Assembly: GCA_008933995.1 (NCBI GenBank)
Contig: WARS01000015.1
Location: 9,740,861-9,804,860, forward strand
Length of the DNA: 64,000 nucleotides
DNA from: Datnioides undecimradiatus
Taxonomy: Eukaryota; Chordata; Actinopteri; Lobotiformes; Datnioididae
Direction: 5' to 3'
Positions 1 through 64,000 of the stretch are shown in pieces. The notes beneath the pieces are model-generated. The model saw only the letters and a program-made list of their open reading frames with translations, made no database searches and had not been told where the DNA came from. The position numbers and the translations under genes are program-made. Numbering within the stretch: the stretch's first letter is position 1; each line of letters opens with the position of its first letter.

Positions 1-246
1 CTTCCCAGTGTAGATGAAGTCCAGAACTTGTCTGAATACAGAGGGGTTAACCATCTCTGTATCGAGGTTAATGAGGTTATCGTGGAGGACCAAAGATTTG
101 AAGTAGATGCTGCTTGCTGCCAGGATGTTCTTGTGGGCACGGAAGAGCGCATTCTCCACCACGATGATAACATCACACAGGAAGCCCTTGGCTCTCTGCT
201 GGTTGAGTTGCAGCAGCAGTTGTTTGGCATGATTTGGCAGTTCCAT
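1..246 (-). CDS. hic2: HIC2-like BTB/POZ zinc-finger repressor, N-terminal part (runs off left edge)
   Basis: Read on the minus strand from ATG at 246-244, the frame begins MELPNHAKQLLLQLNQQR, continues through GFLCDVIIVVENALFRAHK and ILAASSIYFKSLVLHDN, and reaches LDFIYTGK at the window edge. This is the start of a BTB/POZ domain and is very close to the HIC family of sequence-specific transcriptional repressors. The wording (MELP.H.KQLLLQLNQQR, VVEN, SSIYFKSLVLHDNLINLD) fits HIC2 better than HIC1. The BTB domain mediates dimerisation and corepressor recruitment; the C2H2 zinc fingers that bind DNA lie beyond the left edge. The frame stays open upstream of this ATG to a likely splice acceptor (CAG at 305-303 or 299-297), so an earlier start in an upstream exon is possible, as human HIC2 has extra residues before MELP. 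Family certain, paralogue likely. Confidence 0.9.
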   Translation of the reverse strand, partial: MELPNHAKQLLLQLNQQRAKGFLCDVIIVVENALFRAHKNILAASSIYFKSLVLHDNLINLDTEMVNPSVFRQVLDFIYTGK

Positions 247-302
247 TTCCACCTTCCTTCTTTCCTTCTCTCTCTCTCTTCCTGCACGAGCACCACCTGA
301 AG

Positions 303-3300
303 CTGAAAGAAACAGAAAATGAAAAGTTGGTTGGTTTTGCACTGTAGAAATAAGTATTAGACTGATGGAAGACAAATGACTGGTTTCTCAGTACAACAGT
401 AACCCAGTAATATTTGGTTGGTCAAAGCAGCATACACAGACTTGGTGGCAAAACAGAACTTGCATTGTTCAAAACCATATGCTTGGTTTCATTTCTAGTT
501 TACTGCTGGCTTCAGCAGGATTAAAATTTAACAGATTTTAAAAAGCCTGGCAGTTACACTGCCTGTATGTCTGGCACATCTAACAATTAAACTGCATGTA
601 CTATTACTTATGCTGCGAGAACATCAATCTGAGCTTTTAGCTCTCACAGGGAAACTAGCAAACTTTTTAGCACAGCATGCCACATAATCACATGGCAGCT
701 TAGAAACTGGAACCCTCCCTTCCCTCTCATCTTCCTTTTTAAACAAACTGCAAACCCACATGGATCAAGTTCTGATTGTACACATTGCCACTGTTCTGGC
801 ACAAAGGCCAAGAGGGGTGTAGGCAAAGTAACAACTTTTCTAGGTGCCTCCCCTCCGCTTGTCTTCCTGTTCTCTGGAGTAACTCTAGTTTTGGTGGATG
901 CCCTCTTTGGAAATTCAGCTCACTCTAGTCTCTATTAGGTCATGGTAATGTCAGCCCTGCCCTATTGTCTGGGGGTGGGGGTCGGTGGCACAGCAGGGCC
1001 GGGGGGAGGGATTAGGTGACACCTGAGCAGGTAAAACTACACAGGAGCTAGGGCAGAAGAGGGAGGAGGGAGGGTGTTGCTCAAAGACAAGGACAGCAAC
1101 ACCTGATCCTCCAGAGAGGCCCTCATTTATGGAATTAGGCCAGATGAATCTCATTCACTATATAGTGATGACCTATTACATACCACAGTGCTCTACTTCT
1201 GGTCTGACATTGAAAACACATTTTCTAAAGAAATGTAATGCATTAGACGCAAGGAGTCTGTCTGCAGCTAAAAATGTGATGGACGAGTCGTTTGTTTTAG
1301 CTGAAGCCACAAGTGCCTGTCTTGACTCATGTTTTAACATGTTCTTAAGAGCCCTGGGCATGCTGGGAAAATGGACATACATCTCTAATGCCCCTGATCA
1401 GGGCAGGGTATACCGTATTACAGGAGATTACACAGTAATGCAGAGAAACGCTTAACTCAAGCAGTAAATGCATGTGAAAATGTGCCATTTCAACCCAGTG
1501 CCAACCTAGAGATTTACTGAAAATTATGTTTCATAACACACAGCAGGAGAGGAGGGAGTGGCTCCTAAAGTCAGCTCGAGTGCCAGAAACTCCAAGCTTT
1601 AGTGAAGAGACACAGAACTTGCTATCAAAACTCGGTCTAGAAACTAAAGGGTCATCTGAAGGCTGAAATTGATAAAGCTATAGATATGTATACCAACCAA
1701 GAACAACTGCTTAAAGATAAAGAATGAGGTTTCCGGCACTACAATCCCAAGCTGCATCACAACGTTCTTAAGCAAAGCCTTGAACATACTGGCCAGCCCT
1801 TGAGTTAAGCTCTACAATCACAGCACAGACTTTGAGAAAATAACACAGATAAAAAAAAAAAAAAGCAAAAACCCGCCCGTGAAAAATGGAAATTTGGTTA
1901 TTGGGAATGGCCAGGACAACGCACTTTTGTGAAAAATAACCTATTACAGCCAAGACTTAACATCTCACAAAGAGAACAAGGTGAAAATTGTAAACTGGAG
2001 ATAGCTGGCTGATGCATCAAAGCCAGCTCTGTTGGAACAGTCAGGCTAGCTGATACAATCAGCTGGAGTGATCATTACTCTCAGATCCAGGCCTGGGCTT
2101 GCCTCCTCTGCTTTGACACTTCTTCTCGTGGTCTTCTACCCCTCCCCCTTCTTTCCCTGCTTCTCCCCCTACTCCATTCTCTCTCTCTCTCTCTCCCCCC
2201 CTCTATCCTCCCACCCTCACCAGCCTCTCACCGGGCATGCAGACACATCCTAGGAACTGCTCGCTGTCCCCAACGTGAATTATAATGAGCTATTCTGGAA
2301 TACATAACCCAGATCTGCAGTTAAACAGCAGAATGTGCTACAGACATGCACAGCACTCAACCCTGCAGGCTGTAATGGAGAAGAGGGTTGCTGGAGAAAG
2401 AAGGGCCCCTGCTACGATGCCAGTCAGGAAGCCATATATCAGTCAAGTCTCTCTCTTAACATACACACACACCTCTGCAGGCTTTATGGGGGGATTCAAG
2501 AGGCTTTTCCAGCAGACCGACATAAAAAGGGGGCTGGGCTCAGGGTAGAGAAGCCAGCTCAGGAGCCCCCCCCCCCCCCTTCTCATCCCTCGTTTTCTCT
2601 CTCTCTCTCTCCTCCCCCCATCACCCACACGGCTACCCTCTCCCCCTGGCCCCTCCAGTGCTGTGCTGTGCCGGCTGGATTCCAGGGAGCTGCTAATGGA
2701 TTACGGCTGATCTATATGCAGCTAGGGTGGGACACGTGTAGGCCCAGCTCCCCTTCCAATGGTGCTGCCCAGGAAAGCAGGCTTAATACCACAGGGGACA
2801 GACAGGCCTGCACCATCATGGCAGCTCCATCTGTGAGTGCATGGCACGCTTTGCAGTTCGTTGAAACATTTTCAATGCCATATCTGAGCCGGGTTCTGTT
2901 ACAGCATCACAGCCTCACGGTCAGAGTGTAAAGTCAGGGATGGATGAACGATGAGAAAGACGACCCTCCTAGAACAGCTAGAACGATGTTTCCAGTATGC
3001 AGGATGACTAGTTCAAATGTATAATGTTACTTAGTTGACAAGCAACATTTACTGTGGGTTGGATCCCTGAATTTTTAAGCCCTCTGCAAAGGTTGGCAGG
3101 GAGGTTGAAAGATGGCTGGAGAGGTGATCAGGAGGTTTGTGAGAGACAATACTTGCTCTGCCCAAATATGGCACCACATACCAGCCAAACACAGCTCTGG
3201 GCTTGGACTGTAGACAGGGGTAGAAGGTTGGCCTTCAAGCACAGGCACAGGATCAGCTTACCTTGCCTGCAATGTTAACCTTTTCAAAAACTGAGCATTG

Positions 3301-6300
3301 CTTAATGATAGAGTGGAGACCCTCATATTTAAAAAGAAAAAAAACAAAAACAAAACAGCACCCTGCTGCTTTGGCTCAACCTCAACTTGTTTCAGGAGCC
3401 TGCTGGTGAGAGGATGAGCAAACAGGGATGTTTACACAGACTCGACAGACATGATCAGGATAACATATCAGTGTGTTGATTTAGGACTAAAAACTACTGT
3501 CCAAAGTGCCCCCAGGAGTGAATTAATGTCAGCCTGCTCTCAATTAAACTGGTTACACGAGAAATCTGGATGATCTGGTTGGGCTTCATTTACTCCTGCC
3601 TGTCATTGCATCCCTTTTTTCCAAGGAGTTTATGGATTAAACAGCGAGCTAGTAAACCTTTCAGAGTGTTCAAACAGCGAAGGTGACTGACAGAGCAGTG
3701 GGCTGTGGCACTAATCTCCTGAACAGAGGGTAGAGAGCCAGGAGAGAGGGCAGAGGTGAGGCAAAGTCCTGTGGCGCAATAACAAAACACACCCTACTAC
3801 TGTGAAAGGTCATCTGCTAAACAACCAACAGAAAACAAGGCTGAGAAGGATTTTTCAAACATATTCAACCCAGGTTTTATTGTGGGGTTAGCTTTCACAG
3901 TGACTTCTTTAAAACTATATTCAGTAATGACTTTGTGAAACTGTGTAGACGGTCACATTGAGCAGAGGAAAGAAGACAAATGAGGACTGTTTGTAGCAGA
4001 TAGAGAAAGAGAACCAATCATGTACACGAGCAATAGGCCTCCCTGTGTGCGCGCACTCAAAGAGACAGTGCACTTAAAGACACACACACAGCACCACACA
4101 CTTAAACGCACACACACCCAGAGAGTATGTTGGTGGGCAGAGGGAGTGGGGGAGGGGTTAGGGGGATGGTACAAAGCCAGTTTGAAGCAACCACCTCTGA
4201 GCCATTTCAACATGGCTGACGCTGCTGCATGGGTAAGGTTGATCCATGCAGGACATGAGGGTACTGCAATTATAAGAGCTTGAGCTCTACCATTAGTGAG
4301 AACAGCACAATGAACAGCTTTTAGGCTACCAACCCTATGCTTTCCCTTTCACCTGTGTAGCATCAAAGGAAACACCATAAACCAACCACTGGTGATCTGA
4401 TCCGCTTTAGTCCATAGTTAATGTGCTCAAATGCTCTCACAAAGAACAACCGGTTACAGGAGCAAACATAGACAACTGGAGACTGTTTATATGCACTGTG
4501 GTAACCTGGTGCTGTGGACAGTAAGTAATTATCCCACGGTGATATTTTCAATGCTGTCATATCTGTAGTGTATTAATGGGCGTTTTTTTCAGAGCAACAT
4601 GTTTGGGCAGGCCGTGTACCTTTCGTTTCACCAATGTACTGTTCAATTATTCACAGCAGTTAACTTGTTTCTTTTCAGTTCAGAATTGACTTGTTTACCA
4701 TCACTACTTATGGTAATGATGGTTGCTTTCATTCCACCACACGACTGCCCCAGCTACACTTTACCTGTCTGAAGTCAGTGTCATAAACATGAATATAAAT
4801 TATAAAACAAAACCCCTTTAGAAACTGTGTCAGGAAATGACAGTGTTAGTGACAGTGTCTAGCAGTGTTAACTGGGTAACCTCATTAAATGAAAGCTGGT
4901 TTCATGTTTCCATTATCTTTAATAAATCAGGTTACTGCAGATAGTGATGTGTATAGAAATTCACTGAGCATGACTCAGTGTATCCTGAAGAGAAATAAGT
5001 AGATTTGTCAAAGCTGAATTCAAAACTTAAGGCAGTCTAATTGTTTCACATCAAATTTCATAAAAAGACATACAGTCTTGAACTGAATTCTCTGAACTGC
5101 ATATAGTGCTGTATCTTGTGCAGTAATGCGGTGCCATGGAGAGCAGAACATAAACTACAGAGGGTGAAATAATAAGTGAAATCACCTGCTGTGGCCATTG
5201 GTTGAAATGAAAACCTCCCTATACTTGTGTCTCCATGGCAAATGGTTGAATAGCTCAGATACAGAGCATCTACATTCTGGACACTGATCCAATTCTGGTT
5301 ATAATCTCTTTAGAAAAGCTGAAGGGGAGATGTCTCACTGTACAAAATCTCAAAAATGTTAAGACTAGAGGTAAAGGCTGACCTGTCCTGTTTTGTAGGC
5401 ATGGATTTCTACAGAATTGCTGGATACAAATGCTTGAGAACAGGTGCGTGACCCTGGTGCCGCATGGCTGAAGGGAGAAGTACATGAATTACAGTGTCCC
5501 TACCACAGTCTGGGTAGAACCCTTCCAATTAAGACTCATTTTCTGTCAGGCAGTTCAGCCATGTTGCAGACAAACAAGTACTGCCCAGGGTGCAGTGGAA
5601 TGAAAGGAGACCCGTCTATTTCATCACAGGAGGGGGCCAATAGCTGCTGTGTACCCCAGATGTGCCAGTAAGGGAAAAAGAGGCAACACACACTCTCTCA
5701 CTCTGACTCACGCACATGCACACAAGCACATGAATCCTCCTATGTGTGCCCAACTCACCGTGTTACAACCCCATGGATCCATTTGTTTGTGAATGTTTAT
5801 TTGAATTCAATTTTCTAAAAACAAAAAACAACAACAAACAACACCTGAGTTTTCTTATGTCTGTTACTAAACTGGAAAATATTTTAAAGTATGTTTTAAC
5901 TTTGTTATTACTGTACACTGTGTAGAAATATGTTTAACACAATCAAGTGCAAAAAGTGAGTCTGTAACTGCCTAGAACCAGGAAGCACCAACAGAATAGT
6001 GTTAGATGTCTTAAGTGTGTGTTTTTCATTCATTATAAAAAGGAAGATAAAAGATGATGTGAAATCCGAATCCAAAATAGAAATATCTTAACCCAAAACC
6101 ATTTGGCCTTTTTCAAACAAAACAGCAAAGAATTACAATTACTCTCTCATTCCCTGACAGGGTTTATATGTGTGTGCGCCTATGCTCAGTGTCCTCCATG
6201 CTGTGTTGTATTTTGCGACTGGGTTGCTGCATCTTAAGTGCTCCCCGGAGAAATTAAATAAAGACTGAAATGAACAATGAGACTTTGACTGAGGTTACAG

Positions 6301-8689
6301 GCAATACTGGCTAGCAATTGGCACATGCTGTATCCAACTATGTGCCCTCACCAACAGTGAAGCAATCAACCACGTCACTAAGTGAACATATGATTGGTAT
6401 GATAAAGTGACCTCTGTCTTGAGAGAATGAACTTTGTTGATGAGATAAACCCCCTCAACCCCTTCCCTATCCGTAAAAAGCAGCAGATCCACATGACCTG
6501 GAGCCTAATGCTTTGGCTAAGGACAGAGGGCATGTTGGGTAAGGAGAGGTCCTGAATGGTCCAAGGTTTTACAGAGCTGCCCACCCCCCCTTCTCCTCCT
6601 CCAGCCTTTAAACACTGCATAACCTTCTGGCTATCAGCACTACATTCCACAGACTGTTTCTTCTCCTTAAAGAACAACAACAACCCTGCCCCGAGGTGAT
6701 TCAGCCACTCAACGAACCAAACTGCCCTCAAACTGGCGACGCAGAGCAGAACAGAACAGACGGATCCATATAGGTACAACAGCCTAGCACAAACTTTAAG
6801 TCCTTCGCTAACATGTCAGCAGAACATATAGCCTAAGTAGCCTTACTGCATTGTGCTGCCCACACACGCCACTGTAAGCTGTGATCACAATGTACACACA
6901 GGATACTGTGCGTGTGTTGAGAAGTGGAAGGGACAAGTACGGTGAGGCAACACCAAGCGGCCGATGATGAGGATCATGCGGCGCGCACACGGGCCTCAAA
7001 TTACCCTCCAGGCCCCACTTTGTAGTCCATCAATGAAACTAGTCACAGTGATCAGTTGACTTGGTCATTTTTAACGGCTTTAATTAACTTGTTCTACACT
7101 GATTACTTGATGTATCTGCATATTCCACAACAATTACATTATGCAGATGACTACGCAATAAAATAAGAACGCACAGGAGTACAGCAGTTACTTTGTCACA
7201 CTGTCTGGAGAACATTTCCCTCTTGCTTCTATTAGGTGTTTTATTAGAGGTACCAGGTTGCTGCACTTCTGCTGCATAGCCTGAACAAAACAAACAAAAG
7301 CTCATGATTTCTTCATTCCTGTATGAGTTCATAAAAGACACCATTTTGAAAATAATGGGATTAAATGAACTAAGCACTTAGAGGTGTCAGTCTTCGAAGC
7401 TTATTGCTGTTACAGATGCAGCACTGGCATCATCCAGTGCTCCACTCAATACTGCCAGGAGCCCTATTGCAGCTTTATAAGTCTCATCAAATTAGTATAT
7501 GTGAATAAAGTGTAAGCCTGGATATTCTTGTGCTTCATAAGTGTAATGTTGACAGGCACAATTCAGCTAATTATTCAAACAAACGTTAGGCTAGCAGGCA
7601 AAGCAACTGCACACTTTGACTACACTTCTGGGCGGGTGTAACCAGCCAAAATATAGTCCTATAATCTTCATATTATAGGCCTCAGTGCCCTGCAACCCTG
7701 AGCAGGATAAGAGCTTGTGAAAACAGATGGATTTACCTTCATATTGCCCAAATGTTATGACTAAACTTCTCCAAGACATGAGTCTGGAAATGTCTCAACA
7801 TTAACAAAGAGCCTACTTGAAATGAGTTTATCACAGCAAACAACTACCCTGCCTGTGTTCAATCTAATGAATGAAAAACTTAACTTTGCACCATTAAGCA
7901 CAAACAAGGCTGTGCAAAACCATTTGGCCATGCATAACAGGCATAAAAAAACAGAAACCTTTAAACCTGTAACCTGCATTTCAGCTAGAGACACAGATAT
8001 TTAAGATTTTACTATTATTTTACTGTCACACAGCCAGGGTGTACATCACTTCGATTGATCCTAAAATTAAAAAACTACTGTCAGTACAGTGGAAATGTTT
8101 TTACAGAACTACACATTTGCTTATACAAAAACAGCAGCCAGTCAAGAGAACCCACATTACTGACATTCCTGTGCCCCATTATCTCCATGCCCCTTGGTAC
8201 TTTAACAGCACTGATCACCTGAGAAGCCGAGCAGCCTTCTCACCTGAGCACATACATTGTTTTTTTTAGTTACCAAGTGATACCAAGTGTGGTTGCCCTG
8301 AGTTAATACTTCAACAATACATATAATGCACTGCTATCCAAAAAAGATAATGTACATGTCGTGCAACACTGTCTCTATATAGGCACAGAGGTTTTGGGTC
8401 ACGATGTAACATTACACCCACACTGTATAGCCGATCACAAAGATGGTCGATGTATAGCAGTAGCCAACCTATAGGCTGTAAAGACGTATACAATCCCCAT
8501 GTATCGCTACATGTCATGTTTAAAATATGTTTTAAACTGTAGAGGGCTGCATCTGCACTGTGCTGCAAGGCAATCCTGTTAAATCATTTTAATTAGCCCT
8601 ACCTAAGACCAAGGTGGCTTAACCTATATATAAACAATGCAGGTTACACTATAGGTATCGACTGTAACATCTTAATGATTATCGGGAAG
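303..8689. other. Putative long 5' intron of hic2, no coding evidence
   Basis: About 8.4 kb lie between the acceptor of the first visible hic2 coding exon and the CpG-richer block near 9 kb. I see only short, unconvincing frames, a homopolymer-C tract near 2566-2578, CT-rich runs near 2182-2200 and 2597-2611, and CA-rich sequence near 4080-4120. Nothing reads as a protein family. HIC genes are known for upstream noncoding exons, so the interval is most simply an intron that may hold conserved regulatory DNA. Cross-species alignment would be needed to see that. Confidence 0.4.
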
Positions 8690-9460
8690 ATTGCACAAAA
8701 AAAAAAATCCCGTGCGTGAAATTCGCTCCCGTTTCGTTTTTATCGCATTGCGTGCAATTCATTTGCTATTAAAAGAGAAAAAGTCAGCGTTGCGGTTACA
8801 TGAGAGCGATCGATTTAAATGAAACCCTCAGCTCATTACTGCACATTCAGGCAAACGATTCGTTCGATATAATATATGGTTAGAAAAAGGGAAAAGGGCA
8901 GGTAAAGTATGCAAACATTTCTACGTTCATGTGAAGCGCCGCGACGAACCGTCCGTGGATCCTTTCTGTCGCCTAATGTGCTTTGCCAGCCTGGTGATTA
9001 TTTGGTACACTCGTTCTGTGGGGGCACCTCTTACAAACCCACGACGCCAAAATAATACGCTACAAACATTTGCAAACTATTTTCTTAACGTTTGGAGCAG
9101 GAGCAATGACAAGCTCGATTAAATACAGCGGGGACCTGCGGCTTGCCAAGCAGGCTGGTAGAGCCAGAATAGGCACCAGCGGAGCCCCCTTTTTGTTGGC
9201 ACGCCGCGGAAAAAAACACCACCGTAACGCCGAAAAACCCAAGCGATACACGCAGCAACTGCGAGAAAACCGATCAGCACGAAACAAGCATGAAAGCGGC
9301 CACGTTAGGCGTTTACAATTCAGCTTAAAGAGAAATTGTTTCTTTTAAATACCTTATTACATCGGTAGGGTCGTTCTCAAGCGTTCTTTACCATCCTCTT
9401 GCTCATCTCACAGCCTTCGGGACGCCATGTTGAAAGCTTATGACGTTAGGCTTCCTCACC
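8690..9460 (-). promoter_or_regulatory. CpG-richer candidate hic2 promoter and first exon
   Basis: CpG dinucleotides are clearly more frequent here than in the flanks. On the minus strand an AACATGGCG motif (9431-9423) resembles the YY1 initiator-proximal site, and about 30 bases downstream the sequence GATG followed by GTAAAG offers a donor ending an exon near 9396. A noncoding first exon spliced to the acceptor at about 303 would fit the usual structure of HIC genes. This is inferred from composition and motif only. Confidence 0.35.
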
Positions 9461-11869
9461 CCTGACCCACATTTGAATAGAAACCAGCCCAGAGTGCAGC
9501 AGAGAAAACATCCCACTGTGGGAGGGTTTGGCCACTTTCTCAGCTCAGTTCCCCTGGCAACTTTACCTGCAAGATGGCAGAGGCAGGGAGAGAGAGACAC
9601 ACAGAGATATATGTCGTGTTTAGATTGTGTTTTAGGCCTTCTTCTGCCTGCAGCACGACTCAGCCGTGGTCCTACACAGCTGAACGCGGCTTCACGCTGC
9701 AAAAAATAACTGACTTGACAAGTTGTTTTGTGTGGCGTTTAGGTTTACTATTAAAAAAGGTTAATTAGACAAACCTAACATTTTATGGGGGGGGGGGGCG
9801 AAACCAGGGAGTTTCAGTAGCAGTTTCACCTCAGTGCGGTTAAAAATGAGCGACGGAAAGCCAAGTCTTCAAGTAAAATGGTAATGTTAATCACCAGGGA
9901 TTTACATTTCAGACGAGGAAATGTTTTAATCAAGGCTTGAATCGCATGCAAATAAATGATTCTGCATGGCATCGCTGGGTTACATTTTTCTTAAAAAGCT
10001 GTTTGCAACAATACAGATAAAGTGAGGAGACACCCTTTGCAGTGCACACTGTTTCTCTCCATGTTCGAGTCTATATTAGTTTAAACATACATTTAATATG
10101 CTTACTGCATTCACCAAAGACAACTGCATCAACCCAGTTTATTATGAAATCGGTTTATCAGTTGGAGTGGAGATGACTGCAGTTTGACAGTTAGACTTTA
10201 AATCTGAGCTCTAAACCATAACAGATCTAAAGATGACTGATGGCCAGATTATTTAGAGATAACAGCAGAAAGGAAAAGAGAGAGAGCGGGCTTGGGCTCA
10301 GAAATTGGGCACCAGATGTGCGGAAGTGTGGCGATCAGTTGGCTCCTCCTCTTAGCTCAGAGGACCCGTACCAGCCCCCAATAGAAAACAGGCTAGAACC
10401 CACTGATGGGTCTCACCTATATAGCACTAATTAAACCTCTATCAGTGAGACTAGTATTATGATGACACCTGACTACGGCTAATAATCAAGATTCACGTCT
10501 ACGATCTGCAAGCTACAACAGGCAAACACTGATACAGATACGGTATCATTTTAATCTACCATGCTTATGCTTATGGTTCACATTCCATACAGAAGTTATG
10601 GCGCAGTGCCAAAGTGCTCTTCTGACACTCTGCGGTTGCCGCAGAAACTGCATCCTCTGCAGGGAAGCGCCGCACACAAGTTCCACAATCAAGGCGCCGA
10701 GACGCACTGCATGTGTTCCTGCATTATTAAATCACTCTAGGTGGGCATCCTTCACGCAGAACGGTGACTAAATACGTGATAAACCTTATAGAGATGTAAT
10801 GCAAATTAGGTTTTCTTACAGCCTACGTCCAGCCTACGTGAATGCAACCGATCGATTTGAACAAAACTATTTCCACTTTTGCAAAGTTTTAGTGATAAAT
10901 GGTAACAATTTATCATATAAACGATAAACATTTATCACAGTAAAAATGTTTGTAACAAAGGCGAGAGAACAACCACAGTCTTTGAAGATATGCCGGTGCC
11001 TTATCAGAACAAGTGAAGACGCAGCACACTTTGTCTTTTGCACATTTTCACATGTAATTGTTTCCAAAAAGGAGCCGTTTTTGGGAGAATTGGAAAAATA
11101 AAGACGTTGACAGTGAAACAAAAAAATCAGCATGGGTGAAAGTAAAGTTGGCACCGTTAGAGGTTTTTTTGCAACCGTGAATATGTAATTTGTCAAAAAT
11201 GAATTTTAAAAATAATAGAACTGGATACAGTGTTAATTTCATTTGTAATCATTTGTAATGATTATAAGAATTTTTATGGCAAGACATTCAGACTACACGT
11301 TTAGCAGTTTCTTTCATTTCGGTTTTAGAGCAACAATGATGTGTAAACAGGATTTTTTTTTCCATGTTGAAACATTTCCATCAATTTCAAGAAACCCTAG
11401 CCCGAACTTGTCCTCGGCGTTTGACAGCAGGCGTGGATACATATTGGAAGTTCATCATCAGTCTTTGAGTGGTTTGGCTGTGTTGGCATTGACTGAAAAC
11501 ATCTACTTGGACATCCATCCAGCTTTTAAATTACCCCGCGGGGCCTGGGTGTCTATTGGGCCAAGTCGTCCAGAATGCTGCCTAATGAGGAGAAGAAAAG
11601 AGAAAATAGATCAGTCCTTCAGATTCAATAACTTTTTGCCAAACCAACTCTCCACAGAGGGCATCTTTGTTGTTTTCATAACAGAGAAAAAGACAGCGGG
11701 ATAAAAGAATATTAAATCAAGACCCAAATAAAATGAACATGTAAAGCAAATAAAATCATAAAGTACAAAACATGCCAGCATGTCATAAACATTTGTTGTG
11801 TAACAAGTCCAGCAAAGCACATATAGAAAGGCGTTAGGATTAATGTCATAACTTTTTTTTAAAACGTAT
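9461..11869. other. Intergenic DNA between the hic2 promoter and the GPCR cluster
   Basis: A G-homopolymer run lies near 9786-9798. The rest is AT-rich unique-looking DNA with scattered open frames of up to about 148 codons (for example 11258-11704, plus). None shows a recognisable domain, conserved motif or composition typical of coding sequence. No transposon ends were seen. Confidence 0.4.
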
Positions 11870-12893
11870 TTAATAGCATATTTTAGCCGTAAATTTTGTC
11901 TTGGAAGAAACAAAATCAAATATAGCAAGTCTAAAAATGATCCTGGGCTCGAAGAATAACGTGAATACCAGATTTAACTGAGAGGCATCTATCACTGCTG
12001 GGATAAAGTGCTCACTCGTCACACACTCACCTCCTCCTACAGCAGCCTCTCCACACTTTGGTGAGCAGCGTCGCACGGAGCGCAGCGCACCCTCTGATGT
12101 ACAGGATGGGGGTCAGAGAGGCATTCACCCGGGGCAAAATGCGGAGAGGGTCGGTGCCTTCATTCTTAAAAGTGTAACAGGTTGTACCAATGAAATTGCA
12201 GGCTATAACGTGACAGAATATCGGAAGCCAAGTTCCCAAGAAGAACACGGCCACCACCAATATGAGATACACCGATGAGCGCTTGCTGTCTCTCTCCTCG
12301 GAGGGTGGCTCCCTCTCCAGCTGGAACCTGGCTATGATGAACAGTCTGATATTAAGCCCTATCATTATAATTACTGTGAATATGTTCCCCACAAACGTAC
12401 CAATGCTCGTGATCTTTTTGGCTACGCCGACTGTGACCAGGTTGTGCACGGCCACGATCAAGAAAGCATAGACCCAGTAGGCAAGGATGACCAGCACGGT
12501 CCTGTTGCGGGTCATGCGCTGGGTGTATTTAAAAGGTGACACCACCGCGTGGTACCTATCTGCCTGCGCGGCCAGGATGGCCATGTAAGACAACCCTAGA
12601 AACGTAGGTACGATGTAAAGTGTTCTCGTAGGGGAGTCGAAGCTGTCCCTCACATCGAGCACGCCAACATAATAATATGACACACCGGTGCAGATGTCAC
12701 TAAAGCAGGTGCTCAGCATGTACATGAAGCGGTTCTCTCCGCGCAGCGCCTTGTTCAGAAGTATTGAGAGAAACACGGACACGTTGAGAAAAATTATGGC
12801 TGCAGCCAAGAAAATGCTGAAAAGAAACATCAACACATTGCCAAAGCTGGTGAGGGGCAGTACAGTAGATAAACCCTGGCTGCTGTTACTCAT
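11870..12893 (-). CDS. Orphan rhodopsin-like GPCR, cluster member A
   Basis: The long exon 12893-12031 encodes a seven-helix receptor starting MSNSSQG with an N-glycosylation sequon. It has a helix 2 Asp (STCFSDICTG), a DRY box (AQADRYHAVV), TWLP in helix 6 and NASLTPILY in helix 7 in place of NPxxY. No Cys is seen just before helix 3, so the usual helix 3-ECL2 disulfide seems absent. The apparent stop after CCRRR lies inside a consensus donor (AG then GTGAGT). Spliced to an acceptor ending at 11931, a second exon 11930-11870 continues in phase as RLAIFDFVSSK... and stops, giving about 307 residues instead of 288; this acceptor has a weak pyrimidine tract. A is the most divergent member and the only one on the minus strand, head to head with B. 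Ligand and function are unknown. The GPCR call is firm; the tail exon is moderate. Confidence 0.85.
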
Positions 12894-13441
12894 CGGTGCG
12901 GAGAAAACGGCTGCGCAACAAGAGTGTTTCAGTTCATTTCACAGCAAGGACTGGCAACGACGCAGCTGAGGGGAGTTTATCAGTCTGCCCTGGTTTATGT
13001 ACGAAGCCCAGTTAGAGCTTACAGGGAGGCGAACACCAGGGTGACTTTAATTCCCACGGCCACCGAGTCAACAAGCTCCTGACAAAAACATATAGAGGAA
13101 CTTATTAAAATAACTCCTCAAACAGGCCCAGATATGAGCTGCAATCCTTGCTGTGTATATAATCAGTTTCAAGTTTGCATCATAATCATCACATCTGGAC
13201 TTTTAGATCAAAATTAGGAACATTGTGCTTAAAACTAACAGCCTCCCTCTGTTTCCGAGGATGGCAGCATCAAGACAGGCCTTTCAGCATGAACCGAGCT
13301 TGCCCAACAGTTGCATTAAGATTCTCTGACAAGCCTAATTGTGAATCTATTAATATGTTTGCATGGTCAAAGCTAGTCTTGTTCTGCACTGCCTGGGTGG
13401 TGCCAGCAGCAGGTGTTAACTGTTCAAAGTGTACAAACGGA

Positions 13442-13512
13442 TGCGGTTTTGTGGAAACCAAAGGGCGCATAACAAGTGACTGATGATCACCATTACCGAA
13501 AACCTGAGTACT
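13442..13512 (+). repeat. Duplicated noncoding block, copy 1
   Basis: It shares with 14536-14610, in the same orientation, GGTTTT, TGGAAACCA, ACAAGTGACTGATGATCACC and CCGAA.ACCTG with few differences. It lies roughly 550-620 bp upstream of GPCR A. It could be a shared regulatory element or a duplication remnant. Confidence 0.65.
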
Positions 13513-14175
13513 TTGACTTTGACATGTTGAGTACATTTCATTGATAATACCTGCACACAATTTAGCTAGGCTTTGAAAGCTGGACTGTACTGGAGTACCT
13601 TTACAGTGTGTTATTACTAAGTCCTGTTGTCTGTGTTTAAAAAAACTACTTCACTACTTCATTTCCAACTGTCTCAGTGGCACAGTTTTTGTTAAGTGTA
13701 TGTTAATTGATAGTGCTTAAGTGAATGAAGAAGTGTTAAGCCTTTCTACATGATGATGTCCACTAAGGTTTTAGCTTATGAGAATCAAACTTTCATACAT
13801 TAGGATTTTTACTAGGCTGGATCTAAATACAACCGAGTTGAGGTCAAAACATAAAAACCGTGTACAGAGTCTGAGGGAGATAAATGATCACTGTCAACAG
13901 TATTACCGCATTACTCTTTTTACAAGTCTTGCGAATATGTAGTGGCTCTTACAACTATAGGCAGTCTACTGACAAAAAAAAAATGGTTCACTGCTCCCTC
14001 TAGTGGCCGAGAAATATAAAGACTTTGGTGATGAACTTCACAGTCAAAGTTCTTACATATCAAATGATTTAATATCTTGCGAGGGGCAAAACTTCAGTGA
14101 AATGTAATTGTTAGAAGCAAGTGAATTATGTGATCAATGCTTTTTTGCATGGGAACTTAAGGGAAAGTCGGAGAA

Positions 14176-14216
14176 ATATATATATATATATATATTATGT
14201 ATATATATATATATAT
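14176..14216. repeat. AT microsatellite
   Basis: Two runs of alternating A and T are separated by ATTATG. Simple repeat. Confidence 0.95.
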
Positions 14217-14535
14217 TTATTTATTTTGTTACAGTACATTTTTTTCTCATTCTACTTTATGGCCATTGAGGGTAATTTGTATGACCTATAGACCCTAGGG
14301 CTAAGGGCTGCGTTATTTAAATAAATGACAATATTGTTCCAGAGGGGAAAACAGCACCATTCTCCAGTATAAGTGGCACGTAAATGATGGCCTAAAAGGA
14401 CTTGAACAGTCCTGCGCAGTCAAGAACAAACATTCCACGCCGTTCTCTTTTTTTCACCTAGCGTGATTAACACTTTACAAAAGTTACTTATTAGGCCTCG
14501 GGTTTGACAGTTTTGGACACGAGCGCAACAAACCA

Positions 14536-14610
14536 CGGAGAAGGTTTTTTGGAAACCAGTGGGGGCACAAACAAGTGACTGATGATCACCGTTGCCGAAC
14601 ACCTGTGGGA
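14536..14610 (+). repeat. Duplicated noncoding block, copy 2
   Basis: Second copy of the block at 13442-13512, same orientation, ending about 190 bp upstream of the GPCR B start codon. The best-kept core is ACAAGTGACTGATGATCACC. Confidence 0.65.
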
Positions 14611-14797
14611 CTTCTTCTGATTAGGTCTCATTTAAACTTTCCATATGTTTGCCATGCGTAAGTTGTACCTGTTAACACGACACTTGTTTATGCAAAAGCC
14701 TTTGGCCTCAAGAGATCGGGAGGTTTGCTTAAATCCTGACAAGTAGCACTATTCATCTATAAATATTAGACTGATCGTTCTCCAGCGGAGGGTCAGG

Positions 14798-15847
14798 ATG
14801 CTCCTCAACGCCACCGTCCCTCTGTCGGTGGATTTCAACACTCCGGCGGACTTCTTCATCTTCATCTTCCACATCTTGTTCGCCACGAGCGCAGTGCTCG
14901 TCGCCGGCTCGGTGGTCGTCGGGATTTCCTCCACCAGGTCCCTGCGAGGCCAGAACCGCTTTATATTCATGCTGAACACGAGCATCAGCGACACTCTGAC
15001 CGGCTTCTCGGTCTACTACCTCGGCCTCTTCGACGTCCAAGAGGGCTATCCTTCGAGGAATGGGACGTACTACATTTTACCCTCATTTCTAGGAGTCAAT
15101 GTGCTCACCTTCCTCTTTGCTCAGTTTGATCGTTACTTTGCCGTGTGCCATCCCTTCTTTTATAACCGCTACATAACTCGGTCTCTTGTCATTGGGATTT
15201 GCGCGTTTTGCTGGATTTACACATACACTATCCTCACGGTGCAGAACATGGTGCCAATCTCAAAGGCGGCTCAAATAAACGCGTTTGGTGTGATGACTCT
15301 GCAGATCATTGTTCTTATTAAAGTGTTGATGACAGTTAAATTATACATCATAGCCAGAAACCAGCTGGTGAGAGAGGTGCCCAGCGCTGAAAGAGACAAC
15401 AAAAAGGAGTCGCTGCGCATCATTGTGTTTGTGGTTATTTGTTTCTTGGCTCTGTGGTGTCCATCCTTTGTGAATATCATTGTCAGACAGTTGACTAGTA
15501 AAGGTCTGAGGTTTAGGAATGAAGCCACTAACCTGTTCGCCATCATGGCACGTCTGAACGCGCTGGTTACCCCGGCTCTGTACATCTGGGGCAGCCCGGC
15601 GCTGCGGGGCGCCGTGTGGAGAACAGTGTGGCGGAGGGTCTGTCCCTGCAGGAGGGCGAGGTAAGACACTAAAAATATCACTATTTAGGTGTTTTCCGTG
15701 CTTTATGTACTGTTTCCAGTCAAAGGCCAATGCTGTGTGTAAATACGAAACATAATGTAAGGCAGTTACTGTAACCCCATTCCCCGCCCTCTCTTTCGTT
15801 TTTTCAGAATTGGCTTCAACTTTAACGGACTGACAAACAAATCATGA
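14798..15847 (+). CDS. Orphan rhodopsin-like GPCR, cluster member B
   Basis: Exon 1 (14798-15660) encodes MLLNATVP with an N-terminal sequon, then seven hydrophobic helices. Visible motifs are Asp in helix 2 (NTSISDTLTG), FDRYFAVCHPF at the end of helix 3, LWCPSF in helix 6 and LNALVTPALYIW in helix 7. There is no Cys before helix 3. The reading frame seems to stop at TAA (15662-15664), but that TAA is part of a strong donor (AG then GTAAGA). A pyrimidine-rich acceptor ending at 15807 opens exon 2 (15808-15847), which continues in phase 2 as RIGFNFNGLTNKS and stops. The product is then 300 residues, against 288 unspliced. It is related to D and E but clearly diverged from them. Class A GPCR is firm; family, ligand and tissue are unknown. 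A chemosensory role is one guess for a lineage-expanded tandem cluster. Confidence 0.88.
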
Positions 15848-16606
15848 TGAAGCTGTCAGAATCAACATCAAAAAGTCGACTTAATGGCCGGATCGTACAG
15901 GGAAAATGGGACGTGTTTCAATCAATTTTGAGTTAATGAGTTCTCAATGATCATGTTTAGTCGTTTAAAAATGACTGAAACCAAACGAACTTGACAGATT
16001 GGATATTACACATTTATTTTTGCATGGGAGTGCAGGTTGCAAAGGCAGTTGGTTGAAAATTGTTCCTGTATGTGTCACTGTCACATGTCTCAAGAGTAGG
16101 CCTTCACAGTTTGAGAATAAGCTCTGTCATTTCATTTGGAAAATGATTTTCACATGAAACACAGTTGATGAGATTCAGGACCCTGGTCAGCAGCTACTCT
16201 AATGAAGACTTTAAAGGTTGTGTTTGCGCACCGCGGACAGCTCCACATTTACTGATATCCAGGACCAGGGTCAGCTCCGTGCTGTTGTTGACAACAATGC
16301 TAAGTTTATAAAACGGGTCATGCAGTTGTGGAAACAGGAGGTTCAACTTTAATTGTATAAGCCACGCTGTTACCAGTACAAAACGTTATACAAAAAAGTT
16401 ATTTCTGTGCTGTTGATTTAATAACAGAATGTTTATCCTTAAAATTGGAGCGTAAAAACCCCCAAAATCAAACAAGTGAATTGAGCGATGGGACATTTAT
16501 GATCACTACATGGCTGCTGTCTCCTCCTATACGCGTCATCATCACGGGAGATTTTAAGTCTACGCGACAAAAAATGTGTCTTTAAAACAGGAGAACTACT
16601 CTGTTT
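15848..16606. other. Intergenic DNA between GPCR B and broken copy C
   Basis: About 760 bp with no supported coding sequence, repeat or RNA gene. Confidence 0.4.
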
Positions 16607-17144
16607 ATGAAGCAGGTTGGATTGTTTCCACTCTCTGTGCACCCTCATAATGATCCTCTCGGTCAACTGATCCCTCTGTGTGTTGACTTTCAAAGTCCAG
16701 GCGACTATTTTGTTTTCATATTTCACATTTTGGCCGGAGTTTGCACCGTGCTTGTAGCCGGCTCCGTGACATGTGGTATTATTAATACCCACGCACTTTT
16801 AAGACAAAATCGGTTTATATTTATGCTGAACACAAGCATATGTGACTCGATGACAGGCTGTGGCATTTTCTATCAATTTCTATTCGATGTGCAGACGGGC
16901 TTAAATGGGGGTTACTACATTTTACCATCTCTTCTCGGAGTAAACATCATGACGTTTCTATTCGCCCAGTTTGACCGATACGTTGTCGTGTGTCATCCCT
17001 TCTTTTATGCTCAACAGAAGAGTGGTCATATGTGTAAACGTGTATAGCTGGGTGCATGTCTATGGTCAGCTGTTCGTACAGCACATGATGCCGCTTTCTA
17101 GAGCCATAGAGATTGCCATATACAGCCGGATCAGTTTGATGTAA
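16607..17144 (+). pseudogene. Broken GPCR copy C (helices 1-4 only)
   Basis: The first frame (16607-17047) reads helices 1-3 of the same family: VDFQSPGDYFVFIFHIL, NRFIFMLNTSICDSMTG, LLGVNIMTFLFAQFDRYVVVCHPFFY. Just after HPFFY, at about 17011-17014, the homologous frame shifts by a small deletion and resumes as RRVVICVNVYSWVHVYGQ and PLSRAIEIAIYS, matching helix 4 and loop 2 of D. It then stops at 17142-17144. I find no helices 5-7 or tail exon downstream. The copy therefore has a frameshift and has lost its 3' half. It shares SICD with D and E and lies between B and D, as expected for a tandem duplicate that has decayed. The close protein match in both frames suggests fairly recent loss. 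Confidence 0.85.
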
Positions 17145-19354
17145 TTAACACTGGTTCTTTTACTACCGACCATACAGCATTGCGCTTTTAAATGTACAAT
17201 ATTTCATAAATTGTTAGTAATTTACACTCATGGTAAAAAAGAATTACGAGGCAGCGATGCAGGCCTGTTACACCTGGTCTGTAGCATTCGGGGCCCTTGT
17301 GTTGTGCATAATATGTGAGGCCAAACCTGTCTCGTAGAAACTGTTGAGGCATATATGAAGTTAACATGCGAATGTGTCATAAAGGAAAAGTTGTGAATTT
17401 TTCGTCGTTGTAAAGAAATGTCGGTTAACTTCAGTCGCAAGCTTTGAGACTAAAAGGTACGTCAAAACAGTCAGTAAAAGGCAACATGCTGAATCCAACG
17501 ATTGCCCGTGCAGCTGAAGAATTATTAGATCTGCGTGCGGATCAAAAGTGTTGTGCGTGAACAGACAGTAATCCAGTGGTTTGCTAACACCATATGTAAC
17601 TGGGAAACAAACTGGTATTACATAAACATTATTTCTGGCTTGGCTTGCAAAAGAGACACGTTATCGAAATTGTTATTCAAACCTGTTTTTCTCTGTTCTA
17701 GCTCTGCATTAAAAGAGGTCTATGGGCTAAGCTCTCATGATCACGCAGACTTTATTTTGTACTTTAAAGGCTGTTTTTTTATTATTTCAGCATACCTTAT
17801 CAAACCCCCTTTTATGCCAATACAGTGCGATTTGTTTTCATTTTGTGATTTTGCTTGAATTAAACAGTTTTTTGAATGTAAAAACAAACTGATCACAACT
17901 AACATGATCCTCGTCAATGTATTTATTTTATACTACTACTACTAATAATAATAAGAAGAATAAGAATAATAAACAATTGATGAACCCCTTTTCTTCCTGT
18001 AAGACCGATAAAGGTGGTGGAATTGTCAGATTTCAGTGACAAAGTGCTCAACTCTCTGATCTCTTAAGTGTTCCTACATTTGAGGGTTTTATCAGGTTTG
18101 CTGAAGTCTTTAAAAATTGGTTATGGCCTGAATTAAATTAAGCTTCAATTCAGGCCATAACATCCAAGCAAAGAGTTAAATCTTCAGCAGCCAGTGTATT
18201 TACTCGTCAGTCGCTCGTTATGATTTAACAACACTAAAACACAATAAAATGTGCTTTGACCATACACTCACTGGAAATGAATCATTCAGCTTCTTTGACA
18301 TCTTGTGGACTTAGTTAGTTATACTGAGTTAATTTCTGTTTGTCAGGAAGCACACAAGGAATTTCTGGTTAAGCCTCTCGGGTGGAATAATGTAGTCTTA
18401 ATGCTACAGTTAATGCTGCTTTTAAAATTAAATTCATGATGTGTAGAAAAATACTGACAGTAGCTATGTCGTATACAGTGACAATATACAATTGGTTGAG
18501 GACATTTCCAGAAGCCACAGGAAAGTGTTTGATATAGTTTACATAACAGTGGGCTCTGTGCTCTGCTTAGCTGGAGCTTAGCAAAGGAGGAGGACTACAG
18601 CAGAAACAAGTTTATCTTATCTTACATTCAATAAAATTATTGCAAGATATTGTGTAGCTGCATGATAACCCTGATACATGGTCTAACAATAACGCTCTGT
18701 AGATTTTACTTCCTCATACCAGGTGGTGACACATGGGTTTTAAAGCTGATTTTGGAGACCCATTACTAAGGAAAACCTGGTGGTGGAGCTGGATTGGATT
18801 GCATTCATGTTTACATAAATGTTTGTAGTTATTTCGAAGTAACTAAACTGAAATACATAATAAATATATTCAGCAGTAAAACACAATATGATCAATGTCT
18901 TCATATGGGTTATCTTCTAAACTTAAGGCCTCTTCTTGAAGCAGTGTTTTGTGTAAACAAATATAAATAGGGTCTAGATCTTTCATTGTTTCAGTTATGT
19001 GTTTAATGAAGTTACCACTCAGCAAATATGGAAACAACTGGGACAGAGAAGAGACATGTGTATAGTTTAATATTTTTTTTAGCAAGTTTTCAATTTCTAA
19101 TTTAATACGATTTATATTTTTATTTTATTTATTTGTTTTACATGTTAAAACTAGTTTTAACTGTTAATGTATTGAGAAACAACAACAACAAAATGAAAGT
19201 GATAGATTCGTATCCATATATGCACACTGTAGGCCAAAACACTGATATGAATCGTGACATATGGGTCACGGCCCATGGGTAATAACTGTTGGTGTGGTGT
19301 TTCATGAAGTAGCTATATAAAGACATTAAGTATCGATGCTGGATTATTGCAACA
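17145..19354. other. Intergenic DNA between GPCR copy C and GPCR D
   Basis: About 2.2 kb, AT-rich, with a trinucleotide-like tract (TAC/TAA/GAA) near 17931-17975 and a perfect hairpin at 18120-18161. No helix 5-7 remnant of copy C and no other gene were recognised. Confidence 0.4.
18120..18161. repeat. Perfect inverted repeat (15-bp stem, 12-base loop)
   Basis: GTTATGGCCTGAATT at 18120-18134 is the exact reverse complement of AATTCAGGCCATAAC at 18147-18161, across the loop AAATTAAGCTTC. The stem does not extend further. It could be a small foldback repeat or a chance palindrome; the stem is short for a microRNA precursor. Confidence 0.9.
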
Positions 19355-20395
19355 ATGCTACTCACCAACATCACAGGCTCTCTCAGTGGAGGAATAACCC
19401 TCTCGGTGGACTTCGACAGTCCCGAGGATTATTTCATCTTCATTTTCCAGATTTTATTCGCTACAACAGCTGTTCTCGTAGCCGGACCCGTAGTCATTAG
19501 CATCCTGGCCACCAGAGCGCTGCGCCTTCAAAACAGATTCATTTTCATGCTGAACACCAGTATTTGTGACACGCTGGTTGGCTTGTCAGTGTTTTACCTC
19601 GGTCTGTTTGATGTTCAGGAGGGATATCCATCAAGGAATGGAACTCAGAATATGTTGCCTTCTCTTCTTGGGGTAAACCTAATGACATTTTTATTTGCGC
19701 AGTTTGACCGCTATTTTGCCGTCTGCTATCCCTTCACCTACACGCGCTTTGTCACCCGGCGAGTGGTGATCTCTGCCAATGTCTACTGCTGGCTCCATGT
19801 CTATTCTCAGTCGATCATTTTAAATTACCTGCCTCTTTCCAAATCAATACAGATGTACGTGTTCAGTATTGTCGGCTTACAAGTAATCATACTCACCAAA
19901 GTGGTCATGACGATTAAACTGTATGTTATTGCCAAATACCAGCTTGAAAGAGACCCTCCCAGCTCTGACAAAGAAAACAACAAGGAATCACTGAGAATCA
20001 TCATTTTTGTTGTCATAAGCTTCTTGTTGCTGTGGTGCCCCTCTTTTGTTAATATCGTTCTCAGACTGCTGGTAAGAGGAGGGCTGACATTCAGGAACGA
20101 GGCCACTAACCTTTTCGCCATCATGGCTCGTTTAAACGCCGTGTGCACGCCGGCGGTGTACTTGTGGGGCAGTCCGGCTCTGAGGGAAGCCACGGTGAGG
20201 ACAGTGTGGGGCAGAGTGTGTCCAAGATGCAAGAAGAGGTAAAATGAAGCAAAATACTGACCCCAGTCTGCAATAAAACGTCATTCATTCTAATATCAGG
20301 CTTATACTGAGCAGCTATTTACCCACTTATTTCTCAGAGTCGGTTCCTGTCCTGTGAAGGGAGGTGGCAGAGAAAGGCCTCTGAAGATTCACTGA
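19355..20395 (+). CDS. Orphan rhodopsin-like GPCR, cluster member D
   Basis: Exon 1 (19355-20238) starts MLLTNITG (N-glycosylation sequon). It has Asp in helix 2 (NTSICDTLVG), FDRYFAVCYPF after helix 3, LWCPSFVNIV in helix 6 and LNAVCTPAVYLWGSPALR in helix 7. No Cys precedes helix 3. The apparent TAA stop lies in the donor at 20239 (AG then GTAAAA). The acceptor TTTCTCAG ending at 20337 opens exon 2 (20338-20395), continuing in phase 2 as RVGSCPVKGGGRERPLKIH and stop: 313 residues against 295 unspliced. The 99-base intron also holds AATAAA (20272-20277), so a shorter polyadenylated form ending at the retained stop is possible. The first third and the last quarter are nearly identical at DNA level to E, while helices 3-5 differ. 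Ligand unknown. Confidence 0.88.
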
Positions 20396-22109
20396 AATGT
20401 GTGTTAACCGCGGACTCGGTCAGCAAGCTGACGCGGGACTGCATGAAAACGAACGGACACAAATATTGAAATTGTAGATTTGACTTTTAAAAATTACATT
20501 TTATTTTTAGCAGTGTTTGCTGTACATTTTCCTGGCCGTGAACTGCCAGTCTGCCAGTCTGATCGGGATGTTTTTCATGCTTTAGGTCTTTTTGTTGTTT
20601 ACTGTTACAGCATAAGAACGATTTTTTTCCTAATTAAACAACGAATAGATTTAATTATCGAGTATTTTACATAATTACAGGGAATGTGGTTGCATTTTTA
20701 AATTGCAGTATCGTGTTTTGTACTCCCATATCATGTGAATTTTGGGTAAAATTAAGTCCAAATAATAAATGCATTCATTCTATGGGCCTATAATAATGTT
20801 GTGTTTTTTGATAAAGTGCTTAAACATTAATAATTTAACTTTTCTTAAAGCGTCCTTCAAAATCTGCTTGATATTTTGTTTTCGTTATGTGCATTGTGTT
20901 TTTATTATTATTGTTCTTGTTGTTATTTACAATTATCATTATAAGTCGCTGTAATGAACTAGTTTATCGACTGAATTGTTTCTATTTCCAGGTAATGTAG
21001 TTTTTTGGGTTGTTTGTTTTTTTTAGCATATGTGGATTTAAGGGTTATTAGGAATATTCGTGCAGGTTGAAAATTGAGCAATACAAGAGGCCGAGCCAGG
21101 ATTTTAACGTTCCTTGCTGTGGGACTTTGCTCTTTAATCTGCTGCGTTCATGGAGTTCAAGATCATTTCACTTCATTTCCACATCAATTTTCTGAAGGCA
21201 ATAAAATAACTAAAAACACAATTGCTGTTGATTTGCGGAGACAACCAAACATTTTCTTTTGCTTACAAGCTTTCCTTACATCAAAACATTTAAATTTACT
21301 GTATCGTGTTCAATACTGCAACACAGGGCCCATTGTGAATCCCAATGAGAGTGACTTTAACACCATATAACAGCCTGTAGAAGTGCCTTTAATGTGAGGC
21401 CACCACTGTTACTGTGCTTTGCTGCGCTACGACGGACAGTAGTTCACTGTGACAGCTCCTGGTACTGAAGTCATTTTTCCTAAAGTTATCCAACAAACAT
21501 CAGACAATAAATCAGCTCGTTTACAACAAACGTCTCTTGTGAAGGTATATTTTACCGAAAAATACAAACCAGGTTAACTTCATAATCTGCTATCCCAAGG
21601 TTTTAAGAGACAACAGCGCCCACTAGTGGTGATTTAAATATAGCTCGAACGAGTCAAAAGTTCATATAAATAAGCTTGGACTATGAATGTAATGATACGT
21701 TTAATTTAGGTAAAAGGTTATCGCCACCAGGCGCCGTGAGCTTGGCTATATTTCACAAAAAATCTGAATGTGTTACAGCAATTAGTCAAAAAAAAATCTT
21801 AAGAAAAAAAATCACGACCATTAAAACTGTTTTTTCTTATAATCGTTGTATCAGAATGAGGACAAGTTGTTAATTGATAGCACAATAAAATATTGACTAA
21901 AACCTAAAGTGCCAAAGATGAAAAGAAAAAAGAATTAAATTGTTAAAGTGGTTAAAGTCATCACAGAACTTGAACTTCTGACTCTTGGGTTAAAGAAAAC
22001 CCGACAGTAGATCAGAAAATCTCAAGAGATTAGTGCTGGTGACTTCTGACTACAGCAGGTCTTGCATATAAAATAATGATCGCACTTAGGAGCCATTTGC
22101 GCACGAACA
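20396..22109. other. Intergenic DNA between GPCR D and GPCR E
   Basis: About 1.7 kb of AT-rich DNA. Short open frames (for example 21074-21370, plus) carry no recognisable domain. Nothing else seen. Confidence 0.4.
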
Positions 22110-23175
22110 ATGCTCCTCTCCAACATCACAGACTCTATGACAGGAGCGGTTCCTCTCTCGGTGGACTTCGACAGTCCCGAGGATTATTTCATCTTCATTT
22201 TCCAGATTTTATTCGCTACAGGTACTGTTCTCGTAGCCGGAACAGTAGTCATTAGCATCCTGGCCACCAGAGCGCTGCGCCTTCAAAACAGATTCATTTT
22301 CATGCTGAACACCAGTATTTGTGACACGCTGGTTGGCTTGTCAGTGTTTTACCTCGGTCTGTTTGATGTTCAGGAGGGATATCCATCAAGGAATGGAACT
22401 TATAATGTTTTACCGTCACTCTTAGGGGTTAATATATTGACGTTTTTGTTCGCGCAATTTGACCGCTACTTCGCTGTGTGCCATCCATTCATCTACAGCC
22501 GCTTCGTAACGAGACCGTTTGTGGTTGGCATCAACGTCTGTTGCTGGGTTTATAACTTTGCTCACTTGCTCGCCAGGAATTTGTTGCCACTGTCCAAAGC
22601 GATACAGCTGTACGTGTTCAGCATTGTGTTATTCCAACTAGTCGTGCTCACCAAAGTGGTCATGACTATCAAACTGTATTTTATTGCCAGATTTCAGGTT
22701 GAAAGAGACCCTCCTGGCGCCGAGAGGGACATCAAGAAAGAATCACTGAGAATCATCATTTTTGTTGTCATAAGCTTCTTGGTGTTGTGGTGCCCCTCTT
22801 TTGTTAATATCATCATCAGATTTGTGGCCGGAGGAGGGCTGACATTCAGGAACGAGGCCACTAACCTTTTCGCCATCATGGCTCGTTTAAACGCGGTGTG
22901 CACACCGTCTGTGTATATCTGGGGCAGTCCGGCTCTGAGGGAAGCCACGGTGAGGACAGTGTGGGGCAGAGTGTGTCCAAGATGCAAGAGGAGGTAAAAT
23001 ACATGAAATATTGACCCTATAATGCAATAAAATGTCATTCATTTCAATAGCAACCTTATACTGAGAAGAGCATAAAACAATTATCTACAGTGTTTCAACA
23101 TGAAATCATCTATGACCTCTCTTTAGAGTTCGCGCCCGTCCAGGGAAGAGCGACACCAAAATGTCACGGAAATAA
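22110..23175 (+). CDS. Orphan rhodopsin-like GPCR, cluster member E
   Basis: Exon 1 (22110-22993) starts MLLSNITD with a sequon and shows the family motifs: NTSICDTLVG in helix 2, FDRYFAVCHPF after helix 3, LWCPSFVNII in helix 6 and LNAVCTPSVYIW in helix 7. The TAA that seems to end it belongs to the donor at 22994 (AG then GTAAAA). An acceptor (CTCTCTTTAG) ending at 23126 opens exon 2 (23127-23175), continuing in phase 2 as RVRARPGKSDTKMSRK and stop: 310 residues against 295. AATAAA occurs within the intron (23026-23031), as in D. It is the closest relative of D, with which it appears to have exchanged sequence. Downstream lies a Tc1 element. Receptor class firm, ligand unknown. Confidence 0.88.
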
Positions 23176-23966
23176 CAGGAACCGGAGGTGTCCATTCAGC
23201 AATCTATCCTGATCAACTGTTTCTTTCCTTCTCACTCACTCAAGGCTGCTGATCTTTTACAGAATTAGCTGCTGATTCACTGACAGGGGGGTGATAATGA
23301 TGCTGTAGTCTAAGAAGTAGTGGTGGAGTTTCTGTTCACGCCAAGGGAAACCCCCACTACATCATAGAAATAATGTCAAAGAAAGAGTGCGAATGTTTAT
23401 TTTATATATATCATTGCGGATTAAGTTTGATAAGTGGACATCACGTTGTACTGAACATAGAGGAGAACACTAGTCTTTAATGTTTCCTATTGTAAATTAT
23501 CTGTATAGGTTGCTGTCTGTGGTTTGCGGTGCTGAATTGAAGACAGGCCCATTTTTTAAGAGATATATGATGTTTAGAAAACGCCACATACTTGTAGTAT
23601 AACATGGCTTCTGAAAGAAAGGTCACAGCTAATAGTTCAAATCTCTCAGGCCTTTCTGCTTTTATGAAAAATGTTTATTGAGTAATGGCTTTTAAACTGT
23701 AAGTGAAGACAATGTGAAGTGAAAGAGTACTTCTACAATTCCCATAAGTGAAACATACAGTAGTCTCTTATTTAAATCCATGCGTTAACAAATAAAGGCA
23801 TTTTTTCTGATCTTAGATTAAAAGATTTTTCATTATTTCTGTATTAGTTTTGTCAGTTTACTTAGTAAAATAGAGAGCACTGTAGAATTTAATTTCTGTG
23901 TTTATGGACAAGCAGCTGGTGATATCCTAAGATACCAGATAACAGTCACTCTAACTAAATAAAATA
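23176..23966. other. Intergenic DNA between GPCR E and the Tc1 element
   Basis: About 790 bp, AT-rich; no gene or repeat recognised. Confidence 0.4.
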
Positions 23967-25180
23967 CACTACTCACAATAAGTTAGGGATATTGTTATTT
24001 ACATGAGTGCTTTTCCTATTTGGTCTGAATTTTAATGAAATAAGTAAAAGTTCCCTTTGATATTACTAATAATGAATGAGAAGAAACACCATTTTCATTA
24101 GTTTAATATTTATTACCCCAAAAATTTAGACAACAACAAGGATAGCCCCAAATAACAAAAATTGACAATGTCAGTAGCGGGTGTTTCCACCATTTGCCGC
24201 AATGACAGCTTGACAGCGACGTCTCATGCTCCTCACTAGCCTCATGATGTTGTTCTGAGGCAATGCATTCCACTCTTCCACAAGTGCTACACGCAGTTCT
24301 GCCAGGTCACGTGGGGGTGGGGTACGATCATCCAGTCTCTGCTTCAGCTGGTCCCAGACGTGCTCTATGGGGTTCAGGTCAGGGGACATTGCTGGCCATA
24401 CCATATGAGGCACTCCGACTTCCTGAAGTCGAGCTGTGACAATTCTGGCACGATGTGGTGGAGCATTATCATCCATGAACAGAAAGTTGGGGGTGTGCTC
24501 GTGGGATTGGGGGATGATGATGGGTTCTATGATGTCTCTGAGGTAAGAACGTGCAGTGACTGAGCCATCTACAATAACCAAATCTGTTTTGCGTTGACTG
24601 GTGATGCCTGCCCAGACTGTTGCACCTCCTCCACCAAAGCGAACCCTGGGGACCATGTTGACCTCGGCGTATCGCTCACCTCGCCTTCTCCAGCAACGCT
24701 GACGACCATCATTTCTGTGCAAGGTGACCCGACACTCATCAGTGAACAGGACGGTAGACCACTGCTGCATTGTCCAGGTCACATGGTCTTGTGCCCACTG
24801 CAAACGTTCACAGCGATGTCTTGGTGTCAGTGGAGTCACCTGCAACGGTCGTCTGGCATTCAAGCCAAAGCGGTGGAGTCGGTTGCAAATGGTTTGTCTG
24901 GAAACCGTAGTACCCCTCACATCTCGTAAACGGGCCTGCAGCTGTGTGGCAGTTGCATAACGATGTCTGAGTGCATAGGTCCTTAGGTACTGGTCATCGT
25001 TGCGGTCTGTCACTCGTGGGGCTCCACTCCTGGGTCTGTCACGAACTCTGCCAGTAGTTCTGTGTCTATCACCCCAATACAATTGCCTCCCTATCCCAAA
25101 AATCTCTGAAGTGAAACAAACACTGTATGTATGACATCTACTGAGTCTCTCACAATATGCCTAACTTATTGTGAGTAGTG
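23967..25180 (-). mobile_element. Tc1-type DNA transposon with both inverted repeats
   Basis: The ends are inverted repeats of about 29 bp with one mismatch (23967-23995 and 25152-25180), both beginning CACTACTCACAATAAGTT. Each is flanked by TA (23965-23966 and 25181-25182), the target duplication typical of Tc1/mariner. Total length is 1214 bp. A transposase frame on the minus strand fills most of it but lacks its N-terminal end. Clean ends and a long open frame suggest a fairly recent insertion. Confidence 0.93.
24171..25082 (-). CDS. Tc1-like DD34E transposase, N-terminally shortened
   Basis: The frame encodes about 303 residues. It opens within the second part of the paired-like DNA-binding domain ([19 protein letters not shown], a GRPR-like hook followed by the second helix-turn-helix). 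The catalytic core shows [18 protein letters not shown] and [11 protein letters not shown]; the last two acidic residues are 34 residues apart, which gives DD34E. Family members are about 340 residues and begin with a further helix-turn-helix of 40-50 residues. Here the frame runs back from a TTG at 25082 through non-matching sequence (no ATG) to a stop at 25163-25161. The first helix-turn-helix thus seems lost by an internal deletion between the inverted repeat and the frame. The protein is probably inactive, or the element depends on a full copy elsewhere. Confidence 0.9.
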
Positions 25181-26577
25181 TAAATAAAAACACATCGTCA
25201 GCCTAATAGCATATCTGCCTAACTCAAATTCAATCCAAATGAGTGGCTGTTCTGAACATTTTGTGATTTCAGCAAAGAAACTAAGAGATGCAGTTTATGA
25301 AAAAAAAAAAAGCAGCATGAAGGGGCTCAAAGTCATGTAAATAGAAAACGTGTCGTTCTAGTGTCTTTAGTTGGTGGTGCTGAGCATAGGTGTTACTAAA
25401 GTTTTAGTCTAATTATTCAGGAGAATTAAGGCCTAGTGACTTGCTGATCCATTACAGTAGTAGGGAGTGTATTTTATGAAGGTCCCAACAGCAAATATGT
25501 TGCATTTTATGCATATGAATTGTTTTAATTATGAATCCAGTAATATGACCCATAGCCCCTTTTTATTATTCATAGCTCCAGATCAACCAGCACCGCCTTC
25601 CAAGAAGGACTGCAGGTGCAGTGAGAGTTGTACATGGGCAATAAGAATTACAGATATTAACGTATCCCTATTAACAGAATGGACAATAAAATGCAAGTTC
25701 AGTTTTGATAAAAGTCCAATAAGTCTCATGTAATAATTCCAAAATTACTAAACTATAATCAGGTAGGGATGCAAGTAGTACAGACTTCAAATTAACTCAA
25801 ACTAGAGTAATGTTATCTTGCAGAAAGGGGGAAGTCTGCAAATTAACAGGACAAGCTAAACACAATATTAACTGTTCTGAGCATCTCAACTAAGAAGAAA
25901 TTTCAGAAACAAAACATAATTGGGTGAAAACATGTTTGCAAGAAGCAGCAAATTGGACAAATACACCTGTTTATACAACTATATCATCTGGTGAGTTCAG
26001 TGGTACAACATGTTCAGCGACTCTTTTGACGTCCATATCAGCGATGGCCAATTTCACTGTGCATGCTAAGTCACATGTATGCCCAAATTTATTTGCTCTA
26101 GTTTCTTCTTTCTATTTACAGTTATCTGGGTGGCTTAGGGACAGGAGGACTGAAAATGTATATATCGTTTCAAAAAAGCAATATACAACAGTCTTTTATG
26201 CAAAAAACATTTTATGTTTATTAACTATAAGAGAAACAATGATTATTTCAGTCACCCTGTTAAAGTTCATGCATATGAGCAGAAATTTAGTAACCTTTTG
26301 ACAGTAAAATAATGTTCCTGGTATGCTGTACTTTATGCAACAGCTTACACAATTTAACAGGAAGAATGAAATGGTGAACAGCTGTTAAGTTTGTAATATG
26401 GTGTATCAATGTGTTTCAACTTTTCCACAATTTCAAAACTCACCATTCAACAACAAATTATCATTATTCAACTGAGTACTGAGAAAATATGTTGTCACTG
26501 TTGGTAGGTTGACTCAGCATGCCTTTGGCTGTATGACACAATCACGTGTACAAATGTACACCACCAGTGTAAGCAAA
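25181..26577. other. Intergenic DNA between the Tc1 element and pradc1
   Basis: About 1.4 kb, AT-rich. Open frames up to 125 codons (25924-26301, plus) show no recognisable domain. Nothing else seen. Confidence 0.4.
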
Positions 26578-26583
26578 TTTATT
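26578..26583 (-). terminator. Polyadenylation signal of pradc1
   Basis: AATAAA on the minus strand, about 90 bases after the pradc1 stop codon. Nearest canonical signal downstream of the gene. Confidence 0.6.
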
Positions 26584-26673
26584 TAACCACTGCAGAATTT
26601 CCCTGTGTTCCTACATTGCTGACAGGATACGCTTTAATGAAAGAGTAGTATCGAGTGAGGGTGTGCGTCATTT

Positions 26674-28754
<2,081 letters not shown>

Positions 28755-28865
28755 GTTCAAGACATTTGTGAGACCTCAGTGTGGTTGTCTGTGTGGGAGC
28801 TGCCTTTTGTCCATATGTAGTTGAATGTAGCCGCTCTGTCAGTGAACAGTGCAGCAGGTTAGCAA

Positions 28866-28874
28866 CCACTTCCG
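28866..28874 (-). promoter_or_regulatory. ETS-type site in the pradc1 promoter
   Basis: CGGAAGTGG on the minus strand, about 110 bp upstream of the pradc1 start codon. It fits the ETS/GABP consensus common in TATA-less housekeeping promoters. The space left between it and the LINE is under 30 bp. Confidence 0.45.
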
Positions 28875-28901
28875 CGCTTCTTTTCATGCGCATGCGCACA
28901 A

Positions 28902-30583
28902 TTTCAATTCAATTCAATTCAGTTCAGTTCAATTCAATTTTATTTATATAGCGCCAATTCACTAACCAAAGTCACCTCAGGACACTTTACAAACAGAGTG
29001 GGTCTAGACCACACTCATTACTATTAATTACACCCAACAGTTCCACCATGAGCAAGCTCTTGGCGACAATGGCAAGGAAAAACTTCCTTTTAACAGACAG
29101 AAACCTTGGGCAGATCCTGGCTCTAGGTGGACATCTGCCCTGACCGGTTGGGGGGAAAGAGAGAGAGAGAGAGAGGAAGGTAAAGAGAGAAAAAATACAC
29201 ATCACAGTTAGAGGTACAGGCGTACATAAAGATGATATTGACAGAATTGTAGAGCAGCAGAGTCCTAACTATGGCTACTGTTACAATAATGATAATAATA
29301 CAATAATGATAATAAATGGCAGCAGAGGACAGGGGGCAGGTCAGTGGAGCCACAGATCAGATGCTCAGCTTTGGAGCCACAGGTATCTGTAGGGAGGTGC
29401 AGAGAGAGAGACCAGAGAGAAACAAGCACAGTACTAGGGGAGAGAGAGGACACAGAGTTAATGGTTAATCTGTGATGGTTTACAGATGAGAGAATGGGTT
29501 TGAGGAGAGAGAGAGGAGAGGAGGAATGTGGAAACAATCATGGGATGTCCCCCAGCAGCCTAGGCCTATAGCAGCATAACTAGGGGATCACATAAAGGGG
29601 TAGTTTTGACTATGGGTGTATGTGTCATAATAACTAAAACTAGCTGTAAGCTTTGTTGAACAATAAGGTTTTAAGCTTTACTTTAAAAGTAGAGAGGGTG
29701 TCTGCCTCCCGAACCCAACCTGGCAGCACAGGAGAGGAGCCTGATAGCTAAAGGCTTGGCCTCCAATTCTACTTTTGGAAATTCTGGGAACCACAAGAAA
29801 ACCTGCACTCTGGGAGCGAAGCGATCTGTTGGGGTAATAAGGACTTAGCATCTCATTGATGTACAATGGAGCTTGGCGATTAAGGGCCTTGTATGTAAGT
29901 AGAAGGACTGTAAAATCTATTCTGGACTTTATAGGAAGCCAATGAGAAGCTAAAACTGGAGAAATATGATCTCTCTTGCTAATTCCCATCAGAACCCTTG
30001 CTGCAGCGTTTTGGATCAGCTGCAGGTTTCTCAGCGAGCTAGTCGGACAACCTGACAACAAGGAATTACAGTAGTCCAGCCTTGAAGTAACAAATGCATG
30101 GACTAGTTTTTCAGCGTCACTTTGGGACAGGATGTTCCTAATCTTGGCAATGCTGCCCAGGTGAAAGAAGGCAGTCCTAGTGACTTGTCTAATATGGGAC
30201 TGAAAGGACATGTCCCCTACTCAAATATGACTCCACGGTTCCTCACGGTTGAACTGGAAGCCAGGATAATGCCATCCAGAGGGACTACCCGGTCAGATAA
30301 CCGGTCTCTGAGGTGTTTAGGACCAAACACAATCACGTCAGTTTTGTAAGAAATTACAGGTCATCCAGGCCTTTATGTCTGTAAGACATGTCTGAGGTCT
30401 GCCGAACTGATCTGTTTCTTCTGGCTTCATAGATAAATATAGCTGTGTATCATCCACGTAGCAGTGGAAAGCTGGATTGATGGGCTCGGAGGTTGCGGGG
30501 CTGTTGGACCCCATTGATGGTGAGGCACCACACCATGCACAATACAAGTGAACCTTAAAACTTGTCACAGGGACCCTCTTCAA
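28902..30583 (-). mobile_element. L2-like LINE, 5'-truncated
   Basis: Read on the minus strand. 30583-30338 contains the reverse-transcriptase catalytic block FHCYVDDTQLYLSMKP. 30211-29678 contains the conserved C-terminal part (RTAFFHLGSIAKIRNILS, HAFVTSRLDYCNSLLSG, LIQNAAARVL, LLTYKALNRQAP). A 3' region including GCGCTATATAAATAAAATTG follows, then a tail of ATTGA-type pentamers at 28902-28930. The terminal short repeats and RT wording fit the L2 group of fish LINEs. The endonuclease and the first RT blocks are absent, so the copy is 5'-truncated. The RT region carries at least one frameshift and a stop, so it is dead. GA-rich simple sequence lies near 29158-29176. Confidence 0.85.
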
Positions 30584-33075
30584 GAAAGGGAACTGTTATG
30601 TTAAGAGGGACTTTACCTGGACCTGCTTACGGGGAAGACACTTTTGAAAACTCACTAATGAAGTAAAAGGAATGGCTTAAATTTCACATATCTTTTGAGG
30701 TTTTCCCACAATTGAAGTGAAACAAGACACATCTTCACTCTGTCTGGCAATAAAATTCCCACTACATTTCATTTCACTTTTCAACTTATAACAACTAAAA
30801 TAATAATAACCATGAATCTACACTTCATTTAAAGAATCAGTACAAAATAATGACATTTTCTAGACAACAACTGGACATTAAAAGTTTTGTGTGTGTATAT
30901 TTTTATTGCACAATTTTTGCATTAAATACTTTTTTTTGCAACATGAATAGATGACAGTTATCTCATGGTACTTTTTGTACACAGTTGATATGAAAAGTCT
31001 ACACACCCAAATAAAATTGCAGTTTTTAAAAATATATAATAATAAAGATAATATATCATACAAATATAAAGAAATATTTAAAAAATGTGTAAATATCCGA
31101 CATCTTTAAATGTGATCTTACAAAAAACAAACAGTCATACAAAAAACTAATTCTTTATTTTCTTTAAGTTCTCTATGAATTATTAGAAAACAGTTTAAGT
31201 AAAGATAGAGGGGATAATGAATAGCTCCAAAGATTTTGACACAAAACCTGCTGGCCTGTGTCAAACAGCTAAGGATTTTACTTTCCAACATGACAACAAC
31301 CTATTCCACACATCCAAGTGGACCAAGGCTTCAGAAAATGAAAATTGAAGTGCTGTAAAATGAACCAGACAGTGATGCGTTAAAAGCTTTTTGAAATTCA
31401 GTTCTAATCTTTCCTATATGTAATGGGAAATCATACAGCCATACAGTGTAATGACTTCAAATCAGTCATTCCCTAAACAAAGTGTTTATATACCAAGACA
31501 ATCCCATTTGCAATCCACGTTTTTACTGTCTTCATTTTAAGATGTCTGGCTCCACTCTGCATTTCTGTTCCTTTTTTTCTTACTTCTTGTCTTGCAGCGG
31601 TCCAAGTGCCCAGGTGACAACTCTGGGAAGCATGGTTTTGCTGTTTTTTTGCATGGGTTCTTTTTCCCTGTTCTCACCTGCAATGAGTTATTGACAGATT
31701 AGGGTCTGAGATGGTGACAACAAAATTGAACAAGCAAAGCTCAACTCTTTAACGTGTCTCTGGTTGATTCTGGTTATGAATACATTTGCTGCATTTTACT
31801 GTTTGCTAGCTAAAGGAACTGACCATGTCTTATTAATCTGTAAAAAGTTAAGTACACAATAACCACTGAGAACAAGTATCTATTACATTCACAGACAAAG
31901 CACCAAAGTTATGGAGCAAGCTCCCCGTTGAAATCTGATCAGCAGAGTCAGTGACTTCTTATAAATCTGATTTTACTTGATTGTTATTGTGAGCTCTTTT
32001 GATGATTTCATTTATTTTATCCACTTCATTTTATAGATTGTCCTTATGTTGTTTTCCTGAGATTGTTTAGTGTCTTTTTTTATGAAGTGTATGAAGTGAT
32101 TTTGTGACAGGACTTTTGAAATGTGATTTTTAAAAAGAGATGGTTATTATTATTCCTAAAAACACTTGCTTCTGGTTTGTTTGTGTGTAATTGGTTTTTC
32201 CTCCTAAACTACCTTTACATTACAAGTTCCTTTATTTATTATAATTAGGCTCAGAAATTAACCTTTAATTAATACATAGAAACTACCAATTCTTATATTT
32301 TGTCCACCACCCACATATGTACAGTAAACGTGGCTGGGCACTGCATTACATTAAAAGGGGATTTCTAACAGTCACTAATTGAACACATGGCATGAGCGGC
32401 ACATAAATGAAAGGGAACATATATAAGGAAGGAAGCACAAAGCTCTTTTAATAGCCATTTGTTTTGCACAGCCCCAAACCACCAAAATACATAGAACTGC
32501 CAACACACTTACACTGAAATAACACAGATAAGAAACACACTGTATGTGTAAAATGCAGGCTTCCAATGAAAGGCAAAGTTAACTTCCAATTCAGGTTAAA
32601 CTATGTATCGTGTTTGTTTTCTTAGATTTTAATGTCAAGGATCCTTAAATGGACATTATTGCAGAGACCCTATTTATAAGATTTGGTCCCATTAAACCAC
32701 ATCAGCTTTTTAATGGTGATAAATACAATTTTATGTTAAATCACAGATGTGTCTATGTTATGAGTTGTAAGTTGGGAGATGACATGTACCAATGTGTAGT
32801 GTCTACATTTGTTGAGGAGTCAAACTTATTTAAATAAATAATAACAGTTAGTGTTGAGTCATAAATAAAACTGTACTGATCTTCTACTGTCAAACAAAAC
32901 TCCTATCACTGAGCTTCTGGTGAGTGCTGTGGTATCTAATGGCAGTGTGTCAGTGTGTGATTGGTCCAGAAGGGGCCAATATACACAGTGGTAAGGGAGA
33001 AGGCATGAGAGGACACTATAGACATGTAAGAACAGAGAAAAAGCAGGAGCAGCGCAGTGTTGGGCTCAAATAAGG
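30584..33075. other. Intergenic DNA between the LINE and il12b
   Basis: About 2.5 kb of AT-rich DNA. Apart from a decayed Tc1-like remnant (30978-31370) I see no gene; open frames are short and featureless. Confidence 0.4.
30978..31370 (+). mobile_element. Decayed Tc1/mariner-like remnant
   Basis: It begins ACAGTTGATATGAAAAGTC then TACACACCC, which I recall as the terminal sequence of a common fish Tc1-type element. Near 31290-31345 it reads AACATGACAACAACC and AAGGCTTCAGAAAATGAA, resembling the transposase region around the DDN motif. The middle is collapsed and no matching right end is clear. Identification is from memory of the family. Confidence 0.5.
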
Positions 33076-35298
33076 TCAGTAGGTTACATTTTTCCAGGGA
33101 GTCCACTGGCTCCAGGTGGAGAGCACCAGAGAGTCTCTGGAGCGAACCCTCAGCTTGCTGATCCTCTTTGGTATTAGAGCTGATGAAGAACTTCTCTTCT
33201 AAAGTCAGACAGGTCACAGTAAGAAAACCAAATGCAATGGACAGATCCACGGACATGTATATAAAAACACACTTTTTACTTTTGTTTTAGTATAAGTTTG
33301 GGTGTACCTCGCCATTATCTTTCAGTATGTATTCAATCTCATGCTCCAGACTGAAGAAGCTGTGAGGAGTCGACCAGGTGGAGGGTGGATCAATAGTCAC
33401 ATTCAGTTCATGCTCGACCTCCTGACACTTGACAATCTTGGGACTATCTGGTTGAACTGGTCAGAAGAAATATCACAGTTTTTTTTTTTTAAAAAAAAAA
33501 GTCAGTTATCATTAAATCATTAAATTATGTGTGTAAATTGACAAAATGTTTGCTAAAATGATCCAATCTATTTATAAAAAGAACTGACTGATGCTTTTTT
33601 TCTGTTTTTGTACTAACATTTTTATAAGCCATTTTATTGGAATCAAAAAGTTACTTTACTGAACAATTCATCACAGAAAACAACCACTGATTATTTACAT
33701 TAAAATGTTGGATTTCATAATTTAAGGCCATTTTCTTAATAACTGGATGGTACCCTGAGTTTTTCAGTAATTTTGTGATTTTAGATGCTGTTTAATCTTG
33801 ATAATGTTCTGTTAAATGCCTTTAAAGTAGTTCATTTTCACTCAACTTACCAATGTCCCTCAGATAAAAACTCATGGTCTTCCTGAGGATAAAGATTTCA
33901 GTGATAGCCTCAGCAGTGACTTCAAGCATGGTGCTTTCCTCTGCGTAGGGTGACAGGGAGTGGGACAGCTCAAACTGGAATCCCCCATTCAGAGACTGAT
34001 CACTGCTGTTGACCCAGTCACATGACTTCAGACCTTCACTGCTAGAGAGGACAAACTGACACTGAGTGAAATATGCAACTGAGAGAGGTATAATTCTGTC
34101 TCCTTGTTGATCGATCCTCATACCCTAAATGCAATACTTTTGGCCTCTTTACTGTAATTTGTCTGTGTTTGTTTTTTCTTTACCAGTTGTGCCCCAGTCC
34201 AAGACGCACTGCTGTGTATCCATTGGGGGCCCACGTACAGCTGAAGTTACAGTCATAAGACTTTGCCCGACATTGGATTGGAGGATCTATAAGGGACCAC
34301 AATAACAGTGATCACAAGTTTATTGGATATGTTTCAACTTTGTCACACAAAGGGTTAGACAATGTGTAAATATATCCCCACATGCAAGACATTTATGTTG
34401 GAAGTGCATCTGGTTCAGTTAACCGTAAGTCTCATCCTCTAGACAGAGATATTCCACCCAGTCAAATAGGGAGAGAGTTTCGTAACATATCCATCTAAGA
34501 GATTACTGTCAGGATTTGATCAGTGTAATGCATTAAAAATGTAACAAGACACGTAAAATGTAACTCACGTAATTCATCTTCATCCTCAGCTTCCAGCAGC
34601 AGATAGGTTGATGACAACATCTTGTTTTCTCTCCAGCAGCTGTATAGTCCCACCATGGGTACATCTACATCGGACAAGGCCAGATTCTGACCATCCTGCT
34701 GGACATTTTCATCTAAAAAAACATCCTCCACCTCTTCACCATGATGCTTCCATGTGACAGGCCCATCAGCTGTACTGCAGGTCAGTATGACTGGATTTGA
34801 ATTGCTCCTTTTTGCCACCACAACTACACAAACATAACAGAGAGACAGAGACATGCACAAAAACAAATATATTAACACATCAAGAATAACAGATTCTGAA
34901 GCAATCAACCAATTGTACTAGGAATAAAACATGTGAACTAGAGGTGAGATATACAGTTTTCTGGAAATTTGGTGAGTCCATGTGCTCCTGCTAGGGCGAT
35001 GAAGAGAAGCCCAAATGTCCACAGTGACAAGGTCTTCTGAAAGATTGTATAACAGAAATAACAGAAAGAAAATGAATCATTACATGTATGAAAAACTTCA
35101 GTAATTATGATGATTTCACTTTCAATTAAGAAGCAAAGTAACAATATATTCATGAGACAGTTTCACTGGTTGAATGCTTTAAGCTGTGATGTGCTATCAT
35201 CATTTAAAATGACTGAAATAGCAAAGTTGGTATATCCTAGTCTGTCTATTCAAGCTTCTAATTTGCTGCATTGAGTTGCAGCAGTTTTCTCTTACCAT
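33076..35298 (-). CDS. il12b: Interleukin-12 subunit beta (p40), seven coding exons
   Basis: Coding exons on the minus strand: 35298-35296 (ATG only), 35036-34955, 34823-34569, 34286-34184, 34116-33851, 33456-33308 and 33198-33076. The phases close to give 326 residues (human IL12B 328). Exon 2 gives the signal peptide (KTLSLWTFGLLFIALAGAHG). Exon 3 is the Ig-like domain (PVILTCSTADGPVTW, VGLYSCW). Exons 4-5 hold the first fibronectin-type module (CRAKSYDCNFSCTW, CQFVLSSSE, SFYLRDI). Exons 6-7 hold the second, with PPSTWSTPHSFFSL and the cytokine-receptor WSxWS motif as STWSQWTPW. p40 is a secreted soluble receptor-like chain that pairs with p35 or p19 to form IL-12 or IL-23. The start of exon 5 is the least certain boundary (TATGAG used because it keeps phase). 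Fish carry several p40 paralogues; which one this is cannot be told here. Confidence 0.94.
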
Positions 35299-35406
35299 TT
35301 GGATGAAGTTACACTGAAGTGATGCTGTAAAAGAAAAAAAATCAAGAGCAGAAGTTCAGTCTTCGTAATCCTGATGATTGTATGCTCCAGCAGCCCACTG
35401 AGCATC

Positions 35407-35415
35407 ATATTTATA
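35407..35415 (-). promoter_or_regulatory. TATA box of il12b
   Basis: TATAAATAT on the minus strand, about 110 bp upstream of the il12b ATG, with CCAAT immediately 5' of it (35420-35416). This would place transcription start near 35380. An inducible TATA promoter fits a cytokine gene. Confidence 0.6.
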
Positions 35416-37668
35416 TTGGCCAACAGCTTTGTAGGTGAGAAAAACGATGAGCAATAACAAGCTATTGGGAGAGATGATGGTCAGTGCATTTCCTCTATTC
35501 TGTTTTGCATGCCAAAGATAAACTGTGACTTTCGATAAAGTAAGATAAGAGGCATAGAGGTGTTAAGTGTGTATGTGTAGTGCAGGGTGGGGGGTTGCAC
35601 TCAGTATTTAGCCTTAAATACCACAGTGTCTGCTACGTACACAATCTGATTGAATTTCACAGTCATCTGCCCTTTAATCTTTTTTGTTGAGTGTCATGGA
35701 TTTTTTCTGGTGTCACAAATGTTTAAATGTTTAATTAATTATTTTAAATCATTAAATCTCTTTTTTACCCCGAAGTGCTAAAAGACATTGTTAAAGGTTA
35801 AAGGTTCAATGTTTAAAAGGTTAAAGGTTCAATGTTTTTTTTCTCTACAAGAGGAGTTAATGAAAATGTTTGGCTTTTGTGTTGTCCTGGCACAAAATAG
35901 CTATTTGAACACGTCAATCTGGAGATTTTTCACTTCATAGACCAAATAGACAAAAAAACTAAATTGAATTGATTGTCAGATTCATCACTAATAAAAAAAT
36001 ATATCATTAGTTGCAAGCCATTGACAAGGAGCTTATATGATATATTTCAATAAAACCTGCAGTATCTTAATGATAATATTTCCCTGTTCCTAAATCAAAT
36101 TCCTGACTTTTAATCTTGGATATAAGTCCCAGTTATCACCCAGGATGATCTTGGAGAAAGATGACCAACAAAAATGTACACCCCTTTCAGAAGTTTTTCC
36201 CACAGCATGCTCCCAGACCCCATGAGCACTCACACATGTACATATACACATGCACAGGGAAAGAGAGAAGGAGGGATGTCAGGAATTTCCCTTCCCATTA
36301 CCATAGTCATGTATGGGGCAATCCATTTTGCCAAATGTCAGCTCTGAGAAAAACTGTTTTTGCTTGTGTTTCTTCTCACACATATGAATCACCTGATCCC
36401 GTCATGAGCTAAACTGTGTGGCAGGTATTTCCATAGTAAACAAAGCCATGCAATTCGTATGTAATGCTGGAGGCCTGTGTTAGTGTTTGGTGTTTTAACT
36501 CCACCCTATTCTCTTACAGTTTGGTAGTTAAACAATATAGTTTCAATATACTACATAAAAGTATCAACCATCTACAGTATGACATTGTAACCACATTGCT
36601 GCTTTGAAATTCTACGAAACCGGTTAGGTCACTTGAACAGAAATAGTTGGTTTCAAGTTTCAGTTCCTCAAAAGCTTAAATAGCATCATTCATGTATTTG
36701 CTTGTAACCGAATAACCTCTCACCCCCGTCTGTATTTATTTAACTAAGTGACTCTTGGAAAGCTCCTGCTATCCTAAACATTAATATCCAAAATTATTTC
36801 TCACTCAGAAAAGGTAAATATAGTTTATCCAATAATGGTGGAAAGAGTGTGTCACTACAAGTGGGTTTTTAATGCTGTCCTCTCCAATGATCTGGGATCA
36901 GACAGATGCAAAAGTCTTTAGAATATTAAAAAAGATTGTTCTGTCACTGATGTATTAAATTAGATTTTATTAAACAAGTAATGTTTGTTTTTATCCTGTG
37001 ATTATCTACAGTTTTGTGTTTGTTTTTTTAAATTTAGTCAGTTTTCAGTGTAGATGAACAATTTTTAAAACTTCCTCAAAAGTCAAATATTTTCAACAGT
37101 TGCAGGGACACTTTTCAAAACACCTAACAGACCATCTGAACTTTTGAGTTATAGCCCTGAGGTCACGTCAGTCCTAATAATGAAACAAGGCCATCAAGGC
37201 ATTCCAGGAAATGGTTCAACATTGGGTAACAATGCAGCAACTACTGAACTTTGCCTTATAAACATAGTTCTGAATTTAAAGCATATAATTCTGCTGTATA
37301 GAGTACTCTAAGTATTTTCACCACAGTCTCCAGCCTCCAGCATCATTAAAAGGTGAGTCAAATTAAAGCAATGCCACCTACGTCAGTCAATTAACCTCAA
37401 CTTGAAGCAAGTCTTGTAATAAAATCCTTCTGACTTGGTAGGAGCTTTTAATATCCCAAAGATGATACAATAGCAAAGCCTTTACAAAATAACACGACAA
37501 ACTCAAAGGAGCAGCGTCCACACTTGACTTCATATTACTGTACTAATTAGCTGCCGTGCTGACAAAGAATCCAGTGTCTTCTCTAGTACATTCCTGTTAG
37601 CAATAGTTTTTAATCCTGAAACACCTCAGTGTCAAAACAATATAAAGGTGAGAAATTTAATTGTAATC
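35416..37668. other. Intergenic DNA between il12b and btf3
   Basis: About 2.25 kb. It contains a short direct duplication (GGTTAAAGGTTCAATGTTT repeated near 35796-35837) and otherwise AT-rich unique-looking DNA. il12b enhancers would be expected here, but no site is convincing by eye. Confidence 0.4.
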
Positions 37669-37674
37669 TTTATT
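37669..37674 (-). terminator. Polyadenylation signal of btf3
   Basis: AATAAA on the minus strand, about 330 bases after the btf3 stop codon. Confidence 0.5.
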
Positions 37675-38002
37675 ACATGATTAATTCCATCAATACATTT
37701 TTGCTGTGTGGGCATCACAATGCAGGAGAGGCAGCGTGAGAAAGACAAAGTTTTGCACATTCCACTGAGTTAAATAATTTCACTTTTACTGCAGAATAGG
37801 GCAGATCGGACAAAAGACTAGGTAACAGTGGCCATAAAAAGTGAATTTTGCTTAATTTTACTTGCTTTAGCCAAATTGTTATGGTTAAAAAACAACTTTT
37901 GTTTGCTGCCACAGAGCAATATTAGAGATAAACGGTTACAAAATGCAGCTGTGTCAAAGTACGGCCAGTCAAGAAAAGCCTTGAGATGTTCCCTGGTGTT
38001 TC

Positions 38003-39485
<1,483 letters not shown>

Positions 39486-40257
39486 CTGGCTCAAGACACA
39501 GCACATACACATCATCAGATTTCATACCTGCTCATAAAGTCCAGTCATCTGGAAAAAAAAATTCTCACTAATAACTGCTCCACAAACAATTTGAGCTCGA
39601 AAAATGAATCAGTTATAGACAAATATGCAAAATGACAATACCCGTTAAAATGTCAGAACCAACAAATTAGTAACTGGTGAAACTGTGACCTAAAATAGGA
39701 CCTACACAGTTCATTGGAAACAGTTTGTAATTTTTATGCCGATCATAAACCGCCCTAAAATCCCCCTCCGTCGTTTTGCCTTTTAGCACGGCAAACTAAC
39801 AAGAATTCACAGCTGCCAGAAGTCCAAAAATAGCCGCACACTTTTTAGTCTCGAGTTCTGCATGAATCTGACAGAGGTGATCAGCTAAAGTTGGTGCCCA
39901 AGTTAGGCTCGCAATGTTCCCCGGGACGAAGAGAAATGTATTATCTTAATTTTACTGGTGTGTTCTGGTGAGATGATGTGTTGTGGGGTCACGCCCGCCT
40001 TTTCGGCTTCCGAAACTGGGAAGTTAATTTGTTTAACCTGGGATCTGAGAATATATGACAACTGAACTGCCGGCTAGTTAGCAAGACAAGCTAAACAGCT
40101 AGCTTAGGCCTCCTCAAACTGATACTGGCATTCAAGTATAACTGATCTTTTCCTCACACGTTAACGCGTCATGTTTGACACGGCACTTTTTCGTCTTTAT
40201 AAAAGGAAAACGATATGAGGTTGAGACAGCTTAAAGGCTACAGAGACGTGAACTGAC

Positions 40258-41009
40258 CTGGGAGTGTGTAAACACGAGGGCCACACAGTCGACAGGGGCT
40301 CAGAGAAAGGAGTGAAGACCGGAAGTGGCGTACCTAGATCGATAACTTGCCGGATATGCTCGCAGTCTTTCTAAAATTAAAATATATAGTATAATATGCA
40401 ATGTTAATTTCTGGTATTTTCTATCCATATAAATTATTCTTGTCATTGTTTTACGTGGCATAAATTGTGCTTAAAATAATCTCAAAATGGTATAAAGGCG
40501 ATGAGCTAATAAACTTTTAAAAAGATTATTTTTATTTTTAATTTACAAACTACACTTTTCAACAGACAAGTAAAATTTTAGCAAAAAACTACAAATAGAT
40601 ACAGTGATAAATATAAACAAGTCCAGTCACATTCCTCTGAAAAGGAAGCAGATTTAATTAGAAAAACGACAGTCAATTAAGCTAATTGATGTGTAAGCTA
40701 TTAAAAGAAATGCTGCACTTGTTCCACCGTCACAACCATTTAAATCATTCAAAATCTGAAAAAAAAAGCTTATGTGCATGTGGTGTGTATCTTGTTCGTC
40801 GTTTCAGTGGGCAATAAAGATATTCCAATCACAACGGAAGTCGTCACGTTCGTAATCATGGCGTCCTCCACTACCCCGAGAAGCAACGTGATAACTCTCT
40901 AAAATGAGAAACTTTTGGTTTACAAGGCCAACCAATAACAGTATCGCATAATTTCGGCACGTCCTTCTTAAAAAAATAAGTCTGCGCTCCCGGTACTTTT
41001 CGTTCAAAG
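40258..41009. promoter_or_regulatory. Bidirectional btf3/utp15 promoter with both noncoding first exons
   Basis: On the minus side a donor at 40257 (CAG then GTCAGT) ends the likely btf3 first exon, with CCGGAAGTGG (40319-40328, ETS-like) just upstream. On the plus side a donor at 41010 (AAAG then GTAAGA) ends the likely utp15 first exon. It is preceded by CGGAAGTCG (40835-40843, ETS-like) and CATGGCGTC (40858-40866, YY1-like). No TATA box is obvious on either side. Two housekeeping genes start roughly 0.5-0.6 kb apart. The AT-rich middle (40370-40790) holds nothing recognisable. Confidence 0.6.
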
Positions 41010-41729
41010 GTAAGAATCACCAGAATTGTTTTAGTACAAAATGCTGGCTGGCTAAAGCGCAGTGTGCTAACTAATGCTGAAAGGACTGAACACGTTGGTT
41101 TAGGTATCTGTCTAATAAGCCCTTCTTGTGTTCAAGCCAGTTACTTTACATGAATTGTATCGATCATGAAAGTGTTTTGCCTGACATATTTAAAATGTGC
41201 ATATATAATATTCTCTCACTTCAGTGGAGAAATAGAGTCTGCAAATGGTGAACGTATTTTTCTTGTATTTCCCTGTTAAGTAGGCTGTGATGCTGACTGT
41301 AAAACCGTGTGAACTCTGTTGACAGTGATTGCATTTGCTAAAACTGATGCCTTGTTTTTGCCAGTTGTGTTATTTCGATTAAGACAATATCCATTAAGAT
41401 ACTTAATACTTTTTCATCCATGTTACGAAGTTTGATATCCTCCTATAGCTCAAAGGATGTGAAAATCACCATATTTCATTTCGTAAATGTTTTGATTTAG
41501 CCTTATATATTTGGTATCTTCATAAACGTTTGGGTCTCCACTAAAACACAGAATGCTTGCTTTATTTTCAGTGTTAGACTGTGCCAAATGAATTTTTATG
41601 TACTTAGCAGGTGTTCAGTAGGGTTCCAGGGGTTAACCAGCATATGTTATATATTGTTCGACACGTTGAAATCCATGTTTTCATTTTCTGCATCTTACAG
41701 ACAAAAACTATTTTCTGATCAGAACAGAA

Positions 41730-44700
41730 ATGGCTTCATTCAAACCAACAAAAATCCAAGTCTATCCTAAACTTGGAGAAAAAGTCACACAAGACACACT
41801 TTACTGGAAAAACTACAAGGTGAGGCTCTTCTACTTTATGATACCACCGTGAGCAACAATAGCGCATCTCTAATTGTGTTTCTCATTCTTAGTAAAGCAT
41901 CTTTGTTTCTCTACTCACAGGCTCCAGTCCAGATAAAAGAATTCGGAGCAGTTACAAACATAGACTTCTCCCCAGTGGCTCCTCATAACTTTGCTGTGAC
42001 AGCATTCACGAGAGTATGTTGGCTTGACTTGTGATTTTTGCTCAGTAATGTTTATTGAATTTAAACAGTGTGTGCGTCACATAATAATTTTGGTTCCAGT
42101 CAGTGCTGAAAAATGAAGTATAACATATCCAGCATTTGTTTGTTTGATTGTTTATCATTCTAACACTGGTTTTTCTACAGGTCCACATTTATGGGCCGTT
42201 CTCCCAGGAGCCAGTGAAGACATTTACACGGTTTAAGGATACTGCATACAGCGGGAGGTTCCGGTCAGACGGTCAGCTGCTTGTGGCGGGATGTGAGGAC
42301 TCCGTGGTCCGGCTGTTTGATGTCAGTGGCAAGGTGGCCCTCAGGATGTTCAAAGGGCACACAAAGTGGGTATCCTTCCTGTCTGATAGTGCTTTAGATG
42401 AACTGTCCTAGCCTGGAGAATGAGTGTTATGGAATATGCTTGATTGCAACACCCTGGTACATGTGGATGTGGTGCTGTTACCAGGTTTTGGAAGTCCCTG
42501 CAGAGTTCATGTTGGAGAAGTTAGGTGAAATCCTTATTCAGAGGAAATGTGTGTAATATCAGTTTCAGACAAGAGCTGCAGTGTGAAGAAGGGAGAGAAG
42601 AAACATACCCACTTCTTGTTTTTTTTTTTGTTTTTTTGTATTCCTAATTTAAGATAAGATAAACCTTATCCCAATCTGGGAAATTTCCACATTGCAGCAG
42701 CAATTTACAAGCCCTCAACATGACAAATAGATAAATGTACAAAACAACAAGTATTTATAAGAGATAAATATATATAAGAAAATATATACAAAAAATAGAA
42801 AGATAAAATAAAGTTTGCTGAAGGTTACCAGTGGCACGGAAGTGTGCAAGTACAAGCTGTGCTTACAGCTTGTCATCTGTCACACACAGATGAGGAGTTA
42901 TAAAGTCTTATAGCTTGTGGCAGGAAAGACTTCCTGTAGTGGTCCTTTAGACAACAAAGCTGCCTGAGCCTTTTAGAGAAGGTACTTTGTTGTCTGTCCA
43001 GTACAGGGTGGAGAGGGTGGTCAGGGTTATCCATAATCGATGGAGCCTTGTGACTAGGTGGCTGTGTCTAATAGAGTTCTTGTTTACCAAAGGTTTTGTT
43101 GGATGATGATTTCTTGAGTGATCCATCGACTGAATTTCACGATGAACTCAATGATTCTGACAACCTGCAAACTGTCCCTCTGGCTTTTTAATGTCTGGTT
43201 GTAAAAATGGGCTGTTTTGAAGCTGGTCTCATTTTATTGTTTTTTTCACAGGGCTGTCCATGTAACAGACTTCACCTCAGACCGTTATCAGATCCTCACC
43301 GGCTCAGATGACTACACCTGTCGACTCTGGGACATCCCGAATGCCACTGAGCTCACCACCTACCAAGAACACACAGATTATATTCGCTGTGGAGTCACAA
43401 GCAAACTCAACAGAGACCTCTTCATTACTGGTGAGATGAAAGCTGCTTTGTGTTTATTAGTGTTATGTTTTCTGCACTATATGCTGCAGAATTTGTACTT
43501 TTTCTTCATTCATCTATCTGTGCTGATTAAAAAACAAAAAGGAAAGAGACAAAAGCTAATAGTCACATTTTTAAACATAATGCATATATTAATATACAAA
43601 TTTTGAATTGGGTACAGAAAAAGTATGCTCTTGAGTTGTTGAAGTGCCATGGCAGATAGAGATTGACGAGGACCAGAATAAGGCAATTTGGTCTTATTTT
43701 GTGAAACTGGAATCAATGCTTTCTTTTTCAGGATCTTATGACCACACGCTGAAACTGTTTGATGCCAGAGTGGATAAGAGTGTGATGACCATGGACCACG
43801 GCCAGCCAGTGGAGAGTCTACTTCTCTATCCCTCTGAGGGACTACTAGTCTCTGCAGGTAAATAAAGTGCCAACTTAAAATCTGTCAACAGTGTTTAAAT
43901 ATTAAAAAATTACTGGAGTGCTCCTTCAGGTAGTTGTGCAGAATATAACCCAAGTAGGAAATTTGATGGGCTGGACTACAACAGCCCATTGTATGCTTGA
44001 TTCAGACTTCAGGAGGAACAAGAGCTAAAAATTATTGTTGCAAATGACAGCATTTCTATTCAGATGTATTATAAGCACTACTTTTCATCCAGGACATTTA
44101 AATTTGAAAAAGCAATGACTGAATCCCTTTTTTTAGGTGGCCGTTATGTGAAAGTATGGGATCTGCTGAAAGGAGGGCAGCCTCTGGTGTCACTGAAGAA
44201 CCATCACAAAACCGTCACCTGTTTGTGTCTCAGCAGCAATGGACAGAGACTGCTGTCAGCTTCTCTGGACAGGTACGAGGACAGGCGTATGTACAACATG
44301 CATGTCTTAAACAATGAAAATCGGAGTCTGCTCTATCTTTTATAACAGGGTCATACTTATAACTATATTACATATTGTGTAATTATATTATGTATTTATA
44401 TGAGCCTGTTTTAATGCTGTCTGCTTGTTTTGTCTTTCAGGCACGTAAAGGTGTACAACACAACCAACTATAAAGTGGTTCACAACTTTGACTACGCAGC
44501 CTCCATCCTCAGTCTTGCTTTGGCTGTAAGAAACTTCGTTCAGCACTTCAATTCGTTCAGCGTTCTTACTGTTGGCTTTCCTTGTTTTCTTCTTTATTAA
44601 ATGTTAAACCATGGTTTTAAATAAGTGAAGCAAAATATATGAAGACTACACGCTTGCTCGTTTTTTACATTCCGCAGATAAGGAAAACTAAACTTTGGTG

Positions 44701-46445
44701 TATTAGCATTTGGAAAGAGAATTTAAATTAGCTTGTATCTTAGTTGCAACCTCATTGATTTGAGAGACCAGGTCTGAGTGCAAAGCGATGTAGCTTCTGC
44801 GGCAGCCAACAGAAATATAGTACTGCCAGAGATTTCAATCTAAAGGAGGTGATGTGGTCCATCCTCTCCTCTTAGTGTTGGCATGATGCTGCAGGGTTTC
44901 CAGAATACAGCAAAGAACAACAACATCAAAGTGAACTGACAAAGATTTTTTTGTTTAACTTTGGACTTTCACTGCCTTTGGATTTGGCCTTTCAGACATC
45001 ACCACAGTCTTTGATTTGTCAGAAACATTCACTCCTATTAAAATGCAAACCCAGCCATAGCCATGCAAAGTATGCAGTGTGCAGGATTTGATATAAAAAT
45101 AACATGTTACATCACAGCGTTAAATGTGGGCCTGGTTGCTGCTCTCAACGCCTGAATTCTCGTCACTGAAACTATGAATGTGTCATTCTTCTCAGCCGGA
45201 TGATGAGTCCATCGTCGTGGGGATGACTAACAGTATCCTGAGTATCAAACACAGGAAAAGTCTTGACGAGTCAAAGGAAATCTCTGATCAACCAAGGCGA
45301 CGGCCGTCATATCGTGTTTTTGTGAAGGGGAAGAACTACGTCCCCAAACAGGTACGTTTAGCAGGTCAGCAGTCTGACACACCATGTGGTCTGTTAAGCG
45401 ATTGTCCCTGCAGACGTACATGCACAGTTCTACAAAAGATGAAGTCAAGCGGCCTGATCATGGCTAATGCTTTTTTTTTTTTTTTTTTATAGTTATTATA
45501 CAGGTGTCATTAGAAAGTTTTTCACAATTTCTCACCTTGGATAATTAATGTTCTCCATCTATTTTTTTTTTCAGGATGATTATCTCATCAGTAAGCCGGT
45601 GAAACAGCATCTGGCCAAATACGACAAGCAGCTCAAGAAATTTAATGTATCAAAGGCTTTGGATACAGCTCTGGAGGTATACATTTCATATTTTTATAAC
45701 ATAAGAAACAATGTTAAATCGGTTGGTATCGTTTTTCATGGGGTTCTTCTAGTTATAAAGGTCAGTGTACAACAGTGTAATGTTTAAGTTTCCTGAAGCA
45801 GCTTTCCTTGTGTGCTAACGAACATTTCAAAAAGGTAATATAATTTTTTTCTTAATTAATATTCACATATATTACATTTTATTTATAGACATGGACAAGA
45901 CTGAGAAAGCCAGAGATCACAGTTGCTGTAATAAAGGAGCTGGACCGAAGAGGAACGTTGAAGAACGCTCTGGCAGGAAGGGATGAACAGGGTCTCTCAC
46001 AGTTGCTCAACTTCTTAATAGGGTAAGATGGATTTTTGAGTAGTGTTTAACAAGTGGTGGCATAGTTAGTTAGCTTATACATAAGGTTGTGTAGCTGTAT
46101 TGTGCCACATTAATAATTAAACCTCTTCCCATTTCTGTCTCCAGGAATTTGGTTGACCCCAGATTTGCTCCTGTCCTTGTAATAGCAACTGAGATGATCC
46201 TGGACATCTATCAGTCAGTCATCGGCCAGTCACCAGTCATAGACCGACAACTTCTGCGTCTGCAGGAGCTGCTGGGGAGAGAGATCGACTACCAGCAGGA
46301 CCTCCTGGAGGTGTTGGGCATGCTGGACACAATGTTTGCCTCCTCCCTTCCCAGGAAGGAGGTGCCATGCTCTGGCATCAGCAGGTCTAATGGCCTGATT
46401 CAGGGAGAAGCAAGTACCTCAAGACCACAGCTGCAGGCCACCTGA
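41730..46445 (+). CDS. utp15: U3 snoRNA-associated protein 15 homologue, eleven coding exons
   Basis: Coding exons: 41730-41819, 41921-42013, 42181-42365, 43252-43430, 43732-43857, 44137-44272, 44441-44525, 45196-45351, 45575-45676, 45889-46022 and 46145-46445. They total 1587 bases, 528 residues (human about 518), with phases closing throughout. The N-terminal two thirds are WD40 repeats ([75 protein letters not shown]). The C-terminal domain follows ([48 protein letters not shown]). UTP15 belongs to the UTP-A/t-UTP part of the nucleolar small-subunit processome, needed for rDNA transcription and early 18S processing. A noncoding first exon ends at 41009. Coding intron 3 (intron 4 counting the leader exon) hosts a snoRNA and a LINE-type repeat. 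Confidence 0.97.
42648..43080 (-). mobile_element. Teleost interspersed repeat fragment, LINE 3' end type
   Basis: It begins on plus with AAGATAAGATAAACC and CCCAATCTGGGAAATTTCC. It continues through TATAGCTTGTGGCAGGAAAG and GGTGGTCAGGGTTATCC, wording I recognise from a very common fish repeat with a GATAA-type tail. Its 3' end is at low coordinates, so it sits on the minus strand within the utp15 intron. The copy is diverged and has no coding content; family naming is from memory. Confidence 0.5.
43098..43164 (+). ncRNA. snord71: Box C/D snoRNA predicted to guide 5.8S rRNA Um14 (SNORD71-like)
   Basis: All parts of a box C/D snoRNA are present: terminal stem GTTG (43098-43101) with CAAC (43161-43164), box C ATGATGA (43103-43109), box D' CTGA (43130-43133), a degenerate box C' CGATGAA (43140-43146) and box D CTGA (43157-43160). 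The guide before D' reads GAGTGATCCATCG. It can pair with 5.8S CGGTGGATCACTC over 13 contiguous positions including one G-U. The fifth base upstream of D' faces U14 of 5.8S, the known 2'-O-methylated site assigned to SNORD71. It lies in a utp15 intron about 87 bases before the 3' splice site, close to the spacing typical of intronic C/D snoRNAs. Human SNORD71 is, as I recall, in a different host gene. Whether it is orthologous or a relocated copy is open. Confidence 0.85.
43858..45195 (+). other. Middle introns of utp15
   Basis: The introns 43858-44136, 44273-44440 and 44526-45195 were read for further box C/D or H/ACA patterns. Only partial matches were seen, such as ATGATG near 44882 and CTGA near 44936 with no terminal stem. 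No repeats recognised. Confidence 0.4.
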
Positions 46446-46859
46446 AGCTTGGAAGCTGAGGGGGGATAAACTGCTTTGAGACTGGGTTAGAGTGCCTTCA
46501 CAACTCTAAAACCTCTTTTTGAAACATCGAACGCACATTTCCTGTCACGACTCCATATTGTGGGTTTCACCAAACAAACATTTTGGTACAGGTTTTAAGA
46601 AACTCTCCATGAATCTCACTCTGGTGTTTTATCTCAGCATGGCTGAAAACACAACGGGCAACAAAGAACATTCATTTTCCGTATGAAGAATGAGTAAGTG
46701 TGTATGGTTGTAAAGTGCTGAGTTTTATTGGAGTTACACTTTCAGTTGTAAATTTGGTGTGTGTATGTGAGCGCCTCTGTGTTTCAATGACTTCATGTGA
46801 ATGTCTTCCTTGTGTTTTCATAATATTTGGCATTGAGACGCGTTTTCTAAACAGATCAA

Positions 46860-46865
46860 AATAAA
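46860..46865 (+). terminator. Polyadenylation signal of utp15
   Basis: AATAAA about 415 bases after the utp15 stop codon, followed by a TG-rich run that could act as the downstream element. Confidence 0.75.
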
Positions 46866-46896
46866 TCTTTGTCATACTGAGATCGACTAATTACAA

Positions 46897-46920
46897 GTGT
46901 GTGTGTGTGTGTGTGTGTGT
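46897..46920. repeat. GT microsatellite
   Basis: Uninterrupted GT dinucleotides right after the utp15 polyadenylation signal. Confidence 0.95.
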
Positions 46921-46979
46921 GAGCTCAACACGCGCGGTGTCTTTAAATTTTGACGATTTGGTTTGTTTTTTTTTTAATT

Positions 46980-47308
46980 TTCGCCTTCCAGCAGAGGTCG
47001 CTGTAACCTCAAAGAAACAGTTAACTTTCCCAGATGAGGAGGAATTTGCATTTGAGCAGACGGAAGACGGAGAGCATCAACAGTGACAGAGAGGAGGATG
47101 CTGTGTCAGTGGAGGCTGCGGCTCAGACTGGAGGACAGCAGCTGCACCGGCTGAACGCCATTTCTCAACTTGTAGCGTTAACACAGACACTTGGTTTTAG
47201 CTGTTAGCTCGCAGGATGAATCACAGTTAGGCGCACTCTGTTTGCATTTTCTGCTAAATTTAAGCGCACTGTCGCGTCTCTTCTGCGGGAGTTTGGGCTC
47301 CTGTGAAG
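46980..47308 (+). promoter_or_regulatory. Likely promoter and noncoding first exon of arhgef28
   Basis: A GC-richer block between utp15 and the first arhgef28 coding exon ends in a good donor (GTGAAG then GTAAGA at 47309). The next acceptor (TTTGCCCACAG ending 48261) opens the exon with the start codon. The exon's 5' end is not defined. The space between the utp15 polyadenylation site and this exon is only a few hundred bases at most. Confidence 0.55.
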
Positions 47309-48272
47309 GTAAGATGCTGCATCAGTAATGTCAGTAATGTCCTTTTTAACCAGCTGTTGACTTTATTTTAACGCGTCTGTTTGCAATGACATTATCGACA
47401 GTTTGCTGATATGTCAACCTTGTTTGAGTGTAGCCTGGTAAAAAGCCTCACATTTACTCTGCAGCTAAGTAGGTCAACATTAAAGTATGAGTAAAATTCA
47501 TTTTGAATCATTGACAAGAAGCACATACATGTCTCCGAAGCTGCACAGTTGTGTTTGTTGTATTTAATCACAAATATGCAATATATTGCAATTAGTATCC
47601 CAACACTGAGGTGAAGTTTTATGGGCCCTAAAGCTCGCACACTTAGAGAAACTGCGCACAGTCCTCCTCTTGGTTTGTTCACGCTTTGCCTTTCCTCACT
47701 GTAATATGAAAATATAAAATGTAATATACACTGTATATGTCACTGTAATATAAAATGGCTAAATATATAAGTATACAAAAGATCATTTGATTTCACTGGA
47801 AACTGTTCATTTAAAAAGTGTTAGTTATGTTAAGACGTTGCTGTTGTGTCCAGTTTAGGAAGTGGCCAATGATAAGAAGCAGATGTGAATCGTGCTTCGT
47901 GCTCTGAAGCCCAATCGATTCCCTGCTGTAGCGCACACACAGCAGACTTTGCACTGCATGCATATTAGTTTTTTTACATACATTAGTTTTTTTGGTATAT
48001 GTGGTTTTCTGTTACTGTTTCCATTCACCAAGGTAGAAACTGTCATTGAAATCTTTATTCGCGTACTTGAGATCAAAAGATGATCCTGTCTCATCAGAGA
48101 TACTCTGCTTGGCTCAGATAAGATTTGATAATCTCTAAAGGATCAGAGGAGAAGGCCGAATAGCCGAAACTAACGAAGCAATGAGGATTCACATGGCTAC
48201 ACTCTGAGAGTTTTCATTTTTGTCTCTCAAATGTCTGTTTAATGTCCCTGTTTGCCCACAGTCGCTGTGCAG

Positions 48273-51200
48273 ATGGAGCTGAGCAGGAGGAAAGTCCCTC
48301 TGTATGTGAGTATGTATGTATGTGCTCCAGTTCGCAAGTGAAGTTTGAGATCAGCTTCTCCAATTAATGTTGAGAGTTACTTATCCATCTGGAAAATCTC
48401 TGCAAATTGAGTTTGGAATGCAGTGAGAGATCAGCAGCCTCATTTATGTATAAAAAAGTCTGAACCAAACCACAGTGTTTAATGAAATGCACCAAATGTC
48501 ATATCTGAGAAGATACAACTGTTTTTTGTTCATGCCTCACTACAGTACTTGTAATTTCATCAAGTTCACTAAAGGTACAGTATGTACTGTAATGAGACTT
48601 CATGTTTCGCAGAAGGGTCGATGAGTGCGCCCTGTTGACAGGAGACTGATGTTTTCCACTTTGTTTGGTCTTTAACAAACATTTATAGGTTTTGCTGTTG
48701 GATTATTTAAGCACTGAATCACAGTTTCTGAGGAAGAAAATCTTATCAGTAACTGTGATTCATTCATTGTGATGGTTTTTTTTTATTTGTATTTCACTTA
48801 CTCAGAGTTGGAAAGGGACTTGTATTTGCTATCAGTGTGATTTGTGATGACTCTGGTCGCGTTAAACCTGTGAATGGATCTGTTGTCTGCGAGGTTAAGC
48901 TGTAGTCAAACAGGGCAGGACTGTGGTCAAATATCTTTTCATTGGTTTCAGTTTGGGATCTCAACAGTGTACGCAAACATTAATGAGAACTAATGATTCT
49001 CTGCAGATCAAAGAGGGAATACACATTGCTCACACTGTGTTCAGTCAATTGAATATTTTCTAATTTGACATGTTTTTAATGCTGTTTTCCCTCTACCAGA
49101 GGTCACTTATTCATTTCATGTAACTAAACACCTTCTTCTTGGAATCTGACCTTGTTTTCTATAGAGGCCCACAAATGAATGAATGAATGAATGAATGAAT
49201 AAATACCTTGTCAACTCAAAATGCCAAATGCTAAGATCACATGCTCAGATGCTTGCAATGAGGATGCTAACATGATGATGTGTAGCAGGTACTGCTTACC
49301 ATGTTACTCATCTTAGTCATCCTGCGGCTGGCAAGACTGTCTGTGCCAACTTTCATGGCAACCTATCCAATGCTCGTTGAGACATTTCACCTAAAACCAC
49401 ATAATAATATGATGCTGGTGCGAGAAGCAAGATTCAAGGATCCACAAAAGTCTAAGTCACTGGGATATGTTATAAAGGAGTGATGATTATCTATACAAAA
49501 TAATGTGCCGGTCTATCCCACAATGGTTGAGATATTTTACAGATAATCTGAAACTTGATCAAAAGACAGAGGATCACCATAGCCAATAGGATTCATCCTC
49601 TGTGCACCGTGTATATGTGTGCCAAAATGCCCTGCAATCCAGTAGTTGCCAAAGTATTTCACTAAGAACCCGAAATGTTAACCTTGCTAGAGGGAAAGTC
49701 AGGAAATTGCCAAAGTCAGTAGGCTTCATCCTTTGTATATATATTTGCACACATGATCCACATGAGAGTTTAAGGGCATCTGTTCCAAAGCAAACAGTAG
49801 TATATTGCTTGACTGGAGCACATCGTATCACCTAATGCACCTTCTACTGTTTTACTTTCAAAACCTCTTCCTATCCATTCATCCTCTGCCTCTGGTGGTC
49901 CCCACTTGTATGTCTGGTATTTCATCCAGTTGCCCATAGACCATTAGTTGTTAACATCTGGTCAATTGCACAGTGGTGAGGAGTCTTAATTAGTGAACCA
50001 GGGTAACTGTGTGGACATAATTAAACTTGTGGTAAACCTGATGTTCTTGCTGCTAACGAATAGGTGTTCAGGGATAAGGAAATGCATAAGTGAACCTGTA
50101 GGTGAGATGGAGAGACATGTAGGCAGGATTACTTCATCTGAGAGAGAAGTAAAGGGAAAAGCTTCTCAATTTGATAGCGTGAGAAATCAGGTCAGCTGTT
50201 GAGGTGATGCAAAGCTAATAGACAGACTCTCCTGAGAGACAGAGGGAGGTAGAGAGACTGCTTAAAAAACCCCACTTGCTTACACTCTAATACCATCCAA
50301 CACTAATCTGTGACGTTCAGTGCATTTCAAGTTAAGCGCCATAATTTACATTTTCTTTCCTTCAACCTGTCTCCTCTACTCCTGCGTCAGTCAGTTGTTT
50401 GATATTTTTCCCAGAATAACCCACACAGTGTGTCTTGTGGCTACATTGCTGTCTGGTCCATTGAGGCCACTGCAGGTGGACAAATTGATGTCTCCTACAA
50501 TAGATTTCTTCTTTGGATGTTGGCGGAAAGCCGCAGATCTAAAAAGCGGGCTAGTGCAACTGGAAGATTTTATTTATTTCGACTGAAATACAGAAAGAAA
50601 AAGTATAAATTGTAAAAGATCTGCCATCAGAGTTACAGTTACGTTAAAATATCCATAGTAAAAATGTTCACAACCAAACAAACAGCATAGGCTTAGAAAT
50701 GTTTACAGCTACGTCAAAGTTTTTATGAGAAAATTTGGATTAAATGACCGTACAGAGTGAGAGGAGTTAGTTATAGGTATGAAATCTCATCAACTCATTG
50801 CTTTCAATGAAAAAAGATCCAATGACCCCATAGTACATGACCATGTCAGCAGCAATCAGCAGACTAGCAAAGTATGGTAATAGCAATTGTGTACACTGTT
50901 CCTTTAGTGGTTAAAGAGACAGATATTTCCTTCAGGAGCTGGTAGAGACCAAAACAGAGCTAAAAGAATGTAAAAATTAGATTTGCATTCAACAAGTGGA
51001 CACAGACTTCAAATAAACAATGTTGATTCATGTCTGCTGATGTGTTTATCGGCATCTCTTTGTAACATATTTACCATATCAACTCCACACTGTTACAGAG
51101 GTATACCAGTTTCACTGTAGAAACGATTGATGGTTGTCATAAATATATACTTGCTTATCTACAGTTTTCAAGCCCACCGCATTAGTGTTAAAATCTGTAT

Positions 51201-52700
51201 TTCAAGTGTCATTTCTGTCACAACATAATATTTTGGGAAAGTATTTGATATGATTTAAAATCATATTGTATTAGTGTTGTATTCTCAATTGGGCCGATTG
51301 GCCTCCAGTGGCCAATTAGTACCACTTCTAACTACTGATGCTGCTGTATTTTTCATCAACTTTTCTTCAAAAACTGAATATCCTGGTGAGAATTAGGTCT
51401 CAGTGAAACCTTCTAATCCTTTTTATCACCTCTTTTGTTGCACTGTTGGCTTGTTGTTAGTACATTATGTATTTTTGTTGCATTAAGATAGTTATTAAGG
51501 TAGTTGTGATGTGACATATAGTATTTTGTTAAAGTAATATCATACAAATATAACTATGTGCCAAATGTATTGGCACATAGGTATGTATTGTAAGGTCCAT
51601 CGCTTTTTTAAAAGGCTAGATTTTAAACTTTTTAGCACTGATAGCTTGGCTTAATGTTTTGTTATATTTGATGACCTTTTTACTCAAAGTTTGTTTTGGT
51701 AGTTCAAGATCAAAATCAAACTTGTGTCATTCTTTTGATCTTCATGGCAACATCTCAGCATGTTTTCCTCTTATATTAAAAAAGTACAAAAGGTAATAAT
51801 TGTAAAAAATTTGGTACTGATATTAAAGCTCAGATGCCGTATTGGCTGTAGTAACAAACAATTTCAAATGACAGCAGACTCTACAAAAATTATTTACATA
51901 CAATTTGAACAGCTCTTAGCCTCTTAAGTAAGGATTTACAGTCTAGTGAAGCCAATATTTAATGCATTGTCACACCTACATTTGATCTGCACAAAGTTTG
52001 TTTTAAATTGTACATATCAGCGTGACTGCTCGGCCCTATTTCACCTTCTTCTACCTCCCTTTGCAAGTCTAAAGTGTTCTGACCTGTTAGGATCAGGGCA
52101 GGTCTTTGCGGTAGACACTAAGACATTCCTGTTTTTATTGAGGGGGAATGTTTTATTGTACCCTCAAGAGGAATGCTGTCAAGGGATTTGGTGTACTTTA
52201 CAGAAATGTAGAGCACAGCATCAGGATAGAGTCCTCCTCTAAAATGAGTCTGTATCTTTAGGAATATAAATATTTGTTCCTCTCTAGCATCTTTCCTCTT
52301 AATTTCTCCTCCCCTCCTCTCTCACCTTTCTTTATCTCAGGGCCAGGCAAAGGTATTTGCATTGCTGGAGGGTTTAGACTCGGTGCCAGAGGATGCAGAG
52401 GTCTACGTTGTTTTGGAAGGATCCACGCTGGTCCATGTCACCAGGGCCCAGAGTGATGTCATGCTCTGCTTCATAGTTCCTGGTATGTGCATGTCTGTAT
52501 GATGGTTATCGTTATTGTGTAAAAGTTTTAATGCCTTTTGGGGGTAATTTGCTTTTTTTTTGCCACCAAAAGGGGAGTTTATTTAGAAAACAATGTCCAG
52601 ACATAAAAGTGAACATCCTGACAATTCCAGGTTTCCTCTCCTGTCTGTGATAAACCCAGGAACACTATATCACTATTTGCCTCTTCTCACACACACCACA

Positions 52701-52765
<65 letters not shown>

Positions 52766-54402
52766 GGTCTGTGACTAGTGGTCTGGAAAGACACAGAATC
52801 TTATCAGCTTCCTCTCAGGAGGGAAACAGCTCCATAAACAATATGTCAACATTACTGAGCCTCTGTGTAGGTTGACACAGACAACAGGCAGTCCTGCAGG
52901 CTTGGGCACTCTCTACAATGACTGGACTATTAACACCAGGTCTCCTTCTCCATTAGAAAAAGAAAAAAAGTGTTTTTATTAGCATATAAAATGAAAATCT
53001 GAGCACAAACATTGTGAGCGACACTCTCTGGGCTGAAATATGTAAGGCATTTTTAAGGACCATACTGGTGTTTTTATTGTTTTATTTTTAGTTTGTTTTT
53101 TCCAAACTTTTTATTACATTCATTCAATTATCACAGACTACGATATGATAGATTTCCTTACATGGTCGCCATCAAATACAGTTTATTTTAGTACAGGCTG
53201 AAACATTCTTGAACATGTTTTACATTATTTTTATTTATTTTATAATTTTTTCTGATGTACTTTTTCGATTAAACTCTGTTTTTACTTTTTCTGTATTGTG
53301 TCTCTCTTTAGGACATAACCTTGCTGAAATGGTGTCAGTCCAGGCCTACCTGTGCTCTGAAACCACACCCCTCACCTGGGTGGGTGGAGCTTCATTAGAG
53401 TATGTCCAAGATGATGCTCAGGTGGGGAAAATGCACAAATATAATCCTATACATTGTGTGGTGGTTTGTGCCCTGTTGTAAAAATGTCCCGCCTGTGTGC
53501 AGATTCTTCATGTGTTGTAAATGTGTTGTAATCTTCTGTTTGGACAAGGACTGATGAGGAAAAGGTTGAAATGACTGTCTGACTGTTTTATTGACTGACT
53601 GTTGGGTGTTTTTGCACACCGGTTATCACAGATTGCATGGTATTCATTGCTGCTTTGTTTTCAGGACCTGGCAGAGCACTTGGTAATCCATGGACATTGT
53701 CTGACTTCCACTGATCACAAGGAGCTGAGCAGCCTCTTCAACCTGGGCCAGGAGAGCTCTCGCTGGGCTATGGATCGTCGTGTGGCTCTGGCCATGGCCA
53801 ACCTGGATATCCCTCAAAACTGGAATGTACTGGGGAGCCACAGTGGAGATGGTGAGAGCAGGATTATATTATCTTGCTGTACAGGCATTCCTGCACAGAT
53901 TTGTTGATCTAAAGCACATTTGGTTTTTATTAAAACAAGGTCTGTGAACATATTAAAATTGTTAAATGTTTAAAACCTTGCACATCAGAAGAATCATAGA
54001 TAAATTCTCAGATGAGGGAAATCGAGGAATGTTTTAACGGGTCTAAAGACAGATGCAGTTTTGTTTAAAGAGGGATTTATATTTTTATCAATTAAATGTC
54101 AATTCATTAAAAAAATCAGACGAGTCAGCAGTTGATATGAGTCACAGTCGTAACCTTTCTCTCGGCCTTGTGCTGGAAGCTGTCAAAGGAAGGTGAACTG
54201 TTCTTCCTTGCTCCCCTTCACTCCTCTTCTCCTTCTACATCATTCCCATTTTCCATGCTCACTGGGCTCAAATCGGAAGTGAACATGGTCACGTGAGCTT
54301 CTGTTGAATTCATCAAAGCCAATTAAGCAGCATGTAATGTGGTTAATAGAGCCTTTCCATCTGGAAGTAGCCCTAGGCAGAGCTCAATAAATCTGAGGGC
54401 AA

Positions 54403-54452
<50 letters not shown>

Positions 54453-57400
54453 GTGTGCGGGCTGCCATATTTACTAGATGCCACCATCTGTTTGTACGAT
54501 CTGAGTGTTTGTGTAGGGCCACCTACATAAATAACAAACTAGATTTAGCGTTAATATAGTTATGGCAGTCTGTTTCATTGCAGCGTCTCCCTCTAAATGT
54601 CTGCAGTTAATTTAATAACACTGCTTACGACATCACTCTACTGCTCTGTGCGAATTATCAATCCCTAACTCTCCTTTGGTGGTTACCATTTTTTTTTTGC
54701 ATTGCATTCTGTAAAGGCACTGGAAAAACATAACAAATCCTCACTCTGGCAAAAAACCAAAACAAATCAGGAGACTTTGTTGAATTTTGGATTGATTAAG
54801 TTCTCTCCTGCCTGAGGTCGCCTCTGGAAAATGTACCATAATTTTGACATTCAGCTGGAAAAGTGTTACCTTGTAAAACTTGTCTTTGTAACTCAACAAG
54901 GTCTGCACCCTTGTTGAGCATGAGTAGAATATTCATGGAAAAATAGAAAAACTGACTTTTTCAGAACTGATGTTAAGCCTTTTAGATCTTTACAGTAAGC
55001 CTGGCTTTGGTGTCACTAGCTCCTGCCTGTTTGTTTACAAAAAACCCCCAAAAACTCATTTAACATGGAAAACATTATGAACTCTTGTAAAAGTAAATTT
55101 AAGTATTTCTTGCACCAGTTTTGAAGCATAAAATGCCCTACAGCAAATATCAATTGTGATAAATGTTTGGTTTATGATAAGACAATATCATTTGTGGTTT
55201 TCAGTCCTGCAGGACTGGAGACTTGCAGGACTTGCAGGACTTACTGAGGAGGTTAAAATGTTCCCCCGGTCTCAGGTAGAGACTGGACAGGTGTGGTCAT
55301 TAACTAACAGGGAGGAACATAGAGCTGCGGGGCTCCAGGCCTCCAGGACAGGAACTGAACATGTATTTTTGGGGTGATTCACAATGATTGACACACATTC
55401 TGGCTGTTTTGTTGCTTTGAATACTCGTTAATCGAGGTGGGGATTGTCAAAAGTTTTATAAAAGGAGTCATACGCAATATTCATTGATATTAAAGTAATG
55501 TGACTACCTTCTGCATTTGCCTTCCTAACTGTCACATATTGTGGTCAAAGTCTGAATTCCCAAAAAGACCCTAAAAATGGATGACATGTCCCAAACAAAG
55601 CAAAACTGTATTTGCATACAGGAGCAGTGGTTCCAGTGGATACTCAGTTTAACAAGGTACTTGACTAACAGAAAACAAAAAAGAATTGTAACCTCCACTT
55701 ACTCGGTATAAACTACACAGCCGGATGTGTACAATATTGTAACGCTCTCCTATTTTTTTGATCTAGCCGGATATAACTGACTATTTTCCCATGACCAGGC
55801 TGAAGTGTGTTGACTCTCTGTCTCTTTTTTCCTGTTGAATATTAATATTCTAAACCTGGAGATCTGCTCAGGGATGGAAATATTTTAAGATCTGCTGCAA
55901 TTTCAAAAATAAAATACAGCACATATTCAAGCTTACCAGCTAGCTGCTCGACTGTTGCTGATTTCTTGCAGGCCAGTTACCTGGATACAGATCTTGTTGG
56001 ACTGCATTAAGTATCAGGTACAGAAATAATAATAAAGTGTCACCACTTTGTTGAAAAGCTTTTGTTGCCTTAAAGTGGGTTAGTGGAGCAGTGGGATCCA
56101 GTGCTGTGCAAGGGAAGAAATAAATCATTGACATTTAGGTTAATTATCATGGGGAGCTGGTTATCGAGACAAGATTCTTGACGTTAGTTTCCTCCTATTT
56201 TCTCACATTCTGCTACTGGCTTGTGTTTTTCCTCGCCTCACCTCCCTCTTTCATTCAGCAGCTGTCTTAGATCTAACAGCATACTTTCATCTCTGCAGGG
56301 TTGCATCCTTCACGTTATTATATTTCTTCCTTTATCTCCAGAGCACAGCGTCAGGGAGTCTCCCCTCCACCTGGCTGTGCGATGGAGTCTGTATCGGCTG
56401 GCAGAGCTGCTGCTTTGCCAGCCGGGTGGTCTGATGGCTGTCAGTCTGCCAAACGAAGAGGGAGTCACACCGCTGCAGCTGGCGCGGGCAGCAGGCAACG
56501 CCGAGCTCCTGGAGCTGCTCACACAGTAAGATTATCAGCTCTGCTTCAGGGAGAGAAACTGACAAATGAATCACTGTTTTGCTGTAACATAAGGCGTGCA
56601 ATGCAGAGTTTCCCCACACACAGTTAGGGAAAGTTCCTTCAGATGAAGAAACAACCTAGTGTTACTCCATCAATCCATTAGGTGTGCCCAGCTTTCCTTT
56701 CACAGTTTGCTGGAACCAATCCCAGCTCACATTGGACAAGAGGTGGGCAGGTCACCAGTCAATCACCGGGCAGGGCAACGCATTGAGACAGATTCAGGCT
56801 CACACTCGCAACTATGAGTCATTTTAAGGTACCATTTAACATAACAGGTGTTTGGACTGTGGGAGAGAAAAACCATGCAAGCATAGATAAAACATGCTTA
56901 GAAAGGCCCACGACTTTCTTGCTGTGAGGTGAAATTGCTCAACAGTGCACCACTGTGCCTCCCAGCTATTACCCCAGATAATTTACATTCTTTAGATTTC
57001 TAAAATACTGTAAATATACTGGTTCACGTACATTTTATGAACATATAAAATGCTGAACACCTGTCAAACTCAACACAAAATGTTTTGTGCTCAATCTGGA
57101 TCCATAAATCTTTAGCACAGCTTTAATAGGCCTGTTTACCTGGCCTGAAAAACTCATAGACCATCATCTGCAGGGAGTGACAGTGCTTTTAGGGGTTTGT
57201 TTCTATATTCTAAGGGCTCTATTCACATTTTTATGATAAAACTAATCCTAATGTGATTAAACTAACCCACCTGTTGTGCTGCAGCCCGCCCAACCCTCTC
57301 GCCACACCTCCGGCAGGTCTGTCCCAGGTGTGGGCAGACAGGTCCCAGTTGCTGAGGTTCTGTCATGACACGGGGAACCTGACTCTGACTGTCCGACAAA

Positions 57401-59968
57401 ACCTGAGGTGGAACTCAGAGGAGAGTCGGCACGCTGACATCCTGCTTCTCAGAGACCGACTCAGAGATGAAGACTTCCTCAGAGAGGTGAGACTGAGTTA
57501 TCAGTGTTGTCTGCTGCTGGTAAAAGTATGCAAACACAGGAGTACAACAATAAATCAACATCAATTGTGATCAGATAAGCAAAAAAAAAAAGAAAAGAAA
57601 AAAAGCTTTTATAAAATCAAAACTTATCACGGGTCATTTAATTTAGAGCGTTGCACCTAAACATGAACAAACTACAATGTACCTGGGATTGGGGAAAAGG
57701 CAAGCACAAGGTCAGAATCAGCAACTGGTCTTTATATTTCAGTTTCCTGCATCTTCTCACATTACCTTTCCTCTCCCAGATCAAAGCATTGAGGAAGGAA
57801 CATGTGGAGACCATCTTGGAGAAGGAAGAACTGGTGGATGATCCCACTGAAAACGGTATGTTTCCTAATCTGTCAGCTTTGTGGGATTTGAGGAGAGACA
57901 CTGAACCATCCAGTCTAAACTCTTCTCTTTTATCTTGCAGTGGTCTGCCATTTTTAGTTCTGGTGGTTCAGAGGAGAGATAACTGTTGCTAGGGTCAGGC
58001 TACAATATTAAAAGGCATTGGCTGCCCTCCTGTGGCCGTTTGAGGTATTGCAAGTCTGAACAAAAAAGGTAGAGAAAGGAAAATGAAATTACAGGATTCC
58101 TGTGGAAAAATCAGGCTGTGACACAGACTCATTAAAGAGGATTTAAGTATGTGAATTTCATTAACAGTGTGGGTGAAGGTCATGTGACGGTAAAGAAGTA
58201 AACATTTGAATTTATGAATAATTACACTAATATAATATAACAATAGTATAATATAATATGAGATTTAGTTTCTATAAATAATGCTATTCTAACATGGTGT
58301 CCATTATAGCAGCAAAATCAACTTCCCCTGTCTCTCTCTCTCTCTCTCTCAGTCCCATTCTTTCCCTCTGTCTCTTTATCACCTGTCTCTATCTCTCTCT
58401 GTTTCTCTCTCTCACACACTCTGCTCTTCTCCCTCTGCTACTCTCTCACCATATTGTTTGTCGCTCTCTCTCTCTCTCTCTCTCTCCATCCATCTCTCTC
58501 TCAGTCTCTGTGTCATTCTCTCTCCTCTGTGTCTTTCTCCCACTCTTTGTCTCTCTCTCCATCTCTCTCTGTCTCTCTCACCCTGTCTCTCTCTCCCTCT
58601 GTCTCCATCTTGTTGTGGAGCGACATCAGAGCCAGCTGGCATCGCCGTATCAGGCTGAATGTGTTTTATGGTATCATGCTGAGGCACAGGCAGACTTTTG
58701 TCAAAATAAGCTTGTTTAGGGTTTTTCTTTATTTTAACATCCCCTCCTCTCTCTGCCTTTGCTTTTTATTTCTCTTTATCACATGAATTTCGTTCTCTCC
58801 GACTTGCTCTCCCCATCTATATAACCTTTACGAGTACGCTGCCACTTCCCTCTACTGCATTTCCTGCCTTTATATTTTTACATGACTCCCCTCCTTTCAA
58901 AACCACCCAAACACTAATTTCTGCGTGTCGCTGCTTTGCTTCGGGTTAGCAATCACACACGTTGTTTCTTTGATCTGAGGATGCACATGGTAGTTAAATG
59001 GAAAAAGTGCGAAAGGAGATCAAGGCCACACGGTAAAGAATCTCACCAGGTTAGAAAAGAAAAATAAGACCTACATGATACATACATCATTAGAAAACGG
59101 GCAGACATGTTTGTGCTTACTTGGCTGCTGTAGGGCTGTGTCTCAGTGTGTTTTCTCATCTTTCAGCACTGTATTCTGATATCAATGGAGGAATCTCTAC
59201 TGGAGAAGAAAATGTGAGTATTAAATGCATGGACAGTAATTCTTACAACAATTCACTTGCTGAGCTATGGACTAAAATATTACCAGTGTGGGAAGATGAA
59301 CGTGGAAATTGTGTTTAAACAGCTTTATCTGACGAGTTAAGTCAAAAAAGAACATAAGGTTTCTCATCCTTCCAACGCCATCCAGACAGTGTTTTCTACT
59401 TTCCAGCAACAGGTGTGACTTTCAAAGAAAAGTCCTGGATAGCTCATCTCAGATTTTTTAAACTCTCAATTTTCCATTCATCCTCCACAAACATCTGCAT
59501 CAGCCAGTGGCAAACTGCGGTCATGGCTAAAACAAGGCACCAACTACCCCTCAATGCCCCACATTGTTTCACTCTTATTGTTGAGGTGTTGAAGTTGGCA
59601 CCTTGCACGCGCCACTGAATAGCCGACTTTGTGGTGCGATCAAATGTGTATTTCGTGTTTCAGGAGGTGTTTGCAAGAGCACATGATTCTGGTCATCTGA
59701 TAGGACCTGTTTTATGTGATACAGATGGCTACCTAATTGATCTCTCTCTCTCTCTCACACACACACCTAGGCTCTCACCAACACTTGTGTTATTGTACTT
59801 AGCACGGCTCTTTTTTTTGGTTTTGTGGTCTGCTTGTAGCCTGATGGGAAGGTCTTGCTGCTGTATGGTGAAAGGTTCCTTGTTTCCCCACTCAGGAGTA
59901 TGAAGAGCCGCTGATGTTTTGCCTGAATGAGGAGGACGAGGAGGACGAGCCGCCGCAGCCTGTCTCTG
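48273..59968 (+). CDS. arhgef28: Rho guanine nucleotide exchange factor 28 (p190RhoGEF), N-terminal exons; continues past right edge
   Basis: Exons in phase: 48273-48305, 52341-52482, 53312-53421, 53665-53851, 56342-56525, 57285-57486, 57780-57855, 59167-59213 and 59896-59968. Together they encode about 351 residues. The start MELSRRKVPLYGQ matches human ARHGEF28 (MELSCSEAPLYGQ). Further matches are VPEDAEVY, VSVQAYLCSE, LDIPQNWNVLGS, ESPLHLAVRWSLYRLAELLLCQPGG and LPNEEGVTPLQLA (an ankyrin-like segment). LRDRLRDEDFLREIKAL continues the domain, and the last exon is acidic (LNEEDEEDEPPQP). The zinc-finger, DH and PH domains that activate RhoA lie beyond the window. Family knowledge: the protein regulates RhoA and focal adhesions and binds neurofilament mRNA. 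The first seven exons are secure; the last two rest on splice signals and phase. Confidence 0.9.
49173..49203. repeat. ATGA tetranucleotide microsatellite
   Basis: About seven AATG/ATGA units in a row at the edge of an interspersed repeat. Confidence 0.9.
49230..49840. repeat. Teleost interspersed repeat with internally duplicated unit
   Basis: Phrases such as CTTTCATGGCAACCTATCCAA, GTTGAGACATTTCA, CAATAGGATTCATCCTCTG and AGTAGGCTTCATCCTTTG recur. They match a repeat common in fish genomes in which the unit (variable warning that mean sea-level-like unit is not implied; the unit is a DNA motif of about 180-200 bp) occurs in tandem. At least two diverged units are visible. No coding content; class unknown to me. 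Confidence 0.45.
52704..52762. repeat. CA microsatellite
   Basis: About 29 uninterrupted CA units in the intron after 52482. Confidence 0.97.
54404..54450. repeat. GT microsatellite
   Basis: About 23 uninterrupted GT units in the arhgef28 intron 53852-56341. The rest of that 2.5-kb intron shows no supported feature. Confidence 0.97.
56690..56970. mobile_element. Diverged copy of a common teleost short interspersed element
   Basis: GGAACCAATCCCAGCTCACAT, CACCAGTCAATC, TTTGGACTGTGGGAG, CTTGCTGTGAGG and CACCACTGTGCCTCCC follow each other in the order known from a very abundant fish repeat. The copy lies in an arhgef28 intron and is clearly diverged. No coding capacity. Confidence 0.6.
57941..58012 (+). 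other. Possible alternative terminal exon of arhgef28
   Basis: A strong acceptor (CTTTTATCTTGCAG ending 57940) lies only 85 bases after the donor of exon 57780-57855. Joined in phase it adds VVCHF and a stop, and ATTAAA follows at 58007-58012. This would give a short N-terminal isoform without the GEF domains. Support is splice signals only. Confidence 0.3.
58328..58622. repeat. CT-rich (TC)n low-complexity tract
   Basis: Nearly 300 bases of TCTC runs with short interruptions in an arhgef28 intron. Long open frames here (all Ser/Leu on plus, Arg/Glu on minus) are products of the repeat, not genes. Confidence 0.95.
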
Positions 59969-62900
59969 GTAAAGATTTTCATTTCATTCATTTCATTTTA
60001 TTTTTAAACTTATTCCCAAGCAAGGTTACTTTCTCAGAAGCCCGTTTTTAGATTTGATTGTTTGGATTCCAGAGTTTGCGGTGCCTCAGCTGTAGATCGT
60101 GTTTTGCACAGGCTGAAATTGATCGCTGTTGTTTTAGGTGGTGTTATATTCATAGGAAGTTATCCAAGTAGCTTCTAATCATTTAGTGAGTCCAACTGCA
60201 GGAAACATTTCCTTTCCTGAACAGAACTTGGAACTCAGCTCTAATCCTCGGCTATGGCTGTCTACCATCCCTAAGGACTGTAGGATCACATTTCAGCCCC
60301 GTGGCTTTGTCTTGCTCCCCCACCCTGAAGTTTTGGGAGTCTTGTCACTCTGCGTTTGCAGTGATTGTGGCACTGAGAAGGAATCTTTTTTATAGGACGT
60401 GCAGTGAAGTCTCCCGTAGCAAATCCTGAGTCACCCTGTTCCTGCAGGCTGTGACAGGGGGAACAGAAATGAATCCTAACTAGGTGGCTGAAGGTGGCTT
60501 CATTCTGATCTTCTTCTGGACGGGAACGCAAGGATTTGAGAGTGGGAACATCCTGTGGGTTAATAATTGGCTTGTATTGCTGCAGAGCAGACTGATGCCT
60601 CAGTGTAAGAATGCTGTGGTCACAAGCTGAGGCTTCAGGCTTTATAACACTTGGCACTGGACATCTGCAATCTTAACTTCCTGTGGCTGGTGTTGTTTTC
60701 CATGCTATATGGTTTAGCCATTTTGCTCTTTGTGTGTGTATGTTAGTGTGAGTGAGAGAGAGAGAGTGTGTGTGTGTTTATGTGTGTCTGTGTGTGTTTG
60801 TTGGCTGCTGGACGGCTTTTCATATTTTCTGTGTAGTCTTTGAAGACTCCCTGCCTGTGACCTCGATCGATCCCTTCAAACGTTTCTTGTGGTTCGGATT
60901 AATAACACCGGTCACTTGAGTCCTGTTTTCTCCAGCTTTTCGCTCAGTGCCATGTATGAATAAGAAAAAACAAAACATGACTCAGGTTTTATACATGTAA
61001 TGTTTCCAGGATTACAATGCTTATTTGACCCTAGAGGAATTTCAGTTCCTCATTAGACATTCCTGAGCTGTCAAGCATTATGAGTGACTAGCAAGTATTT
61101 ATTTTTGTTAACAAAGACATGAAGCACATTGGAGGATTCCTGTCATATTTTTATCACTTTCGATATGGCTGCTTGACTTCAGCCAATGCGTCATCAAATA
61201 CACAGACAAAACTCCTATACCTCAGGCTTCAGCAAGGGATGAGGAATTTGGAGTGTAGCTGTCATGTTCCCCCTGTCTTCTTGATACCAGCTCTTTCCTT
61301 TCTCTGCTTCAAATTACTGTAACTTTATTGGAAAAGCTCTAATGAAATACAGTATTGCCCCAGCAGCTTGTACAATGTAAATATAATAGTTAACATTTTT
61401 TTAAGAAACAAAGACACGTTTCTCTCATCTTCTATGCTCTGTCTCCCTCCTCTTTCACCCACCCCTGCCCTCCTAATGCCCCCAAAATTCAAATACCCCA
61501 CCCAAAACACACACACTTGCCCCCAAATATCTACATGCACACACACAAACAGACAGACTCATGAACCCGTGCCCCTGGGTCGCATCCTCCCAGGTCAGCA
61601 TTTTAATGTGAGTTTAGTGAACAAACAGCAAAGGCCACTTCATCCTGGGGTGCTCTGCTCTCCACAAGTGAAGCAGAGAAGGAGGTCAGGGTGAGTGTGT
61701 GTGTGTGCACTTGTATGCTTGTGAGGGATATTGCAGTTGGGAAGAGTAATCTGAAGGGTGCAGTGGGTATGGGGAAGTGAAAAAGGGGGTGTTTGTGGCT
61801 GAATGGGGGTTGCCAGGGCTTTGCTGAATGCAGTTTTCCAGCAGCTTGTTGAGATCCCCAGGGAGAAGAGAGTGGAGCAGTGTGAGAATGGTTTGTGTGT
61901 GTGTGTGTGTGTGCGCGCGAGAGAGTAAGAGAAGGGATTTATGATATGGATAGTTTGGCACTGTGACAACAGACGATGAGTGCAACACCAGGAACGCTAA
62001 CAAGAGTCTCCGACCCCGGCTGAGGGATCTAATCGGAGAACGGAAAAAAGGATTAAACCTCACACAGACCCCACAAAGGCAGCATTAACGTTCACGAGTA
62101 CAGTGCCAACACCCTCCATCCCCTCTCCCCCCCACACACACCCTCACACACACATGCAAAGAAACTTTTTTCTATATCCTCAGTGTACCTCTGTCTCCCT
62201 CCTCTGTGTGTGTTTTCCCTACAAAACCTTTCTTATCCCTCTTTTTTCTTTTTTGCATCACATTCCTTCGTTTATGTGCATTCATAAACCCATGTTTGGC
62301 CTCTATCCAGAGTGTCATTGTCTGATTGTCTTTTAAACCTCTTCACCATCGCATTCTCTCACTTTTACCACCTCTAGCAAATCGTACATGTATTGTTGCA
62401 GCAGCAAATGGAGCACTGTACTCCTGCAAGTTGGCAAGAGGAGGAGGGGGGGGGGGCATGGAAGAAGAAAACAGCAGCAGCTCTCACTGCTGTCTCCATG
62501 GTGAGGCTGCTGACCTGGCAGTCTGCCCCCCCCCGCCTTCCTCACGGTCCAAACCCCTTTCCCCCTCAGCTTGGCTTTGACATGCTAAAATATAGAGAAA
62601 GAGACTAAGAGAATGGAGTGATTGAGAAGGACTCCCTTTAGACGTGGCATATTCGGGGTGAATGGCTTGTACCTTGGAGTGTGTGGAGTGTGCAGCTCTG
62701 CAGCCTGGCGTAGCTCTGAGACAATCATGAACTCACAGGGTTAATGATTTCTCTGATGTCTGAGGCTCACCTCTGCTAAGCCGTCTGCAGGCATGTTTGT
62801 CTTCACTGTAGGTTCTGAAGTCACTCCTATATTTGACTTTTGTCTCTTTCTGTTTCTCTCCCTTCCCCAGTCACTCTTTCCGGCCGTCAATACACTCCTC

Positions 62901-63382
62901 CCCCCTGCTCCTGTCAGCATGTGTTGATCTCTCTCCCTCTCCTGCGGTACTGTGTGTGGTAGATGAGTGACTGAGGGAACAGAAAAAGACTTAGAGACCC
63001 AGAGGTTGGCACAGATCTGAGAAAAGCAGTCAGAAAGGACAGAACAAAGTGGTAGATAGGAAGGAAACTCAAGAAAAGGAACAGAGGCAGAGGACAGGGT
63101 TCAGTCCCGGCTCTGTCAGACAGTTGGTGCGGAGTTGTAGACAGGGGAGGGGGTTGATTTTAGGGGGAGGGGAGGCTGTGGGAGACAGAGGGGAACATGC
63201 TGGCTCACTCCTGAAGTGTCAAGAGTGTCTACAGCGGAGCTCTGGAAGAAGGAGAGTGAACGCTGCAGCAAGTCTGTAGTCTGTTCGGCCACAGAGAAAT
63301 GGATGTATACTGAGGCACTGCTCATTTATTTATCAAACGCCTTGAGCTGTTTGGATGAAGAGTCTCTTGAAGACTTCAAATC
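59969..63382 (+). other. arhgef28 intronic DNA before the alternative first exon
   Basis: About 3.4 kb with short GT/GA runs (60740-60800 and 61690-61925), CA-rich DNA near 61505-61550 and a G-homopolymer near 62446-62456. One candidate exon (62378-62500) is listed separately. No interspersed repeat was recognised. Confidence 0.4.
62378..62500 (+). other. Candidate internal exon of arhgef28
   Basis: An acceptor (TTTTACCACCTCTAG ending 62377) and a donor (CATG then GTGAGG at 62501) enclose 123 bases. They stay open in the phase left by exon 59896-59968 (phase 1 in and out). The peptide is ANRTCIVAAANGALYS, then a Gly run, then MEEENSSSSHCCLHG. I see no clear match to human ARHGEF28, and the Gly run comes from a G homopolymer, so this may be chance. 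Confidence 0.25.
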
Positions 63383-63467
63383 ATGGATTCTGACTCCGAC
63401 TCTCCTTTCAACTATTCCTGGCCCTCGTTTCCAAAGATGAGGATGCGCAGGAAGACGGGCAAAAAAG
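63383..63467 (+). CDS. Candidate alternative first coding exon of arhgef28
   Basis: ATG in a good context (ATCATGG) begins MDSDSDSPFNYSW, PSFPKMRMRRKTGKK, ending at a donor (AAAAAAG then GTAACA at 63468) in phase 1. Phase 1 is the same as that of exon 59896-59968, so both can splice to the same downstream exon beyond the window. In the same frame a TGA lies 12 bases upstream, so translation would start here. The peptide is hydrophilic and basic, looks like real coding sequence and sits downstream of a GC-richer stretch (62.9-63.3 kb). Internal promoters producing shorter forms are known in related RhoGEFs. It could instead be an internal exon if an unseen in-phase acceptor is used. Confidence 0.5.
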
Positions 63468-64000
63468 GTAACACAGAGTGGCACCTAAACTGATAGGTGT
63501 GGGAATCTTCATTTAATTTGTAGAAGAACTGTCTCTGCTTCCTGTCACGCTGACTGTTTTTTCTCACTTGTGTGAATAGCTATTCAAGTTGACAAGGTTG
63601 CTTTCAATTTCGCAGTTAGTTAAATATTCTTGGACTATAGAGAAAGTGTTACTGTTAACGGCTGCAGTGTTTGGCGGACATTAGATGAATGTGGAAGAGC
63701 GTCAGGAAGAAAGTGGCTAGCAGAGTACTTTTTAGTTGCATCTCTTTTCTTATACCTACAGCACGTTACAGATGGCAAAGTGCCCTCCTGGCCGGCCCTC
63801 AGCTCAATGTTCACTGTGGAACAATAAAGTTAAAATTAGACTGTTCCCATTACACACAGGCTTATTCACAGGCCTCCTCTGCAGCCGCGAGTCAATCAGG
63901 GGGAGATAAGTGTATGTTTGCCAGTGATGTAACCTGATATCTGACAGTATGTTGGGGAATGTCAGACGTCTACTCGAGGCTGATCGAGTGGTTTGGGGCT
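63468..64000 (+). other. arhgef28 intron at the right edge
   Basis: Continues the intron after the candidate alternative first exon to the edge of the window. Nothing recognised. Confidence 0.4.

Follow-up and report, generated by a model that had tools for sequence, protein, structure and literature searches.

Two SNORD71-type snoRNA genes are present in this genome. The one studied here, a box C/D snoRNA in an intron of utp15, is a second, structurally intact and probably working guide gene that would act in parallel to a probable paralogue in an intron of ap1g1. Positions refer to the window, i.e., the whole 64,000 nt stretch of DNA that was analysed, unless a locus is named.

A Box C/D snoRNA in an Intron of utp15

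The element reads GTTG-G-ATGATGA-...-GAGTGATCCATCG-A-CTGA-...-CGATGA-...-CTGA-CAAC in the window sequence (Table 1). It has the RUGAUGA C box and the CUGA D box of the box C/D class, a short terminal stem that closes them, and internal D' (CTGA) and C' (CGATGA) boxes. All four boxes and the GTTG/CAAC stem, as given in the preliminary description, were found where it had placed them. The C' box deviates slightly from the C' consensus. By our own numbering, G43101 (-1b) and C43161 (-1n) form a pair that adjoins the D box. The folding energy of the snoRNA is ordinary (z -0.18 versus shuffles), and C/D RNAs are not expected to fold more stably than shuffled sequences. When the stretch of 11 nt from C' to D was compared with one 5.8S copy of this genome, no run that spans D+5 reached a length of 8. 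The motif ACUCA near the D box, which is part of the Rfam SNORD71 consensus, could pair with GAGU of the guide and is absent from the ap1g1 copy; we attach no weight to this pairing.

The exons of the host gene match residues 1-498 of human UTP15 in order on the plus strand, and the boundaries of the intron were set by reading frame and GT/AG, not by transcripts. The snoRNA lies in sense orientation, with 87 nt between its end and the 3' splice site; exon matches and boundaries thus bear out the earlier statement that it is located in a utp15 intron, about 87 bases from the acceptor. The 60-residue exon 3' of the snoRNA is matched end to end by two UTP15 chains, while the other 58 of the best 60 of 438 matched sequences cover parts of it. 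Five WD40-repeat proteins outrank the first UTP15 chain by whole-protein E-value for this exon, a ranking that we think is explained by many repeats adding up.

On the minus strand, opposite utp15, a Pfam scan that covered two of the three frames found exons matching the PA domain (about 26898-27080, E 8e-7), IL12p40_C (about 34075-34278, E 2e-7) and NAC (about 38632-38742, E 1e-18, perhaps BTF3).

Table 1. Features of the utp15 locus and the ap1g1 copy (window numbering, except for the last line).
Feature	Position	Strand	Basis or remark
utp15 coding region	41730-46361	+	exon matches to human UTP15 (7mq8_LJ residues 1-498)
Host intron of utp15, 886 nt, GTGGGT...CACAG	42366-43251	+	separates coding exons 3 and 4 of those traced
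Dispersed repeat, same intron	42650-43041	+	at least 39 other places, 76-94% identity
Box C/D snoRNA, SNORD71 kind, 67 nt	43098-43164	+	boxes, guide, Rfam model, genome pattern count
Terminal stem, 5' arm GTTG	43098-43101	+	last G is k-turn position -1b (k-turn numbering applied by us)
C box ATGATGA	43103-43109	+	sequence
Antisense guide to 5.8S 11-23, D'+5 = U14	43116-43128	+	pairing
D' box CTGA	43130-43133	+	sequence
C' box CGATGA	43140-43145	+	sequence
D box CTGA, then C (GAC motif)	43157-43160	+	sequence
Terminal stem, 3' arm CAAC	43161-43164	+	sequence
SNORD71-type copy in ap1g1 intron	L001 1503-1578 (stem to stem), within G000:C479:5780817-5780896	-	boxes and model

Pairing of the Guide with 5.8S rRNA

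Against the human 5.8S sequence, the guide forms 13 contiguous pairs including one G-U, and the D'+5 nucleotide of the snoRNA faces U14. This reproduces the pairing proposed in the preliminary description. As is characteristic of SNORD71, the guide adjoins D' and sets D'+5 on 5.8S U14. The numbering of U14 agrees with a passage in PMC8467515, according to which a 13 nt fragment from the 5' end of mature human and mouse 5.8S is followed by a 2'-O-methylated U.

Within the genome itself, three matches to 5.8S were found at E up to 1e-10 among the 39 of 11,685 candidates that were scored, and all three contain GGTGGATCACTC. Twelve guide pairs hold in each of them; at the 13th position they carry T, C or G, which results in a G-U pair, a G-C pair or no pair. 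The 5.8S at L011 / L014 (start of G000:C18) has T at position 11 and further differences from the human sequence, and motifs of the 5' end of the adjoining 18S were not found in L014; it is perhaps a variant or decaying rDNA copy. Two 5.8S-like copies, one without an internal stretch (L012) and one diverging from 5.8S in its second half (L013), are probably pseudogenes. The 5.8S pattern had no matches in viral contigs.

A Second Copy in ap1g1 and the Rfam Model

SNORD71 (RF00576) is the best Rfam model for the utp15 element and matches over its full length, with 23.3 bits versus a gathering score of 34; the covariance-model check suggested in the preliminary description therefore returned the expected family at 43098-43164, below its gathering score. 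No family reached its gathering score in an Rfam scan of the window. Across the genome the utp15 copy has an E-value of 4.3, which is not significant by the model alone, and at E up to 10 the model also had matches in 5 of 14 prokaryote control genomes, none of them above gathering. The genome search at this threshold gave at least two places, the utp15 copy and the ap1g1 locus; two is a lower bound, since 55 of 73,502 first-look candidates were scored. The Rfam table lists RF00576 under type HACA-box, which looks like a labelling slip given the C/D boxes of the SNORD71 consensus.

The copy in ap1g1 scores 26.3 bits (E 0.59 genome-wide) and has a 7 bp stem, a C box, the same guide, D' and D. 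It is flanked by AP-1 gamma-1 exons on the same strand; the intron has 476 nt, with boundaries set by reading frame, and its acceptor follows the end of the copy after 79 nt. At this locus snoR38 (28.7 bits) and SNORD73 (27.7 bits) exceed SNORD71 in score, but SNORD71 has the best E-value (0.0022), and the element carries the U14 guide. The G/C pair beside the D box is also present, again by our numbering.

Neither copy reaches the gathering score. The threshold seems ill-suited to this genome, because the ap1g1 copy falls below 34 bits as well, although it sits in the established host, and annotation by this cut-off would overlook both copies. The utp15 element is named SNORD71-type from its guide and boxes and is not an Rfam-grade member. 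Boxes, D'+5 geometry and the best Rfam model support its earlier designation as a putative Um14 guide of the SNORD71 kind.

AP1G1 is the host of human SNORD71 according to entries of published tables, and passages of PMC2653536 describe chicken AP1G1 as host of the U14 guide GGgCD1. The utp15 copy does not share this location. We do not take an AP1G1 intron as defining for SNORD71, since snoRNA hosts can differ between species (PMC3349704) and a copy in ap1g1 exists. The preliminary description had proposed utp15 as host of the guide instead of the human host gene. This is not supported, because the genome retains an intact copy in ap1g1; utp15 is, as judged from these sequences, an additional SNORD71 host and not a replacement. 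A C/D guide for Um14 of the SNORD71 kind in a utp15 intron thus stands, while the replacement of the host does not. An expressed SNORD71 elsewhere, with no reads from utp15, had been named as evidence that would speak against the earlier interpretation; of this, one half was found, as another SNORD71-type gene exists elsewhere in the genome.

Comparison of the Two Copies

From the C box to D' both copies span 31 nt, with identical spacing between C box and guide. Box and guide bases are alike at 23 of 24 positions, the sole difference being A/G at the first base of the C box, while only 2 of 7 spacer bases are alike. The flanks are unrelated: alignments of 100 nt of 5' flank and 80 nt of 3' flank score no higher than the median of 300 shuffles. 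Because boxes and guide match while spacers and flanks have diverged, we read the two copies as putative old paralogues, both kept by selection; the unlike spacers and flanks also argue against a recent duplication. For selection as well as for common descent we rely on this comparison of sequences. Three observations count against our preferred explanation: the Rfam score of both copies lies under gathering, the alignment of the regions after D' is above the shuffle median but below the 95% point, and the terminal stem has 4 bp in the utp15 copy versus 7 in the ap1g1 copy.

This shorter stem, the Rfam score under gathering and the existence of the ap1g1 copy would all fit a snoRNA pseudogene, i.e., a transposed copy that looks intact but yields no RNA, so that all of the guide would come from the ap1g1 gene. 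We regard such a silent copy as unlikely, since boxes and guide are intact though spacers and flanks are at background level, and both would be expected to be gone from an equally old copy that evolved neutrally. The position on the sense strand of the intron, at a distance from the acceptor similar to that of the ap1g1 copy, also speaks against it.

Alternatively, a different C/D snoRNA of utp15 may have converged on the U14 guide, which would be compatible with the same function. The lack of detectable likeness between the copies outside boxes and guide would agree with this, but we consider an independent origin improbable: both copies use a T opposite G13, giving a G-U pair although a C would be the better partner, and this shared choice together with the identical C-to-guide spacing favours common descent of the two copies, which appears likely, not proven. 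Visual inspection of the sequence next to the utp15 copy showed no poly-A tail. A poly-A tail or target-site duplications are uninformative if the event is old, because an old event would have lost both.

Chance Resemblance and the Upstream Repeat

The combination of C box, D box and stem means little by itself, since it is common by chance; it occurs three times in the window (both strands), and shuffles contain it 1.66 times per strand on average. Guide-like stretches in shuffles reach 12 of 13 pairs. Boxes and stem combined with the guide were present at a single place in the window, whereas none of 40 dinucleotide shuffles contained them, with both strands scanned and the guide threshold set at 11 pairs for the window and, more loosely, at 10 pairs for the shuffles. 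The exact pattern of guide and D' has two matches in the whole 581 Mb genome, those in utp15 and ap1g1, and its backwards control has none. With up to two mismatches, 126 matches were found versus 87 for the control; among the 30 of these 126 loci that were checked, only the two exact copies have C box, D box and stem, and no C box is present at the four places with one mismatch. Six places in viral contigs match the guide pattern, and no C box lies within the 45 nt that precede any of them; the genome_contigs collection has no match. A chance origin within intron sequence could appeal to the frequency of boxes and stem, to the E-value of 4.3 for the covariance model alone and to the model's matches in five control genomes; it is very unlikely in view of the shuffles and of the control pattern, which is missing from all 581 Mb.

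An origin of the snoRNA from the many-copy repeat that lies directly upstream and fills much of the intron (40 places scored of 185 candidates, 39 of them elsewhere in the genome) is refuted and hardly credible: among the 39 other copies listed, 30 stop at 43041 and not one extends beyond, so that the repeat ends 56 nt upstream of the snoRNA and does not carry it, and the genome has just two occurrences of the guide pattern.

Proposed Function of the utp15 Copy

The boxes, the pairing with the target, the host and the two exact loci are observed, and for processing, assembly and methylation we draw on general knowledge of C/D snoRNAs. The snoRNA would be trimmed out of the spliced utp15 intron and would bind the C/D proteins 15.5K, NOP56, NOP58 and fibrillarin. 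Its D' guide would pair with 5.8S 11-23, fibrillarin would 2'-O-methylate U14, and the utp15 copy would act in parallel with its ap1g1 paralogue.

Cell pools with a SNORD71 knock-out lose 5.8S Um14 and show altered ribosome function and translation, as passages of PMC12288042 relate from earlier work. Two separately hosted guides would matter for the constancy of this mark. It is a doubtful extension that, in this lineage, the Um14 guide comes mainly from the utp15 copy, or that this copy is regulated as a separate source, with the ap1g1 copy as basal source and the dose of large-subunit methylation tied to utp15 transcription. If true, tissue- or stage-specific Um14 would be possible with two paralogues, and large-subunit methylation dose would be linked to transcription of a small-subunit processome gene.

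Comparison with Known SNORD71 Genes

SNORD71 in fish is already known (fugu), and the utp15 gene is ordinary in kind. Apart from supplementary files, the literature searched held no statement on a SNORD71 hosted by utp15, which we do not claim to be unpublished, and no literature on UTP15 as host gene of an intronic snoRNA was found. A term search of the main text of PMC2653536 gave no mention of UTP15, and the part of PMC3176792 (UTP15/snoRNA/zebrafish) covered here contains no intronic snoRNA.

Huang et al. (PMC5579392) reported 26 vertebrate SNORD71 sequences including fugu, in which nothing outside boxes and guide is invariant except the G/C pair next to the D box; by our numbering both copies have this pair. 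The GAC motif is given there as an m6A site in human SNORD71, and the same numbering assigns it to the GAC of the utp15 copy.

Compared to SNORD71 / HBII-239 (RF00576), the utp15 copy has the same C/D boxes, D' guide GAGUGAUCCAUCG, target 5.8S U14 and G/C pair beside the D box. It differs by its length of 67 nt and 4 bp stem versus an 86-position model, by its host, which is utp15 and not AP1G1, and by a score under gathering. The ap1g1 copy shares with it guide, boxes, C-to-guide spacing, sense intronic position and a similar acceptor distance, but differs in host, in its longer stem and in an unrelated second half and flanks. The case thus represents turnover of snoRNA copy and host, in which an extra, probably working SNORD71 gene is found in a ribosome-biogenesis host and the usual gene is kept. 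According to PMC3349704, one snoRNA gene may sit in different hosts across species, and placental mammals tend to have fewer copies of C/D snoRNAs; the two copies in two hosts found here fit both statements. Chicken GGgCD1, as described in passages of PMC2653536, has, like the utp15 copy, a 13 nt guide to 5.8S U14, but is 98 nt long and located in intron 11 of AP1G1.
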